In this document: positions 1-64,000 of the stretch, piece by piece
How positions within the stretch are numbered: the stretch's first letter is position 1
How the letters are laid out: every line of letters starts with the position of its first letter
From: Leptolyngbya subtilissima AS-A7
Lineage (GTDB): Bacteria; Cyanobacteriota; Cyanobacteriia; Phormidesmidales; Phormidesmidaceae
NCBI RefSeq assembly: GCF_039962255.1
Contig: NZ_JAMPKY010000008.1
Span: forward strand, 248,001-312,000
DNA: 64,000 nucleotides
Direction: 5' to 3'
Translations under genes and position numbers: made by a program
Notes under the pieces: generated by a model
What the model was told of the DNA's origin: nothing
Database searches by the model: none
What the model saw: the letters and a program-made list of their open reading frames with translations, nothing else

Positions 1-695
1 CGATCCCAGTCACTTTGAGTCAGGCTTTCGGCGACTTGGTCAGGGGTTAAGCGGGCGGCAGAAAGGAGCGATCGCACCAGTGATGAACTCAGCCCCCCAT
101 AGCTCTGCATCAACATCTCTTTGAGCGTAGTGGGCACTAGTGTCACCCGCTCCTGCCAGGAGGCTCGGGATTCCTTCAGGCTAGGCAGCGTATTCATGAT
201 GGCTGGCGGCAGCACGTAGGTGTCGCCAGTTTGAATGGGCCGCACCCGCGACTGCTGATCGCTCACCTGGTGGGCAGCCGTAACAATCTGATTTTGGGCG
301 TTGGCCAGAATGACATTGCTGTACTTGCCCATGATTTCGACGTACAGGTGCCACTGAGGCGGGTCGCCGGGGCGAGGGCCAAACTGCAAATCGATCGCCC
401 GCTCCCAGGAGGCTACCGGAGCGATCGCCACCAGCGCCAGCTGGCTAATCTGGTGCTTCAACTGCTGGCTAAACGTAAACGTATCCTGCCCCTTGGGTGG
501 CGCATCGCCCAGGTGCAGCCGCGCCGCCTGGGGATGCCATGAGATCGTCAGCCAACTGCGGCGATCGAGGGTTCTGAGCGCCAGCGCCAAGGTGGTCGTA
601 TCAATCTGCACCACTGTCTCGCAGCGGGCAGGCACCCAGTCGGCCTCAAGGCTCTGGCACAGGGCCATCAGAGTAGTAAAGTCAACCGGCTGCAC
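1..695 (-). CDS. rqcH: RqcH/NFACT family ribosome quality-control protein (5' partial)
   Basis: The gene runs off the left edge; only the first 231 codons are present. Reading the minus strand from a GTG at 695 gives MQPVDFTTLMALCQSLEADW, followed by stretches such as LTISWHPQAARLHLGDAPP, FTFSQQLKHQIS and WHLYVEIMGKYSNVILAN, the conserved NFACT-N signature (the older annotation is fibronectin-binding protein A homologue). Family members bind 60S/50S subunits carrying stalled nascent chains; bacterial RqcH recruits tRNA-Ala to add C-terminal Ala tails. The GTG start is preferred over the ATG at 668 because a GGAGG lies about ten bases upstream and cyanobacterial homologues begin with the MQPVDFTTL block. 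It is divergent from remA. The family call is firm; the Ala-tailing function is inferred from Bacillus work. Confidence 0.9.
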   Translation of the reverse strand, partial: MQPVDFTTLMALCQSLEADWVPARCETVVQIDTTTLALALRTLDRRSWLTISWHPQAARLHLGDAPPKGQDTFTFSQQLKHQISQLALVAIAPVASWERAIDLQFGPRPGDPPQWHLYVEIMGKYSNVILANAQNQIVTAAHQVSDQQSRVRPIQTGDTYVLPPAIMNTLPSLKESRASWQERVTLVPTTLKEMLMQSYGGLSSSLVRSLLSAARLTPDQVAESLTQSDWD

Positions 696-1013
696 AACAC
701 AATCCTCCAGGCTGAGACAGGGTAAGCAGGGCACCCCAAGGCTAGGTTAGCCAGAGATACCCAAAAAAGGGCTAAGAAGACCCGATTGGGCTGCCTTTAG
801 GTCGAGGGATGTAGCCCAAGGAACGAAAACGCCAAAAACCTAAAATTTCGCCGGATATTCACCCTCAGCACCAGACGGATTCGTTAGTATGGCAATAAGT
901 CATCTGGGCTCAAATGTAGAGCATAGTGCCAAAAAGCCCCGGGTTTTCTGGCTTGTCGGGGGTTAACCCTGGCGTTAGCACCAGCACCTCCCGTTATCGC
1001 CCTTCTATATATT
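696..1013. promoter_or_regulatory. Divergent rqcH/remA intergenic region
   Basis: About 318 bases separate the divergent starts of rqcH and remA, so both promoters must lie here. I see no convincing paired -35/-10 boxes. The region holds a 10-base palindrome GGGTTAACCC at 960-969 and a short CTGG/CCAG hairpin just after it, close to the remA start, but no recognised operator. No open reading frame here is convincing. Confidence 0.4.
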
Positions 1014-1277
1014 ATGGACATTAAGCTCATCAATATTGGCTTTGGCAATATCGTATCGGCCAATCGGGTAATTGCCATTGTTAGCCCCGAGTCTGCCCCC
1101 ATTAAGCGCATTATCTCTGATGCCCGCGAGCGAGGGCAGCTAGTCGACGCCACCTACGGTCGCCGCACCCGTGCCGTCATTATCACCGACTCAGGCCACA
1201 CCATTCTTTCCGCCATTCAGCCCGAAACCGTTGCCCACCGCTTCGTCAGCGGCAAAGATAGCGACGGCAAAGCGTAG
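1014..1277 (+). CDS. remA: RemA family (DUF370) DNA-binding regulator
   Basis: An 87-residue protein with the nearly invariant family core: [20 protein letters not shown] at the N-terminus, then [20 protein letters not shown] and [16 protein letters not shown]. Bacillus RemA forms ring-shaped oligomers that bind DNA and activate extracellular-matrix and osmoprotection genes; cyanobacterial homologues are highly conserved but little characterised. Length equals the family norm. There is no clear Shine-Dalgarno before the ATG. It lies divergent from rqcH. In Bacillus subtilis remA also sits near the rqcH homologue yloA and next to gmk; no gmk follows here. The family assignment is very secure; targets in this organism are unknown. 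Confidence 0.93.
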
Positions 1278-1293
1278 AGAGAGATGGGGAGTA

Positions 1294-1397
1294 GGGGAGT
1301 GATGGGGTAGGAAGTAGGGGAGCGAGGTTAGCGTACATAACGGCCATATAGAATCCTCTTTTGGCCCTTCCATCACTCCCCTACCCCATCACTCCCC
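1294..1397. repeat. 17-bp inverted repeat between remA and sufE, part of a G-rich repeat cluster
   Basis: The word GGGGAGTGATGGGGTAG at 1294-1310 has a perfect 17-base reverse complement at 1381-1397, with about 70 bases between them. Further copies of CATCACTCCC occur at 1371-1380 and near 1408-1418. This cluster fills most of the remA-sufE gap. It resembles the G-rich intergenic repeats seen elsewhere in the window (near 17.2, 51.9 and 62.0 kb). A transcript could fold into a long GC-rich stem here, so it may act as a terminator or processing site, but there is no U-tract. Confidence 0.75.
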
Positions 1398-1461
1398 CGC
1401 CTCCACCCCATCACTCCCACTTGATAGACTACTCAAGAAACGTCTCCCCACCCGCTGCGCC

Positions 1462-1908
1462 ATGCCCGCCGATCGCCCCGAGTCTATTGAGAAAATTGTG
1501 GCCCGCTTTCAGAAGGCCGCTGACCCTAAGCGTCGCTACGAGCAGCTGCTGTGGTTTGCCAAGAAACTCGACCCCCTGCCCGAGGAGTACAAAACGCCGG
1601 ACAACAAGGTGCCGGGCTGTGTCTCCCAGGTGTTCGTGGTGGCTGATTTAATTGATGGCAAAGTAGTCTATCAAGCCGACTCTGACGCTCAGATCACCAA
1701 AGGGCTGGTGGCGTTGCTGATCAAAGCTCTCAATGGTCTTACCCCCGACGAAATCGTCACCCTCACCCCCGACTTCATCAAAGACACTCAGCTCGATGTC
1801 AGCCTGACACCGTCGCGGGCCAACGGCTTCTACAACATCTTTAAGACCATGCAGCAAAAGGCTCGAGGACTGCACGATGGGGCGGCACCAGGGGCGCTGC
1901 TGAGCTAA
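1462..1908 (+). CDS. sufE: Cysteine desulfuration protein SufE
   Basis: A 148-residue SufE. The family accepts persulfide sulfur from a SufS-type cysteine desulfurase and passes it to the SufBCD scaffold for Fe-S cluster assembly in the cytoplasm. The catalytic cysteine is Cys53 in the motif VPGCVSQV, preceded by the typical RYEQLLWFAKKLDPLPEEYK segment. Length is normal for cyanobacterial SufE. The start is the ATG giving MPADRPESIEKIV, although no strong ribosome-binding site precedes it, and the gene abuts an unusual inverted-repeat cluster. No suf partner gene is adjacent; metK follows in the same direction after 135 bases. Confidence 0.93.
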   Translation: MPADRPESIEKIVARFQKAADPKRRYEQLLWFAKKLDPLPEEYKTPDNKVPGCVSQVFVVADLIDGKVVYQADSDAQITKGLVALLIKALNGLTPDEIVTLTPDFIKDTQLDVSLTPSRANGFYNIFKTMQQKARGLHDGAAPGALLS

Positions 1909-1960
1909 ACTCAGCCCCGCTCTAACCAGGGCAAACGATCCACAACTCTGGCACTTCGTC

Positions 1961-1980
1961 AAACTTTGGTAAACTTTGGA
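1961..1980. repeat. Tandem 10-base direct repeat upstream of metK
   Basis: Two head-to-tail copies of AAACTTTGGW lie at 1961-1970 and 1971-1980, about 64 bases before the metK start codon. A one-turn (10-base) spacing is compatible with a regulator or RNA element, but no known operator is recognised. No SAM-riboswitch consensus could be recognised in the 135-base sufE-metK gap. Confidence 0.5.
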
Positions 1981-2043
1981 ATGCGATTCAGCCTCGGTTG
2001 AATTCTGCCTGCATTCCTTCTGCCACTGGTTGGGCCTAATTCC

Positions 2044-3198
2044 ATGAGCGAGTACAGTATTTTCACCTCTGAGTCGGTGTCTGAAGGCCATCCCGACAAA
2101 ATGGCCGACCAGATTTCCGATGCCGTTTTGGATGCCATTCTCAAAGAAGACCTGCATGCCCGAGTAGCGGTTGAAACCTTGGTTAAGACCGGTATGGCCG
2201 TCATAGCTGGGGAAGTGCGCACTAACACCTACGTCGATCTAGAAGACATTGTCCGCAATGTAATTCTGGCCATTGGCTACGACAGCTCCGATGTGGGCTT
2301 TGACGGGGCCTCCTGCGCGGTGCTCAACGCCATTGGCAAGCAGTCGTCTGACATTGCTATGGGGGTCGATGTGGCCACCGACAAAGATCTGGGCGCAGGC
2401 GACCAGGGGTTGATGTTTGGCTACGCCACCAACGAAACCGACACCCTCATGCCCGCCCCAATTTACTACGCCCATCGGCTGGTAGAGCGGCAGGCCTACC
2501 TGCGTAAGCACGGCGTGCTGCCCTGGCTGCGCCCCGACGCCAAGAGCCAGATTACCCTGCGCTACGAGCATCTAAAACCGGTGGCGGTGGAAGCGGTGGT
2601 GCTCTCGACCCAGCACGACCCCGATATTTCTCAAGCCGACATCCGCGAAGCAGTGATGGAAGAGATCATTAAGCCGGTGCTGCCCAACGGCTGGCTCCAC
2701 GCCGATACTCAATATCACATCAACCCCACAGGGCAGTTCATCATTGGCGGCCCTGTCGGCGACTGCGGCCTTACCGGGCGCAAAATTATTGTTGATACCT
2801 ACGGCGGCATGGCTCGCCACGGCGGCGGCGCATTCTCGGGCAAAGATCCCACCAAGGTCGATCGCTCGGCGGCCTATGCTGGGCGCTACGTGGCCAAGAA
2901 TATTGTGGCGGCAGGTCTGGCCGAGCGCTGCGAAATTCAGGTCTCCTACGCTATCGGCGTGGCTCAGCCCACCTCGATCTCAATCAACACCTTTGGCACG
3001 GGCAAGATTTCTGACGGGGCGATCGCAGAGCTGGTGCGCAAACACTTTGACCTGCGCCCCCAGGGCTTAATCGACATGCTCGATCTGCGCCGCCCAATTT
3101 ACCAGCAGACGGCTGCCTACGGCCACTTTGGTCGCGAGCTGCCCGACTTCACCTGGGAAAAAACCGACAGAGCTGACCTGCTCAAGACCGCTCTTTAG
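2044..3198 (+). CDS. metK: S-adenosylmethionine synthetase
   Basis: A 384-residue MetK that forms S-adenosylmethionine from ATP and methionine in the cytoplasm. The signature motifs are present: GHPDK at 15-19 (ATP binding), GAGDQG at 117-122 and GGGAFSGKD at 260-268. The start [19 protein letters not shown] and the segment [20 protein letters not shown] look like gammaproteobacterial (Pseudomonas-type) enzymes. The usual cyanobacterial MetK begins MSRRYLFTSESVTEGHPDK and is about 30-40 residues longer with an insertion before GAGDQG; that insertion is absent here. This points to replacement by a transferred gene, from memory of the families rather than a search. The gene ends 23 bases before a perfect palindromic terminator shared with the FHA gene. 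Confidence 0.97.
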
Positions 3199-3221
3199 AG
3201 CGCGGCTCAAGCGGGTAGAAC

Positions 3222-3263
3222 ACAAAGGCGAGGGGCGGTCAGCTGACCGCCCCTCGCCTTTGT
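3222..3263. terminator. Bidirectional terminator between metK and the FHA gene
   Basis: A perfect 42-base palindrome: the 21-base arm at 3222-3242 (ACAAAGGCGAGG...) is followed without a spacer by its exact reverse complement at 3243-3263. The convergent genes metK (+) and the FHA gene (-) end on either side. The stem is very GC-rich, with short A/T runs at its feet, as expected of a shared intrinsic terminator. Confidence 0.85.
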
Positions 3264-3291
3264 AATTGCGTTCCTAAGTTGGTAGGACCTT

Positions 3292-3738
3292 CTACTGATT
3301 GATGACGGTGGTCTGGTGGGGCAGAGCGCGTTCTTCGTCATGGGGCTCGCTCTGGGTGCCGTGGTCGTGGTCTTTCATATCTTCGGTGCGGCGACGGCTC
3401 AACAATTCCTTGAGGGGGTCGCGCTTTTCTTCAGACATGTGAATTTGAATGTTGGGCCCCGATCGCGCCAGACGAATCACAATGCCGTCTTCTACAGGGA
3501 CCTCGGTAATGCGACGACCGTCGAGATAGGTACCGTTGGTACCGATGCTTTTCACCGCCCAGCCATTGTCGGCGCGGTGAATTTCAACGTGGTGGCGGGA
3601 GACCACAGCGCTGTATAGAACCACGTTGTTATCGGTCGATCGACCAATGCGAATCACCGATTCTTGATCAAAAGACCAGCTCTGCACTGGAGTTTTGTGG
3701 AGAGGATGGAGCAGCGAGAGGGTAATCACATTACTCAA
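3292..3738 (-). CDS. FHA domain protein
   Basis: A 148-residue protein that is mainly one forkhead-associated domain (about residues 5-100), a phosphothreonine-peptide binding fold. The diagnostic residues are present: IGRS at 31-34, SRHH at 47-50 and NGTYLDG at 68-74. The tail (about 100-148) is charged and probably disordered. The preferred start is a TTG at 3738 (MSNVITLSLLHP) with an AGGGA about a dozen bases upstream; a GTG lies three codons in. It lacks other domains, so it probably works as an adaptor for a Ser/Thr kinase encoded elsewhere. It is downstream of pgl on the same strand but separated by 185 bases that hold no evident gene. Confidence 0.88.
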   Translation of the reverse strand: MSNVITLSLLHPLHKTPVQSWSFDQESVIRIGRSTDNNVVLYSAVVSRHHVEIHRADNGWAVKSIGTNGTYLDGRRITEVPVEDGIVIRLARSGPNIQIHMSEEKRDPLKELLSRRRTEDMKDHDHGTQSEPHDEERALPHQTTVINQ

Positions 3739-3923
3739 TCAAAAACGATCCCTGTAGTGTCTAATCATAGAAGAGTCTGACGAAGCCCAACCCCCATTTT
3801 AGGATTCTCAGCCGCTGACGGTCGGCAGGCGCCATTTATCTCCAGGACTGTCGAGCAGCCTGCTTAGATAATAGTTCAGCACCGCAGCAATTCAGAGAGG
3901 AGTGAAACCCCTGGTTGAAAGCT

Positions 3924-4679
3924 TTAGCTAGAGACCATTGCTGCCAAGTCAAGGTCGCCCACCGCTGAGCGATCGAGCAGCCAGCGCAGTTCTCCCTGGG
4001 GGCGCACCATCCGGGAGGGATAGGCCTCGTCGTCGCCATCGGGGGCAAATACCTGGGCCAGGGCGGCCTGTTTGTCCGACCCGGCTACTAAAAACATGAC
4101 CCGATGGCTGTGGTTAATTAGCGGGGCGGTAAAGGTGAGGCGAGGGTCGCTGCCCTTTTGGCCCACGGCAATCAGTCGATCATTTACTTTCAGCGCCTCG
4201 GTGTAGGGAAAGAGGGAGGCCGTATGGCCGTCATCGCCCATGCCTAGCAAAATGAGGTCGAAGCGGGGCACCTGATCAGGGCCAAGGCCCTGAAGCCCAC
4301 CAAAAATTGACTTGACCATCGCCTCGTACTGACGGGCCGACACGGCTGGATCCCCCTCTAGGGTAGGGGCATAGAGAATGTGGTCGGGCGGAATGGGCAC
4401 CCGGTCGAGCCAGGCGGCCTTGGCCATGCCCCCGTTGCTGTCGGGATGGTCGAGGGGCACGTAGCGCTCGTCGCCCCAAAAAATGTAGAGTTTTTCCCAG
4501 GGCAGATCTTGCTCGGCCAGGCCGCTGTAGAGGGGTTTGGGGGTGCTGCCACCAGCCAGGGCCAGGGTGCAGTAGTCGTGGTCGGCTACGGCGCTGTGGA
4601 TGGCCTCGACCACCAAGGCTAGGGCCCGCTGCACCAGGGCAGGCTTGTCGGACAAGATCTCAAGCTGCGGCGCGGTCAT
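3924..4679 (-). CDS. pgl: 6-phosphogluconolactonase
   Basis: A 251-residue cytoplasmic enzyme that hydrolyses 6-phosphogluconolactone in the oxidative pentose phosphate pathway, the main route of dark carbon catabolism in cyanobacteria. Family motifs visible: LALAGGSTPKPLY (39-51), WGDERYVP (68-75) and LILLGMGDDGHTASLFP near residue 145. Length is normal for DevB/Pgl. The start ATG at 4679 has only a weak ribosome-binding site. It is divergent from the urease genes. No zwf or opcA is adjacent. Confidence 0.94.
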   Translation of the reverse strand: MTAPQLEILSDKPALVQRALALVVEAIHSAVADHDYCTLALAGGSTPKPLYSGLAEQDLPWEKLYIFWGDERYVPLDHPDSNGGMAKAAWLDRVPIPPDHILYAPTLEGDPAVSARQYEAMVKSIFGGLQGLGPDQVPRFDLILLGMGDDGHTASLFPYTEALKVNDRLIAVGQKGSDPRLTFTAPLINHSHRVMFLVAGSDKQAALAQVFAPDGDDEAYPSRMVRPQGELRWLLDRSAVGDLDLAAMVSS

Positions 4680-4905
4680 AGGCAGGGGTTACCAAATAGG
4701 GGTTCTAGCGGGTCTTGGGGGCTAGATGTTAGAACGTTTTGATTGTTTCTCATCAGCAGACTAACGTAGTTATTACCCCAGCGCCGATGGCTTAAGCTTT
4801 AATTTTGAAGCCAGAACTCAATCAGGTGAAGGCCTTGGTTGACAAGCCGCCCAAAACCTTGAAAGCTTACGGTTAGCTCTGTACCCTGCGATCGCATCTT
4901 GCCCC

Positions 4906-5208
4906 ATGCAACTGACCCCCCAGGAAAAAGACAAGCTGCTAATTTTTACCGCTGCCCTGGTGGCCGAACGCCGTAAAGACCGCGGGCTGAAGCTCAACCA
5001 TCCCGAGGCCGTTGCCTACATTTCTGCGGCCATTTTAGAGGGGGCGCGCGATGGGCGCACTGTGGCCGACCTGATGAGCTACGGCACCACTCTGCTCAGC
5101 CGAGCCGAGGTCATGGATGGAGTGGCGGAGATGATTCACGATGTGCAGGTGGAGGCTACCTTCCCCGACGGCACCAAGCTAGTTACTGTTCACGAACCCA
5201 TTCGGTAG
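4906..5208 (+). CDS. ureA: Urease gamma subunit
   Basis: A 100-residue UreA, the small structural subunit of nickel urease (urea to ammonia and carbamate). The start [20 protein letters not shown] and the segments [14 protein letters not shown] and [18 protein letters not shown] are characteristic, and full length is normal. It is the first gene of an operon-like run: eight bases separate it from the S41 gene, which in turn overlaps ureB. No perfect NtcA box (GTA-N8-TAC) was found in the 226-base upstream region. The catalytic subunit ureC and accessory genes are not in the window. Confidence 0.96.
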
Positions 5209-5216
5209 GGCAATCC

Positions 5217-6275
5217 ATGGCTGTTTCTGGCTCTAACCCAGGGGATATTGTGCTAGATGCTGAGGCGATCGAGGCTGTGCTAGGAGCACTGGTCACCCAG
5301 CTCGATGCCTACGTATTTCCCGAGGTGGCGGAAAAAATTCAGAACGACCTTGAGCAGCGCTTAGAGGCAGGGGGTTACGGCGACTTGACCGGCGGGCAGC
5401 AGCTGGCCGATACGCTAACGGCCCAGCTCCAGCAGATGAGCGGCGATCGCAACCTGCGCCTGCACTTCAGCCCCGCCCTCCTGCCCCACCTAGAGCCTGA
5501 CACAGCGCCTGATGCCGCGGAGATTGAGCGCCAGTACAAAGCCAGTCGTCGCCGCAATTTTGACTTAAACAAAGTTGAGCGCTTGCCCGGCAACGTGGGT
5601 TACATCCAGCTATTTAGCTTTGAGCCGCCAGAGTTTGCCGGCGAGACTCTGGCCGCCGCCATGACCCTGGTGGCCCATACCGACGCCCTCATCTTTGACC
5701 TGCGCCACAACCAGGGGGGCTCCCCAGCTACAGTGGCGCTGCTGTGCAGCTATCTACTTCCCGCCCATCCACCCGTTCACCTCAACGACCTGTACTGGAG
5801 CGAAACCGACGAAACCCACCAGTGGTGGACGGTGCCCTACGTGCCGGGGCAGCGCTACCTCGACAAGCCCGTCTTTGCCCTCACCAGCCCTGAAACCTTC
5901 TCAGCGGCGGAGGAGTTTGCCTACAACCTGCAAGTGCTGAAGCGCGGAGCCGTGGTGGGTGAAACCACTCGCGGTGGAGCCAATCCGGGACGCGGCTTTC
6001 GCCTACACGACCATTTCTGGGTCTTTATGCCCACGGGTCAGGCAATCAACCCCACCACTGGCAAAAACTGGGATGGTACAGGGGTGATCCCCACCGTCAA
6101 GGTGCCGGCGGAGACGGCCCTCGATACGGCTCACCTGATGGCCCTCAACCACCTGCTAGAGGCCGGGCCCGAGGGCGTGGCCCGCCGCGAGCTGGAGGAA
6201 ACCCTGCCCAGAGTTGAGCGATCGCTTCAGCAAAAGCGCCAAGACTTAATTGCCAACCTAGGAGGCCCGTCATGA
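5217..6275 (+). CDS. S41 family (tail-specific/IRBP-like) peptidase inside the urease operon
   Basis: A 352-residue S41-family protein. Residues about 1-115 form a helical N-terminal region (IRBP-type S41_N-like); residues about 120-300 are the peptidase core. Visible motifs are [13 protein letters not shown] (123-135), DLRHNQGG (161-168), the putative nucleophile Ser229 in [12 protein letters not shown] and the [13 protein letters not shown] block (246-258). There is no signal peptide or PDZ domain, so it should act in the cytoplasm, unlike the periplasmic CtpA proteases. It starts eight bases after ureA and overlaps ureB by four bases (ATGA), so the three genes are almost certainly co-transcribed. 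A role in urease processing or turnover is conjecture. Confidence 0.88.
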
Positions 6276-6577
6276 TTCCCGGAGAACTGCTGCCCGCCGA
6301 GGGCGAAATTGAGCTGAACGCGGGCAAAGAGACAGTAACGCTGGCGGTGGCCAATACGGGCGATCGCCCTATCCAGGTCGGCTCCCACTTTCACTTTTTT
6401 GAGGTGAATGCGGCGCTGAGCTTCGACCGCGACCAGGCCCGGGGTATGCGGCTCGATATTCCTGCCGGTACTGCTGTGCGCTTTGAGCCGGGCGATGAGC
6501 GCGACGTAACTTTGGTGCCGTTGGCTGGGGAGCGACGGGTCTACGGGTTCAATGCCCAGGTCGAAGGGGCACTGTAG
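6272..6577 (+). CDS. ureB: Urease beta subunit
   Basis: A 101-residue UreB with the family start [20 protein letters not shown] and the conserved [18 protein letters not shown] segment, which packs against the UreC active-site flap. Full length is normal for a separate beta subunit. The start codon overlaps the stop of the preceding S41 gene as ATGA, implying translational coupling. Unusually, ureC does not follow: the next gene is a toxin-antitoxin pair on the opposite strand. The catalytic subunit must be elsewhere if urease is functional. Confidence 0.96.
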
Positions 6578-6712
6578 TCCCTAATTGTAGGCATTTCCCA
6601 TGATGAAGATACTCGGGTTATCTCCCCTGCCTCCTTTAGAAAAATGGGGTGAACAATTGTGCTTGTGATGGCGGATGTCGGGGAATTTTCTGCAAGATGA
6701 CCTGATTGTTGA

Positions 6713-6762
6713 CCTTCCCCATGCCTCACAGCTCTGTTAGGGCTTCAAAGACATGGGGAAGG
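6713..6762. terminator. Hairpin downstream of ureB, possible terminator
   Basis: An 11-base inverted repeat CCTTCCCCATG (6713-6723) / CATGGGGAAGG (6752-6762) with a 28-base loop lies in the gap between ureB (+) and vapC (-). A second hairpin, GGAACACA (6813-6820) / TGTGTTCC (6828-6835) with a 7-base loop, lies nearer vapC. Either could end transcription from one side. Neither has a good U-tract, so the terminator call is tentative. Confidence 0.45.
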
Positions 6763-6863
6763 CGATTTGAGGAAGAATTAACAATCGAGATCAGCGGCGG
6801 TAGACAGCCTTAGGAACACATCAGCATTGTGTTCCCGTTACCACGCGGCGTTAGCTGGAGACG

Positions 6864-7253
6864 CTAATCCAAGCACTGAAATCCCTTTTCTCCCTTCAAT
6901 TTACCGTCGAAGCTTGCGGTTTCTGTACAACCCGCCTGCCGAGAGACGGCTCCAATCAGGTAATCAGAAAAATCTGCTTTGCCCTGTTTATATCGCTGAA
7001 GGGCTTGGTCAAGGGTTGAACGGCTTTCAAACTCAAAGGCAGCGCTGTGGAGCATTGCCTCTAGAATATCGACTACTTCAGTTTTCTGAAAGCGATATTT
7101 GGCACCTCTAAGCACCCAAACCAGTTCGCACAAAACGATGTTGGCAATAAAGCAGGGTTGGTTTTGCTGAATGACTTCAGAGGCTTGCTGCCATTGCGGC
7201 TCGTGGTCACGGGTAAGGTAGCGCACCAAGATATTGGTATCAAGCCCAATCAT
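6864..7253 (-). CDS. vapC: VapC-type PIN-domain toxin
   Basis: A PIN-domain ribonuclease of about 129 residues starting MIGLDTNILVRYLTRD. The acidic residues of the active site are visible: Asp5 in LDTN, Glu in CELVWVLR, Asp in KADFSDYLIG and Asp in TASFDGK. VapC toxins typically cleave tRNA or rRNA. The reading frame stays open upstream to 7325, but the ATG at 7253 is chosen because it puts the start motif at the family position and overlaps the antitoxin stop by 14 bases, as usual for vapBC. It is transcribed with vapB on the minus strand. Confidence 0.9.
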   Translation of the reverse strand: MIGLDTNILVRYLTRDHEPQWQQASEVIQQNQPCFIANIVLCELVWVLRGAKYRFQKTEVVDILEAMLHSAAFEFESRSTLDQALQRYKQGKADFSDYLIGAVSRQAGCTETASFDGKLKGEKGFQCLD

Positions 7254-7485
7254 TAGCGCCCTCAGAAATGGCAGCATCCATGTCATCTTGGGTAGCAGGG
7301 GAGGTGTTAGGCCGATGGAGGACACCTGACAAGGATTCTATGGCAACGGTGAGGGGAAAGATTTTGACCTGACCGCTTTCGTCAATGACGAACTCGACTC
7401 GACTGCCGCTGACAAGTTTGAGATGCTGCCGGATTTCGTCAGGCAGAGTGATCTGCCCAGTGTCGGTGACAGTGGTGCTGAACAT
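7240..7485 (-). CDS. vapB: VapB-type AbrB/SpoVT-domain antitoxin
   Basis: An 81-residue protein with an N-terminal SpoVT/AbrB swapped-hairpin DNA-binding domain: TVTDTGQITLPDEIRQHLKL, then SGSRVEFVIDESGQVKIFPL. The C-terminal part (about 50-81, SGVLHRPNTSPATQDDMDAA) is the usual toxin-binding tail. It precedes and overlaps vapC. VapB proteins repress their own promoter, so an operator is expected just upstream of 7485, but I could not define one. Confidence 0.88.
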   Translation of the reverse strand: MFSTTVTDTGQITLPDEIRQHLKLVSGSRVEFVIDESGQVKIFPLTVAIESLSGVLHRPNTSPATQDDMDAAISEGANDWA

Positions 7486-7597
7486 AGCGAAAAGAGGGGG
7501 GTTTACTGCTATTTTAGTGGAGCTTTAGTCAAGCCAGTCGGATGAGCAAGAGCGTTGACGATGCTCATGATGTAGAGGGGCGATTAAGTGAATAATG

Positions 7598-10399
7598 CTA
7601 GTCCCTCACGACTTTGCCTCGGATGCGGCGGTAGATTTTTTCGGCTTCGACCCAGACAAACAGCAAGGTGCTAAAGCCAAAGCAGATTAGCAGTTCGAAG
7701 GAACTGAGCAGGTGGGTGCCAAAGAAATTTCGCAGCGGCTCTACGTAGATCAGCATGAGTTGAAGTACGCAGGTGAGAAGCACGGCCCCCAGCACAAAGG
7801 GGTTTGACCAGGGCGACATTTCTATAGTGAGGCGACTGCCAGAGCGCACAGCGATCGCGTGGCCCATCTGAGCCAGACAGAGGGTAGTAAACACCATCGT
7901 CTTCCAGCGATCGGGGTCGCCGCCCTGCTGAGCGTGCTGATAGGCCCACACCATCATCGACACCGAGATAATGGCAAACACCACGCCGATGCGCAGCATA
8001 TAGGCGCCTAACCCACGGGCAAAAATGCCCTCTTGGGGGTCGTGGGGCGGCTGCTCCATCACATCGGGTTCGGCTGGTTCTACCGCCAGGGCCAGCGCTG
8101 GGAAACCGTCGGTGACCAGGTTCATCCACAAAATCTGCAGCGGGCTTAGGGGCACATCCAAGATCGGCAGCAGCAGCGGCGAGAGGGCAATGGTGAGCAG
8201 TTCGCCAATGTTAGAGCCGAGAATGTATTTCACAAACCGGCGAATGTTGGTGTAGACCACCCGACCCTCTTCGGTGGCGGCGACGATGGTGGCAAAGTTG
8301 TCGTCGAGCAGCACCATGTCACTGGCCTCTTTGCTCACGTCGGTGCCGGTAATGCCCATAGCAATGCCAATCTCGGCCTGTTTGAGGGCTGGGGCATCGT
8401 TGACACCGTCGCCGGTCATAGCGACGATCTGGTGGTCTTTTTGCAGGGCTTTAACAATACGCAGCTTGTGCTCGGGCGACACTCGGGCATAGATGTTCAC
8501 CTCTTTGACTACGGCCTCTAGCTCGGCCTGGCTCATGGCCTCTAGCTCAGCGCCGCTGAGAGAGCGGGCATCGGCATCGGCAATGCCCAAGTCTTGGGCG
8601 ATCGCCATGGCGGTCAGCTGGTGGTCGCCAGTAATCATCATGGGGCGAATGCCAGCGGCCCGACAGCGCTGCACCGCCACCCGCACCTCGGGCCGCAGGG
8701 CGTCGATCATGCCCACCAGGCCCAGCCACACTAGATCTCGCTCGGCCAGATCGGGGTCGCCCTCATCGGGCACGGTGGTGATGGAGCGATAGGCAAAGCC
8801 CAGTACCCGCAACCCTTGGGCAGCCATAGTGGCACTGTCGGCTAGAATGCGCGATCGCGTCTCCTGATCCAGCTCAAACTGCTCTGTTCCCTTCAGGCCG
8901 CTGGTGCAGCATTCAAGCAGCATTTCCGGCGATCCCTTGGCCAGCATGAGGTAGGGGGCGTTAGAGAGGTCTTTGGACAGTGCCAGATCGGCGGCGAGGG
9001 CATTTACGCCGCTAAACACCACGCTCATGCGCTTGCGCTCTGATGAGAAGGGAAACTCTACGACCCGCTGCAATTCGTGGCCTAGACGGTGGCGATCGAG
9101 GCCGCTTTTAGCCGCCATCACCACCAGGGCTCCCTCGGTGGGGTCGCCCATGATCGCCCAATCGCCCCCCTCTTTTTGCAGCACAGAATCGTTGCATAGC
9201 AGACCATCTACCAGCAGCAGACCAACGTCAGTTACCTGGCGAGGGTCCAAGGGCTGCCCTTCGCTGACAAACTCACCCTCAGGGGCGTAACCCTCCCCAG
9301 TAATTTGCAGCGATTGGGAAAGGGAGCGCACTCGCTGCACCACCATTTTGTTTTGAGTTAGGGTGCCGGTTTTGTCAGAGCAAATCGTGGTAACCGAGCC
9401 CAGGGTTTCCACCGCAGGCAGGCGACGAATGAGGGCCTGGCGGCGCACCATGCGCTGGGTGCCAATGGCTAGGGTGACGGTAATCACCGCCGGCAGGCCT
9501 TCGGGCACCACCGCCACCGCCATACTCAGAGCCACCTCTAGCAGACGTTCAAAGGCTCCCCAACCGCCAAAAAACACGCCAGCAACCACTACGATTGCCA
9601 CCAGGGTCAGCGACCCACTAACCAGCACGTTGCCCAACTGGGTCATGCGCTGCTGTAACGGAGTGGGTTCGGTTTCGACCCCTTGCAGCATGGCAGCAAT
9701 GCGGCCCAGCTCGGTTTTCATGCCAGTGCCGGTCACCAGTACGCGACCTCGGCCCTGCGCGACCTCCGTGCCCTGAAACACCAGGTTCTTGCGATCGGCT
9801 AGGCTTGTATCAACCGCTAGGGTGCGAGTGGCCTGTTTGTTGACCCCTTGGGCTTCGCCGGTCAGAGCGGACTCGCGCAGCTGAAGATTGCTAGCCTCTA
9901 GCAAGCGACCGTCGGCAGCCACCTGGTCACCGGCTTCGAGCAACATAATGTCGCCGGGCACCAGATCTTGAGAGGGCACCTCTTGCAGACGTCCGTCGCG
10001 CTGCACCCGCACGCTGGGCGACGCCATTTGCTTCAGGGCAGCTAGGGCTTTCTCAGCTCGGCTCTCTTGCAGATAGCCCAGCACGCCATTAAGAATAACG
10101 ATCGCAAAAATCGCGATCGCATCCTTGGGAAATTCTTGATTTCTAAAGGACAGCACCCCCGATACCACCGCCACCGCAATCAGCATCAGCAGCATGATGT
10201 TGGTGAACTGGTCGAGCAAGATGCGCCAGGCGGGGCGGCCGCCGACTTCTTCTAGCTCGTTGGGGCCGTACTGGCTGCGGCGATCGAGCACAGCTTGAGC
10301 CGTGAGGCCGATGTTGTCATTGCTGTCTAACTGACTGAGGGCCTCCTCAATGCCAACCGAATGCCAGGCGGTCGTAGAATTTGGAGAGGAGTCATTCAT
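7598..10399 (-). CDS. P2A-type cation-transporting ATPase (PacL/Ca2+-ATPase-like)
   Basis: A 933-residue P-type ATPase with the full set of domains: N-terminal cation-ATPase domain (about 10-75), actuator with ESALTGEA (176-183), transmembrane helix with VVPEGLPA (297-304), phosphorylation motif [11 protein letters not shown] with Asp342, hinge TGDGVND late in the cytoplasmic region, and a C-terminal six-helix domain. The PEGLPA and the layout fit Ca2+ (SERCA/PacL) or the related cyanobacterial Pma-like pumps; substrate is not certain. The start ATG at 10399 has no strong ribosome-binding site. It appears monocistronic between vapBC and the divergent lipoprotein gene. Confidence 0.94.
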
Positions 10400-10542
10400 G
10401 CAACGCTACCAGCTACCGTTGGATCTATGGCTCTAAATCTATGGCTCTAATGGTATAGCCTTGGCCGGAGCTACGAAACTGAGCACAAAGATTAATCTTT
10501 GGAGCGATTTTGGCACATGACGTTGGGGTTAATCACGGGCCA

Positions 10543-11334
10543 ATGCAACCTGTTCACATTAATCTGAGGAGAGTTCTAAGGAGATCGCTGCTGCTGCTGC
10601 TGCCTCTGCTGCTGAGCGGCTGCCTGCGCTACGACCTCACCCTGCGCTTTGACCACCAGAGCCACGGTCAGATTTCGCAGACGATTGATCTAAGCGATCG
10701 CGGTGCAGCCTTAGCCCAGCCCACCCTCGAACCCTGGCTAGATGATCTGAAGGTGCGATCGCGCCCCCTCGGCGGCCAGCTCAGCCAAAACTCGCAGACC
10801 GTTACCCTCACTGTGCCTTTTGGTACCGCTGCCGACCTGGGCGATCGCTTTCAGCAGCTCTTTGCTAGTGCCGCCGACCCAGATATTGAATCCATCCCTG
10901 CCGAAGAACCGTCCCCCCCAGACCGTCCCACCTACCTACAACTGCCCGGCTGGGAGCCTGTCCCTTTTACCCTAGCCATCGACCAAACCAACTGGCTGCT
11001 GGCCAGCCGCACCCACCTCACCTACACCCTCGACCTAAGCCAGCTACCCCCCAACCAGGATGATTCGGCTGATTTGGCCCCTTGGGCTGACCTGCACTTT
11101 CGGCTGCAAGTGCTCTGGGGCCTATCCCAACTGGCTCCTACTGCCACCCCTCCTACCCAGCAAGACGCCACCGGAGCCACTTGGCAGCTTGAGCCAGGCC
11201 AGATCAACTCCATTGATGCCACCTTTTGGCTGCCCAACGCGATCGCCCTCGGCACCCTCGGCATAACAGCCCTAGTGCTCGCTGGCTATGGCCTCCGCTA
11301 CCGCATCTTCAAGCCCAAGTTCCCCGCCTCCTAA
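10543..11334 (+). CDS. DUF3153-type cyanobacterial lipoprotein
   Basis: About 263 residues. An arginine-rich start and a leucine-rich helix end in the lipobox LLLSGC, so the protein should be lipidated and exported. The body (LRYDLTLRFDHQSHGQISQT, then LSDRGAALAQ) resembles cyanobacterial DUF3153 proteins, and there is one C-terminal transmembrane helix followed by RYRIFKPK. The lipid anchor and C-terminal helix would tether both ends. The ATG at 10543 gives a compact signal peptide; a TTG at 10510 with GGAG five bases upstream is an alternative. Function is unknown. It is divergent from the P-type ATPase. Confidence 0.75.
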   Translation: MQPVHINLRRVLRRSLLLLLPLLLSGCLRYDLTLRFDHQSHGQISQTIDLSDRGAALAQPTLEPWLDDLKVRSRPLGGQLSQNSQTVTLTVPFGTAADLGDRFQQLFASAADPDIESIPAEEPSPPDRPTYLQLPGWEPVPFTLAIDQTNWLLASRTHLTYTLDLSQLPPNQDDSADLAPWADLHFRLQVLWGLSQLAPTATPPTQQDATGATWQLEPGQINSIDATFWLPNAIALGTLGITALVLAGYGLRYRIFKPKFPAS

Positions 11335-11527
11335 GCAAGCCCTCACCCTTTTCCCTTCGACTTATAAAGCCGCTACGTCAACAGAACCTAAACTCCCTCA
11401 CCTTCCCCATCTTCCTCATCTCTTGACTTTACTCGCCTCTCATTTCCTAAAAACCTTTACCCAAAAACAGAGCTTGCCTGGTTAAATAGACCTAGCGATT
11501 TTGACTAGCGATGGGAGGCCCAGAGCC

Positions 11528-11875
11528 ATGAGGCAGATAAATTTCGTCGTTATCTTTGTGATTGCCCTAGCCCTGGTGCTATTTGGCATTGAGAACACTG
11601 AGCGGGTACTAATTCACATTGCCCCTGGCCTGGATGTAGAAGCCCCGCTGTGCGTCGAGCTAATTATGGCCATGGGCATCGGCGCGGTGTTTGCCTGGGT
11701 GTTTAGCGTTTGGGCGCAGGTGCAGGGCTACATGTCCTTCGGCAAGCAGGTGCAGCAGCGCGAAATTCGCATTCAGGAACTGGAGCAGGATGTGCAGCGC
11801 TACCAGGTCAAGCTCGAAGAACAGAGCCTGCTGCTGCCCGCTGCTCAAGTCGAAGATGGGGAAGCGGTCGCTTAG
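11528..11875 (+). CDS. LapA-domain (DUF1049) membrane protein
   Basis: A 115-residue protein with two transmembrane helices (about 5-25 and 43-62) and a cytoplasmic coiled coil (QQREIRIQELEQDVQRYQVK). This is the LapA/DUF1049 layout; Escherichia coli LapA helps assemble lipopolysaccharide-related complexes, but the role in cyanobacteria is unknown. The ATG at 11528 has a GGGAGG about ten bases upstream and gives MRQINFVVIFVIALALVLFG, the expected start; an upstream in-frame ATG-less extension is rejected. Confidence 0.8.
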   Translation: MRQINFVVIFVIALALVLFGIENTERVLIHIAPGLDVEAPLCVELIMAMGIGAVFAWVFSVWAQVQGYMSFGKQVQQREIRIQELEQDVQRYQVKLEEQSLLLPAAQVEDGEAVA

Positions 11876-11962
11876 GTACGGCTAGCGGAACCGGAGGTGC
11901 GAGCCAGATTGCATTGACCTCAGTTGTTATGATTTAGCTGATGTTGCGCTAGAGAAAGCGTC

Positions 11963-12220
11963 ATGATGTCTGGCGACGATGACCCTACTCAGACTACTCA
12001 GCGCTCATCACTCAGGTGGGCCTCGCGGTTTGCTGGGGGTGCTGCCCTAGGCGCTGTGCTAGTTGCACTGCCGCTCTCCTACGGCTCTCCATTCAGCTTT
12101 GATCCAATGCAGATCGCCAAGGCCGGTTTCGTGATCCTCGGGTGTGGGGCAACGGCGATGATCTGGGGACAAGCGCTAATCAATGCGGTGATGGAGTCGT
12201 TAGGTAAAACGGGCCTTTGA
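11963..12220 (+). CDS. Small two-helix membrane protein, unknown function
   Basis: An 85-residue protein. Residues 1-20 are polar (MMSGDDDPTQTTQRSSLRWA); two hydrophobic segments follow (about 23-42 and 51-72), with a short tail MESLGKTGL. I do not recognise the family with confidence. The protein looks like the many small conserved cyanobacterial membrane proteins. It lies between the LapA-domain gene and scpA, all in one direction, and is followed at once by a hairpin. Confidence 0.6.
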   Translation: MMSGDDDPTQTTQRSSLRWASRFAGGAALGAVLVALPLSYGSPFSFDPMQIAKAGFVILGCGATAMIWGQALINAVMESLGKTGL

Positions 12221-12274
12221 GCTATCATGGGCCGATAGCCGCGTCATGGCGGCTTAGACAGCGGGGGCTGTCTA
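12221..12274 (+). terminator. Tandem hairpins between the small membrane gene and scpA
   Basis: Two short hairpins follow the stop codon: GCTATC (12221-12226) / GATAGC (12234-12239), and TAGACAGC (12255-12262) / GCTGTCTA (12267-12274) with a GGGG loop. They lie 30-80 bases before the scpA start. The second is followed by mixed sequence rather than a U-tract, so it may be a leader structure of scpA instead of a terminator. Confidence 0.45.
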
Positions 12275-12305
12275 GCGATCTCTAAGCTTTTGCACCGCCC
12301 GATCT

Positions 12306-13172
12306 ATGTCATCGTCCCTGGCTCAAACTGCGATCGCATTTCTCATCGACCTGGCCGATCAGGGCGAAATCGACCCGTGGGATGTCAAGGTGATCGACGT
12401 GATCGATCGCTTTTTGTCGCTGCTCAAGAGCCAGGCCGAAGCCTTGGCCAGCCAAGGCCGCACCCCCTACGAAGCCAATCTATCTGAGTCGGGTCAAGGG
12501 TTTCTCTACGCCTCCATGCTGGTGCTGCTCAAGGCCGACACCATGGTGCGAGCCGAAGCCGAAGCCGAGGCCGAAGCCAACCCCGAAGAGGTCTGGGAAG
12601 AGGAAATTCCTGACCTCATACCCCTACCCCGCAACCTGGAGCGGCACCTGCACCGCCGCGCCGTCGCCCCCATTCCTCAGCGGCGGCAGGTCACGCTCCA
12701 CGAGCTAATTCAGCAACTCGAGACCATGGCCACGGTGATGGCCGACCACACCCCGCGCCTGCGAGCGCGACGCGCTCGACCCCAGCCCCAGCGCCAGGCA
12801 GTACGGGCGATCGCTCAGCTAGCCCACCAGGAAAACCTCTCTGAAATTGCCGCTGCCCTAGAAGCCTTTCTCGATCAGTACTGGGACGAGCTAGGCGAAG
12901 ACACCCTGTGGATCGACTTTGAACTGCTGCTGGAGCACTGGCCCCAGTTTAAGCCCGCCGATCTCGAAGACGCCCACGACTTTGACACGCCCCACGCCGC
13001 CGCCGTCCACGAAAAGGTGGGCGTGTTTTGGGGGCTGCTGTTTCTCTCAGCCCAGTCGAAGGTAGAGCTGGGTCAAAATCAGTTCTACGGCGATTTACGG
13101 GTCAGAAATCTTAATCGCGCCCCTCTTACCGCAGCAGAGGCCGAACTGCCGGCCTTTATTCTGCCTGACTAA
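12306..13172 (+). CDS. scpA: Segregation and condensation protein A
   Basis: A 288-residue ScpA kleisin, which joins SMC and ScpB in the condensin complex that compacts and segregates the chromosome. Recognisable parts are the N-terminal SMC-head binding region (AFLIDLADQGEIDPWDVKVI, then DVIDRFLSLL) and FLYASMLVLLKADTM. A variable acidic linker (EAEAEAEANPEEVWEEEI) follows, then the C-terminal winged helix ending with VEGLGQ-type sequence (KVELGQNQFYGDLRV). Start ATG at 12306. No scpB or smc gene is adjacent. Confidence 0.92.
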   Translation: MSSSLAQTAIAFLIDLADQGEIDPWDVKVIDVIDRFLSLLKSQAEALASQGRTPYEANLSESGQGFLYASMLVLLKADTMVRAEAEAEAEANPEEVWEEEIPDLIPLPRNLERHLHRRAVAPIPQRRQVTLHELIQQLETMATVMADHTPRLRARRARPQPQRQAVRAIAQLAHQENLSEIAAALEAFLDQYWDELGEDTLWIDFELLLEHWPQFKPADLEDAHDFDTPHAAAVHEKVGVFWGLLFLSAQSKVELGQNQFYGDLRVRNLNRAPLTAAEAELPAFILPD

Positions 13173-13417
13173 GACGAAGAAGCAGTGACGAAGATCACCG
13201 TTTCTAAGAATGCCGGGCTATTTTAAAGGAAAGTGTAAGAACTCGTTGAAGGTTAATGGGTTACCAGTGCTCTGGTTTGGGGCGCTGTTAGCATGACCAA
13301 GTGCAATTGCCCTAGGTTGACGTTATTTCGAGCTTTTTCTAGGTAAACGGCTATAGCCCTAACTAGAAAAACTGCTCTACAGATCATACCCCCATAAATT
13401 TTAAGGATCCTATTCAT

Positions 13418-14584
13418 ATGAAAGCCATGATCTTGGCTGCCGGTAAAGGCACCCGTGTACGGCCCATCACCTACACTATTCCCAAGCCCATGATTCCGAT
13501 CATGCAGAAACCGGTGATGGAGTTCTTGCTCGAACTGCTGCGCCAGCACGGGTTTGACCAGATTATGGTGAACGTTAGTCACCTAGCCAACGAAATTGAG
13601 GGCTACTTTCGCGACGGACAGCGCTTTGGGGTTGAGCTGGCCTACTCCTTTGAGGGCCGCATCGAAGAAAATGGCGAACTGGTGGGCGACGCCATCGGTT
13701 CCGCCGGAGGGATGCGCAAGATTCAAGACTTTTCGCCCTTCTTTGACGACACCTTTGTGGTGCTCTGCGGCGATGCGTTGATCAACCTCGACCTCACTGA
13801 GGCCGTGCGTCGCCACCGCGAGAAGGGTTCCATCGCCACCATTATTACCAAGACCGTGCCCCTCAAGCAGGTGCCCAGCTATGGGGTCGTGGTCACCGAT
13901 GCCGAAGGGCGGGTCAAGTCATTCCAGGAAAAACCCTCCGTCGAAGAGGCGCTCAGCACCGAGATCAACACCGGCATCTATATCTTTGAGCCTGAGGTGT
14001 TTGACTACATTCCCTCGGGCGTGTCGTTTGATATTGGCGGCGACCTGCTGCCTAAGCTGGTGGCCAACAACGCCCCCTTCTACGGCATTCCCATGGAGTT
14101 TGAGTGGGTCGACATCGGTAAAGTACCCGACTACTGGCGCGCAATTCAAGACGTGCTCACCGGCGTGGTCAATCTGGTGGATATCCCCGGTCAGGAGATT
14201 CGCCCCGGCGTCCATGTGGGTCTCAACGTGAAGGCCAACTGGGACAAAGTCAATATCGAAGGGCCGGTCTACATCGGCGGCATGACCCACATCGAAGACG
14301 GAGCCACCATCATCGGCCCCAGCGCCATTGGCAACAACTGCTCGATCTGCAGCGGGGCGATCGTCGACAAGAGCGTGATCTTCGAATATTCGCGCATTGG
14401 CCCTGGGGTGCGCCTGGTAGATAAGCTGGTGTTTGGCCGCTACTGCGTGGATAAGACCGGCGCCTCGATCGACATGAAGGCCGCTGCCCTCGACTGGTTG
14501 ATTACCGATACCCGTCAGGAGTTTCCACTGGTGCCGCCTGTGGAGCACCGGGCGATCGCCGAGTTGCTAGAGCAGCATATTTAG
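13418..14584 (+). CDS. NDP-sugar synthase, mannose-1-phosphate guanylyltransferase-like
   Basis: A 388-residue sugar nucleotidyltransferase. The N-terminal domain (1-240) has the signature MILAAGKGTRVRPITY and the KPMIPIMQKPVMEF lysine motif, plus VVLCGDALINLDL and NTGIYIFEPEV. The C-terminal part (about 255-350) is a left-handed beta-helix with hexapeptide-like repeats (IEDGATIIGPSAIGNNCSI). Cyanobacterial proteins of this type are annotated mannose-1-phosphate guanylyltransferase and are linked to GDP-mannose for exopolysaccharide or lipopolysaccharide; specificity for GDP-mannose is inferred. The gene has its own 245-base upstream region and a strong terminator, so it is probably monocistronic. 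Confidence 0.9.
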   Translation: MKAMILAAGKGTRVRPITYTIPKPMIPIMQKPVMEFLLELLRQHGFDQIMVNVSHLANEIEGYFRDGQRFGVELAYSFEGRIEENGELVGDAIGSAGGMRKIQDFSPFFDDTFVVLCGDALINLDLTEAVRRHREKGSIATIITKTVPLKQVPSYGVVVTDAEGRVKSFQEKPSVEEALSTEINTGIYIFEPEVFDYIPSGVSFDIGGDLLPKLVANNAPFYGIPMEFEWVDIGKVPDYWRAIQDVLTGVVNLVDIPGQEIRPGVHVGLNVKANWDKVNIEGPVYIGGMTHIEDGATIIGPSAIGNNCSICSGAIVDKSVIFEYSRIGPGVRLVDKLVFGRYCVDKTGASIDMKAAALDWLITDTRQEFPLVPPVEHRAIAELLEQHI

Positions 14585-14618
14585 AGCGATCAACTCGACG
14601 TCTAAGCAAATATCCTTC

Positions 14619-14653
14619 GCCCCAGAGTTAAATTAACTTTGGGGCTTTGTTTT
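14619..14653 (+). terminator. Intrinsic terminator after the NDP-sugar synthase gene
   Basis: GCCCCA (14619-14624) pairs with TGGGGC (14640-14645), extended by AGTTAA/TTAACT inside, and is followed by TTTGTTTT. It lies 35 bases after the stop codon. This is a textbook rho-independent terminator. Confidence 0.88.
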
Positions 14654-14724
14654 GGTTAATCTCTATCCTCAGATAGTGGCGGAGAGCCCGGAAAACTGTG
14701 GTTTTTGATACAACTACTTCAGAG

Positions 14725-14820
14725 GCTTTTACCAATTCTTAGAAGATGGTGTAAAAGCTAAGGGCAGCTGTTCACGAACCGAGATAATCTCACAGGCGAT
14801 TCGGTTCGTAACCGGAGCTG
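14725..14820 (+). promoter_or_regulatory. Candidate structured 5' leader of the BMP transporter operon
   Basis: Two consecutive stem-loops precede the BMP gene. The first pairs GCTTTTAC (14725-14732) with GTAAAAGC (14751-14758). The second pairs ACGAACCGA (14774-14782) with TCGGTTCGT (14801-14809) over an 18-base loop, and an outer helix CAGCT (14765-14769) / AGCTG (14816-14820) brackets it with an asymmetric internal loop. The whole lies after the previous gene's terminator and 50 bases before the BMP start. I cannot match it to a known riboswitch class; the structure itself is what I see. Confidence 0.5.
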
Positions 14821-14869
14821 TAAGTCCAACACTTTTATTGTTTGCCCCTGTACCGGAGAAAGTTCCACA

Positions 14870-16063
14870 ATGAGCGATCGCAACCGTTCTTTTCGCCTAT
14901 CGCGACGGCAGGTGATGCGGGGGCTGCTAGCCTCCTCCGCCTTTGGGCTGACGGCCAAACTGAGCACCGGCTGCGCCCAGTCGCCCAGCACCGAGGGCAG
15001 TGCGGCCACCGATGGTTCTGCCCCAGAAGAAATGGTCGTGGGCTTTATCTACGTCGGGCCTAAGGATGACTTTGGCTACAACCAGGCCCACGCCCAAGGG
15101 GCCGCTGCCATGGTCGCCAACGTGCCCGGCATTCGCCTGGTAGAAGAAGCCAGTGTGCCGGAAACCACAGCGGTGGCCGAAGCCATGCGCAGCATGATCG
15201 AGATCGACGGGGCCAAGGCGCTGTTCCCCACCTCCTTTGGCTACTTCGATCCCCACATTCTCGCCATGGCAGAAGAGTTTCCCGACGTGCAGTTTTTCCA
15301 CGCCGGGGGGCTCTACCAGGAGGGTGTGCACCCCAAAAATATCTGTAGCTACTTTGGCTACATTGACGAAGCCCAGTACGTCGCTGGGGTAGTGGCGGCC
15401 CAAATGAGCCCAGCGGGCAAGCTGGGGTTTGTGGCGGCTAAGCCCATTCCGCAGCTGCTGCGCAACGTCAACAGCTTTACCCTGGGGGCCAGGTCGGTGA
15501 ACCCAGATGCCACCACCCAGGTGATCTTCACCGGCGACTGGTCAGTGCCGGTGAAAGAGGCCGAAGCCACCAACAGCATGGCCGACCAGGGCATTGAAGT
15601 GATCACCTGCCACGTCGACAGCCCCAAGGTGGTGATGGAGACCGCCGAACGGCGCGGGGTGATGACCTCAGGCTACCACGCTGACCAGAGCCCCCTGGCT
15701 CCCAAGGGCTACCTCACCGGGGCCGAATGGGACTGGTCCAGCATTTACACTGCCCTCGGCAAAGACTTCATGGCGGGCAAAACCCTCATGACCGACGGCA
15801 TTCCCCACATTTTGCGGGGTGGGCTAGCCGATAACTTCTGCAAGCTATCGGCCTACGGTCCTGCCGTCAGCGACGAGGCCAAGGCCGCCGGTGATGCCGC
15901 CATCGCCGGTATCAAATCTGGCGAGATCGTGATTTACCAGGGGCCACTTAAGACCAACACCGGGGACGAAATTTTGCCCGCCGACCAGCAGCTCAAAACC
16001 GACAATGTCGAGCTTGAGAAAATGGACTACTTTGTCGAGGGTGTCATTGGGTCCATCAGCTAG
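14870..16063 (+). CDS. BMP family ABC transporter substrate-binding lipoprotein
   Basis: A 397-residue substrate-binding protein of the BMP/PnrA family, which bind nucleosides in characterised members. An N-terminal SRRQVMRGLL twin-arginine-like signal leads to a weak lipobox at Cys35 (LSTGC), then an acidic/serine linker and the binding fold, with GFIYVGPKDDFGYNQAHAQG at the start of the mature domain and FFHAGGLYQEGVHP further on. The start ATG at 14870 follows GGAG. Nine bases separate it from the first permease gene, and a structured leader lies upstream. Substrate is unproven; purine nucleosides or a related compound are the family precedent. Confidence 0.9.
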   Translation: MSDRNRSFRLSRRQVMRGLLASSAFGLTAKLSTGCAQSPSTEGSAATDGSAPEEMVVGFIYVGPKDDFGYNQAHAQGAAAMVANVPGIRLVEEASVPETTAVAEAMRSMIEIDGAKALFPTSFGYFDPHILAMAEEFPDVQFFHAGGLYQEGVHPKNICSYFGYIDEAQYVAGVVAAQMSPAGKLGFVAAKPIPQLLRNVNSFTLGARSVNPDATTQVIFTGDWSVPVKEAEATNSMADQGIEVITCHVDSPKVVMETAERRGVMTSGYHADQSPLAPKGYLTGAEWDWSSIYTALGKDFMAGKTLMTDGIPHILRGGLADNFCKLSAYGPAVSDEAKAAGDAAIAGIKSGEIVIYQGPLKTNTGDEILPADQQLKTDNVELEKMDYFVEGVIGSIS

Positions 16064-16072
16064 GACATCACT

Positions 16073-17158
16073 ATGGCGTCTACAACAACCTGGCGGCGAT
16101 CTTTAGAATCGGTGGCGCTGCCCTTCGGGGCAGTGCTGTCTGCCCTGGTGATCTTTGGGGGGTTTTGCGCTCTGGCTGGAGCCAACCCTTTGGCCGTGTA
16201 CGCCTCTATCTATCGGGCCGCCTTTGGCAGCTGGAGCGCCTGGCAAAATACTCTGCTGCGGGCCTCACCGCTAATGCTTACGGCCCTGTGCACGGCCCTA
16301 CCGGCTCGGCTGGGGCTAGTGATTATTGGCAACGAGGGGGCTCTGGTGATCGGGGGGCTGGCAGCGGTGCTGGTGGGGCTGGCCATGGGATCGAGTCTAT
16401 CCGGCAGCCTCGTACTGCTGGCTATGGCCCTGGGCAGCTTGGTAGCCGGCGGCCTATGGATTACGGTGGCAGGAGCCTTGCGCCACTACCGGGGGGTGAA
16501 CGAAACCATCAGCAGCTTGCTGCTGAACTACGTTGCGATCGCCCTAATGAACCACCTTGTTCAAGGCCCCCTGCGCGACCCCGCCTTTGTCAGCAAGCCC
16601 TCCAGCTTTGAGATTGCTCCAACAGCTTGGCTGGGCAACCTACCCGATACCCGGGTTCACTGGGGGTTGGTTTACGGTCTGGTGGCCTCGGCCCTGGCAT
16701 ACATTTTGATGCAGCGCACCACCTTTGGCTTTGCCGCCCGCACCGCCGGGGGCAACGTGCGCGCTGCCCGCATTGCTGGGCTGCCGGTGGGCAAGCTCAC
16801 CCTAGCGGTGTGCTTCCTGGCAGGTTCCTGCGCTGGGCTGGCGGGCATGGTCGAGGTCGCCGCTGTGCAAAAGCGGCTGAACGAGTCGATTGTCTCAAAC
16901 TATGGCTATGCCGGCATTTTGGTAGCCTTTGTGGCCCGCCACAACCCGCTGGCGACAGTGCTGGTGTCGGTGCTGCTGGGGGGCATTTTGGCCAGCGGCG
17001 GCATTTTGCAGCGATCGCACAACCTGCCCGACGCCACCGTGATGGTTTTTCAAGGCATCGTCTTTCTCTGTGTGCTCTACAGCGAATCGCTCTACGGGCG
17101 CTTTAAGGTGTTTCAGGAGCGGGAGGTCCAGGCTGAAGGTGCGGCTGTGGCTGGGTAG
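16073..17158 (+). CDS. BMP-system ABC transporter permease 1 (YufP-like)
   Basis: A 361-residue BPD_transp_2 family permease with about nine to ten hydrophobic segments. The motif LGLVIIGNEGALVIGGLAAV and the ETISSLLLNYVAIALMNHLV block are typical of the first permease of nucleoside/BMP importers. It starts nine bases after the binding-protein gene and is clearly in its operon. The second permease follows after about 117 bases that include a G-rich repeat. Confidence 0.9.
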   Translation: MASTTTWRRSLESVALPFGAVLSALVIFGGFCALAGANPLAVYASIYRAAFGSWSAWQNTLLRASPLMLTALCTALPARLGLVIIGNEGALVIGGLAAVLVGLAMGSSLSGSLVLLAMALGSLVAGGLWITVAGALRHYRGVNETISSLLLNYVAIALMNHLVQGPLRDPAFVSKPSSFEIAPTAWLGNLPDTRVHWGLVYGLVASALAYILMQRTTFGFAARTAGGNVRAARIAGLPVGKLTLAVCFLAGSCAGLAGMVEVAAVQKRLNESIVSNYGYAGILVAFVARHNPLATVLVSVLLGGILASGGILQRSHNLPDATVMVFQGIVFLCVLYSESLYGRFKVFQEREVQAEGAAVAG

Positions 17159-17159
17159 T

Positions 17160-17205
17160 AAGTGGATGGGTGGCGGGTAGGCGGGTGGATGGGTTGGGTA
17201 CTCAG
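17160..17205. repeat. G-rich intergenic repeat between the two permease genes
   Basis: The sequence around 17162-17200 consists of overlapping units such as GTGGATGGGT, GGCGGGTAGG and GGTGGATGGG. The same words recur at 51.9 kb and, inverted, near 62.0 and 62.27 kb. It sits inside an operon and does not look like a terminator. Confidence 0.7.
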
Positions 17206-17275
17206 CACCTACGGAATGCTCAGCGGAAAGCTTACCGATATCCGGGCCTGAATTATCAACACGTGAGGGGGAGCA

Positions 17276-18223
17276 ATGGCGACGGAAGCACTGGGCTGGT
17301 GGGGCGTACCCCTGGGCATCTTGGCCGGTACTTTGCGGGGCAGTGTGCCCTTTCTGCTGGTCAGTTTGGGTGAGTGCCTGACGGAGAAAAGCGGCAAAAT
17401 CAACCTTGGCCTAGAGGGTACCCTGCTGATGGGAGCGATGAGCGCCTACGCCGTCTCCTACCTAAGTTCGGGCATTGTTGGCCCTACCCTAGCGCCTTGG
17501 CTAGGAGTGCTGACGGCGGGGGTAGCGGGCATGGGGTTGGGGGCAATCCACGGGTGGCTGGCGCAGCAGCCCCGGGTCAACGATGTGGCGGTGGGCATCG
17601 CCATGATTATCTTTGGCGGCGGACTGGCCAACTTTTTGGGCAAGCCTTTCATTCAGCCCCAGGCTCCCCAGTTGCCCACGCTGGCGGCTGGTGGCTGGAG
17701 CAGCCTATCCCAGGTGCAGTCGGCGCTGCAAATTAGCCCGCTGTTTTTGCTGGGGGTGGCGATCGTGCCGTTAATGAGCTGGTTTTTCAAATCAACCCGC
17801 TGGGGTCTCTACGTGCGGGCCGTAGGCGACAGCCCCGATGCCGCCTTGGCCATGGGCATTTCGATCTTCTGGGTGCGCATGGCCAGCATTGTGGCGGGTA
17901 GCTTCTTGGCGGGAATTGGCGGGGCCAGCCTGTCGCTGTTTTACCCTGGCGTATGGACCGAGCGCATTTCCAGTGGGCAGGGGTTGATGGCGGTGGCCCT
18001 GGTTATTTTTGCGCGGTGGCAGCCGTGGCAGTGTCTATGGGCCTCACTGCTGTTTGGCGGAGCCCAGGCCCTAGGACCTGCGTTTCAGTCAGTGGGCATT
18101 GACTCGTACTATTACCTGTTTAACGCCGCCCCATACATTCTGACCCTGCTGATCATGATTGTCACCTGCTCACCTAAGCGCACCCTGACGGGCGCTCCGG
18201 GGTCTTTGGGGCAGAGCGATTAG
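17276..18223 (+). CDS. BMP-system ABC transporter permease 2 (YufQ-like)
   Basis: A 315-residue permease of the BPD_transp_2 family, with the glycine-rich LTEKSGKINLGLEGTLLMGA motif and the AVGDSPDAALAMGI cytoplasmic (EAA-like) loop. A GGGGAG lies just before the ATG at 17276. It completes the membrane part of the BMP importer. The expected duplicated ATPase gene (YufO-like) is not in the window, so it must be unlinked. Confidence 0.9.
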   Translation: MATEALGWWGVPLGILAGTLRGSVPFLLVSLGECLTEKSGKINLGLEGTLLMGAMSAYAVSYLSSGIVGPTLAPWLGVLTAGVAGMGLGAIHGWLAQQPRVNDVAVGIAMIIFGGGLANFLGKPFIQPQAPQLPTLAAGGWSSLSQVQSALQISPLFLLGVAIVPLMSWFFKSTRWGLYVRAVGDSPDAALAMGISIFWVRMASIVAGSFLAGIGGASLSLFYPGVWTERISSGQGLMAVALVIFARWQPWQCLWASLLFGGAQALGPAFQSVGIDSYYYLFNAAPYILTLLIMIVTCSPKRTLTGAPGSLGQSD

Positions 18224-18351
18224 CGGCCTGCCTTCTCATCTGAGGACCAAAGTATTCGCAGGATCACTGCAGTGGGATAATGAAAACCGGCGACCCTGAG
18301 GTGTTTGTCTTCCAACCCTGGCCGCCCTTGTACCTAGTTTGAGATATTCCC

Positions 18352-18768
18352 ATGACCCAAGCTGAGCAGCTCATTCGGATGGCAGAAGACGAGCTGACAG
18401 AGTACAGCACTGACGCCCGCAAGATTGAGAAACTGCGCCGCAAGTTTAGCTTTGCTGTGCCCTATCCCCAGCAGCAGGCCGTGCGGGAGGAAGTGGCAGC
18501 AAGCATTCCCAACAACTTTGTCGCAAAGCTGATTGAAGAAAACCGCCAGACGGTAGCCCTGCCCTTTTGGGGCATTGGCGGGTTGGGACTGCTGCTAGGT
18601 ATTTCAGGCCAGCAACCCCTGGATTTCATTGCTACGGGCATTGGGTTTTACGTAGCCTTTCAAGTGCAGAAGCTGGGCTGGGACTTGCAAGCCAAGCGTC
18701 TGGTGCTGCAAACTCTCGATGAGATCGATGCCAGCGTGAAGAATCCAGAGCCGGGGAAGGCCTCTTAG
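18352..18768 (+). CDS. Conserved-looking membrane protein, unknown function
   Basis: A 138-residue protein I do not recognise. Residues 1-60 are a charged helical region (DELTEYSTDARKIEKLRRKF); residues about 70-107 hold two hydrophobic stretches (LPFWGIGGLGLLLGI and PLDFIATGIGFYVAFQVQKL); the C-terminus is charged again. It could be a two-helix membrane protein with both ends in the cytoplasm. It follows the BMP operon after 128 bases. Confidence 0.65.
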   Translation: MTQAEQLIRMAEDELTEYSTDARKIEKLRRKFSFAVPYPQQQAVREEVAASIPNNFVAKLIEENRQTVALPFWGIGGLGLLLGISGQQPLDFIATGIGFYVAFQVQKLGWDLQAKRLVLQTLDEIDASVKNPEPGKAS

Positions 18769-19037
18769 GAGTTTTTCTGACTAGAAGCTGCCACAAAAGA
18801 GGTGCGGGGCCTGCACTCTTGAGAAGAAGCAAACAATGCAGATGTTTTCGCTCGCGGAATGGTCTTTGAGGCGATCGCCCAAGGAAACTATTGCCCCAAG
18901 TTCTGAGCCTGATGCGTTACGCTGGCGCGGTAGCGCATTCTGCACAACTCTAAAACCTACCTCGATAGCGATCCCCTGCTTTACGGCTGGGGCTGTTGCT
19001 AAGTGATATTGACAATCGGTATTTATTTTTCTCTGCT

Positions 19038-19817
19038 ATGGCTGCACCGCTCGCAAACCAAACCGTTTTGATTACCGGCGCTAGCAGCGGCATTGGGGCC
19101 GCCTGCGCTCGCCAGCTTGCCGCCGCTGGAGCGAGGCTAATTTTGGTTGCCCGTCGCCAGGCACCCCTAGAGGCGCTGGCGGCAGAACTTCAGCAACAGC
19201 ACTCCACTGAAGTACTGACGGTGGTGTTAGATGTGCGCCAGTCGGGAGCCGTCGGTGAAGCGATCGCAAACTTGCCTGATCCCTGGCAGGCGATCGACAT
19301 TTTGATCAACAACGCTGGGCTCAGTCGGGGGCTCGACAAACAGTACGAAGCGCCCCTAGAAGACTGGGAAGCCATGATCGACACCAACGTCAAAGGATTG
19401 CTCTACGTGACGCGGGCTGTGGTGCCGGGCATGGTGGCGCGCGGGCACGGCCACGTAGTGAATGTGGGCTCGATCGCTGGGCGGCAGACCTACCCCGGCG
19501 GCAGCGTCTACTGCGCCACCAAGGCCGCCGTTAGATCCCTATCAGAGGGGCTGAAGCTCGACCTATTGGGCACCCCGGTGCGGGTCACTAACATTGACCC
19601 AGGCTTAGTCGAAACCGAGTTCAGCCTGGTGCGCTTTGATGGCGATCGCGATCGCGCCCAGGGCGTTTACCAGGGTATGACTCCCCTGACCGGCGACGAT
19701 GTGGCCGACGTCATTGTGTTTGCCGTCACTCGCCCAGCCCACGTCAACATCAGCGATGTCATGCTGATGCCGACCGCCCAGGCCTCTGTATTTCACACCC
19801 ATCGGCAAGCTGAGTAG
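19038..19817 (+). CDS. SDR family oxidoreductase (YdfG-like)
   Basis: A short-chain dehydrogenase/reductase of about 259 residues. The nucleotide-binding motif VLITGASSGIGAACARQL, INNAGLSRG, and the active-site S...YCATK (GSVYCATKAAV) are all present. The fold and the C-terminal VADVIVFAVTRPAHVNISDV resemble YdfG-type NADP-dependent 3-hydroxy acid/serine dehydrogenases. The ATG at 19038 is preferred over an in-frame TTG at 18996, because the Rossmann fold begins immediately after it. Substrate unknown. Confidence 0.9.
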   Translation: MAAPLANQTVLITGASSGIGAACARQLAAAGARLILVARRQAPLEALAAELQQQHSTEVLTVVLDVRQSGAVGEAIANLPDPWQAIDILINNAGLSRGLDKQYEAPLEDWEAMIDTNVKGLLYVTRAVVPGMVARGHGHVVNVGSIAGRQTYPGGSVYCATKAAVRSLSEGLKLDLLGTPVRVTNIDPGLVETEFSLVRFDGDRDRAQGVYQGMTPLTGDDVADVIVFAVTRPAHVNISDVMLMPTAQASVFHTHRQAE

Positions 19818-19922
19818 TTCCCATTAGGTTGTTTTTTTGAGTTGGCCGCAAACACCTGAGCAGTCGATCACCGCTATACAATGGGCGATGGCACAATCAT
19901 CCCTTCACTCGCAATACCGACT

Positions 19923-20387
19923 ATGACCCTTTCCGTTGGCAACCCCGCTCCCGACTTTAGCCTGCCCGATGCTACCGGCAAGACCTATAGCCTGGCCGAC
20001 CTCAAGGGTCAGCGAGTGGTGCTGTACTTTTATCCCCGCGACAACACCCCCGGCTGCACCAAAGAAGCTTGTGGGTTCCGCGATCGCTACGCCGACTACC
20101 AGGGCAAGGATGCCATCGTGCTGGGGGTGAGTACCGACGATGCCAAGTCCCACAACAAGTTTATCGACAAGTTCAGCCTGCCCTTTCCGCTGCTGGTGGA
20201 TGAGGGCGGCGAAGTGGCCAGCCGCTATGGCGTTTATGGCCTGAAAAAGTTCATGGGTAAAGAATATATGGGTATTACCCGCAGCACCTTTATCATCGGC
20301 CCCGACGGCAATCTGGAGAAAGTCTATCTCAAGGTCAAAGCCGAAACCCATGCCGACGAGGTGCTGGCCGACTTGGAAACCCTTTAG
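19923..20387 (+). CDS. bcp: Thioredoxin-dependent peroxiredoxin, BCP type
   Basis: A 154-residue atypical two-cysteine peroxiredoxin. The peroxidatic cysteine is in YPRDNTPGCTKEACGFRD, with a second Cys five residues later; both are typical of the Bcp/PrxQ group, which reduces peroxides with thioredoxin. The start is taken at MTLSVGNPAPDFSLPD (19923) because upstream in-frame sequence has no family match. The NUDIX gene starts three bases after its stop, so the two are probably co-transcribed. Confidence 0.93.
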   Translation: MTLSVGNPAPDFSLPDATGKTYSLADLKGQRVVLYFYPRDNTPGCTKEACGFRDRYADYQGKDAIVLGVSTDDAKSHNKFIDKFSLPFPLLVDEGGEVASRYGVYGLKKFMGKEYMGITRSTFIIGPDGNLEKVYLKVKAETHADEVLADLETL

Positions 20388-20390
20388 CCC

Positions 20391-20846
20391 ATGGCTTACT
20401 TCGCCCATATTTTACGCACCCTGCTGGGGTTGCTGCTACGCCGCCCCATTCTCGGCACCTGCGTCATTCCGCTGCTAGCCAATGGCAATATTGTGCTGGT
20501 GCGCCGCCGTGACAACGGGCTGTGGAGCCTGCCCGGCGGCATTGTTGACTGGGGTGAAGATGTGATCACCTCTGCCGCCCGCGAGCTCAAAGAAGAAGCT
20601 GGGCTCCAGACCGTGGGACTAGAGCGTTTGGTGGGGGTATACTCCCAGCCGGGACGCGATCCCCGGTTTCATTCGGTGTGCGTGACGGTGGCGGTGCGGG
20701 TGACGGGCAAGCCTTATCCTGCTGATCCCCGTGAAATTTTAGAAGCCTCCGCCTTTAACCCCGACGAACTGCCCTGGGATCGCCTCTCCCACGACCACCG
20801 TCAGCATTTGCAAGATTTCTTTAAGGGAGAAACGGTTTTAGCCTAA
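20391..20846 (+). CDS. NUDIX hydrolase
   Basis: A 151-residue protein with a complete Nudix box, GGIVDWGEDVITSAARELKE followed by EAGL, where the glutamates coordinate Mg2+. The N-terminus (MAYFAHILRTLLGLLLRRPI) is hydrophobic and may sit at the membrane. The family hydrolyses nucleoside diphosphates linked to another moiety; the substrate cannot be told from sequence. Its start lies three bases after the bcp stop. Confidence 0.9.
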   Translation: MAYFAHILRTLLGLLLRRPILGTCVIPLLANGNIVLVRRRDNGLWSLPGGIVDWGEDVITSAARELKEEAGLQTVGLERLVGVYSQPGRDPRFHSVCVTVAVRVTGKPYPADPREILEASAFNPDELPWDRLSHDHRQHLQDFFKGETVLA

Positions 20847-20927
20847 GCTTTTGGGTAAGTTTGTTGGGTCTGACGGACTGGGCACTGCCCTCCGGTTACC
20901 CTAGTGCCATCTACCCACCGAGACCCT

Positions 20928-21788
20928 ATGCCGTTACCCGCCGAGATTCCGATTCGCACTGGCCGCATGAAGCTCCCCAGCGGCAACGTGTTTTGGCATG
21001 AGGGCGGTAAATCTCAGGCAGAAACGGTGATTTTCCTGCATGGGTCTTGGCAGGACAGCACCCAGTGGCTACCGGCCATGCAGTGCTTGGCTCCTCAATA
21101 CCACTGCCTAGCTCCCGATTTGCTGGGTTTTGGCGAGTCGTGGCGAGAGGGAAAAGCTTACTCGGTAGCCTTTCAGGTGGAAGCATTGCACAGCTGGCTG
21201 AGCGCTCTGCGCATTCATCGCTTTCGGTTAGTGGGCCATTCTCTAGGAGCCTGGGTAGCAGGCCAGTATGCTCTCACCTACTCCGACCAGGTGCAGAGCC
21301 TAACGGTGCTGGCCCCCGAAGGAGTGAACGATCGCGCTTTACGAGGCCGCTGGCAGCGCGATCGCTGGCTGGTTGCCCCCTGGTCGCCCCTGTCTTTGGT
21401 GCTGCCCTGGCTGGGTAATGCCGCCTGGGTCAAAGCACTGCGCGATCGCCGCCGCTGTCTGCGCCAGTCTCCTGCCGCCTGCAAGACGCTGTTTCAGCGT
21501 CGCACTGCCGCTATCAATGGTGAACTGCTACACCAGGGGCTAGAACAACTTTGGCTGCCGACCTTGGTGCTAGAGGCTGCCGCCGCTGACTCCGTGACCC
21601 ACCAGCTCACCCATGCTTGGCTGCGCCTACTGCCCGATCCGCAGTACCGCGAACTCACCGCCGTCGATACGCCCTTAGGCGTCGATGAGCAGGAGTTTGC
21701 GGCAGCGATCGATCAGCTCAAGCTCCCCGATTTACCCTTTCAGGTGCGTAAGGTACCCCCCGCCCCGCCCCGGTCGACAGTGCCTTAG
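20928..21788 (+). CDS. Alpha/beta hydrolase
   Basis: About 286 residues with the alpha/beta-hydrolase fold: oxyanion region VIFLHGSWQDSTQW, nucleophile elbow LVGHSLGAWVAGQYAL (Ser in GHSLG), and a cap region rich in Trp and Arg (LRDRRRCLRQSP). The ATG at 20928 or an in-frame GTG at 20904 could start it; no strong ribosome-binding site decides. Its 3' end overlaps the next, opposite gene by four bases. Substrate unknown. Confidence 0.88.
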   Translation: MPLPAEIPIRTGRMKLPSGNVFWHEGGKSQAETVIFLHGSWQDSTQWLPAMQCLAPQYHCLAPDLLGFGESWREGKAYSVAFQVEALHSWLSALRIHRFRLVGHSLGAWVAGQYALTYSDQVQSLTVLAPEGVNDRALRGRWQRDRWLVAPWSPLSLVLPWLGNAAWVKALRDRRRCLRQSPAACKTLFQRRTAAINGELLHQGLEQLWLPTLVLEAAAADSVTHQLTHAWLRLLPDPQYRELTAVDTPLGVDEQEFAAAIDQLKLPDLPFQVRKVPPAPPRSTVP

Positions 21789-22528
21789 CTCTCCACGGGG
21801 CTAGTGGCCAACGTCGCCATCAGCAGTTGAGACAGTTCTTCGGCCCGATTGAGCACCATGAGATGGCCGCCACCGGGCACAACCACATCGGCACTGCGGT
21901 AGCCAAAGGGAAAGATGCGATCGCTGCTGCCGTGAATGTGGACTAGATGCTCAGGCACCACCTGATTGCGCCAACCCACCACCTGATTGATAGCCCACTT
22001 GAGAAAACAGGGGTCAGTATCGACCAACACCTGCTTGAACAGGGAGCAGTCATCGCGGTTGTTGAGGCCAAATAGCCAGTTTAAAAGCCCGTGTACCACC
22101 CACAGCAACTGCTTAAAGGGCACCACCAGCTGCACCGGCAGCCAGCGAAACACCTTGTAGTAGGCCGGAATCTGCGCCCCCGTAGTCGCGCTAGAAATCA
22201 CAATCACCTGCTGCGGGCGGCAGAGCTTCGCCATTTCAATCGCCATCAACCCACCAAAGGAAAGCCCCACAAAAATAGGGTTTTCTACCGTGACCTGGGT
22301 CAGCAACCGCTGGGCATACTGCTCGATGGACTCGTGGCGCTCGGGGCGCTGCCATAAAATATGCACCGGGCGATAGCCCTCTAGCTGCAAGCGCTGAAAC
22401 ACTCGCCAGTCGGCACCGAGACCGCTGATGAAGTAGATTTCGCGCTCGGCGATCGCAACGTTGCCCTCAGTTGCGATCGCCGGATCTTCAGTCTTGCCCT
22501 TAGAAGGGGATGTGGCGGTGCCAACCAT
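21785..22528 (-). CDS. Alpha/beta hydrolase
   Basis: A 247-residue protein. After a polar lead (residues 1-28), EIYFISGLGADWRVFQRLQL begins the hydrolase fold; the elbow is IFVGLSFGGLMAIEMAKL with Ser in GLSFGG, and a C-terminal VHIHGSSDRIFPFGY with Asp, then PGGGHLMV with His, supply the other triad members. It is not closely similar to the neighbouring hydrolase facing it. It overlaps that gene tail-to-tail by four bases. Its own upstream neighbour is the phasin-like gene, seven bases away on the same strand. Confidence 0.87.
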   Translation of the reverse strand: MVGTATSPSKGKTEDPAIATEGNVAIAEREIYFISGLGADWRVFQRLQLEGYRPVHILWQRPERHESIEQYAQRLLTQVTVENPIFVGLSFGGLMAIEMAKLCRPQQVIVISSATTGAQIPAYYKVFRWLPVQLVVPFKQLLWVVHGLLNWLFGLNNRDDCSLFKQVLVDTDPCFLKWAINQVVGWRNQVVPEHLVHIHGSSDRIFPFGYRSADVVVPGGGHLMVLNRAEELSQLLMATLATSPVES

Positions 22529-22535
22529 ACTTGCC

Positions 22536-22913
22536 TTAGCTCTTGAGCAACTCGATCTCGCGACGAATTGCCGCCAACTCTAGGGTCAGTGCCTCTAGGT
22601 CGCTCTGCACACCGGTGTCGACTACGGGGCTGGCCACGGTGGTAATCGTGGTCTCACCGGCGGCCGGACCAGAGCTGCCAAAGGGGTTAGGCATTTGGCT
22701 GAGCAACCCATCCACAAACTGCCGGGCCTCGCGCTCGGTGATCTCGCCTTTAACCTCTAGCTCTTCGGTGAGACGGTTGACATCGCCGCCCAGGGCAGAA
22801 AATTTTTGGTTCGAAGTTTCGGGATCCTGTATGGCCTCAATTAACGATGCGGTGGCCCCGAGAGTAACGCGAATTCCCTTCTGCAGGGTTTGAGACAGGT
22901 CATCAGGGTTCAT
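22536..22913 (-). CDS. Phasin-like coiled-coil protein
   Basis: About 125 residues. MNPDDLSQTLQKGIRVTLGA and SLIEAIQDPETSN, followed by ITEREARQFVDGLLSQMPNP, are reminiscent of the COG3937 phasin-like proteins, and the C-terminus (LEALTLELAAIRREIELLKS) is a heptad coiled coil. The ATG at 22913 gives the conserved start; an in-frame ATG at 22937 would add eight residues. Its gene is seven bases upstream of the hydrolase gene and likely co-transcribed. A role in granule or polymer binding is only a family suggestion. Confidence 0.72.
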   Translation of the reverse strand: MNPDDLSQTLQKGIRVTLGATASLIEAIQDPETSNQKFSALGGDVNRLTEELEVKGEITEREARQFVDGLLSQMPNPFGSSGPAAGETTITTVASPVVDTGVQSDLEALTLELAAIRREIELLKS

Positions 22914-23092
22914 AGCTTGCTGCCTTAAAAACTTCAAATCAAGCGCTTGAGGGTCAAAGCGGACCGCGCCAAGCGCAACCAGTACCGCTTTGGCGGCCTT
23001 TGGCGCTCATATTCTATCGCGCCCCTCCCGTCAGATGTAGCATCTCAGGCTACTATCCCACCTGAGGTAGAGGGAGGCGATCTATGGCCCCC

Positions 23093-23431
23093 TTAGCCCA
23101 GGTAGGTGATGACGTCGTCGTAAATCTGCGACAGCTCGGCCTCAGTAGTGACGCGAATGCGATCGTCCCGCAGGGTCAATAGCACCTTAGCCGCAAAGGG
23201 GCTAGGCCAAATATTAGGATTGCAAAACACCTCCAGAAACACCTCACCGCTGTGGCGATACTCCATCGGCGACTGGGGAGTCCGACGACCGGTCTCTCCA
23301 CCTTGGGCAGCGGCGCTTTTCAGCGTGGTCATCAGCTCGTCTAGGGAGGCCTTGAGAGACTGGGCCGCTTCGACCGAAAAGGTAAAGCGAACAGATCCCT
23401 GGGGTAGGTTGAGGGTGAGGGGGGCGCTCAT
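23093..23431 (-). CDS. Hypothetical protein, cytoplasmic
   Basis: A 112-residue protein starting MSAPLTLNLPQGSVRFTFSV. It has alternating hydrophobic strands, then VFLEVFCNPNIWPSPFAAKV and a C-terminal IYDDVITYLG. There is no signal or membrane segment. I do not recognise the family, although it looks like a compact, conserved cyanobacterial protein. The frame is open upstream to 23509, but the ATG at 23431 gives the better N-terminus. Confidence 0.65.
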   Translation of the reverse strand: MSAPLTLNLPQGSVRFTFSVEAAQSLKASLDELMTTLKSAAAQGGETGRRTPQSPMEYRHSGEVFLEVFCNPNIWPSPFAAKVLLTLRDDRIRVTTEAELSQIYDDVITYLG

Positions 23432-23946
23432 GGGTGCAGTACTCGTTGCGATCGGTAAATAAATATGGCCGTCGATTTGGCTTTGCCCCTGAGGCCAAAA
23501 ACGCTTCATTCAGTGGAAGTTAGTCCAGCCAAACGGCAAGGCCACCCCATTGTGTCACCTGGCGGCCAGAGTTGGGCACCCAAAGCGGCGATCGCCCCCA
23601 CTCCATCACCCCTTTCGCCCAGCATCGCCCTGGGTCTCTATCGTCAAACATAACGATAAGTTACGTTATATATCCTGCTGTGGCACAACGCTGGTTTGTA
23701 TATAGCCACCTAGAGCGAGAGTTAAATCCCAAAGAAAACCCTAAAGCTTTGCCAAATCAAGGGTTGACCTCTCTAAAGTGGTAAGCAACGACCCAGGTAC
23801 GAGGACTAAAGTGTGTATTTAGTTCTGTAATCCTCCACCTGAGTGTTTACTCCTACAGGTCTTCGACCGGAGCAGCTTGGGAGCAACACCCAAAACCGCC
23901 GTCCGAAGCCCGCCCCCAGATCGCATTGCTCACCGCTGGAGATGGC
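23432..23946. promoter_or_regulatory. Divergent intergenic region upstream of ctaA
   Basis: About 515 bases between the hypothetical gene (-) and ctaA (+). It contains a more AT-rich stretch near 23640-23830, with a possible -35 TTGACC at about 23763 but no confident -10 at the right spacing. Short open frames here have no protein-like features. Nothing else is recognised. Confidence 0.4.
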
Positions 23947-24954
23947 ATGGCCGCAAATTTCCCCTCACTTTTATCTCCGGCTACAGCCCGTGAAGCGCTG
24001 TGGCCCAACGCTAACGCTGCCCCCACCCCGGTCGATCGCATTCGTCGACTGGTCTGGAAGATTGCCGTGGCCACCCTCGCCCTGATGGCCGTAGGCAGCG
24101 CCACTCGAGTGATGAATGCAGGTTTGGCCTGCCCCGACTGGCCCCTGTGCTACGGCCAATTGGTGCCCCAGCAGCAGATGAACCTCCAGGTATTTTTAGA
24201 GTGGTTCCACCGGCTCGATGCCGCCCTAATTGGTCTCAGCACCCTGTGGCTGGTTGCTCTCAGCCTATGGTATCGGCGGCAGGTACCCGGCTGGCTGCCC
24301 TGGGCAGCGGTGGGCGCACTAGCGCTCATTGGCATGCAGGGAGCGCTCGGAGGCCTGACGGTAACCCAGCTGCTGCGCTTCGACATTGTCACCGCCCACC
24401 TAGGTACGGCGCTGCTATTCTTTAGCGCCATGCTCGTCATTGCCTGCTGTCTGCTGCCCTATCGCAGCACTGGCACGGTGGGCCGTCTGCCCTGGCTGGG
24501 CTTAGCAACGCTGGCCGTGGTGTATACCCAATGTTTGTTGGGGGGCTTGGTGGGGTCACGCTGGGCCGCTCACCAGTGCCTGGGGCTCAAGGAGCTGTGC
24601 CAGGTGATGAATAGCCATCTGCTAGGCATTTTGCCCACCACTGCTATGGTGCTGGCGCTCACCTGGACGGTGTGGCGGACCCCTGCGCTTACCTATCCCC
24701 TGCGGCGATTGGGCAGCTTGGTTAGCATGCTGCTGGTGCTTCAACTCGTCATGGGAATTGCTACTTTTCGGCTCCGGCTGCAGATCGAACCTTTGACCGT
24801 AGCCCACCACACCCTGGGGGCAGCGCTGGTCGGCACCCTGGTGTGCTTCACCGTGCTGGCCTGGCGCGATCGCCTCGACCCTATCCCCAGTGAGCCTCGC
24901 TTCGGCGCTGACGATACACTGCTAGCCTCTACGCCTTCTGCTGTCGAGGCATAA
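23947..24954 (+). CDS. ctaA: Heme A synthase (COX15/CtaA)
   Basis: A 335-residue integral membrane protein with eight hydrophobic segments that converts heme O to heme A for the aa3-type cytochrome oxidase. Family marks are GSATRVMNAGLACPDWPLCY with its cysteine pair, the heme-ligand histidine in EWFHRLDAALIG, a second in TAHLGTALLFF, and the C-terminal AHHTLGAALVG. The ATG at 23947 follows GGAG; an in-frame TTG at 23926 is the alternative. ctaB follows after 90 bases in the same direction. Confidence 0.93.
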   Translation: MAANFPSLLSPATAREALWPNANAAPTPVDRIRRLVWKIAVATLALMAVGSATRVMNAGLACPDWPLCYGQLVPQQQMNLQVFLEWFHRLDAALIGLSTLWLVALSLWYRRQVPGWLPWAAVGALALIGMQGALGGLTVTQLLRFDIVTAHLGTALLFFSAMLVIACCLLPYRSTGTVGRLPWLGLATLAVVYTQCLLGGLVGSRWAAHQCLGLKELCQVMNSHLLGILPTTAMVLALTWTVWRTPALTYPLRRLGSLVSMLLVLQLVMGIATFRLRLQIEPLTVAHHTLGAALVGTLVCFTVLAWRDRLDPIPSEPRFGADDTLLASTPSAVEA

Positions 24955-25044
24955 CAGCGCTTTCTATTACAAGAGTTTTCATCCACTCCTCTAGGCGTAT
25001 TTAGCTGTCAACTACGGTTTTTAGAACCATTTAGGACTTTTTGC

Positions 25045-26025
25045 ATGAATCAGACCACCACATGGAATGCCCCCACTCGGCACCACGAGACCTTTAAGGC
25101 CGTTGTGCAGAGCTATGTGCAGCTTACCAAACCCCGCATTATTCCCCTGCTGCTGATTGAGACAGCGGCGGCCATGTGGGTGGCGAGCCAGGGCGAGATC
25201 GACCCGGTGCTGCTGATGGTAACTCTGCTGAGCGGCACCCTGGCAGCAGCTTCGGCTCAGACCATCAACTGCGTCTACGATCGCGACATTGATTTCGATA
25301 TGGAGCGCACCCGTCACCGTCCCATTCCCTCCGGGCGCATTCAGGTGCGCGACGCGCTAGTGTTTGCTGGGGTGCTGGCAGCCCTGTCTTTTGGCCTCCA
25401 AGCCTGGGTAGCCAACCTGCTCAGCGCCGGGCTGGCCATGCTGGGCATTGTTATCTACGTAGGAGTCTACACCCTATGGCTGAAGCGGTCTTCGCCTCAA
25501 AACATCGTGATCGGCGGTGCCGCTGGAGCGATTCCGCCCCTGGTAGGCTGGGCTGCAGTGACGGGCGATCTACCCCTGGCCGCATGGTTGTTCTTTGCGA
25601 TCGTGTTCATCTGGACACCGCCCCACTTTTGGGGGCTGGCCATGCTAATTCAAGATGAATACGCCAAGGTCAACGTGCCCATGATGCCGGTGATCGCAGG
25701 CGACGAGGCCACAGCGCAGCAGATCTGGTACTACACCCTGGTGTTGGTGCCCCTGACGCTGATGATGACGTTTCCCCTGGGAGCAACCGGCGCAGTGTAT
25801 GCGGCGATCGCCCTAATGCTGGGAGGTATGTTTATTCAACGAGCCTGGGCATTGCTGCAAGCGCCGAGCGATCGCGACCTGGCTAAGGGACTGTTCAAGT
25901 TCTCGATTCTCTACATGATGCTGCTATCGGCCGGCATGGTGGTCGATAGCTGGCCCGTGACTCGTGCCCTGGTGGCCAGCGTATTGGGTCATCTAAAGCC
26001 GTTGGTGAGCATGCTGCCGTTTTAA
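25045..26025 (+). CDS. ctaB: Protoheme IX farnesyltransferase
   Basis: A 326-residue UbiA-family membrane prenyltransferase that makes heme O from heme B and farnesyl diphosphate. The two aspartate-rich regions are visible: [20 protein letters not shown] in loop 2 and the [20 protein letters not shown] segment in loop 6. About nine transmembrane helices. It works directly before CtaA in the pathway and is adjacent to it here. The downstream exporter genes are about 240 bases away. Confidence 0.95.
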
Positions 26026-26266
26026 GTTGAAATGGTGGGACATCCGTGCATTTCTTTAGGCAGGTCTAGTAAACGCGGCAGCTGCCCCATGGACACAATA
26101 TGTCGTTGCGGTAGACCCTCCGTAGTGTGAAGGTTGTATGGGTAGGTGGGCTACTCGGTGAAATCCAAAATTCCCGATTTAGAAAAAAATCCTGCCCCCC
26201 TTCGCCCAAAGGAGTTCTGTAGAATAACCAGTGTAGGAACCAATACGTTTGGGGTTAGCTCTACAG

Positions 26267-27292
26267 ATGGCCGCGGCGGTAACAATTCAAAACTTGAAGA
26301 AGTCCTACGGGGCGGTAGAGGCAGTGCGCGATGTGTCGCTCACCATTGAGTCTGGCGAAATTTTTGGCCTGCTGGGACCCAACGGAGCGGGCAAAACCAC
26401 CACTATTCGCTGCCTCTGCACCCTGACCACCCCAGACAGCGGCACGCTTGAAGTCATGGGGGTTTCGGTAGTCGAGCAGCCTCGGCTGGTGCGCCAACAT
26501 CTTGGCTACATCGCCCAGGAGGTTGCCCTTGACAAGGTGCTTACCGGACGCGAGCTGTTACGGCTTCAAGCCGATATTTACCACATGCCTAAGAGTGTGT
26601 CTGGTCCTCGCATCGACCAGATGATCAACCTGCTAGAGCTGGGTGACTGGGCCGACAAAAAGACCGGCAACTATTCTGGGGGCTTGAGAAAGCGCCTAGA
26701 TTTGGCTTTAGGGCTGCTGCATCAGCCCGATCTGCTGGTGCTTGACGAGCCCACAGTTGGCCTTGACATTGAGACGCGATCGGCGGTGTGGAGTTTTTTG
26801 CGGCAGCTGCGGGCGGCAGGCACCACAATTTTAATCACCAGCCACTACCTTGAAGAAGTTGATGCCCTGGCTGACCGAGTGGCGATTATTGACCGAGGCC
26901 GAGTGATTTCGGCCGGCACCCCCAGCGAACTGAAGGATAAGATTGGGGGAGATCGCATCACCCTGCGCATTCGCGAATTCACCTCCGATACAGAGGCCGC
27001 TGATGCCCGCACGATGCTAGCTGAGCTGCCCTTTGTGCGCGAGGTGATCGTCAACTCGGCCCAGGGCAACTCTCTCAACTTAGTAGTTGACCGTCAGCCA
27101 GACGTGCTGTTGACGGTGCAGCAGGCGCTCAAGGCCGCCGATCTGCCTGTGTTTGGCATTGCCCAATCGCGCCCTAGCCTTGACGATGTGTATTTGGCTG
27201 CCACAGGCCGCACCTTGATGGATGCGGAGCTGGCCGCTGTGGGTCAGCGCGACCTTAAGAAAGAAAAGAAACAGGCTATGAAGGGACGCTAG
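26267..27292 (+). CDS. ABC transporter ATP-binding protein, DrrA-like
   Basis: About 341 residues with the ATPase core: Walker A GPNGAGKTTT, signature YSGGLRKRLDLALG, Walker B LLVLDEPTVGLD, and the H-loop TSHYLEEVDALADRV. The C-terminal 100 residues are the extra domain seen in daunorubicin-resistance (DrrA) type exporters. The ATG at 26267 is chosen over upstream frames. The permease gene starts nine bases after the stop. The pair lies directly downstream of ctaAB; the transported compound is unknown. Confidence 0.9.
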   Translation: MAAAVTIQNLKKSYGAVEAVRDVSLTIESGEIFGLLGPNGAGKTTTIRCLCTLTTPDSGTLEVMGVSVVEQPRLVRQHLGYIAQEVALDKVLTGRELLRLQADIYHMPKSVSGPRIDQMINLLELGDWADKKTGNYSGGLRKRLDLALGLLHQPDLLVLDEPTVGLDIETRSAVWSFLRQLRAAGTTILITSHYLEEVDALADRVAIIDRGRVISAGTPSELKDKIGGDRITLRIREFTSDTEAADARTMLAELPFVREVIVNSAQGNSLNLVVDRQPDVLLTVQQALKAADLPVFGIAQSRPSLDDVYLAATGRTLMDAELAAVGQRDLKKEKKQAMKGR

Positions 27293-27301
27293 GATAACAC
27301 C

Positions 27302-28219
27302 ATGAGCACCACTATTCCCACCCCATCCCCAATTCGCGAGGCTGCCCCCAGCCTTGAAAACTCAGACCTTAAAGCCTGGAAGGCTGACCTGATCAAATCC
27401 CAAGGGCTGGTCTCTGGGGCCTTTGTGCAAGAGACCCTAGCCATGACCCAGCGACTGTTCATTCAGCTTCAGCGTCGCCCGACTACCCTAGTGGCTGGCG
27501 TAATTCAGCCGCTGATTTGGCTAGTGCTGTTTGGGGCGCTGTTTCAGAACGTACCGGCTGGGTTGTTTGGCGAAAGTCGCAACTACGGCCAGTTCCTGGG
27601 GGCAGGCATCATTGTGTTCACGGCCTTTGGGGGTGCGCTCAACGCTGGGCTACCAGTGATGTTTGACCGCGAGTTTGGCTTTTTGAACCGGTTTTTGGTG
27701 GCACCCTTAGCCTCGCGCTACTCCATTGTGGTGGCGTCGGCGCTGTTTATCGCCGCGCTGAGCCTGATACAAACGGCGGCGATTTTGGCCCTGAGCGCTG
27801 TGCTCGGTGCCGGGTTACCTAGCCTGCCGGGGCTACTGCTAGTGCTATTTATTGTCATGGCGCTGGTGCTGGGTGTGACGGCCCTTAGCCTAGGGTTGAC
27901 CTTTGCGCTACCCGGCCACATTGAGCTGATTGGGGTGATCTTTGTAACCAACCTGCCCCTACTATTTTCAAGTACGGCTCTGGTACCGCTAGATTTTATG
28001 CCCCAGTGGCTCCAGGTGGTGGCTAGCTTAAACCCACTCACCTATGCCATTGAGCCTATTCGCTATGTCTACCTGCACCCAGTGTGGGGCTTGGGTGACA
28101 CAGTGCTGCAAACGCCGTTTGCGGCAGTTTCGCTAGGGGCTTGTTTGGCAGTTTTAGTGGTTTTCTGTGGTCTGTCGCTAGGGCTAATTCAGCCCCTGCT
28201 GCGCCGCCGGATTGCCTAG
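27302..28219 (+). CDS. ABC-2 type exporter permease, DrrB-like
   Basis: A 305-residue membrane protein with about six helices in the ABC-2 layout. Residues 1-45 are polar and cytoplasmic; the family block IQPLIWLVLFGALFQNVPAG and the FLNRFLVAPLASRYSIVV cytoplasmic motif follow, and the ASLNPLTYAIEPIRYVYLHP segment near the C-terminus is characteristic. It is coupled to the DrrA-like gene and together they form one exporter. Confidence 0.9.
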   Translation: MSTTIPTPSPIREAAPSLENSDLKAWKADLIKSQGLVSGAFVQETLAMTQRLFIQLQRRPTTLVAGVIQPLIWLVLFGALFQNVPAGLFGESRNYGQFLGAGIIVFTAFGGALNAGLPVMFDREFGFLNRFLVAPLASRYSIVVASALFIAALSLIQTAAILALSAVLGAGLPSLPGLLLVLFIVMALVLGVTALSLGLTFALPGHIELIGVIFVTNLPLLFSSTALVPLDFMPQWLQVVASLNPLTYAIEPIRYVYLHPVWGLGDTVLQTPFAAVSLGACLAVLVVFCGLSLGLIQPLLRRRIA

Positions 28220-28361
28220 CGACCAGCTCTACTCCACCAGTTACAGAGCTGGTCTGGTAGGGGTCGGCAGCTGGCGAGTTAGCCGCTACAATGGCAAGCG
28301 TAGGCAGCACAGTTTTTCTGTGCCCAAAGTCTTAGTTGTTATGGTGTCAAGGAGTGCTCCT

Positions 28362-28748
28362 ATGGCTTACCCAAATTTTCTCTCTAGACCGGTAGCAGCT
28401 GCGATCGCAGCTGCCAGCCTGTTAGTTCTGGCTCCGGCAGCCTTGGCCCAATCTACGGCTACTGACCCAAGCCGCACTCCGCGCGTCGATACCAATGAAG
28501 GCTTTGGCGACAGCGATGCCAACGACGGCATTTTTGGCGAAAGCAGCAGCCCTTTTGATCTGATTCACCGGGCGGTGCTGATGAATGACCGTAGCTCTAC
28601 CGACTTTAGCCGTCAGCATCGGGGCCGTATCAGCGACGAGGCACTTAATTTCCGCACCCTCCAGCAAGATGCCCTGCGCCGTCAGCAGTCCCAGCCTGTG
28701 CAGACTGAGGCGACTGAGGTCATTGCTCCTGAAACTGGAGAAGAGTAG
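28362..28748 (+). CDS. Secreted hypothetical protein
   Basis: A 128-residue protein with a clear Sec signal peptide (MAYPNFLSRPVAAAIAAASL, cleaved after the ALAQ motif near residue 29). The mature part is short, acidic and polar (VDTNEGFGDSDANDGIFGES, later SSPFDLIHRAVLMNDR) and probably disordered. AAGGAG lies eight bases before the ATG at 28362, which fixes the start. A strong hairpin terminator follows. Function unknown; such small exported proteins recur in cyanobacteria. Confidence 0.8.
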   Translation: MAYPNFLSRPVAAAIAAASLLVLAPAALAQSTATDPSRTPRVDTNEGFGDSDANDGIFGESSSPFDLIHRAVLMNDRSSTDFSRQHRGRISDEALNFRTLQQDALRRQQSQPVQTEATEVIAPETGEE

Positions 28749-28816
28749 GCCATTGTTTCCAAAGCAGAAGGCAGACGGCTGTCTGTTCTGGTAAAGGAAC
28801 ACAATCCAAAATCACG

Positions 28817-28853
28817 AAACATGGCCGCTAAACGTTTAGTGGCCATGTTTTTT
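28817..28853. terminator. Terminator after the secreted-protein gene
   Basis: AAACATGGCC (28817-28826) pairs with GGCCATGTTT (28841-28850), with CTAAAC/GTTTAG continuing the stem inside, followed by TTT. It sits between convergent genes (the secreted protein and the GUN4 gene), so it may serve both. Confidence 0.85.
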
Positions 28854-28941
28854 GAACGGCTGCTTCGAGCAACTGCCTGAAAGACGGCATAAATGTGCCT
28901 AAACCCCACGTTTTCCAAGCTTCTAACCTGTTTGTAGACCG

Positions 28942-29535
28942 CTATAGCTGGCAGGTAAACAGACGGCTGAGAAAGTAGTTGACCATTTTGGCTCCATAGG
29001 GAGAATTCCACCAGACGATGGGATAACAGCCTACGGGATCATCTAGATCGTGGCGGGCCTGGTCAATTGTTTTCCACTGGTCATCTTGCCGCCAGCCCAC
29101 CTGTTCGCCTAAGCGGTTGAGAATGGCTGTGTCTTGAATCAGCGCTGATTCAAGGGTGCCGCCTACGGATTGGTAAATCTGGAGCTGCACACTAAAGCCG
29201 AAGCGGCCGCCCGTGTAGGTAGTCCACAGGCGATCTACTACCCGCAGTACGCTGCACGAAAACAGGCGCACGGCGTCGGGAGTTAGGTCTTCGCGATCAG
29301 GGGTGCCGGCCTCCTGCAAAATTACCCGCACGGTTTCTTCGTCAGCCTCTCTTAGCTTGCCAGTTTTAAGCAGCCGCTGAAGTGGTTGATAGCGTTCAAC
29401 ATCGGTTACCAGGGTTAGCGCATCTTCCATGCGAGCGATGCGCTCCGTTATCCCCTGCTGAATGAAGCCTTCTACCCTGGCCTCTAGCGCCTCTATGCGA
29501 GCAGCCAGTTCAGCTTGCGACCCTTCTTCATCCAT
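28942..29535 (-). CDS. GUN4 domain protein
   Basis: A 197-residue protein. Residues 1-50 form an acidic coiled coil (ELAARIEALEARVEGFIQQG); the GUN4 domain begins at about residue 53 with YQPLQRLLKTGKLREADEET and ends with the FSVQLQIYQSVGG region and PVGCYPIVWWNSPYG. GUN4 binds porphyrins and stimulates Mg-chelatase, but cyanobacteria have several GUN4-domain paralogues with other partners; this one, with a coiled-coil N-terminus instead of the usual helical bundle, may be such a paralogue. It lies downstream of the RND operon, 129 bases after its last gene. Confidence 0.88.
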   Translation of the reverse strand: MDEEGSQAELAARIEALEARVEGFIQQGITERIARMEDALTLVTDVERYQPLQRLLKTGKLREADEETVRVILQEAGTPDREDLTPDAVRLFSCSVLRVVDRLWTTYTGGRFGFSVQLQIYQSVGGTLESALIQDTAILNRLGEQVGWRQDDQWKTIDQARHDLDDPVGCYPIVWWNSPYGAKMVNYFLSRLFTCQL

Positions 29536-29664
29536 ATCGACTCCTTAAGTATTGAGAGCCAGAACCATGCCCTGAGGCGGTTCCTTGGTCATCCGATGCC
29601 AAACGAAGTTGGTCAACGCTACAAATTCTAGTATTACCTAGTCGCAATAATTGCGATCGCAGCC

Positions 29665-32600
29665 CTAGGCGGGGTTCTCCCCCTGCGATTCCCGAGGGGG
29701 TTGCTCCGCAAATCGCATCGGTGCCATGGCTTCAGCTTCGTCTAGAGAACGAGAGCCATCGTTGCTGAAACTGGTTGAGACAGTCCCAGCGGGCGGTGCC
29801 CCGGGTCCACTGTGAAACAGTCGATCTTCTAAGCCCTTGAGTATCACATAGAGCACCGGCACCACCAGCAGGCTAAGCACTGTCGCCACCAGCAGCCCCC
29901 CAAACACGGTGTAGCCCACCGACCAGCGGCTGGCACTGCCCGCCCCAGTGGCAATCAGCAGCGGAAAGGTCCCCACCAGCGATGAAATTGCTGTCATGAT
30001 AATCGGGCGAAATCGCTGCTCGGCGGCGGCTATTGCAGCAGGCACCAGCCCCAAACCCTGACTTCTGGCCTGGTTGGCAAATTCTACAATCAGAATGGCA
30101 TTTTTACTGGCGAGGCCGATCAGCATGACCATCCCCACCTGGGCGTAGACGTTAAGCTCCAGGCCTCGGAAGAACAGGAACGTCAGCGCCCCCAGCACCG
30201 CCAGGGGCACCGTCAGCAAAATGATGATGGGATCGACGTAGTTTTCGTACTGGGCCGCTAGCACCAGAAACACCACTAGTACCCCAAGCCCAAAGATCAG
30301 GATTGAGAGACCGCCGGAGGCCAACTCTTCCCGAGCTGTGCCCTGCCAAGCCTGCCCTACCACCGGTAAAGCGGCTTGGGCATGGGCTTCAGTCATGTCT
30401 GCAATCAGCTGGCCCGAGCTCGCCCCCGGTGCGGGTAGGCCCTCCAGCTTAATGGCCCGCAGCAGGTTGAAGTGATTGATGGTAGACGGCCCGACTATTT
30501 CCTTGAGAGTGACGACTTCTCCTAGGGATACCATGGTGCCCTGGCGCGATCGCACGTAAATGGCATTGATGTCGCTGGGCTCATTGCGAAAGCCTTCGTC
30601 GGCCTGCACATAGACTCGGTAGTTGCGCCCGCCAGAGGTGTAGTCGTTGACGTAGCGGGAGCCCAGGTAGGTGCTGACGGTGGTGAGCGCCTCGCTAACA
30701 TCCACATCTAGAGCTTTGAGGCGATCGCGGTTGAGTTCCACCTGCACCTGGGGCGAACTGGCTGTGAACTGCGTGAACACTCCCGCTGAGGCAGGCGACT
30801 CGTTAGCCGCCCCCATGATTTCGTAGGCGTTACCTAGAAACTCGTCGATGCTCATCTGATTACCGCTGCGATCTTGCAGCTGCATTTCCAAAGCCCCAGT
30901 AGGGCTAAAACCAGGCACCGGGGGAGCGTTAAAGGCAATTACCAGTGCCTCTTGAATACTTGAGAGAGCTCCATTGACCTTGGGCAGCAGCCCCGCTACC
31001 GACGACTCACGGCCTCGCCGCTCTTCCCAAGGGGCCAGGGTCGCAAAAAATACCCCTCGGTTAGGCGAGGGGCCATCAAAGCCAAACCCAGTCAGCATAA
31101 AGGTACTGGTCACCTCTGGAAACTGAGAAATCAGGGTATCCGCCTGGGCCATAACCGATTTGGTATATTCCAGCGAAACACCATCGGGGGCCTGCACAAT
31201 CCCCAAAAAGTACCCCTGATCTTCTTCTGGCACAAAGCCCGTCGGCACGATGCGGAACATGCCTACCATCAGCATGGTGCCCACCGCAAACAGGGCCAGC
31301 ACGCCGTAGCGCAGCCGCACTAGCACTTGCACCGCCCGGCGGTAGCGCTCGGTCACCCAGCGCAACAGGTCGTTAAAGCGGTTGAAGAAGCCCCCCAGCG
31401 GCCCACCCCGGCCCCCCGGAGGGTTGGGGCGGAGCAGCAGCGCCGACATGGCGGGGGAAAAGGTGAGGGCGTTGAAGGTGGACACCAGAACCGCAAAGGC
31501 CATGGTGAAGGAAAACTGTTGGTAAATTTTGCCGGTGCTGCCGGGGAAAAAGGCCACCGGAATGAACACCACCATCAGCACTAACGAGGTGGCCACCAGC
31601 GCCCCAGACAGCTCCTGCATGGCGTCGAGGGCGGCCAGGCGGGGGCGCATGCCCTGGTCAATCTTGGCGGCGATCGCCTCCACGATCACGATCGCGTCGT
31701 CCACCACCACCCCCGAGGCTAAAATCGCCCCAAACAGGGTCAGGGTGTTGATGGAAAAGCCAAACAGCAGCAAAAACGCCATCGGCCCAATCAGCGACAC
31801 CGGAATGGCGATCGCCGGAATGATGGTGGAGCGCCAGTCCTGCAAAAAGATAAACAAAATCAGCAGCACCAGGGCGATCGACGTCACCAGGGTGATCAGC
31901 ACCTCCTTGAGCGACACACGCACAAAGTCGGTGGTATCAAATACCAGCTCAGCCTGGTAGCCCGGCGGAAACGATTGCTGTAGCTCAGCCATGCGATCGC
32001 GCACCGCCTCGGCCACCTGCAAGGCGTTGCTGCCCGGCAGCTGGTAAATGATCAATCCTGCCGCCGCCTTGCCCTGGGTCTTAGCGTCAAAGCTGTAGTC
32101 TTGCGCCCCGACTTCGGCCCGTCCCAAATCGCGCAGACGCACCAGGTTGCCATTAGCCCCTACCTTGACCACCAGGTTCTCAAACTCTTCGGCTTCTTCC
32201 AAACGACCCGGCAGACGCACAGTGTACTGATAGGCCTGATCAACGCTGGTAGGGGAAGCGCCGACCGACCCAGCCCCCACCTGAATGTTTTGCTCTTGCA
32301 GGGCCGCCACCACATCGCCGGGGGTAATCGACTGACTGGCCAGGGCAGTGGGATCAAGCCAGAGTCGCATGGCGTAGCGACCCGACCCAAATATCTCGGC
32401 GCTGCCGACGCCGTCGATCTGCTTCATCTCGTCGAGAATGAACAGGTCAGCGTAGTTGCTCAGGAACAGTGAGTCGTAGCGATCGTCATCAGTAAAGAAG
32501 CGATACACCAGCAAAATGCTTGGCGACTGAGCCGTCACTGTTACCCCCAGTTGGCTGACCTCCGGCGGCAGTAGGGGCGTTGCTCGCGACACCCGATTTT

Positions 32601-32937
32601 GCACATTCACCTGGGAAATATCTTTGTCTTGCCCAGGGCCAAATACTACGTTGATAGTGCTCTGGCCAGTGTTAGTGCTGCTGGAAGTAATGTATTGCAT
32701 ACCTTCCACACCGTTAATTTCGCGCTCCAGCACCGTGGTGACATTGCTCTCTACGGTTTCGGCATCGGCCCCGTTATAGTTAGCCGCCACCGAGATTTGT
32801 AAAGGCGCAATCTCCGGCAGTTGCTCAATGGGCAGCAAAGGGATGGCGATCGCCCCCGCCATCACAATCAGCAGGGTGCACACGGTAGTGAGCACCGGGC
32901 GACGAATAAAGTTGTCAGCAATGGAGAACAGCGCCAT
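29665..32937 (-). CDS. RND multidrug efflux transporter, HAE1/AcrB family
   Basis: A 1090-residue inner-membrane RND pump with 12 predicted helices and two large periplasmic domains. The start SIADNFIRRPVLTTVCTLLI, the porter segment GADAETVESNVTTVLEREIN, and the proton-relay aspartates in ASGVVVDDAIVIVEAI of helix 4 mark the HAE1 class. It is encoded with its membrane-fusion adaptor and a TetR repressor. No outer-membrane TolC gene is in the window. The C-terminal 50 residues are a polar tail. Confidence 0.94.
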   Translation of the reverse strand: MALFSIADNFIRRPVLTTVCTLLIVMAGAIAIPLLPIEQLPEIAPLQISVAANYNGADAETVESNVTTVLEREINGVEGMQYITSSSTNTGQSTINVVFGPGQDKDISQVNVQNRVSRATPLLPPEVSQLGVTVTAQSPSILLVYRFFTDDDRYDSLFLSNYADLFILDEMKQIDGVGSAEIFGSGRYAMRLWLDPTALASQSITPGDVVAALQEQNIQVGAGSVGASPTSVDQAYQYTVRLPGRLEEAEEFENLVVKVGANGNLVRLRDLGRAEVGAQDYSFDAKTQGKAAAGLIIYQLPGSNALQVAEAVRDRMAELQQSFPPGYQAELVFDTTDFVRVSLKEVLITLVTSIALVLLILFIFLQDWRSTIIPAIAIPVSLIGPMAFLLLFGFSINTLTLFGAILASGVVVDDAIVIVEAIAAKIDQGMRPRLAALDAMQELSGALVATSLVLMVVFIPVAFFPGSTGKIYQQFSFTMAFAVLVSTFNALTFSPAMSALLLRPNPPGGRGGPLGGFFNRFNDLLRWVTERYRRAVQVLVRLRYGVLALFAVGTMLMVGMFRIVPTGFVPEEDQGYFLGIVQAPDGVSLEYTKSVMAQADTLISQFPEVTSTFMLTGFGFDGPSPNRGVFFATLAPWEERRGRESSVAGLLPKVNGALSSIQEALVIAFNAPPVPGFSPTGALEMQLQDRSGNQMSIDEFLGNAYEIMGAANESPASAGVFTQFTASSPQVQVELNRDRLKALDVDVSEALTTVSTYLGSRYVNDYTSGGRNYRVYVQADEGFRNEPSDINAIYVRSRQGTMVSLGEVVTLKEIVGPSTINHFNLLRAIKLEGLPAPGASSGQLIADMTEAHAQAALPVVGQAWQGTAREELASGGLSILIFGLGVLVVFLVLAAQYENYVDPIIILLTVPLAVLGALTFLFFRGLELNVYAQVGMVMLIGLASKNAILIVEFANQARSQGLGLVPAAIAAAEQRFRPIIMTAISSLVGTFPLLIATGAGSASRWSVGYTVFGGLLVATVLSLLVVPVLYVILKGLEDRLFHSGPGAPPAGTVSTSFSNDGSRSLDEAEAMAPMRFAEQPPRESQGENPA

Positions 32938-33049
32938 GGGTGAAATACCGGGGGCTTAAGGGAGGTTAGAAAGTTGTGATTCCTGGAGAATCGCTTTACG
33001 AATTGCGCCATGCAGACGCTAAACAGTCGTCAAGCAGCAAATAGTTTCG

Positions 33050-34351
33050 TCAATCAGGCGAGGGCGTAGCTGAAGCTTGGGCCTCAGGGTCAATCGGCCT
33101 GCCGTCCTGCAGCTGTAGAATGTTTGTCACAATTACCTCATCTCCGGCTTCTAGACCCTCAATCACCTGGTAGTTTCCTCCCTGGATTGGCCCCAGCTGT
33201 ACCGGTCGCTGGGTGGCTACCCGCAGGGTTTTGCCGTCTTCTTGGGGCTGATCGGTGGCCACAAACACAAAGCTCTGTCCGGCGATGCGGGTAACTGCCA
33301 CCGTGGGCACCAGCAGCGTAGCAGTGGTGCTCCAGATCAGCCGCGCTCGCACAAACTGACCATCGCGCAAGTTGCCCGCCTCATTGGGAAAGCGAGCCTT
33401 GACCAAAATCGATTGACCCTCGCCATCCACCTCAGGCGAGATAAAACTGACGCTTCCCGTAGCTAGGGGTTCACCGGTGTCGGGGCTAAGCAGCTCTACC
33501 GGAATGCCCGTTCGCAACTGACTAGCCCGGGTCGTAGGCACCTGAATGCGCAAAAGCAGGGCGCTGTTTTGAGTAATGGTAGCCAGGGTATCGCCCGCTT
33601 GCACATAGTCGCCGACTTTGAGGGACACATCGCCCAAAAAACCGGCCACCGGAGCTAACACCTGCTTAAAGCCCACATCTGCCTGGCTGACATCCACCTG
33701 GGCCTGGGCCTGCTCAAAGGTTGAGAGCGCCTGCTGTAGCTGAGCCTGGGCAGCCCGCACATTTTCTGAGGCCTGGCGTTGGGCAGCCTGGGCAACGTTT
33801 AGCTGATTTTGGGCATTGTCTAACTCTTGGCGGCTCAGCGCCCCCGCCCCCACCAAGCGCTCAGTGCGGCCAAAGTCAACCACAGCTAGCTCGACATCGG
33901 CTTGGGCGCGGGCCAGCTCTGCCTGAGCTGCATCGACTTGGGCCTGAGCGGCATTGCGCCCAAAACCAGCTGCCTGAGCAGCCGCCTGGTTTGCCGCCAC
34001 CTCAGACTGCACCTGGTTGGTGCTGAGCTGCACCACAGGCTGCCCCTTGGCAACAGCACTGCCAGAGTCTGCTAGCACCTGAGTGACGCGGCCTTCCACC
34101 TCTGGTTTGAGCTCAATGCGCTGCTCAGCCTCTAAAGCCCCAACGAAATCAGAGCTTTCCTCAAAGGTACCGGGCTGAAGCTCCTGCACCTGCACCTGCA
34201 CCGCTTGGGGGCCGGACATAGCGTCTGGTGCCGGTTTACTACAGGCCGCTACAGCTAGTGACAGAGTGAGAGCGGCCCCTAAAACCTGTCGCGATCGACG
34301 AGTATTCACTGGCAGCATAGGGTAACTAAACTTTGAGTGCTGGTTAGACAT
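33050..34351 (-). CDS. RND efflux periplasmic adaptor (membrane fusion protein)
   Basis: A 433-residue HlyD/AcrA-type adaptor. The N-terminus is a lipoprotein signal (lipobox LAVAAC, Cys37); the lipoyl half-motif EGRVTQVLADSGSAVAKGQP is followed by a long alanine/glutamine-rich coiled-coil hairpin (about 105-215) and a beta-barrel with VAGFLGDVSLKVGDYVQAGD. The adaptor joins the RND pump to TolC. The start ATG at 34351 gives MSNQHSKFSYPM; an ATG 11 codons in would still keep the signal. It lies between the regulator and the pump. Confidence 0.93.
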   Translation of the reverse strand: MSNQHSKFSYPMLPVNTRRSRQVLGAALTLSLAVAACSKPAPDAMSGPQAVQVQVQELQPGTFEESSDFVGALEAEQRIELKPEVEGRVTQVLADSGSAVAKGQPVVQLSTNQVQSEVAANQAAAQAAGFGRNAAQAQVDAAQAELARAQADVELAVVDFGRTERLVGAGALSRQELDNAQNQLNVAQAAQRQASENVRAAQAQLQQALSTFEQAQAQVDVSQADVGFKQVLAPVAGFLGDVSLKVGDYVQAGDTLATITQNSALLLRIQVPTTRASQLRTGIPVELLSPDTGEPLATGSVSFISPEVDGEGQSILVKARFPNEAGNLRDGQFVRARLIWSTTATLLVPTVAVTRIAGQSFVFVATDQPQEDGKTLRVATQRPVQLGPIQGGNYQVIEGLEAGDEVIVTNILQLQDGRPIDPEAQASATPSPD

Positions 34352-34470
34352 CGGATGCCATTGCTTAATGGTAATTCAGAGGACCTAGAGTCATAGCGTC
34401 GTCGCCGCCTCAGCTAACAAACGACGCCCCGTCGTCTCGAATCCGTTGGGAGGTTGAGAAACGGTGTTGC

Positions 34471-35061
34471 TCAATTCAGCGAACGTAGCGAACCTCCGTA
34501 GGTGAGGTAGAGCTTTAACATGTCAATCAGCAGCCGAGCATGGTCACGAAACGAGCAACTCTGCGGTTCATAGATGCGGTGCAGCAAAATGCCATCTACT
34601 ACGCAGCTGAGGAAACGTACCAACTTTGGATCGTCTAGCCCTAGCAGGGCAATTATCTGCTGCTCGCTCTCTTGCCAAACCCCATGAAACACCTCGGTTG
34701 GAACACCACTCTCTCGGTGCTGATGCTGATAAAACTCAATCCAAATCAGCATTTTCTTGCTTAAAAAGTCTTCATTTTGGGCGACATACTCCAGGGCGGC
34801 CTCTACACGGCCCAACACACACTTTTCTTGGCTCGCAACGGCGATCGCGCTTTGAATATCTTGCAGCGTAGTTTCACGCACCAGTTGCTCGAACAGCCCT
34901 TCTTTACTGGGAAAGTAGTGATAAAGCGTGCCTGTTGACACCCCTAGGCCTTGGGCAATTTGGCGCATGGTCAGCGCAGCGTAGCCCTTTTCAGCAAATA
35001 GGTCAAAGCATTCGTTCAACAGCTCCCTGCGGTACTCGTCATGGTCAACGATTTTGGGCAT
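34471..35061 (-). CDS. TetR/AcrR family transcriptional regulator
   Basis: A 196-residue repressor. The N-terminal helix-turn-helix is clear: LLNECFDLFAEKGYAALTMR, then QIAQGLGVSTGTLYHYFPSK. The C-terminal two-thirds are the ligand-binding helices. It is the first gene of the minus-strand run regulator-adaptor-pump, so it likely represses the efflux operon and responds to a pump substrate. Its operator should lie in the intergenic region upstream of 35061; no palindrome could be fixed by eye. Confidence 0.92.
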   Translation of the reverse strand: MPKIVDHDEYRRELLNECFDLFAEKGYAALTMRQIAQGLGVSTGTLYHYFPSKEGLFEQLVRETTLQDIQSAIAVASQEKCVLGRVEAALEYVAQNEDFLSKKMLIWIEFYQHQHRESGVPTEVFHGVWQESEQQIIALLGLDDPKLVRFLSCVVDGILLHRIYEPQSCSFRDHARLLIDMLKLYLTYGGSLRSLN

Positions 35062-35813
35062 ACACGCTCAGGCGCTGCGGCCTACCTCATAAGCAGCTTC
35101 AAAAGCCTATCCCATCACCGCAAATTTTATGTTGGACGATCGGTATAAAAACCATAGCCCCTTTGTTCAGCCTTGTAAACCCTTTGTGCCTGGTAGCCTA
35201 CAGGTGGTCTTACAGGTTTCCGGTGGCCTGCCAGCAGCCTCTAACTCCAGCACAAAACAAATTTTATAGAGCTAGGCAGCTGTACTAAACGGAGCCCTAA
35301 GCGGACTAGAGCAAGGTCGCATTTTTTAATGCTTAGGTGTTGCTTTTCCCTATAAATATGTGTATTTGGTTTAGAGCCTAGACATTGGTCCAAATTTGGC
35401 TTTACATGGGCATGGATTAAGGACTGGCTTAATCATTCGCACACCGCTGGCCATAGGCTTTCCAAGCCTCTTTCCAAAATTGTTGGCAGATCGCCCATCC
35501 GCTGCAAAGCATTTCTATAAGAAGGGCAAGCTCTTTAACGGCAAGAGCAGGTGTGGAGTTCATTCATCAATAGGTACGGGAAAGCAGTACAGGTGCAAAA
35601 TCTGCTAGCAAGGTCAGCATTTCGCTATCAGGTCCTCTGGTCGTCTTTTCTCAATACTTTGACTGTGGGTCGTTTAGCTAGCCCAGGGTTGTCACGACGG
35701 CTGAAGACCCAACGCCCAAGCCAAAGTTGGGAGAGGTTGTCCGATTTGTGGACGCTATGGGAAAGCATCCGTCCTGAAGCGCTTGATAATTATGTCGGTT
35801 ATGGGGAGGCAAA
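35062..35813. promoter_or_regulatory. Long intergenic region between tetR and the SulP gene
   Basis: About 750 bases, more AT-rich than its surroundings, between divergent genes. Two short open frames (35396-35608 and 35551-35817) have unremarkable composition. The second ends in TGA overlapping the SulP TTG start, so coupling is possible but unproven. A GGGGAGG ribosome-binding site for SulP lies at 35802-35808. No operator or structured RNA could be named. Confidence 0.4.
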
Positions 35814-37337
35814 TTGAACATTTATAAGCTTAAGCTTCGACGACTAAAACCTCGCAATTTGAGACGAGAGTGGCTATCCAACCCCAAGGCAGACATTATG
35901 GCCGGGGCAGTGGTAGGGCTGGCACTGATACCAGAGGCGATCGCGTTTTCGATCATCGCCGGAGTCGACCCCAAGGTGGGGCTTTACACCTCGTTTGTTA
36001 TTGCGGTCACCACCGCGTTTCTAGGTGGACGCCCAGGGTCAATCTCAGCTGCCACCGGGGCCATGGCCCTACTGATGATTGATCTGGTGCGAGACTGGGG
36101 ATTAGAGTACCTGTTGGTGGCTACCTTCCTCACCGGCATTCTTCAGGTAATTTTTGGGGTACTAAAACTGGGGCGCCAGATGCGCTACGTGCCTCGGGCA
36201 GTGATGGTGGGCTACATCAACGCCTTAGCAGTGCTGATTTTTCTGGCCCAGTTGCCCCAGCTCACCAATGTTCCCCCGGCAGTGTATGCGATCGCAGCCC
36301 TTTCCCTAATCATTATCTATGGCTTGCCTCGGTTAACCAAAGCAGTGCCCTCGCCCCTAGTAGCCCTGTTTGTCATGACAACCGCAGTAATTGCCCTCGG
36401 CATCGAGGTGCCCACCGTGGGCGACATGGGCGAATTGCCCACCACCTTACCCATTTTTGCCCTACCCAAAGTACCTTTTACGCTCGAGACCCTGCGTATT
36501 GTGCTGCCTTACTCCCTAACCATGGCAGTGGTAGGCTTGTTAGCCTCGTTTCTCACCGCCTCACTGGTAGATGAGCTAACCGATACCCCAAGCGACAAAA
36601 ACCGGGAGGCCAAAGGCCAAGGTGTTGCCAATATCATCACCAGCTTTTTCGGCGGTATGGCCGGCTGTGGCATGATCGGCCAGTCAGTGATCAACGTACA
36701 GTCAGGCGGGCGAGGACGCTTATCTACTCTATGCGCTGGAGTGTTTTTGCTGTTTGCCATTCTCGCCCTCAGCGGTTGGGTGCGCCAGATGCCCATGGCC
36801 GCCCTAGTGGCGGTAATGATTATGGTCTCGATCGGCACCTTTCGGTGGGCCTCATTTCGCGACATGGCGCGCATTCCGCGCAGCGAAACAGCGGTAATGC
36901 TGACCACTATGCTAGTGACCATTTTCACCCGCAACTTTGCCTTGGGAGTAGCAACAGGCATTGTGATGAGCACAGTATTTTTCTCGCGCAAAATTGCCAG
37001 GCTGGTATTTGTTGACAAGGTGCTACACGATGATAGTAGCCACCGAATCTACAGCGTATCGGGGCAGATTTTTTTTGTGTCTGTCGATGAATTTTTAGAA
37101 GCCTTTGACTTTAATGAATTTGTCGATCGCATCACTATTGACCTAACCCACGCTCACCTCTGGGATCAAGGGGCTGTCGCCGCCCTAGATAAAGTAGTGA
37201 ACAAATTTCGCCGGGCCGGAGCGGAGGTGGAAGTGGTAGGCCTCAACGAAGCCAGCGCTACTCTAATGGAAAAGCTAGCCCCCCATAGCCAAGCCAATGG
37301 ATCTCTACCCAAGTCGCAACCCGAAAGTCAGTCATGA
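35814..37337 (+). CDS. SulP family anion transporter with STAS domain (BicA-like)
   Basis: A 507-residue SLC26/SulP protein: about 12-14 helices (residues 25-400) and a C-terminal STAS domain (about 415-490). The helix-1 and 3 motifs [20 protein letters not shown] and [20 protein letters not shown] are typical. Length and layout match BicA-type bicarbonate or sulfate transporters; bicarbonate is plausible in a cyanobacterium but not shown. The start is a TTG, supported by a GGGGAGG five bases upstream. Its last codons overlap the next gene as ATGA, giving translational coupling to a universal stress protein. Confidence 0.9.
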
Positions 37338-38197
37338 AGCGCCTCCTACTGTGTACAGATGGCTCAATATATGCCCAGAGCAGCTACCGCTATGGAGCCT
37401 GGTTTGCCAAGCAAGGAGGAGCCAGCATAGACGTACTCTACGTCAGCGACAGTCGAGACGAGGTCATTGCAGAGACCGCTGATCTCAGCGGTAGCATTGG
37501 CCTAGGAACCTCAGAGAGCTTACTTAAAAAGCTAGTCGAAGTAGAGCACGAGCAGGCTAAGCGCAATCACCAACAGGCCAAACTAATTTTGGCCGAGGCC
37601 CAACAGGCCATTGCCAATCACGGGGTTAAGTCAATACAGCTGCTTCATAAAACCGGGTTCTTGATTGACCACTTAGAAACTTTAGAAGCCAGCACTGACC
37701 TGATTGTGATCGGTAAACAAGGGGAATCAGCAAACTTTACCTTGGAGCATCTAGGCACCAATGCCGATCGCATCGTGCGCAGTAGCACTAAGCCCTGTTT
37801 AGTTACACCTCAGGAATTTGTCCCCATAGAACGACTATTAGTAGCTTATGACGGCAGTTCTACTGGAAAAAGCATGCTGACTTTTTTGGCTAACATGCCT
37901 GGTCTCCACCATCTCGAAATTCACCTGCTAATGGCCGCCAAGGCTGAGTCAGACATCACTACAACCGAGTGCATAGCCGAGGCAGTGTCACTGCTGCACC
38001 AAGCTGGTATTAAGCCCGTAATAACCATCCCTCCCGAGGAACCCGAAAAGTTGATTTCTCAATACGTTATGGAGCAAAGCATTAGCCTACTACTGATAGG
38101 TGCCTATAGTCATCGTTCAATTCTTCATACGGCCATTGACAGCACTACAATCCAGCTGTTGAGAAGCAGTCAAATTCCGGTACTGCTATTTCGATAG
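37334..38197 (+). CDS. Tandem universal stress protein
   Basis: A 287-residue protein with two USP domains (about 1-155 and 160-287). The first begins [20 protein letters not shown]; the second begins [20 protein letters not shown], and [20 protein letters not shown] near the end is the ATP-binding G-x-G-S-like region. It starts within the last codons of the SulP gene (ATGA overlap), so the two are produced together. USPs of this kind often bind ATP and are thought to regulate partner transporters; that role is inferred. Confidence 0.9.
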
Positions 38198-38865
38198 GTT
38201 GGGCCGCTTCTATTCAAGCTTTCATCAAATAACAGATCATGCAAATTAAAAATTGCGCTGTAGTTGACTTAAACTTTCGAGATCGTCTTTAAAGCAGGCT
38301 TTTTCCAAAATAGACAAGGGGTAAATAGACTACTGCATAAGCGATTCCTCCCCTTTTACAAACCATTGTTATACTAAACAACTCCCAGAGCGGGCACCTT
38401 CGCCGGAATAGGGTAATAGAAGCTAACGTTTATTAATTTTATAAAGTAGGCACCACAATCACTTTTGGCTAGAGGTTTGGCTAAGCAATAAAGTTGTTTA
38501 CCAGAAATATAGCCTTTCTGATAAGCAATTTACTCTACACAAGCGATCTTTAAGCCCTAACGTTCTTCTAAGGTCTGCATAAGCTAGACGCTTGCACACT
38601 GGCTACCATCACCAAACAATTGTTCAAATAAGGGTAGCGAATCAGGGGTAGAAATTATCAAAACTTTCTGAATGCCAGCTAACATCAATACCGACAGAGG
38701 ATAGTAAATCATCGGCTTGCTGTACACAGGCATAAGTTGCTTATTTACCGTGAGCGTAAGGGGGTAAAGACGAGTTTCAGTCCCACCGGCTAGGATGATA
38801 CCCTTTGTAGGAAGTGCTCCAAAAAGTTTATAAAATCATTTATGAAAGTTTTGTCAGAATTTCTG
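38198..38865. other. AT-rich gap with decayed rmlA
   Basis: The 668 bases between the USP gene and rmlB are noticeably more AT-rich than the rest of the window. The only protein-like content is the rmlA remnant at 38584-38805. The remainder (about 38200-38580) has frequent stops in all frames and no features I can name, but could hold further decayed rmlA sequence in shifted frames. Confidence 0.6.
38584..38805 (-). pseudogene. Truncated glucose-1-phosphate thymidylyltransferase (rmlA) remnant
   Basis: Minus-strand translation gives 73 residues beginning [20 protein letters not shown] and including [20 protein letters not shown] and [20 protein letters not shown], clearly the N-terminus of RmlA (about 290 residues when intact). 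There is no start codon: the position before Lys is ACA, with a stop a few codons further up. The nucleotide-binding motif G-x-G-T-R is altered to G-T-E-T-R, and a TAG ends it after QCASV. A shifted frame beyond the stop (RLAYADL) may continue the homology. It lies just downstream of rmlB, as in intact rml clusters. Confidence 0.85.
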
Positions 38866-39942
38866 TTAGCTTTTAACCAACCGACTGGAATAATTATCGT
38901 GAATCCAATTATGGTAATCATCGGATTGCACTTGTTCAACCCAGTCAACATTTTTGAGATACCACTTAACGGTCTTCAACAGGCCGCCATCAAAGCTTTC
39001 CTTAGGTTTCCAGCCTAATTCATCATGAATTTTTTTACAGTCAATGGCATAGCGTTTGTCATGACCAGGGCGATCTTTAACAAAAGTAATTAATGAAGAA
39101 TGTTTAATGTCAGCTTTAGGTGCTAGCTCATCTAGCAAAGCACAAATGGATTCAACTACAGCAAGATTAGTCTTCTCATTAAGACCACCAATGTTATAGG
39201 TTTCACCTATATTTCCTTTTTGAACGACTCGATAAATTGCATCACAGTGATCTTCAACATAAAGCCAATCCCTAATGTTTTGGCCATCTCCATAAATCGG
39301 CAATGGTTTGCCTTCAAGGGCACTCAGGATAGTCAAAGGAATTAGTTTTTCTGGAAACTGGTAGGGGCCATAGTTATTCGAGCAGTTAGTGGTAAGTGTA
39401 GGTATTCCATAGGTGTGATGATAGGCTCGGACTAAATGATCCGATGCTGCTTTACTCGCGGAGTAAGGACTATTAGGTGCGTAGGGAGTGGTTTCACAAA
39501 ACGGCGCATCTTCAGGACCGAGAGAGCCATAAACTTCATCGGTAGAAACATGGAGAAAACGAAACGCTATCTGGTCCTCTAACGACAGCTCATTCCAATA
39601 ACTACGAGTAGCTTCCAACAGTCGAAAAGTACCTAAAATATTAGTCTGAATGAATGCTTCGGGTCTAACAATGGAACGATCAACGTGGCTCTCCGCAGCA
39701 AAATTTAGAATGACATCAGGACGATGGCGAAGCAAAATACTAGAGACTAGCTCGAGATCGCCGATACTTCCGTAAATGAACTGATAGCCTGGATCATCTT
39801 TCAAAGTATCCAAACTATTAGGATTACTAGCATAGGTAAGCTGATCTAAATTAATAATATTAGCCCAGTGCTCTTTTCTGGCCTTGAGAACAAAATTAGA
39901 ACCGATAAAACCAGACCCACCAGTAATCAAATAAGTTTTCAT
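38866..39942 (-). CDS. rmlB: dTDP-glucose 4,6-dehydratase
   Basis: A 358-residue extended SDR that converts dTDP-glucose to dTDP-4-keto-6-deoxyglucose, the second step to dTDP-rhamnose. Family motifs are complete: TYLITGGSGFIGSNFVLKAR, FAAESHVDRSI, HVSTDEVYGSLG, the active-site YSASKAASDHLVRAY and NCSNNYGPYQFPEKLIPLTI. It appears intact even though the neighbouring rmlA is broken and rmlC and rmlD are absent. Its base composition is more AT-rich than most genes in the window, consistent with a transferred polysaccharide cluster. Confidence 0.95.
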   Translation of the reverse strand: MKTYLITGGSGFIGSNFVLKARKEHWANIINLDQLTYASNPNSLDTLKDDPGYQFIYGSIGDLELVSSILLRHRPDVILNFAAESHVDRSIVRPEAFIQTNILGTFRLLEATRSYWNELSLEDQIAFRFLHVSTDEVYGSLGPEDAPFCETTPYAPNSPYSASKAASDHLVRAYHHTYGIPTLTTNCSNNYGPYQFPEKLIPLTILSALEGKPLPIYGDGQNIRDWLYVEDHCDAIYRVVQKGNIGETYNIGGLNEKTNLAVVESICALLDELAPKADIKHSSLITFVKDRPGHDKRYAIDCKKIHDELGWKPKESFDGGLLKTVKWYLKNVDWVEQVQSDDYHNWIHDNYSSRLVKS

Positions 39943-39978
39943 ACGCTATATCATTGGCGTTACAGCTAGGTGATGGCC

Positions 39979-40009
39979 TTTGCAGTAGTAATGCTAGGAC
40001 TACTGCAAA
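39979..40009. promoter_or_regulatory. Perfect inverted repeat upstream of rmlB
   Basis: TTTGCAGTAGT (39979-39989) and ACTACTGCAAA (39999-40009) are perfect 11-base complements with a 9-base loop, ending 36 bases before the rmlB start codon on the minus strand. It could be a regulator operator or a leader hairpin. A smaller ATGCTT/AAGCAT repeat lies near 40067-40081. Confidence 0.55.
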
Positions 40010-40213
40010 TTCCGTTTGGCCTGACACTCTGTAAGGCAGTACATCGCCACCACTGCTTTACATGCTTTATAAGCATATTGGGCATCAAGGTAATTAATTA
40101 CATTGTTACAGCTGCTGCAAATGCTTAGTCACTAAGAATAAGGCGTTTTGCAATTACCCTCAACAGAGAGAAGTTTGCAGCGTGACTTGTGGCTAGCCGT
40201 CCGTTCAAAGTCT

Positions 40214-41158
40214 CTAAAATCCTAGTCGAGCGCTGATGGTGGCTAACACCGACTCGCTAAGCGCGTTGTAGTCGTATCCACCTTCAAGGCCAAACAGAAT
40301 TTTGTCGGTGACGTTTAAGCATTGGCGGGTAAAGATGCCAAAGTCTTTGGGGGAGAGATTGACATTGGCTAGGGGATCCGCGGCGTTGGCGTCATACCCA
40401 GCACTGATGATGAGCAAGTCGGGGGCGAAGGACTTGAGGAAGGGCATTACCTTTTGGTCAAACTTTAGCTGATAGTCGTCGCTGGTACTGCCGGGGGGCA
40501 TGGGCAAGTTCAAGACGTTTTGGTGAAAGCCGGTTTCGCTGCTGTGGCCCGTGCCGGGGTAAGCAGGAAGCTGGTGGAGAGAGCAGTAGGCGATCGCCGC
40601 GTTCTCCTCTACTAAAGCTTGGGTGCCGTTGCCATGATGCACATCCCAATCGAGGATAGCAACGCGATTAACCGCAGATTGTTCTAGAGCATAGTGGGCT
40701 GCGATCGCCGCATTGGAAAACAGACAAAAGCCCATGCCGCGATCGCGCACCGCATGGTGCCCCGGTGGCCGCGCCAGCACAAAGGCCGAGTGCCCCGTTT
40801 CTAGAACATAATCGACGCCATCGAGCCAAGCGCTCACCGCCAGCTGCGCTACGGCGTAGCTAGCCTCAGACACCACAGTATCGCCGTCGATGTGGCCACC
40901 GCCCGAGTGGGCAATTTCCCGCAGAGCTGTGACATAGCGGGGGTTGTGAATTTGGGCGATCAGGGTATCTACATCCCGCTGGTTCACTGGGGTGGGTTCG
41001 CGCCAGTCGAGGTGATCGGCCCAGGCAACTGTCTCTAAAGCAGCCACAATCGCTTTCAATCGGCCCGCGTTTTCGGGGTGGAAACTGCCGGTATCGTGGG
41101 TCAAAAAATCGGGCGAATAGATAACGCCAAAATCGGCCAGGGTGAGAGCGTGGTGCAC
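40214..41158 (-). CDS. Histone deacetylase family / AcuC-like deacetylase
   Basis: A 314-residue zinc hydrolase of the class II HDAC/AcuC/HDAH group. Family marks: FHPENAGRLKAIVAALE at about 27-43, the HH dyad in FVLARPPGHHAVRDRGMGFC, zinc ligands in VAILDWDVHHGNGTQALV, and the late ISAGYDANAADPLANVNLSP with its Asp. Bacterial members deacetylate small amides, polyamines or proteins. It is divergent from gyrA. The upstream region between them (247 bases) must hold both promoters. Confidence 0.93.
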   Translation of the reverse strand: MHHALTLADFGVIYSPDFLTHDTGSFHPENAGRLKAIVAALETVAWADHLDWREPTPVNQRDVDTLIAQIHNPRYVTALREIAHSGGGHIDGDTVVSEASYAVAQLAVSAWLDGVDYVLETGHSAFVLARPPGHHAVRDRGMGFCLFSNAAIAAHYALEQSAVNRVAILDWDVHHGNGTQALVEENAAIAYCSLHQLPAYPGTGHSSETGFHQNVLNLPMPPGSTSDDYQLKFDQKVMPFLKSFAPDLLIISAGYDANAADPLANVNLSPKDFGIFTRQCLNVTDKILFGLEGGYDYNALSESVLATISARLGF

Positions 41159-41405
41159 GGCAAAGTCAGGGGTGGTGAACTACTACGAATTAAGGATGCA
41201 GTCGGGGCGGTAAAACGTCGCTAAATCAGGCCTCTTGTGCCCCTACACCCACCATAGCGTCTGCTGATTTGAACCGGGGAATTCGTGCTAAAATATAACT
41301 CACATGAGTCCGCAAAAAACATGCTGATTAAGCGCTATTCAGCACCACTCGGTGCGAGGGTCTGACTAGCGCTTTGTTGTTCGCAAATTCGGAGTTTTTT
41401 AGCCT

Positions 41406-44063
41406 ATGGCAACCCCAGAAGAGCGTATCGTCCCCACGGATCTGCGCGTTGAAATGCAAAGCTCTTACCTGGAATACGCCATGAGCGTGATCGTGGGTCG
41501 GGCGCTGCCAGATGCAAGGGACGGGCTCAAGCCGGTGCATCGCCGCATTCTCTATGCTATGCACGAGCTGGGTTTGGCTGCCGATCGCCCCTTTCGTAAA
41601 TGCGCCCGTGTAGTCGGAGAAGTGCTGGGTAAGTATCACCCCCACGGCGACACAGCGGTGTATGACGCCCTAGTGCGCATGGCTCAAGATTTCTCTATGC
41701 GTATGCCGCTGATTAACGGTCACGGCAACTTTGGTTCTATCGACAACGACCCGCCAGCGGCGATGCGATACACCGAGTGTCGTCTGCAATCGCTGACCAG
41801 TGACTCGCTGCTGCAAGACATCGAGTCTGACACCGTCGATTTTGCCGACAACTTCGACGGCTCTCAGCAGGAGCCAGTGGTCATGCCGTCTCGGTTACCC
41901 CAGCTGTTGCTCAACGGCTCCTCGGGTATTGCCGTGGGGATGGCAACTAACATTCCGCCCCACAACCCGGGTGAGCTAATTGATGGCGTAATTGCGCTGA
42001 TCAACAACCCCGACATCACTACCGCCGAGCTGATGGAAATCATTCCCGGCCCCGACTTCCCCACGGGCGGGCAGATTTTGGGTCGCAGCGGCATTCGCGA
42101 TGCTTACATGACCGGGCGTGGCTCTGTCACCATGCGCGGTGTAGCCAGCATGGAAACCATCGAGCACCGGGGACGGCCCGATCGCGAAGCCATCATCATC
42201 ACCGAGCTGCCCTACCAGACCAATAAGGCGGGAATGATCGAGCGGATCGCCGAAATGGTGAACGAGCGTCGCCTGGAAGGGATTTCGGATATTCGCGACG
42301 AGAGCGATCGCGACGGCATGCGCATCGTTATCGAGCTGAAGCGCGACGCCTACCCTCGAGTTGTGCTCAACAACCTCTACAAGCAGACACCGCTGCAAAA
42401 CAACTTTGGCGTCAACATGCTGGCCTTGGTCAACAGCGAACCCCAGCTGCTTGGCCTCAAGCGCATGCTGGAGGTCTTCCTCGAGTTTCGCGAAGAAACC
42501 ATTGTGCGCCGTACCCAGTACGAGCTGCGCCGGGCCCAAGAGAAAGACCACATTCTCCAGGGCTATCTGATTGCTCTGACGAACTTAGACGCCATTATTG
42601 CGCGGATTCGTGGTGCGGCTGATACCCCCGCTGCCAAGCAAGAGCTGATGGATACCTACAGTCTGTCAGACTTGCAGGCTGACGCTATTTTGCAGATGCA
42701 GCTGCGTCGCCTTACCGCGCTAGAAGCTGACAAAATTCAGCAGGAGCACGAAGAGCTGGTCGCCAAAATCACCGACCTGGAGGATATTTTGGCCCGTCGC
42801 GAGCGGGTGCTCGAAATCATCACCACCGAGCTGGGTGAGCTTAAGGCCAAGCACAATAGCCCCCGCCGCACCATCATTGAGATGGACGATGCGGAACTGA
42901 CCGACATCTCCCTGATTGCCAACGAGCAGGTGGTCATTCTGGTCACCGACCAAGGCTACATCAAACGGATGCCGGTAGCCACCTTTGAGGCCCAGAGCCG
43001 CGCCACCCGAGGCAAAGCCGGGGCCAAGATGAAGGAAGACGACGGCGTGCAGCACTTCATCACCTGCTACACCCACGATTACCTGCTGTTCTTTAGCGAT
43101 CGCGGCGTCACCTACGCCCTGCGGGCTTACCAGATTGCCGAAGGTTCTCGAACCTCGCGGGGTATGCCCATTGTGCAGATGTTGCCCATTCCTAAAGAAG
43201 AGGCGATTACCTCGGTGCTGGCGGTGCGCGAGTTTACCGACGAAGAATACCTAGTGATGCTCACCCAGGGCGGCTTTGTGAAGAAGACGGCCCTATCCGC
43301 CTTCAGCAACATTCGCACTAATGGGTTAATTGCCATCTCCCTCGAAGAGGGTGACCACCTCAGGTGGGTGCGCCTAGCCCGCAACACCGACAGCATCTTG
43401 ATCGGCTCGCGCCGGGGCATGACCATTCACTTTAAGGCTGATGACGACCAGCTGCGGCCCCTAGGTCGCCCCACGCGTGGGGTGCGGGCCATGGCTCTGC
43501 GCAACGGCGACGAGCTGATCAGCATGGATATTCTGCCCAGTCAGGTGGTGGAAGCGGTGGTGCAGGCCACGGAGGCAGGCAGCAACAGTGACGATGACGA
43601 TGATATCGTGACCAACGGCAGTGAGGGTGGCCCCTGGGTGCTGGTGATTACCGCGTCGGGTCTGGGCAAGCGGGTGCCGGTGGCCAAGTTCCGCCTGCAG
43701 AACCGGGCCGGTATGGGCCTGATGGCGATTAAGTTCCGCAAGCGCGACGACGCCTTGGCCTCGCTGCTGGTGGTGGGCGAGGGCGATGAGCTAATGCTGG
43801 TGACTAACCGAGGCATTATCATTCGCCAGCGGGTGAACGATATCTCGATTCAGTCGCGCCCGGCGACCGGTGTGCGGTTGCAGAGGCTCGATGCAGAGGA
43901 TGCGATCGCCGCCGTCGCTGTCGTACCCCCCGCCCTGCAAGAAGAACCCTTCGAGGACACGGTAGAAGCGATTGTGGAAGCGATCGAGGAGGCTACCGAG
44001 GTATCCACCGAAGTGATCCTTACCGAGGCATCCACCGAAGCCACTCTTGAGGAACCCATCTAA
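41406..44063 (+). CDS. gyrA: DNA gyrase subunit A
   Basis: An 885-residue type IIA topoisomerase A subunit. The breakage-reunion domain has the catalytic tyrosine Tyr122 in AMRYTECRL and the quinolone region [10 protein letters not shown] (79-87). The C-terminal beta-pinwheel has a degenerate GyrA box, RATRGKAG rather than QRRGGKG; the same change occurs in other cyanobacterial GyrA proteins as I remember them. The last 30 residues are acidic, with Glu/Thr/Val repeats. ParC is the alternative name for a close paralogue, but the cyanobacterial-type box and length favour GyrA. Start at the ATG 41406. Confidence 0.92.
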
Positions 44064-44095
44064 CTACTGCCCCGCCCTTGGGAAAGGAAGTCGCC

Positions 44096-44509
44096 ATGGT
44101 GGATCTGGGGTTAACTCACATTGCCCTGCCCGTCGCTGATGTAGAACGAAGCATTGCGTTCTATAGGGCCTATGCAGCGATGGAGGTGATCCACCACCGG
44201 GTCGATCAGGCAACGGGGGTCAGGGTTGTGTGGCTATCTGACCACACGCGCCCTTTTGCGATCGTGCTCATCGAGCAAGCTGAGGTGCAGCCCCTGCTGA
44301 CACCCTTGGCCCACTTGGGAGTCGGATGCAAAAGTCGCGAGGCAGTGGATACCCTGTGCAACCTGGCCCGGCAGGAGGGTTGCCTACTGCAAGACCCGCA
44401 AGATTCTGGCTACCCGGTGGGCTACTGGGCCTTTTTGCGCGACCCCGATGGCCACACGTTGGAACTCTCCTACGGGCAAGAGATTGGGCTGACCGTGGAG
44501 ACTGGCTGA
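44096..44509 (+). CDS. VOC family (glyoxalase-like) protein
   Basis: About 137 residues with two beta-alpha-beta-beta-beta modules. The start LGLTHIALPVADVERSIAFY places the metal-ligand His; DPDGHTLELSY near the C-terminus supplies the typical Glu. It could be a lyase or an antibiotic-binding protein; the substrate is unknown. The ATG at 44096 follows AAGGAAG; a TTG six codons upstream is the alternative. It follows gyrA after 32 bases. Confidence 0.85.
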   Translation: MVDLGLTHIALPVADVERSIAFYRAYAAMEVIHHRVDQATGVRVVWLSDHTRPFAIVLIEQAEVQPLLTPLAHLGVGCKSREAVDTLCNLARQEGCLLQDPQDSGYPVGYWAFLRDPDGHTLELSYGQEIGLTVETG

Positions 44510-44516
44510 CGCAACC

Positions 44517-45404
44517 TTAGGCCGCTTGGTCTGTAGCTACGGCGGTGGCAGACAGGGGAATAACCATGGCATCGTTGGGTGGGAGGTTGAAACTGTCCCA
44601 CCGATGCAGGTATTGAGTTAAGTGATGGTCACCTTGGGCAATGCGATCGCCCAGCATTCGCCGCACCCGCAATTCCTCTTCCAGGTACTGTCCTGCACTA
44701 AAGAACCCAGCGAACCGTGCCGTTCGCAGCCACACCAGGTAGGTACTCAACGCGTCAAACTGGCTCTGCGCCACGATCGCTCGCAGATCTCCCTCAACCC
44801 ACCAGTCCACCACATCGTGGGGTTGCGCCCCCACCTCGCCCGGAATGCCCATCGCCGCCGCTAGTTCGTGCAGAGTAGGCGTAGCAATCCCCCAGCCGCT
44901 GAGAATACTTTTCAAATCAATATGGGCATCGCCGTGGCGGCTGAAATAGTCGCTGCCCCAGCCCTTGTCGGCCCGGCGGCAAAACTCTGCTGCCGAGACA
45001 CCTGCCACCAGCCCGCGCTGAAGCAAGATCGGCAGGTCAGCGGTTTGAGAATTAAAGCCCACCAGCTGAGGATGGTGCTGCCCCAGATAGCCCAGAAAAG
45101 TAGAAATCAGTTCGCCTTCATCCATCAGGCGATCGATCTGTCTGGGCAGAGTGGTCAGCCGCAGGTTGACCTCGCCGTTGTGCTGCTCTCGCACCACTGC
45201 CGAGACCGCCACTAAGCGGCACAGCGCTGTTTTGAGATGGGGCCGAGGTTTTTCTGCCGTGGCTCCAGCCTTAGCCCACATCACCTCAAACACCTCGGCA
45301 TCCGATAGCGTGGCGGGCAGGCCGTACACTCGCCGTCCCGATGTCGGGTCAGGCACCCACTCTAAGTCAAAGGCGCACACGTGCCGACTGACAGATTTAA
45401 ACAT
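44517..45404 (-). CDS. PolB-like 3'-5' exonuclease (DEDD fold)
   Basis: A 295-residue protein with the DEDD exonuclease fold: Exo I AFDLEWVPD (Asp and Glu), Exo II LVGFNSQTADLPILLQRG and a later HIDLKSILSGWG/PHDVVDWW region with the final Asp. The arrangement matches the predicted PolB-like exonuclease group found as stand-alone proteins in bacteria. Substrate (RNA or single-stranded DNA) is not known. It is convergent with the VOC gene, seven bases apart. Confidence 0.85.
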   Translation of the reverse strand: MFKSVSRHVCAFDLEWVPDPTSGRRVYGLPATLSDAEVFEVMWAKAGATAEKPRPHLKTALCRLVAVSAVVREQHNGEVNLRLTTLPRQIDRLMDEGELISTFLGYLGQHHPQLVGFNSQTADLPILLQRGLVAGVSAAEFCRRADKGWGSDYFSRHGDAHIDLKSILSGWGIATPTLHELAAAMGIPGEVGAQPHDVVDWWVEGDLRAIVAQSQFDALSTYLVWLRTARFAGFFSAGQYLEEELRVRRMLGDRIAQGDHHLTQYLHRWDSFNLPPNDAMVIPLSATAVATDQAA

Positions 45405-45491
45405 GGCTGCTCCCTGGGCTGCGCTAAAGACTTACCTAGGCCGCTGCCCAGGCGCTTCTTTAAACATTCCCAGCCCAAGTCAGATAAGCAG

Positions 45492-46538
45492 CTAGGGCAC
45501 CTGCCAGGCCCGCTGATGGTAATCGTCGGGTTCGGGAAAAAGATCAACGGGTTCGCCGTGGTGATGGCCGTGATCGTGGCCGTGACCGTGATCATGGGCA
45601 TGACCTTGTTCGTGAGCATGCCCGTGGTCATGACCGTGACCGTGCTGACCACCCCCGGCAGCCAGGCGAAATTTACACATTTCGCAGTTCATCGCTACCT
45701 GGCCCAGGTGGGTTTCAATTTCGCGATCGCGCAAAATCTGCATCAGTTGAGGATGACTGCCCATCTCCGGCAGGTAGCTCACCAGCTGTTCTGGATAGGC
45801 TGCCTGCTCCTGCTCACAGATGCCCATGATTTTCTTGATCAGCACCCCCGTAAAGAGGAAGTAGGGCAGCACAATAATGCGTTTTGGCTCGTACATCCTG
45901 GCGCGGCGAAATCCCTCTTCTAGGCGGGGATGGGTAATGCCAATAAAGCAAATTTCAACGGTTTTGTAGCGGCTGCCCTCCCACACAATGCGAGCTAGCT
46001 TGTAGACATCACCATTGGCATCGGGGTCGCTGGCTCCCCGACCCACAAACAGCAGCACCGTATCTTCGCGGGCAATATTGTTGGGATTGAATCGAGGCGT
46101 ATCTAGCTCCGCCAGCCGCTCCTGCCAAAGCTGAATAATGGCCGGGGTAATGCCAAAGTGGCGACCGTAGTGAAAGGTTACCTGGGGGTGGCGCTGGCGA
46201 GCCCGATCTAATTCGTTGGTAACATCAAACTTGTTGTGGCGAGCGGCAAAGAGCAAAATTGGCAGCACTGAAATGTCGGTGTAGCCCTTCTCCACACACA
46301 GATCTACCCCGTCTTGAATCGTCGGTTCTGTTAACTCTAAAAAGCAGGGAATTACCGGGCGAGAAGTGTCGAGTTTCTGGTAGGCGGCGGCAAATTCTAG
46401 AACGCGATCGCGCCCCTCCGTATCTCGGCTGCCATGACCCACCAGCAACAGCGGTCGCTGGGTCGGTAGCGGCGACCAAGTGCCCGTCGCGCTGGGCGAA
46501 AAATCGTTGGGGGTAGTAATAATTGGTGCGATCGCCAT
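45492..46538 (-). CDS. Sirohydrochlorin chelatase CbiX with His-rich tail
   Basis: A 348-residue CbiX/SirB-type chelatase with two chelatase half-domains: [20 protein letters not shown] (catalytic-site His35) and [19 protein letters not shown], with [20 protein letters not shown] in the second half. It inserts Fe or Co into sirohydrochlorin for siroheme or B12. Residues about 299-328 form a tail of mainly HG, HD and HA dipeptides, with 15 histidines in 30 residues, followed by a conserved-looking C-terminal [17 protein letters not shown]. The tail probably binds or stores metal. It appears to be monocistronic. Confidence 0.92.
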
Positions 46539-46799
46539 AGGTGCTCAAAGTGCCGCAGTGATACTAAATCTAACCCTCAGTCCAGCTTAAAGATATCACT
46601 GGTGAAAATTTGGCCCACAGCAGCCTAGGAGCAAGCGCTAACCTAGACCCAGTTCATCCCTCAAAGCCAAATTGACCGTTGGATAATTCAAAGCCAGGGC
46701 AAGATAGCTATAAAATCGCAGCCAGATAAAAATCAGTCTGCCTGGTTATCTTAGCCCAGGCCAGAGCATAGAACCATCCTGGGGGTGGGCATTAACACG

Positions 46800-47621
46800 A
46801 TGGAAGAAACTACCGATGAAAAGCAGGAAGCCCAGCACGAGGGTCAGGAACTGGCGCTGCGTGAACGCCTGCGCGGCCACCTAGACACCACCGACACGAT
46901 GCCTGGTCGGGTAGTCAATAGCGCGATCGTGCTGCTGATCTTTACGTCGGCCGCCATTTTTGTTGTCAAAAGCTACCCCATCTCTCCTGCCCTAGATGAA
47001 TGGCTGGACTGGCTCGACTGGCTGATCGTACTGGCTTTTACCCTCGAGTATGGTTTGCGCCTCTGGACAGCCCCGCGCCCCTGGCAGTACGCCTTTAGCC
47101 TCTACGGCCTGATCGACCTAATTGCCATTCTGCCTTCTTGGATTGGCGTCTTTGACATTCGCTTTTTGCGCTTTTTTAGATCGCTGCGAATTTTGCGCTT
47201 AGTGCGAATCTTCAACGACCGGCTCTGGTTTGGCCAAGTAACCAGCACAGACAGCCTCATCTTAATTCGTATTTTGCTGACGTTAGGAACAATTGTTTTT
47301 ATCTACTCCGGCCTGATCTTTCAAGTTGAGCATCCCAGCAACCCCGAAGAATTCGGCACCTTTTTAGACGCGCTCTATTTCGCTGTAGTCACAATGACCA
47401 CGGTAGGCTACGGCGATGTCACCCCCATTTCTGAAGCGGGGCGGGGGCTCACGGTGATGATGATTCTTACCGGCATCGCGCTCATTCCGACCCAAGTCAG
47501 CAGCCTGATTCGACAACTGGGCCAAGTCGGTCAACACCGCCCCTGTGCCAGCTGCGGCCTGACTCTGCACGACAACGATGCCCAATTTTGCAAACGTTGC
47601 GGTACTCTTCTAGAGCCCTAG
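46800..47621 (+). CDS. Voltage-gated K+ channel with C-terminal zinc ribbon
   Basis: About 273 residues. After a charged cytoplasmic N-terminus, six helices follow (S1 near residue 40); S4 carries the regularly spaced arginines of RFLRFFRSLRILRLVRIF, and the pore has TTVGYGD, a K+ filter. The C-terminus holds four cysteines in CASCGLTLHDNDAQFCKRCG, a zinc-ribbon-like module not usual for Kv channels. The ATG at 46800 is chosen; a GTG five codons earlier is possible. Divergent from cbiX. Confidence 0.88.
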   Translation: MEETTDEKQEAQHEGQELALRERLRGHLDTTDTMPGRVVNSAIVLLIFTSAAIFVVKSYPISPALDEWLDWLDWLIVLAFTLEYGLRLWTAPRPWQYAFSLYGLIDLIAILPSWIGVFDIRFLRFFRSLRILRLVRIFNDRLWFGQVTSTDSLILIRILLTLGTIVFIYSGLIFQVEHPSNPEEFGTFLDALYFAVVTMTTVGYGDVTPISEAGRGLTVMMILTGIALIPTQVSSLIRQLGQVGQHRPCASCGLTLHDNDAQFCKRCGTLLEP

Positions 47622-47833
47622 TTAGGCAAGCCCTTCAGCCGCGCTGTTGTCTCAGTAACGAAACATAACGATTATTGAAAAAACAAATAGGCCTTTTGCC
47701 GGATACGGTCTTTCCGGTACAATGACCACCCAAAAGCCTCGTCAGCCCTGTCCTCGGTGCTGGCTGCGCAGTTCATACGTTTTTGTCAGCCTCACCCCTG
47801 AGCCTGTCTAGCCCATCTCAGTTAGGACGCTCC

Positions 47834-48673
47834 ATGACTTCTGTGCTCCATCGCCCCACCGACGACGCCAAGCTGTCCGGTCTTCCCGAAGACGTCAAGG
47901 CTAGACTACAAGACCGCTTCAAACTTGTAGTGCCCGCCCGTTCCGCCGCCGACCCTTCTCCTGCCCCCGTGCTCGACGCTGCTCCTCCCCAAAACACCTC
48001 TGTTCAGCCCATCGTTTCCCTCAACAACGTTGAGAAGGTCTATGCCAACGGCAGCAAGGCGCTGGCAGGTGTAAATCTAACGGTCAATCCCGGCGATTTT
48101 CTCTTCGTCACCGGCCCGTCGGGCTCAGGCAAATCAACCCTACTCAAACTGCTCTACGGCTATGAGCGCCCCACCAGCGGCAACATCCTCGTGGGCGATG
48201 AACCGATTTCTGACTTGCGGGGCAACCGCCTAGCGATGATGCGCCGCCGCATCGGTGTCGTATTCCAAGACTACAAGCTGATTCCTAAGCGCACTGTGGC
48301 CGAGAACGTAGCCTTTGTGCTGTGGGCCCAGGGTTTTACCCGCAAAGAGATTCATCGCCGCCTCTGGCCGACTCTCAAAATGGTGGGTCTTCAGGGCAAA
48401 GCCCAGTGCTTCCCCGACGAACTCTCTGGCGGTGAGCAGCAGCGAGTGAGCATTGCCCGCGCCGTGGTCAGCACCCCACCCCTGCTGCTGGCCGACGAGC
48501 CCACTGGCAACCTAGATGCGGAGAACTCCCTTCAGGTGATCAAGATCCTCAAAAAGCTCAACTCCATCGGCATTACTGTCATTGTCACCACCCACGACGA
48601 GCACCTAGTGCGCATTTCTAACCATCCCGTCGTGCAGATTAAGAATGGTCGTCTGCATCACCTGCGCCGGTAG
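47834..48673 (+). CDS. FtsE-like ABC transporter ATP-binding protein
   Basis: About 279 residues. The ATPase domain (about 60-279) has Walker [13 protein letters not shown], signature [15 protein letters not shown], Walker [13 protein letters not shown] and the FtsE-like [20 protein letters not shown]. The N-terminal ~60 residues are a proline/alanine-rich extension not found in typical FtsE. FtsE pairs with FtsX to activate division amidases, but no ftsX gene is near; a related lipoprotein-export role is possible. The ATG at 47834 follows AGGA; an upstream TTG is rejected. Confidence 0.85.
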
Positions 48674-48795
48674 TTTACTTTCCTTAACATCAACAGGTGT
48701 GCCTTATCCAATCAATAGGATAATGATCAGAGCTAACATTCAGGCGGTTTCAATCTAGGCCGCCGAATGACTTTGGACTCTGAGAGGAACGTGCT

Positions 48796-50097
48796 TTGGT
48801 CAGTACAGCCCCGTTTAAAACAGCAAAATCACAAGAAATTTTTTCCGCTGCCCAAAACCTCATGCCGGGCGGCGTTAACTCTCCAGTACGGGCCTTCAAA
48901 TCAGTGGGCGGGCAGCCCATCGTATTTGACCGCGTCAAGGGCGCCTACATTTGGGATGTCGACGGTAACCAGTACATCGACTACGTCGGTACCTGGGGCC
49001 CAGCTATCTGCGGTCACGCCCACCCCGAAGTGCTGGCGGCTCTAGCAGCGGCTTTAGAAAAAGGCACCAGTTTTGGCGCGCCCTGCTACCTTGAAAACGT
49101 GCTGGCCGAAATGGTGATTCAGGCCGTGCCTAGCATTGAGATGGTGCGCTTTGTGAACTCTGGCACTGAAGCCTGTATGGCCGTGTTGCGGCTAATGCGG
49201 GCCTACACCGGTCGCAACAAAATCATTAAATTCTCAGGTTGCTATCACGGCCACGCCGACATGTTCTTAGTGCAGGCAGGTTCTGGGGTTGCAACCCTAG
49301 GCTTGCCTGATTCTCCAGGGGTGCCCAAATCAGCCACCAGCGACACCCTGACCGCCCCCTACAATGATCTTGAAGCGGTCAAGGCCCTCTTTGCCCAAAA
49401 CCCTGGGGAAATTGCTGGGGTGATTCTAGAGCCAGTGGTAGGTAACGCCGGGTTTATCACTCCCGATGGCGGCTTTCTAGAAGGGTTGCGAGAAATCACC
49501 CGCGAAAACGATGCGCTGCTGGTGTTCGATGAAGTGATGACTGGCTTCCGCATTGCCTACGGCGGCGCCCAGGCCAAGTTCAACGTCACCCCCGACCTCA
49601 CCACCTTGGGTAAGGTGATTGGCGGTGGCTTGCCCGTAGGCGCCTACGGCGGTCGCCGCGACATCATGGAAATGATTGCTCCTGCGGGTCCGGTCTACCA
49701 GGCGGGCACCCTATCGGGGAATCCCTTAGCCATGACTGCCGGCATTAAAACCCTGGAGTTGCTCCAGCGCCCCGGCACCTACGACGAGCTCGATCGCCTG
49801 ACGAAGAAGCTCATCGACGGTCTACTTCAGGTGGCTCGAGATGCAGGCCATGAGGTGTATGGTGGCCACATCAGCGCTATGTTTGGCATGTTCTTCCATG
49901 CGGGGCCGATCAGCAACTTTGAAGACGCTAAGGGGGCCGATCTGGAGAAGTTTAGCCGCTTCCACCGGGGCATGTTAGAGCGCGGCGTCTACTTGGCACC
50001 GTCGCAGTTTGAGGCCGGGTTTACTTCCTTAGCCCACACCGACGCGGATATTGACGCCACGATCGCAGCCGCCCGCGACGTGCTGGCAACCCTGTAA
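48796..50097 (+). CDS. hemL: Glutamate-1-semialdehyde 2,1-aminomutase
   Basis: A 433-residue PLP enzyme that makes 5-aminolevulinate, the committed precursor of heme, chlorophyll and bilins. Visible parts are [20 protein letters not shown], the [15 protein letters not shown] region and the PLP lysine in [20 protein letters not shown]. The start is a TTG ([20 protein letters not shown]) with AGAGGA seven bases upstream; homologues begin at the same place. It is convergent with apcD and shares a terminator. Confidence 0.96.
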
Positions 50098-50162
50098 CTC
50101 GTTCAGTCTGGTGCGTCACCGCTCGGGGTGACGCACCCCAGGACAGTTAGCCCACCTAAAGC

Positions 50163-50195
50163 AAAACCCCGGATTCTCGAAGAATCCGGGGTTTT
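50163..50195. terminator. Bidirectional terminator between hemL and apcD
   Basis: AAAACCCCGGATTCT (50163-50177) is a perfect 15-base complement of AGAATCCGGGGTTTT (50181-50195) with a CGA loop, flanked by a T-run and an A-run. It can terminate both convergent transcripts. Confidence 0.93.
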
Positions 50196-50210
50196 TAGGT
50201 TGCTCTAAAA

Positions 50211-50696
50211 CTACGACATCGCCTGGATGATGTAGTCAAAGTAGGGCTGAGCTTCGGCGGCGTCTTCGTCAGACAGCAGATTCAGAGAAGCCTCTTTTAG
50301 GCAGCGGATGGCTTCAGCCATGCCGGGCACGGGTACGTCTAGAGCGTTGTACATTTCGCGGACGCCCACAATGCCAATGGCCTCAATGGGGGTCTGGTCA
50401 CCAGCCAGCACGCCGTAGGTGACGAGGCGCAGGTACCAGCCGTAGTCACGAATGCAGAGAGACCGCTGCTTTTGACCATAGGCATTGCCGCCGGGGGCGA
50501 TGAAGTCGGGTCGTCGCCGCCATAGCTCTCTGCTGGCCTGGTCAACAATCTTTTTCTCGTTTTCAGACAAAGTAGCGGCAATGCGGGTGCGCTGCTCGCC
50601 AGTCTTCAAAAATTCTTCAATGGCCTTGAGCTCGCCGGTGGTTGGGTAGCGCAGCTCGTCGTCGGCATTCAAAATAACTTGGCTAACAACAGACAT
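50211..50696 (-). CDS. apcD: Allophycocyanin alpha-B subunit
   Basis: A 161-residue phycobiliprotein of the phycobilisome core. The start [20 protein letters not shown] and the segments [20 protein letters not shown] (bilin-binding Cys) and [20 protein letters not shown] match ApcD, the terminal emitter that passes energy to photosystem I or II, better than ApcA or ApcB. Length is normal. It is isolated from other phycobilisome genes, as apcD usually is. Confidence 0.95.
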
Positions 50697-50923
50697 AGTT
50701 AAAAATGACGGGATGACCTTTTTCCATAGCTAGTTTAGCGACTTGGGGGCCATCAGGGAAAGCTAAATTCTCATTTAGTTGTCGATGCTAACGGCGCTCC
50801 GAGTGGGTTTGCCGTGGCGAGAACTAGGCTAAAACGTCCATTCTATAGGGAATTTTTAGGGATTACGCAATATTCTTCTGGTGAGAAAACAGGGGGATTT
50901 CGTAACGCTTTTGCAACAATCGA

Positions 50924-51871
50924 TTAGGTGAAAAGGTCAGCGCGGGGGCGGAAGCGTTCGGTTTGGCGGAGCTCTTCGTAAAGAGCTTTTTCGCGATCGC
51001 TTAGCCCCGTCGGCACTACCACCTCTAGCTCCACAATCTGATCGCCCCGGTCTCGGCCAACGGGATAGCCCCGCCCCGGCAGCTGGATAATTTGTCCGGT
51101 TTGCGCTCCCTGGGGTAGGGGGGTGCGCAAGGGACCATCCAGCGTGGGGATATCGATGGTGCTGCCTAGGGCAGCTTCGCTGGGGGTGATGGGCACACGG
51201 CAATACACATCGTTGCCTCGGAGGGTGTAGAAGGGATGGGGGTCAACCTGAATGCGCAGGTACAAGTTGCCACCGCCCACACCCTGGCCCCGCAAGCGAA
51301 TGCGCTGACCAGTGACCATGCCAGCGGGCATATTGACCTCTAGCGATCGCCCATCCTCTAGGCGAATACGCTCGCGCCCGCCTCGAAAGGCTTTTTCTAG
51401 GGGAACAGTGAGGTCGGCCTCGGCATCGCGGCGGCCAGTAGTAGTAGATGGGCTATAGGTAGCGGTATTGGCCGCATAGCCGTCGTCATCGCTAGCGCTA
51501 CGGCGGGCTGGGCGACGGTTGAGAAGCTGGTCAACAAAAACATTGAAGTCGGGAAATTCGCCAAAGCCAAAGTCTTCTAAGGAAATCCGCCCACCGAAAA
51601 AATCGCTGACGACAGATTTACCCTGGCCTTTCTTAAAGCCCTCCTGCTGCCAGTACTCGCTGAATTTCTCGTACTGGGCGCGTTTTTCGTCGTCGGAGAG
51701 CACGGTGTAGGCTTCGCTGATCAGCTTGAACTGATCCTCTGCGGCCTGGTCGCCAGGGTTGAGGTCGGGGTGGTACTGTCGGGCGAGCTTGCGGTAGGCC
51801 TGCTTGATGTCACTAAACGTTGCTTCTCTGGAAACCCCCAGAATGTCGTAGTAGTTCCGAAAGTTCTCCAT
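50924..51871 (-). CDS. dnaJ: DnaJ-type co-chaperone without zinc finger
   Basis: A 315-residue J-domain protein. Residues 1-70 are the J domain (NYYDILGVSREATFSDIKQA) with HPD at 34-36; then a Gly/charged linker and the C-terminal substrate-binding domains (from RDAEADLTVPLEKAFRGGRE to about residue 300). The cysteine zinc-finger repeats are missing, making it CbpA-like (type II). It is downstream of dnaK3 on the same strand, about 119 bases apart, so it is probably the dedicated J-partner. A G-rich repeat fills the gap. Confidence 0.93.
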   Translation of the reverse strand: MENFRNYYDILGVSREATFSDIKQAYRKLARQYHPDLNPGDQAAEDQFKLISEAYTVLSDDEKRAQYEKFSEYWQQEGFKKGQGKSVVSDFFGGRISLEDFGFGEFPDFNVFVDQLLNRRPARRSASDDDGYAANTATYSPSTTTGRRDAEADLTVPLEKAFRGGRERIRLEDGRSLEVNMPAGMVTGQRIRLRGQGVGGGNLYLRIQVDPHPFYTLRGNDVYCRVPITPSEAALGSTIDIPTLDGPLRTPLPQGAQTGQIIQLPGRGYPVGRDRGDQIVELEVVVPTGLSDREKALYEELRQTERFRPRADLFT

Positions 51872-51873
51872 GC

Positions 51874-51950
51874 AGGGTGGATAGGTGGGCGGGTAGGGGG
51901 TAGATGAGTGGATGGGTAGGCGGGTAGGGGAGTGGATGGTTCTGTTGGCC
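51874..51950. repeat. G-rich intergenic repeat between dnaK3 and dnaJ
   Basis: Between the two chaperone genes lie overlapping GGTGGATAGGTGGGCGGG and GAGTGGATGGGTAGGCGGGT words, matching the repeat at 17.2 kb and, inverted, near 62.0 kb. There is no terminator-like U-tract, so read-through from dnaK3 into dnaJ remains possible. Confidence 0.75.
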
Positions 51951-51990
51951 GGTTCGCTCCCCTAGCTGGCAGGGCGAAGTGAAGGGTGGG

Positions 51991-54846
51991 TTAGAGCCAC
52001 TCGTCGCGATCGCTCCAGTTGTCACCGTCGTAGCGAGGGGCAGGGCGGCGATTGTCTTGGCGAGGGGGTACCGATCTCGCAGCATCAGCGCCGCGTTCGG
52101 CGGGTGCAGGCCGCGCGCGCGTCTCTGGAGCCGGGTTTTCAGCGGGACGGTTCGCCGATGCGGGCTGCCCCCAGGGGTCGTCTTCCCAACTGTTGTCTCG
52201 GCGAGGAGCGGCGGAGGCGGGATTAGGTCGATCTGCTGGAGACGCATCGCGAGCGTAAGGGTCATAGCCCTGATCATCGTAACCACGGTTTCCAGAGCGC
52301 TCTGTTTCAGCGTCGCGATAGTCGGCATCGCCGTAGCCTGGCTCAGGGGCGCTAGGCCGGTCGTAGCGTGGGTCATCGTAGGTCGATTGACCGTAACCCG
52401 CATCGCCATAGCTAGGGCGGGCGGGCTCAGAATTTTGCGTTCTTGGGGCGTCTTGACCGTAGTCTTGGCGGCCATAGCTGGGCTGATCATAGCTACGATA
52501 GTCGTCGGCAGCGGATGGGGTATCGGTCGACGGTCTGTAGTCTTGGCGATCGTAATCCTGGCGATCGTAGCCAGGTTGCCCATAGTCCTGGCGGCCATAG
52601 TCTTGACGTCCATAGTCCGATGTGGGCGGCTGGGGGCGGCTGGGTTCTTGGGGGCGGTCGTAGCCATTGCCATAGCCCTGGTCATAGCCAGAGTTGCCGT
52701 AGCTAGAGCCGCCGCTAGAACGTTCACTGTACCCCTGATTGCCGTAGCCCTGATCGCTGTATCCTGGGCTGTCGTAGTTCGGGTTGTTGTAACCCTGGCC
52801 GTTGTAGCCGGTCGTTCCGTAGGCCCGGTTGTCGTAAGCTGGGCTATTGTAGCGCTGGCCACCCGCTCCGCCACGATTGTCGTAGTCCCAGTCGTCGTCC
52901 CAGTTGCCCCAAGTAGTAGATCCCTGATAGCCGTAGTTGGGCCGCGCATCCAGGTCATCGTCGAAGGAGAAGGTCTTCTTTAGGGTATTGCCGATCTGGC
53001 CGAGGATGCCGCCTTCGGGAGCATCTTCAGCTTCGTAGAGGTAGGCCTCGCGGTTGAGGTCGTAGAGTTCGTCTTGCAGCTCGGCCTGGGCAATGTCGAT
53101 GCCTCGCTCGTCGCTTTTCTCTAGGTAGTCGCGTAGCTCTTGCACTAGCCCTTCGATGCGGCGCCGGCGATCGCGGGCAAACTGCATGCCAAAGTCGAGG
53201 GCTACCTCCCGCAGCAGTCGCTCGGCCTGGAAAGTCAGCGCCTCGGCTCGGTTGCGCTTCTCAACTCGCTCGCGCTGGAGGCGATCGGTTTCGGCAAACT
53301 CCTCCGCCTCGCGAATCATCCGCTGCACTTCGCCTTCTTCGAGATTAGAAGCGCCCTGGACGGTCAAACTCTGCTCGCGCCCGGTGGTCTTATCCATGGC
53401 CGACACTTGCAGAATGCCGTTAGCGTCGATGTCAAAGGATACCAGCACCTGGGGTACGCCGCGCGGTGCGGGGGGAATGCCCATCAACTTGAAGCGACCC
53501 AGAGACTTGTTGTCGGCTCCCATTTCGCGCTCGCCCTGGAGCACGTGCACTTCTACCGAGGTCTGGTTGTTTTCAGAGGTGGAGAAAATATCCGATCGCC
53601 GCACCGGAATCGTGGTGTTGCGGGGAATCACCTTCTTCATCACGCCGCCGATAGTCTCCAGCCCTAGAGAGAGCGAGGTGACATCTAGCAGCATGATGTC
53701 CTGCACTTCCTGGGTGATGATGCCTGCCTGCACGGCAGCACCTACAGCCACGGCTTCGTCAGGGTTCACGTTTTGGCTGGGTTCGAGGCCGATCAGACCG
53801 CGCACCAAGTTCTGCACCATGGGCATGCGGCTGCCGCCGCCCACCAGCACCACTTCGTCGATGTCGTTGGGGGTGAGGCCCGCATCGCTGAGGGCCTGCT
53901 TGAGGGGCGCGCGCAGGGCGCTGACCAAGTCGCCGCAGAGGCCTTCGAACTGCGATCGGCTCAGGCGCGTCTCGATATGCTTAGGACCTTCAGGGCTAGC
54001 AGTAATAAACGGCAGGCTGATTTCGGTGCTGGCCACGCCAGAAAGCTCAATCTTGGCTTTCTCGGCCGCCTCAGTTAATCGCTGGAGCGCCTGACGATCT
54101 TTGCGTAGGTCAATGCCCTCTTTTTCAAGGAATTCATCGGCCAGCCAGTCAACAATTTTGGTGTCGAAGTTGGTGCCGCCCAGCTGGGTATCGCCCGAGG
54201 TCGAGCGTACCTCAAACACCCCATCGCCCACGTCGAGAATCGACACGTCAAAGGTGCCGCCCCCCAAGTCAAACACCAGAATGGTTTCGTTCTGCACCTG
54301 GTCGAGACCGTAAGCCAACGCTGCCGCCGTGGGCTCGTTCAAAATGCGCTTGACTTCCAGCCCGGCGATCCGCCCGGCGTTGCGGGTGGCCTGGCGCTGG
54401 GCGTCGTTAAAGTAGGCGGGCACGGTGATCACCGCCCCGGTCACTGGCTGGCCCAGGTAGCGACTGGCCTCATCCGCCAGCTTGCGCAGCACGATGGCCG
54501 AAATTTCTTCGGGGGCAAAATCTTTTTCAAGGCGGGGGCAGCGAATTTTGACGTTGCCTAAATCATCGCGGCGAATCGTGTAGGGCACCCGCTTAGAGGA
54601 TGGGTCGAGCTCGGCGTAGCGACGACCCATATAGCGCTTGACACTATAAAAGGTGTTTTGGGGATTGAGCACCGCCTGCCTGCGGGCCATCTGCCCCACC
54701 AGCCGCTCGCCCTCTTTGCTAAACGCCACTACCGAAGGCGTAGTCCGCATCCCTTCGGCGTTGGCAATCACTACCGGCTTGCCGCCCTCCATTACAGAGA
54801 CCACGGAGTTGGTCGTACCCAGGTCGATGCCAACTACTTTTCCCAT
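51991..54846 (-). CDS. dnaK3: DnaK3-type Hsp70 with Tyr/Gly-rich low-complexity tail
   Basis: A 951-residue Hsp70. The ATPase domain starts [20 protein letters not shown] and includes [16 protein letters not shown] and the [20 protein letters not shown] block; the substrate-binding domain and lid end near residue 628. Residues 629-951 are a disordered tail dominated by Tyr, Gly, Asp, Gln, Asn, Ser and Pro (about 35 Tyr in the first 240 residues), with repeats such as [13 protein letters not shown]. Cyanobacterial DnaK3 proteins have extended C-termini and associate with thylakoids, but this tail is unusually long and FUS-like. It is followed by a J-protein gene. No CIRCE element was found upstream. 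Confidence 0.93.
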
Positions 54847-55107
54847 GCGCTCTGGCGTCTCCTTATCTGTCGGACTGCGTGCTCAATGAAGGTTAGCACC
54901 GAGGGGGCATCGCTTCTGCCAACCTACTTACATCAACTTTCTTAATGATAGTCTGTCACAGGCTGGCCTAGATTCTACCGCACGGCTTTTGGAGGCTTAG
55001 TAAAGGTTGAAAGAGAGAGGATAAAGGTGATTGGCTTAGCAGTATCTCTGAGCCGAGGAATGGCCTAGACTGGAGCTATCTTGAGAGCGCTTAGCCTTCT
55101 TTGGTTT

Positions 55108-55689
55108 ATGGTGCAGACGCGGCCCAGGTTCTATAGCTTTGAAGAATATCTGGCCTACGACGACGGCACGGAACATTTTTACGAGCTATTTAATGGAGAA
55201 CTAATTGCGGTGCCACCAGAGTCGGGGCAAAACGTACAAATTGCCAATCGCCTGCTGCTAATCTTTGCACTGCTATTAGGAATAGACCGGGTGCGGGGGC
55301 ATGGCCTGGAGCTAGAAGTCAGGGGTGAACCGAAAAATCGTTATCCTGACCTGACGGTAATTCAGCCTGAACACATTGAGCTATTGGCGAAGCGCAACAC
55401 CATTCGCCTGACGATACTACCCCCAGCACTAGTGGTCGAGGTAGTTAGCCCTGGAGAATTGCAGTGGGAGCGCGACTACGTAGCTAAGCGTGCCCAGTAC
55501 GAAGACTTAGGCATTCCTGAATACTGGATCATCAACCCCCAAGATCGCACGGTGCTGGTACTGGCGCAGCAGGGTCAGGGGTTTGCCCCGGTAGGAACCT
55601 TTGCCGGAGAGCAACGGATAGAGTCGGCCCAGTTCACAAATCTCACTCTGACCGCCGCTCAGCTTTTTGCGGCAGGGTTGCCGGAATAA
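55108..55689 (+). CDS. Uma2 family (DUF820) putative endonuclease
   Basis: A 193-residue PD-(D/E)XK-fold protein, abundant in cyanobacteria with many paralogues. Family marks are RFYSFEEYLAYDDG, FYELFNGELIAVPPESG, NRYPDLTVI with the catalytic Asp, PALVVEVVSPG with the Glu, and AQYEDLGIPEYWIINPQDR. Activity is unproven for most members. The ATG at 55108 is preferred over a TTG at 55081. Confidence 0.88.
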   Translation: MVQTRPRFYSFEEYLAYDDGTEHFYELFNGELIAVPPESGQNVQIANRLLLIFALLLGIDRVRGHGLELEVRGEPKNRYPDLTVIQPEHIELLAKRNTIRLTILPPALVVEVVSPGELQWERDYVAKRAQYEDLGIPEYWIINPQDRTVLVLAQQGQGFAPVGTFAGEQRIESAQFTNLTLTAAQLFAAGLPE

Positions 55690-55777
55690 AACGCCATTGT
55701 TAGAGGTGCAGTTTTATTGACCGCATCGCACCCTGCTCGCAGACTTTCAATGACAATCCTCAGGGTAACCACCCTCT

Positions 55778-56029
55778 ATGCGCATCAACCTGAATATTCC
55801 TGATGAAGTCGCCCAATGCCCAACCTTTTCTAAGTCCGATTGGCTGCGGGAAATGGCGATTTCCCTGTTTGAGCAGGAGCGGGTTACCCTAGGCATCGCC
55901 AGCCAGATCGCAGGCATTCACCTGATGGAGTTTCAAAAAATCATCGGCAGTCGCGGCGTTTGTGCTCATTACGATGCCGAAGAGTTTGTTAAGGATATTG
56001 AAAACCTGCGCAGCCGGGGTTGGCTATGA
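55778..56029 (+). CDS. UPF0175 family antitoxin-like protein
   Basis: An 83-residue protein of the UPF0175 family: NIPDEVAQ at the start, LREMAISLFEQERVTLGIAS and AGIHLMEFQKIIGSRGVCAH. UPF0175 proteins are paired with DUF3368 PIN-like proteins and are regarded as antitoxins. Its stop overlaps the ATG of that partner as ATGA. Confidence 0.87.
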   Translation: MRINLNIPDEVAQCPTFSKSDWLREMAISLFEQERVTLGIASQIAGIHLMEFQKIIGSRGVCAHYDAEEFVKDIENLRSRGWL

Positions 56030-56514
56030 CCATTGTGAGCGATGCTTCATCCCTGGGCAGCTTGGCCCTGATTGACTGTCTCTGGCTGCTGGAGGCGCTC
56101 TACGGCACTGTGGTGATTTCAGATGTGGTGGCGCGGGAGCTGGCAACAGCTAAGAATGCTCGTATTCAGGCGGTGCTATCGGTCAGTTGGGTCAAGGTGC
56201 AGGTGCCGACGGAGAGCGCGATCGCAACCATCCAGCAGCAGGGCCAGCAGCTCGACCTGGGCGAAACCCAAACTCTGGCCCTAGCCCTTCAGCTCAACGC
56301 CGACGAACTGCTGATCAACGAGCGCAGAGGACGGCAGGTCGCCCAAGCGCTGGGTCTGTCGGCGATCGGCATCGTTGGCATTGTCATCGTCGCCAAGCAG
56401 CGGGCGCTGATTCCCAGCGTGCGACGGGTGATGGATGCCCTGGTGGAGCTGGCTGGTTTTCGCATCAGCCACCAGCTTTACCAAAAGATTCTTAAGTTTG
56501 TCGATGAAATCTAA
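56026..56514 (+). CDS. DUF3368 PIN-like toxin
   Basis: A 162-residue PIN-superfamily protein of the DUF3368 type. TIVSDASSLGSLALIDCLWL carries the first Asp, VVARELATAKNA and DLGETQTLALALQL further acidic residues, ELLINERRGRQVAQALGLSA a later Asp/Glu cluster. The ATGA overlap with the UPF0175 gene indicates translational coupling, so the pair is a plausible toxin-antitoxin module. RNase activity is inferred from the fold. Confidence 0.87.
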   Translation: MTIVSDASSLGSLALIDCLWLLEALYGTVVISDVVARELATAKNARIQAVLSVSWVKVQVPTESAIATIQQQGQQLDLGETQTLALALQLNADELLINERRGRQVAQALGLSAIGIVGIVIVAKQRALIPSVRRVMDALVELAGFRISHQLYQKILKFVDEI

Positions 56515-56523
56515 GGTCTCAGC

Positions 56524-56606
56524 GAACGGGGTTCAGGTTTTAAGGTTCAGGGTTCAGGGCTGCACCTTAAACCCTAAACCCTAGACCTAATACCTCAAAC
56601 CCGTTA
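56524..56606. repeat. Long imperfect hairpin with telomere-like repeats
   Basis: The arms contain GGTTCAGGGTTCAGGG on one side and CCTTAAACCCTAAACCCTA on the other, bounded by AACGGG (about 56524-56530) and CCCGTT (about 56599-56605). The whole can fold into an imperfect stem of about 80 bases between the toxin-antitoxin pair and valS. It may terminate the TA transcript or be a small dispersed element. Confidence 0.65.
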
Positions 56607-56706
56607 GCCCTTGATACCCAGCAACTCCCCAGGTTCACCATCAAAATGACAGGATCCCTAGGTACACTGTCTTTAATGCAATAGTCCCCGCGCTCCAGGT
56701 TTTGTG

Positions 56707-59700
56707 ATGACGGCCACCGTTCCCGCTCTCTCCGCCCAGTACGACCCCACGCAGACCGAAACCAAGTGGCAGGCTCAGTGGGAAGAGAACCAGGTCTTTA
56801 AAGCCGACCCCGACCACCCCGGCGAACCCTACTGCGTGGTGATTCCGCCGCCGAACGTGACCGGCAGTCTGCACATGGGCCACGCCTTTGAGAATGCGCT
56901 GATCGACACTCTGGTGCGCTACCAACGTATGGCTGGGCGCAACACCCTGTGGCTGCCGGGCACCGACCACGCCAGCATTGCGGTGAGCACGATTTTAGAT
57001 CGGCAGTTCCAAGATGAGGGGTTGAAGAAGGAGGATGTGGGGCGCGATCGCTACCTGGAGCGCGCCTGGGAATGGAAGGCTGAGTCGGGTGGCACCATCG
57101 TCAACCAACTGCGTAAGCTAGGCGTCTCGGTGGACTGGAGCCGCGAGCGCTTCACCATGGATGAAGGGCTCAATACTGCGGTGCTGACCGCCTTTACCCA
57201 ACTCTACGACGAGGGGCTGATCTACCGGGGTAACTACATGGTCAATTGGTGCCCCGCCAGCCAGTCAGCGGTGTCTGACCTAGAGGTGGAGCAGCGGGAG
57301 GTGGACGGCCACCTGTGGCACTTCCGCTACCCCTTTACCGATGGCTCGGGCTACCTGGAAGTAGCCACCACCCGCCCCGAAACTATGCTAGGTGACACGG
57401 CAGTGGCAGTGAACCCCAACGACGATCGCTACCGCGACATGGTGGGCAAAACTCTCACGCTGCCAATTGTGAATCGCGAAATTCCTGTCATCGCCGATGA
57501 CTACGTCGATGCGGAGTTTGGCACCGGCTGCGTCAAAGTCACCCCTGCCCACGACCCCAACGACTTTGCCATGGGCCAGCGCCACAACCTGCCCATGGTC
57601 ACCGTCATGAACAAAGACGGCACCATGAATGAAAACACTGCCCATTTTCAGGGGCTAGACCGTTTTGAAGCCCGCAGTGCAGTGGTGCGTCAGCTCGATA
57701 ACGAAGGCTTTCTAGTGCGCATCGAGGACTACCGCCACACGGTGCCCTACAGCGATCGCGGCAAGGTGCCCATCGAGCCGCTGCTCTCCACTCAGTGGTT
57801 CGTCAAAATTCGGCCTTTGGCAGACAAAGCGTTGGACTATCTCGACAACCGCCAAGAGCCCAAGTTTGTGCCCGAGCGCTGGACGAAGGTGTACCGCGAC
57901 TGGCTGGTCAACCTCAAAGACTGGTGCATCTCGCGCCAACTGTGGTGGGGCCACCAAATTCCGGCTTGGTACGCCGTTAGCGAAACCAACGGCGAAATCA
58001 CTGACGACACTCCCTTTTTCGTGGCAGCCACCGAAGCAGAGGCTAGGGAAAAGGCCACCGATCGCTATGGTGAATGGGTGGAACTGGTGCGCGACCCCGA
58101 CGTACTCGACACCTGGTTTTCGTCAGGCCTGTGGCCCTTCTCAACCATGGGCTGGCCCGATGAATCGGCTCAGGACTTCCAGACCTACTACCCCACGACC
58201 ACCCTGGTTACCGGCTTCGACATCATCTTCTTCTGGGTGGCCCGCATGACTCTGATGGCGGGGCACTTCACCGACACCATGCCCTTTGAGACCGTCTATA
58301 TTCACGGTCTGGTGCGCGATGAAAACAACAAAAAGATGTCGAAGTCGGCCAATAACGGCATCGACCCCCTGCTGCTGATCAACAAGTACGGCACCGACGC
58401 CCTGCGCTACACCCTGATTCGCGAAGTCACCGGAGCAGGTCAGGATATTCGCCTGGAGTACGATCGCAACACCGACGAATCCGTCTCGGTGGAAGCTTCT
58501 CGCAACTTCACCAACAAGCTGTGGAACGCCTCCCGCTTTGTAATGATGAACCTGGGCGGGCAATCTCCCGACAGCCTAGGTGTGCCCGATGTAGCGGGGC
58601 TGGAGCTGGCTGATCGCTGGATTTTGTCTCGCTTTAACCGAGTTGTGCAGAGCGTGCGCGACAACCTAGACCAGTACGGCATGGGCGAAGCCGCCAAAGA
58701 CCTTTACGAATTTGTGTGGGGCGACTTCTGCGACTGGTACATCGAGCTGGTCAAGCCCCGCCTCCAAGGGGAAGGCTCGTCGAAGTTCACTGCAGCTCAG
58801 CAAACCCTAGCCTTTGTGCTCGACGGCATTCTCAAACTGCTGCACCCGTTTATGCCCCACATTACCGAGGAGCTGTGGCACACCCTCAACCAGGTGGGCA
58901 ACGACCAGTTTTTGGCTGTGCAGCCCTACCCTACGGTGCAGCCTGACCTCATTGACGATGCCCTAGAGCAGCAGTTTGCTCTGGTGTTTAACACCGTGCG
59001 CACTGTGCGCAACCTACGGGCTGAGGCCGGTATTAAACCCAGCCTGCGCATTGAGACCATTCTCGAAAGCGAGAGTGCTGACGAGCGCCATATTCTGCAA
59101 GCCACCGCCGACTACATCAAAGACCTGGGCAAAATCGATACCCTGGTGATTCTCGGTGGCAAGCAGCCGGTCTCTACAGCCCACAGCGCAGAGGAAAGCG
59201 CCAGTGCGTCGAACGCCGTGGCAAAGCTGAGCGACAACCCGGTGGTGGCCGAAGTGCAAGGCTTCTGGCACAACCTGCTGCCCCTGCTTGACGACCCTCT
59301 GCACTACGGCGACTTGTTTTTTACCGCTTTGCGCCGTCCCGCTTTTACCATGCTGTGGATTTTGGTGGGTCTGGTGGCCCTCAAGTTTACGGGGGCGTTG
59401 GTGAGCGCGGTTGACAGCACCCCCATCTTTAGTGCCCTGATGGAGCTGGTGGGGCTGTGGGTGACGGTTAACTTTGTGCGGCAGAACTTGCTCAGCGGGG
59501 GCGATCGCGCCCGCCTCAATCAGACCTACCAGCAGTGGCGGCACAAGGTGCTTGACCCCGATATCGCAGCGCCAGCTCCCACCCCGGTCCTGCTGCCTGC
59601 GCCCGTGCCCCAAGAAGGCAGCGATGACGGTGCCCCCACCCCCCACGATGAGGGCCACGATACGGTTAGAGGGGATGGGGAGCCGAATCAAAAGCTGTTT

Positions 59701-59949
59701 GCTGGGGTCACCGGCACCGTGCAGGTACTCATTCCTTTGACGGGCGTGGTAGATGTCGATGCCCTCAGAGCCAAGGTGGAAAAAGACCTGGGCAAGGTGG
59801 AGGCGGAGATCAAGTCGCTCTCGGGGCGGCTGAGCAACCCCGGCTTTGTGGATAAAGCCCCCGCCGATGTGGTGCAGGGAGCCCGCAATTCCCTGGCCGA
59901 GGCCGAGGCCCAAGCGACAATTCTCAAGGCGCGGCTGGCGATGCTGTAA
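56707..59949 (+). CDS. valS: Valyl-tRNA synthetase with CAAD membrane anchor
   Basis: About 1080 residues. The class I motifs are [12 protein letters not shown] (HIGH-type) and [13 protein letters not shown] (KMSKS); the editing and anticodon-binding domains are complete. From about residue 840 to 950 an inserted CAAD domain carries two hydrophobic helices ([20 protein letters not shown] and [16 protein letters not shown]) and lies between the anticodon-binding domain and the C-terminal coiled coil (about 1000-1080). CAAD occurs only in some cyanobacterial synthetases and anchors them to thylakoid membranes. The ATG at 56707 follows a GTG codon that could also start translation. Confidence 0.97.
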
Positions 59950-60094
59950 GGGGCAACAGGACTCAATCCTTTGGCGGCAAAATCTCCGAACGATTTCCCC
60001 TGCCCCAGAAAGCCTTACGGAATGCGATACCGCAAAGGATTGGGAATTTTGACTGAGCCATAGGGCATTTCACCAAACTGGGCTCAATCTTTGC

Positions 60095-61474
60095 ATGCGT
60101 ACACAGAGCAGATCCGTCGCCCAAGTCAAAACTGGCTCAGAGGTACGAGCATTTTTAACCCTGGCGGTGCCCCTGGCCGGAGCCCAAGTGGCTCAGGCTG
60201 CCGTCGGCTTCGTCGACACCCTAATGATGGGGCGGCTGGGGGCCGAGACCCTCGCCGCTGGCGGCCTAGCGGCCATTAGCTTTCAGCTACTGCTGGCGGT
60301 GATCGGCGGGTTTGTGATGACCGTGGGGCCGCTGGTGGCCCAGGCCTTTGGGGCGGGGCAAAAGGATCAGGTTGAGGCAATCGCCCGGCAGGGGTTTTGG
60401 CTTTCGCTAGGGCTGAGTCTGCCGATGATGGCGGTGCTGAGCCAGCTCGATCGCATGTTGCTGGGGCTAGGGCAGCCCGAGGCGATCGCCACCCTCACCG
60501 CCCCCTACTTCCAAGGAATTCTCTGGGGCGCGTTTCCGGCTCTAGCCTTTGCCATGCTGCGGGGCTACGCTGCGGCCCTAGCCGAGGCCCAGGTGGTGAT
60601 TGTGATTGTGCTGGTGGGCACAGTCTTTAACATTGTGGGCAACTATGCCCTAGGGTTTGGCAAATGGGGCTTCCCGGCCCTGGGGCTGGGGGGGCTAGGG
60701 CTATCCAGCGGACTGAGCTACTGGCTGATGTTTGGGCTATTTTTGCTCTACACCCTCAAGCATCCCAATTTGAAGGAATATCGTTTTTGGCGGGGGTGGC
60801 ACCGGGTGCAGCCCCGGCTAGTCGGTCGGCTGCTGGGCATGGGGGGCGAGATCGCCGTCACCATCGCCTTAGAATTTAGCCTGTTTGCTGTGGTCACGTT
60901 TTTGATGGGGATCCTTGGCCCTGAGGTGCTGGCCGCCCACCAGACCGTATATCAAACGATTTACCTGATTTTCATGGTTCCTCTAGGTATGTCCTACGCG
61001 GCGACGGCGCGGGTGGGACTGGCTTTTGGTCAGCAGGATATGGGCGCGGCGCGACGGGCAGGGTATGTGGCGATGGCGATCGCCGCTGTCTTTATGCTGC
61101 TAGCCACCCTCGGCCTCCTGCTATTTCGCCAGTCCATTATTGGCCTCTACCTAGACCTGCGTGATCCAGTTAATGCCCCGGTAATTGCCCTGGCCCTGCC
61201 AATGCTTTTTGTGGCGGCATTGGCCCAGCTCACCGACGGTGTCCAGCGAGTCGCTTCAGGGGCGCTCTACGGGCTGCAAGATACCCGCATGCCTATGGTG
61301 CTCAGCGGGCTAGCTTTCTGGGGCGTAGGGCTGACTACGGGCTATCTCCTAGGCTTTTGGCTCGGCCTCGACGGGGTCGGGCTGTGGATTGGCCAATCCA
61401 TTGGGGTAGCCACCGCTGGAATCATTTTTGTGGTCCGGTTCCATCGCTTGACCCGCCCCAGCCGGGCAGTCTGA
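60095..61474 (+). CDS. MATE family efflux transporter
   Basis: A 459-residue protein with 12 hydrophobic segments and the MATE layout: LAVPLAGAQVAQAAVGFVDT in helix 1, GPLVAQAFGAGQKDQVEAIA, and a matching second half (MGGEIAVTIALEFSLFAVVT and VGLAFGQQDMGAARRAGYVA). MATE proteins export cationic drugs or metabolites using H+ or Na+ gradients. The start ATG at 60095 gives MRTQSRSVAQ. No partner gene is adjacent. Confidence 0.93.
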   Translation: MRTQSRSVAQVKTGSEVRAFLTLAVPLAGAQVAQAAVGFVDTLMMGRLGAETLAAGGLAAISFQLLLAVIGGFVMTVGPLVAQAFGAGQKDQVEAIARQGFWLSLGLSLPMMAVLSQLDRMLLGLGQPEAIATLTAPYFQGILWGAFPALAFAMLRGYAAALAEAQVVIVIVLVGTVFNIVGNYALGFGKWGFPALGLGGLGLSSGLSYWLMFGLFLLYTLKHPNLKEYRFWRGWHRVQPRLVGRLLGMGGEIAVTIALEFSLFAVVTFLMGILGPEVLAAHQTVYQTIYLIFMVPLGMSYAATARVGLAFGQQDMGAARRAGYVAMAIAAVFMLLATLGLLLFRQSIIGLYLDLRDPVNAPVIALALPMLFVAALAQLTDGVQRVASGALYGLQDTRMPMVLSGLAFWGVGLTTGYLLGFWLGLDGVGLWIGQSIGVATAGIIFVVRFHRLTRPSRAV

Positions 61475-61514
61475 CGGCGGCACATAAGCGCTAGGGCCGG
61501 TGAGCCAGGTTAGT

Positions 61515-61925
61515 TTATGGACGCACGGTTTCGTAGCGAATGAGGCGACGAATGGTGTCTGTAGAAACATTCAGCCGCTGCGCCATTTCGGCTTCAATGG
61601 TCGCTGGCGATCGCATCGGTAGGTAAAAGTCGAGGGTGCGCGGCACCGGCTTCACCACAATCACCTCAACCCGAGTCGCCCGGCGATCGCCCCCAGCCGC
61701 CCCAGCCTGACCATCGTTGTCAATGACCGCGCGAATGCTGAGAATGCCTTCGTCCTGCGCCGCCGCATTGGTCGCTAAAACCAGAGGTGCGATCGCCCGG
61801 CCTGCCACCCCCAGGTAGTGATGAGTCCAGCCGTAGCCAGCCAGCCAAAATGCGGCCCCCAACAGCCCCAGGGGTAGCCAAAACTCTAGGCCAGAGTGAG
61901 TAAGGAGACGTTTGAACGCAGGCAT
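61515..61925 (-). CDS. Single-pass membrane protein, unknown function
   Basis: A 136-residue protein with one N-terminal transmembrane helix (about 10-35) and a soluble domain. The last 40 residues, FYLPMRSPATIEAEMAQRLN followed by VSTDTIRRLIRYETV, resemble the C-terminal half of ribosomal protein S6 (pattern ..M....P..IE..L...LN....LR.L.VR), suggesting a membrane-bound ferredoxin-like fold; this is a by-eye likeness only. It is convergent with the MATE gene. Function unknown. Confidence 0.6.
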   Translation of the reverse strand: MPAFKRLLTHSGLEFWLPLGLLGAAFWLAGYGWTHHYLGVAGRAIAPLVLATNAAAQDEGILSIRAVIDNDGQAGAAGGDRRATRVEVIVVKPVPRTLDFYLPMRSPATIEAEMAQRLNVSTDTIRRLIRYETVRP

Positions 61926-62307
61926 AAGCGATGGGGAAAGGTGGGAAGTGGGTAATGTAGGGGATGATTCTAAAGCTTAACGTCACCAGCATCACATCCA
62001 CCCATCTACTCATCCACCTGCCCATCCACCCCTCTCCTCTTCACACTTCCCTTAGGTAAACTAATTAATGGTAAACAGCAGGTTAAGCTAGCAAAGCGAG
62101 ATTTGTAGCCCTGAGAACACTTGCTGCGTTATCCCAAGCGGGTGCCAACCCACAGCCCGCTAGAACAAGCCCTGTAGGTCCTGGGCACCGAGCCCTGGCT
62201 CGCACCCATCAATGGCAGAGGCGATCGCTTCAGCATTCGCGAACTCTGTGCCTAAGCCCCTCTGATCCCATCCACTCACCTCCTATCCCTCGTCTCCCCA
62301 TCTCCCC
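61926..62307. repeat. Intergenic region with inverted G-rich repeats
   Basis: About 382 bases. CATCCACCCATCTACTCATC and following C-rich words (61995-62040) are the reverse complement of the GGTGGATGGGTAG-type repeats at 17.2 and 51.9 kb; another copy lies at 62266-62306, running right up to the histidine-kinase ATG. Between them is a possible Pho box. No gene is evident. Confidence 0.65.
62058..62087 (-). promoter_or_regulatory. Candidate Pho box upstream of the histidine kinase
   Basis: On the minus strand three 8-base units follow each other with 3-base spacers: CTTAACCT (62087-62080), GTTTACCA (62076-62069) and ATTAGTTT (62065-62058). The first matches the cyanobacterial Pho-box unit YTTAAYYW exactly; the others match at about six of eight positions. 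The 11-base period is the expected SphR arrangement. It lies about 220 bases before the kinase and 1.6 kb before pstS. Confidence 0.45.
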
Positions 62308-63621
62308 ATGTTTACCCGCAGCCGCAAACACCTCACCCAGTGGCTCATGCTGACCATGGGCAGCGTTTTTGTGGTGTTTGGCGGGCTGCTCTACGTCATT
62401 GAAGTAGAGCGCGAGCTAAACAAACTCGACCAGCAGCTCTACCGCGAAGCGGAACTGATGATTAGCAGCGGCGGCGCTGACTCGTCACCCAACCCAACCT
62501 ACCCCGTGCAGTTTCAGATCAAAACGGTGCCGCTGCTCGGGGGCAGCACCCTCAGCGTTAGCTCAGATCTGGTCTACGCCCGCTGGTACGACACTAACAA
62601 CCACCTGCTGATGTTTTTTGGGCCGCTGTCGGGCGATCAGCGCGACATTCAGCCGGGCTACAAAACTCTGACCTACGAGGGCCAACGCCTGCGCCAGATG
62701 ACGGTGCCCATTGAGTCGGAAGGGCAAACCCTGGGCCACCTAGAACTGGCCACTACCCTGGTGCCGGTAGAAACCGCCCTCAACCAAGTTCGGCTGGTTT
62801 TAAGCCTAGGGCTGCCAGTGGGGGTGGGCCTGATTGGGCTGCTGAGCTGGTGGTTCGCGGGCCAGGTGATGCGGCCCATTCAGTTGTCGTACCAGCGATT
62901 AGAACAGTTTAGTGCCGATGCCAGCCACGAGCTGAGGACGCCAATGGCCGCCATTCTCAGTCAGGCCAAGCTGGGGCTGATGACGGCTTCGCCCCAAGAG
63001 CAGGTGGCGCGGCTCCAGCACATTGCCGGGCTAGCCCAGTCAATGGGGCAACTGATTAACAGTTTGCTTGTGCTGGTGACAGCCGATCGCTGGTCGGGCA
63101 CCCAGCAGTGCAACCTCACCCTCTTGGTGAAAGAACTCGCCCGCGAGTATCAGCCCCAGGTCAAGGCTAAGGGGCTTTGGTGGCGGCTAGAGCTGCCCCA
63201 AGCCCCCCTCTGGGTGAATGGAGACGCCAATTTGCTCCGGCAGGCCATTGCCAACCTGCTCAGCAATGCCTGCCGCTACACTGCTACCGGCGGAGAGGTC
63301 GCCCTCTCCCTCAGCCACCGCGTCGACCGAATTATTATTACTGTGCAGGACAGCGGCATTGGCATTCCGGCAGCAGATTTGCCCCGTGTGTTTGACCGCT
63401 TTTACCGGGTTGACAAGGCGCGATCGCGCGATACTGGTGGCTTCGGGCTAGGGCTGGCGATCGCCCAGCAAATTGTTCAGGCGCACCAGGGCAAACTTAC
63501 TGTAGTCAGCACCGAAAACCAGGGGTCAACCTTCACCATTACCCTGCCGTTGCTCCTGCCCGCCAATGCTCAAGGGCAACCTGCCCCCCCGCAGACTTCG
63601 GGCTACAAGGCAAAGTGCTAG
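62308..63621 (+). CDS. Membrane sensor histidine kinase
   Basis: A 437-residue kinase. Two transmembrane helices (about 11-31 and 162-184) flank a periplasmic sensor domain; the HisKA motif has His207 in [20 protein letters not shown], and the HATPase domain has [12 protein letters not shown] (N box), [20 protein letters not shown] (G1/F) and [18 protein letters not shown] (G2). There is no PAS or HAMP domain to see. No response regulator gene is adjacent in the window. Its position just before pstS and the possible Pho box suggest a link to phosphate, but the layout is not that of SphS. The start has no Shine-Dalgarno, because a C-rich repeat precedes it. Confidence 0.92.
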
Positions 63622-63726
63622 ACCCAAACGCTTCATTGATTTCTCGTCGGCCAGATCACTACGGAAGATGCCTGAAACCCCTCACTCTACCGTTGACCGT
63701 CAAAAACTGTCCGGAGTGTTGTTCCG

Positions 63727-64000
63727 ATGATTGTTGAGCGCAAAGTATGGCTAGCGGCGGCTTTGCCCGTGGTTTTGGCGGTAGCGGCCTGTGGTGGCGG
63801 CTCTTCTCCCACTACCGAGACCGACCCCAATGCTTCCCCGGTGTCCGCTGGCGACGGCAGCGGCACCACTATTGCGATCAGCGGTGCTGGGGCGACATTT
63901 CCTGCGCCGATTTTCCAGCGCTGGTTTGACGCCTATACCCGTCAAGTTGACTTCGATGTGCAGGTGAGCTACCAGTCGGTGGGCAGTGGCGCTGGCTTAG
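63727..64000 (+). CDS. pstS: Phosphate ABC transporter substrate-binding protein PstS (5' partial)
   Basis: Ninety-one residues before the window ends. A lipoprotein signal with lipobox LAVAAC (Cys22) is followed by a Gly/Ser/Thr-rich linker and ISGAGATFPAPIFQRWFDAY, the unmistakable start of PstS, with VQVSYQSVGSGAGL next. The protein binds phosphate in the periplasm for the PstCAB importer. It begins 105 bases after the histidine kinase gene. Its C-terminus and partners are outside the window. Confidence 0.95.
   Translation, partial: MIVERKVWLAAALPVVLAVAACGGGSSPTTETDPNASPVSAGDGSGTTIAISGAGATFPAPIFQRWFDAYTRQVDFDVQVSYQSVGSGAGL

Follow-up and report, generated by a model that had tools for sequence, protein, structure and literature searches.

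A gene between ureA and ureB in Nodosilinea and related cyanobacteria encodes an S41 protein of the IRBP type whose presumed active site is eroded

Genes at the ureA/ureB locus

The window, by which we mean the whole stretch of 64,000 nucleotides analysed, contains three genes arranged head to tail on its plus strand. The first is ureA (4906–5208), which encodes a urease gamma subunit of 100 residues (PF00547, 158.7 bits; NF009712, 176 bits with a cut-off of 123), and the last is ureB (6272–6577), which encodes a urease beta subunit of 101 residues (PF00699, 160.8 bits; NF009682, 173.9 bits with a cut-off of 129). Between them lies an IRBP-type S41 gene (5217–6275; PF03572 and PF11918) for a protein of 352 residues, which is cytosolic as judged from its sequence. 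The gene begins 8 nt after ureA and ends in a 4-nt overlap with ureB, the ATGA at 6272–6275 combining the S41 stop with the ureB start; the coordinates, spacing and overlap given in the initial annotation are all exact. This spacing suggests that ureA, the S41 gene and ureB are co-expressed, and production of the S41 protein is probably coupled to ureB. Expression of urease genes of Nodosilinea has been reported from soda-lake mat proteomes (PMC12598745). A crude scan of positions 4680–6900 found no terminator-like sites and no plus-strand promoter-like sites. Using GTA-N8-TAC, which we take to be the NtcA-type consensus, we found one match in the 15 kb of the window locus (L082), at 4283–4296, with 0.79 expected; it is not upstream of ureA (start at 5907 in L082) and was rejected as an NtcA-type site for this gene.

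3′ of ureB, the minus strand carries a PIN (PF01850)/MazE-like (PF04014) gene pair at 6864–7485, which is the opposite-strand toxin-antitoxin pair previously noted there. The listed GTG start of the PIN frame (7325) is well within the antitoxin gene, and starting at the ATG at 7253 gives an overlap of 14 nt. The missing ureC, also pointed out at the outset, was located on another contig of the window genome: ureC is on C3, ureD on C4 and the ureA-S41-ureB triple on C8. ureC is likewise far from the triple in three further Nodosilinea genomes (G008, G011 and G014).

The protein belongs to the S41 family by its match to PF03572 (79.6 bits, cut-off 24) and to the IRBP type by PF11918 (33.5 bits, cut-off 26.6) and its fold. 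An AlphaFold2 model (pLDDT 91.9) has its best fold matches among IRBP modules (4lur, Z 28.4 over 298 residues; 7jti_D, Z 27.8; 1j7x, 26.5; 9frx, 22.8), and the first matches outside IRBP follow at Z near 21. The best PDB match by sequence is the vertebrate RBP3/IRBP module 7jti_D (E 1.5e-40). An acidobacterial relative from the outgroup scores the same, so the likeness belongs to the whole bacterial IRBP-type group, and a special closeness of the window protein to IRBP was rejected. This bacterial group has been discussed as the source of IRBP via horizontal transfer, and the loss of protease residues in IRBP is described in the same work (PMC10450429); another account presents IRBP modules as retinoid and fatty-acid carriers that have lost these residues (PMC11750400). 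Vertebrate IRBP (RBP3) has four tandem modules, is secreted and binds retinoids, whereas the window protein consists of one cytosolic bacterial module and is not an IRBP proper.

CtpA, CtpB and Prc share the S41 core fold with the window protein (Z about 19–21). In contrast to these C-terminal processing peptidases, it has no PDZ domain in Pfam, carries Gly254 at their lysine position and reaches 34.5 bits with TIGR00225, well below the cut-off of 218.6. Pfam and NCBIfam searches at E up to 0.001 returned S41 families only and no UreD/E/F/G accessory match. Three other S41 genes in the window genome score far higher with PF03572 (184–206 bits) than the gene studied here (81.7 bits in this comparison).

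Conservation and history of the gene order

The best named match to the window S41 protein comes from Nodosilinea sp. FACHB-131 (98% identity), and the genus is Nodosilinea. We find the S41 gene in 58 of the 63 genomes of the order, all 58 of which are labelled as one family; the search for it in the ureA/ureB neighbourhoods of relatives, proposed in the initial annotation, thus succeeded. Comparing the positions of the three genes by hand from tables, we found ureA-S41-ureB intact on one contig in 36 of the 58 genomes and consistent with this order up to contig ends in another 5 (G006, G009, G013, G022 and G038). One genome (G065) keeps ureA-S41 and has ureB elsewhere, and in 16 the S41 gene lies away from ureA/ureB (G039–G044, G047, G061–G063, G066, G068–G071 and G073). 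Within the genus, the triple is intact in 22 of 26 genomes, and the remaining 4 are consistent with it as far as their contigs extend. It recurs throughout the genus and in several further genera, and in other genera the S41 gene is an open frame at 56–67% identity. Two laboratory strains that carry the triple are Nodosilinea nodulosa PCC 7104 and Leptolyngbya sp. PCC 7375. This recurrence rules out a chance capture in the window genome alone, and the observation is more general than is visible from the single window sequence. A class-wide sample of 388 genomes gave 64 with a match at 1e-10, 56 in the family and 8 outside it. The parts of the urease and S41 literature covered here, among them passages of one survey (PMC6737895), mention no S41 gene placed between ureA and ureB.

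The five genomes of the order in which we found no S41 gene can all be attributed to assembly. A contig edge falls at the expected S41 site in G046 and G072, G064 is 61% complete, and G074 also lacks ureA and ureB; in G074 and G067 the M20 hydrolase that neighbours the S41 gene elsewhere is missing too (only distant M20 matches, 41–44% identity). G043 and G044 contain the S41 gene and have no ureA or ureB match. As G044 has ureC, these gaps are likely due to assembly, and we do not take them as proof that the S41 gene occurs independently of urease within the family.

Named loci, by which we mean the best 80 of 374 matching stretches, were used for the comparisons below, and the outgroup is therefore a sample. 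Besides Nodosilinea, the family loci come from Leptothoe/Adonisia, Halomicronema, Phormidesmis, Vasconcelosia and others; the outgroup comprises 32 loci from Acidobacteriota, other cyanobacteria, Bacillota and others. UreA, UreB, UreC and UreD gave no tblastn match at 1e-6 near these 32 loci (flanks of up to 6 kb per side, shorter on short contigs). The triple is present at 31 named loci. At 22 of them the S41 stop and the ureB start share 4 nt, and at L103 they share 1 nt; at 8 loci of the Leptothoe clade, the ureB start as aligned follows the S41 stop at a distance of 11–35 nt. In further copies from this clade, however, the longest ureB frame already starts 1 nt inside the S41 stop. By a crude hydropathy rule, a signal-like N-terminus is present in 24 of the 32 outgroup rows, whereas L088, with a borderline value of 2.09, is the single such case in 45 family rows, a contrast that is real and not absolute, since 8 outgroup rows, among them cyanobacteria and both Bacillota, also lack it and start codons were picked by rule. 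For the window protein, the absence of a PDZ domain (Pfam) and of a signal-like N-terminus (sequence), both claimed earlier, holds.

A maximum-likelihood gene tree was calculated from 73 rows (41 family and 32 outgroup), leaving out six near-identical rows (L084, L085, L087, L101, L123 and L124) and adding L050. The family is separated by a starred branch (support 98/99). Its first branch is linked to the urease genes, the branch joining the rest (91/83) is not starred, and two changes between the linked and the unlinked state are needed among the family rows. Because the first branch is linked and two changes suffice, the simplest history on this tree, which is rooted with distant outgroups, would have the S41 gene settle between ureA and ureB once and later be parted from the urease genes in Phormidesmis and in the Halomicronema/PCC 6406 group.

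The S41 protein may be a dedicated urease factor, an adaptor, chaperone or quality-control protein that binds nascent UreB/UreA and whose siting aids assembly during translation. This would agree with the frequency of the intact triple in the family and in the genus, though ureC and ureD lie elsewhere, with the 4-nt overlap in most of the named loci and with a tree that favours the triple as the early family state. It has to be set against the 16 unlinked genomes, against the many other cyanobacteria in which ureA and ureB are adjacent or enclose unrelated genes (see below) and against G034, G093 and G129, which have no ureA or ureB match and carry more distant S41 relatives (L061, L062 and L063), albeit with signal-like N-termini and an intact catalytic set. 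On balance, we regard a dedicated urease factor as unlikely. L061, L062 and L063 all belong to one cyanobacterial genus, have the signal-like N-terminus and retain His-Ser-Glu.

The presumed catalytic residues

The serine of the T-x-S-x-A-E motif is present in the window protein as Ser229 in ETFSAAEEF (codon 5901–5903), as had been correctly recognised. The presumed triad at positions 79, 229 and 286 reads Asn/Ser/Asp, with codon 79 at 5451–5453 and codon 286 at 6072–6074. His79, Ser229 and Glu286 are each found in 32 of the 32 named outgroup rows (best 80 of 374). In the 45 named family rows of the same sample, from which the partial loci L100, L129 and L140 were excluded, residue 79 is Asn in 19, Gln in 12, Ser in 8, His in 4, and Thr and Ala in 1 each; residue 229 is Ser in 37 and Thr in 8; and residue 286 is Glu in 18, Asp in 17 and another residue in 10. 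The presumed triad is eroded in the family. A fragment (L065) and a distant sequence (L066; 32% identity, without His at column 79 and without Glu at 286) were excluded from the invariance list and from these counts, and L059–L064, which lie outside the family and beyond the 32 rows, are H-S-E.

Placing the catalytic histidine at position 79 rests on its invariance in the outgroup sample and on SaNSR (4y68, Z 18.7). SaNSR resembles the window protein in its S41 core, its T-x-S-x-A-E serine and its N-terminal helical bundle; it keeps the histidine that is replaced by Asn at the presumed equivalent site of the window protein, and its N-terminus is transmembrane, whereas that of the window protein is not. 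The SaNSR H98A variant retains 14% activity, similar to S236A, according to the published study (PMC4698656). By analogy, we infer that Ser236 and His98 correspond to Ser229 and residue 79, the latter coming after the third helix (60–75) of the N-terminal bundle in the model; residue 79 would then be the general base. The lysine of C-terminal processing peptidases stands, we assume, 25 residues after the serine and hence at position 254 of the window protein. Both general-base candidates are thus replaced in this protein, by Asn79 at the NSR-type His site and Gly254 at the CTP-type Lys site, and catalytic activity may have been lost. His266, which is present in 30/32 outgroup and 45/45 family rows (named, best 80 of 374), could be the true base, as judged from its conservation.

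The erosion differs between lineages. In the Leptothoe clade (L121–L128, 8/8 named rows), S229T is coupled with G254K and residue 79 is Ser. In the Halomicronema/PCC 6406 group, L104–L108, L110, L111, L115 and L117 have His rather than Thr at 250, Gln at 79 and a residue other than Glu at 286. Thr229 with Lys254 in the one group and His250 in the other suggest that a base may have shifted in position instead of disappearing. Phormidesmis has H-S-E in 3 of its 4 named rows. On the tree, the 41 family rows require eight substitutions at residue 79 and nine at 286. Linked rows read NSD (12), STE (6), NSE (4) and HSD, TSD, ASE, QSE and QSN (1 each) at positions 79/229/286; unlinked rows read QSG (4), QSA (3), HSE (3), QSS (2), QSE (1) and QST (1). 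Only two independent pairs bear on a correlation between linkage and loss of His79, too few to show one.

These residues bear on the initial suggestion that the S41 protein is a protease that matures urease. Asn79 and Gly254 speak against it, as do the 16 of 58 genomes in which the gene is unlinked and the end-to-end matches of both subunits to their urease equivalog models (UreA, 1–100 of 100; UreB, 1–101 of 104). With full model matches and the presumed base absent, a maturation protease was rejected as the leading reading.

The protein could instead be an active cytosolic peptidase in peptide/nitrogen salvage, possibly together with an M20 hydrolase, and be co-expressed with urease because both recycle nitrogen. 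An M20 hydrolase indeed adjoins the S41 gene in the Halomicronema, Phormidesmis and Leptothoe groups, and the intact set in most named Phormidesmis rows and the predominance of Ser229 in the family would be in keeping with activity. Of the 45 named family rows, however, 41 lack His79 and 27 lack Glu286 (17 with Asp). The gene in Halomicronema/PCC 6406 and Phormidesmis is often beside the M20 hydrolase, a DUF3318 gene or a BioD-like gene, and as the neighbourhood also has a kinase, it looks like plain synteny; none of the M20-cluster genes is found in the 15 kb around the window gene (L082). An active salvage peptidase therefore appears improbable to us.

The ureA/ureB junction and the role of the S41 protein

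As a control for the junction, 155 genomes were sampled from the class, 118 of which are outside the family and have ureA. Junctions were classed by the first ureA copy, keeping second ureB copies, and 12 ureA rows outside the family were excluded (10 second copies and 2 fragments of G136). ureB lies within 300 bp of ureA on the same strand in 71 of the 118 genomes, an ‘adjacent’ class to which second copies, if included, would add one or more genomes (G089 among them). In 21 genomes, 449–2745 bp separate ureA from ureB, and 26 are not so linked. We inspected 14 of the 21 gaps, the other 7 being 708–748 bp long. The 14 contain no S41 gene, and 13 hold other genes of at least seven kinds, the gap in L184 showing nothing clear. 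Uma2 genes are found in L175 and L180 (with L172 just under the cut-off), an AAA_21 ATPase and DUF4276 pair in L170 (L173 alike by eye), large membrane proteins in L171 (without Pfam match) and L174 (alike by eye), DUF1963 in L176 (L177 alike by eye), DJ-1/PfpI in L178 (a short remnant in L183), GNAT in L179 and an OprB porin in L169. The AAA_21/DUF4276 pairs (L170, 436–2279; L173, reverse complement, 443–2265) come from two genomes of another cyanobacterial family and give the impression of being possibly defence-like.

In Acidihalobacter, a published description places cynS between ureA and ureB (PMC9062700). This gene and the cyanobacterial Uma2 and DUF1963 inserts occupy the same junction and belong to gene families other than S41. 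The unrelated genes at this site in other cyanobacteria indicate that the ureA/ureB junction tolerates inserts, and a location there is therefore no proof of a role in urease; a gene can sit in a urease operon without working for the enzyme.

A permissive junction might also harbour a neutral passenger, retained only through the overlap of the S41 stop with the ureB start. We calculated a median dN/dS of 0.110 for the S41 gene in Nodosilinea (19 rows; 142/171 pairs, dS 0.05–1.5), compared with 0.027 for ureA (154/171 pairs) and 0.043 for ureB (122/171 pairs). Purifying selection on the S41 gene is clear and weaker than on ureA/ureB. It argues against a passenger, as do the frame that stays open in other genera and the survival of the gene after its separation from ureA/ureB in two groups, and we consider neutral retention very unlikely. 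The original idea of a capture by chance is compatible with the unrelated genes found at the same junction in other cyanobacteria, but the S41 gene is clearly maintained.

We favour, with moderate confidence, a reading in which the S41 protein, cytosolic, of the IRBP type and eroded at its presumed active site, is an early lodger in the urease operon that is under selection, probably for binding or weak hydrolysis and probably not for urease processing. Its sampled relatives elsewhere mostly start with a signal-like N-terminus and have the His/Ser/Glu set intact. A cytosolic single-module form would have entered the ureA/ureB junction in or before the common ancestor of Nodosilinea's family, and most lineages would then have lost the presumed general base while retaining the fold and most core residues. 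As the presumed base is lost and the fold kept, the protein would most likely bind a peptide or a small ligand, or be a very weak peptidase. Its role would be mostly its own, and its place in the operon would be held by the ureB overlap and the insert-tolerant junction, not by a duty in urease maturation. The protein looks more like a lodger with its own job than like a urease-processing enzyme. Two observations run counter to this and could reflect a functional tie to urease: Nodosilinea has retained the triple while ureC and ureD moved, and the ureB overlap recurs in deep branches. In contrast to IRBP, most family rows also retain Ser229, which is odd for a pure pseudo-enzyme.

IRBP is a bacterial peptidase turned carrier in the vertebrate eye. 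The S41 protein might be a bacterial counterpart, a peptidase turned non-proteolytic binder in a urease operon that binds UreA/UreB during synthesis or senses a nitrogen-linked ligand, with an active site rebuilt in Leptothoe as Thr229 and Lys254; we offer this tentatively and think it doubtful. The sites in the family can be ordered from intact, as in some Phormidesmis, through eroded in Nodosilinea and Halomicronema to altered in Leptothoe, all in a fold that is kept. This natural series, present in cultured strains, allows tests of a change from peptidase to carrier. G313, which belongs to another family, contains only a C-terminal S41 piece of 139 residues (L065, 4025–4444; 61% identity over the matched part), perhaps the remnant of a transferred copy.
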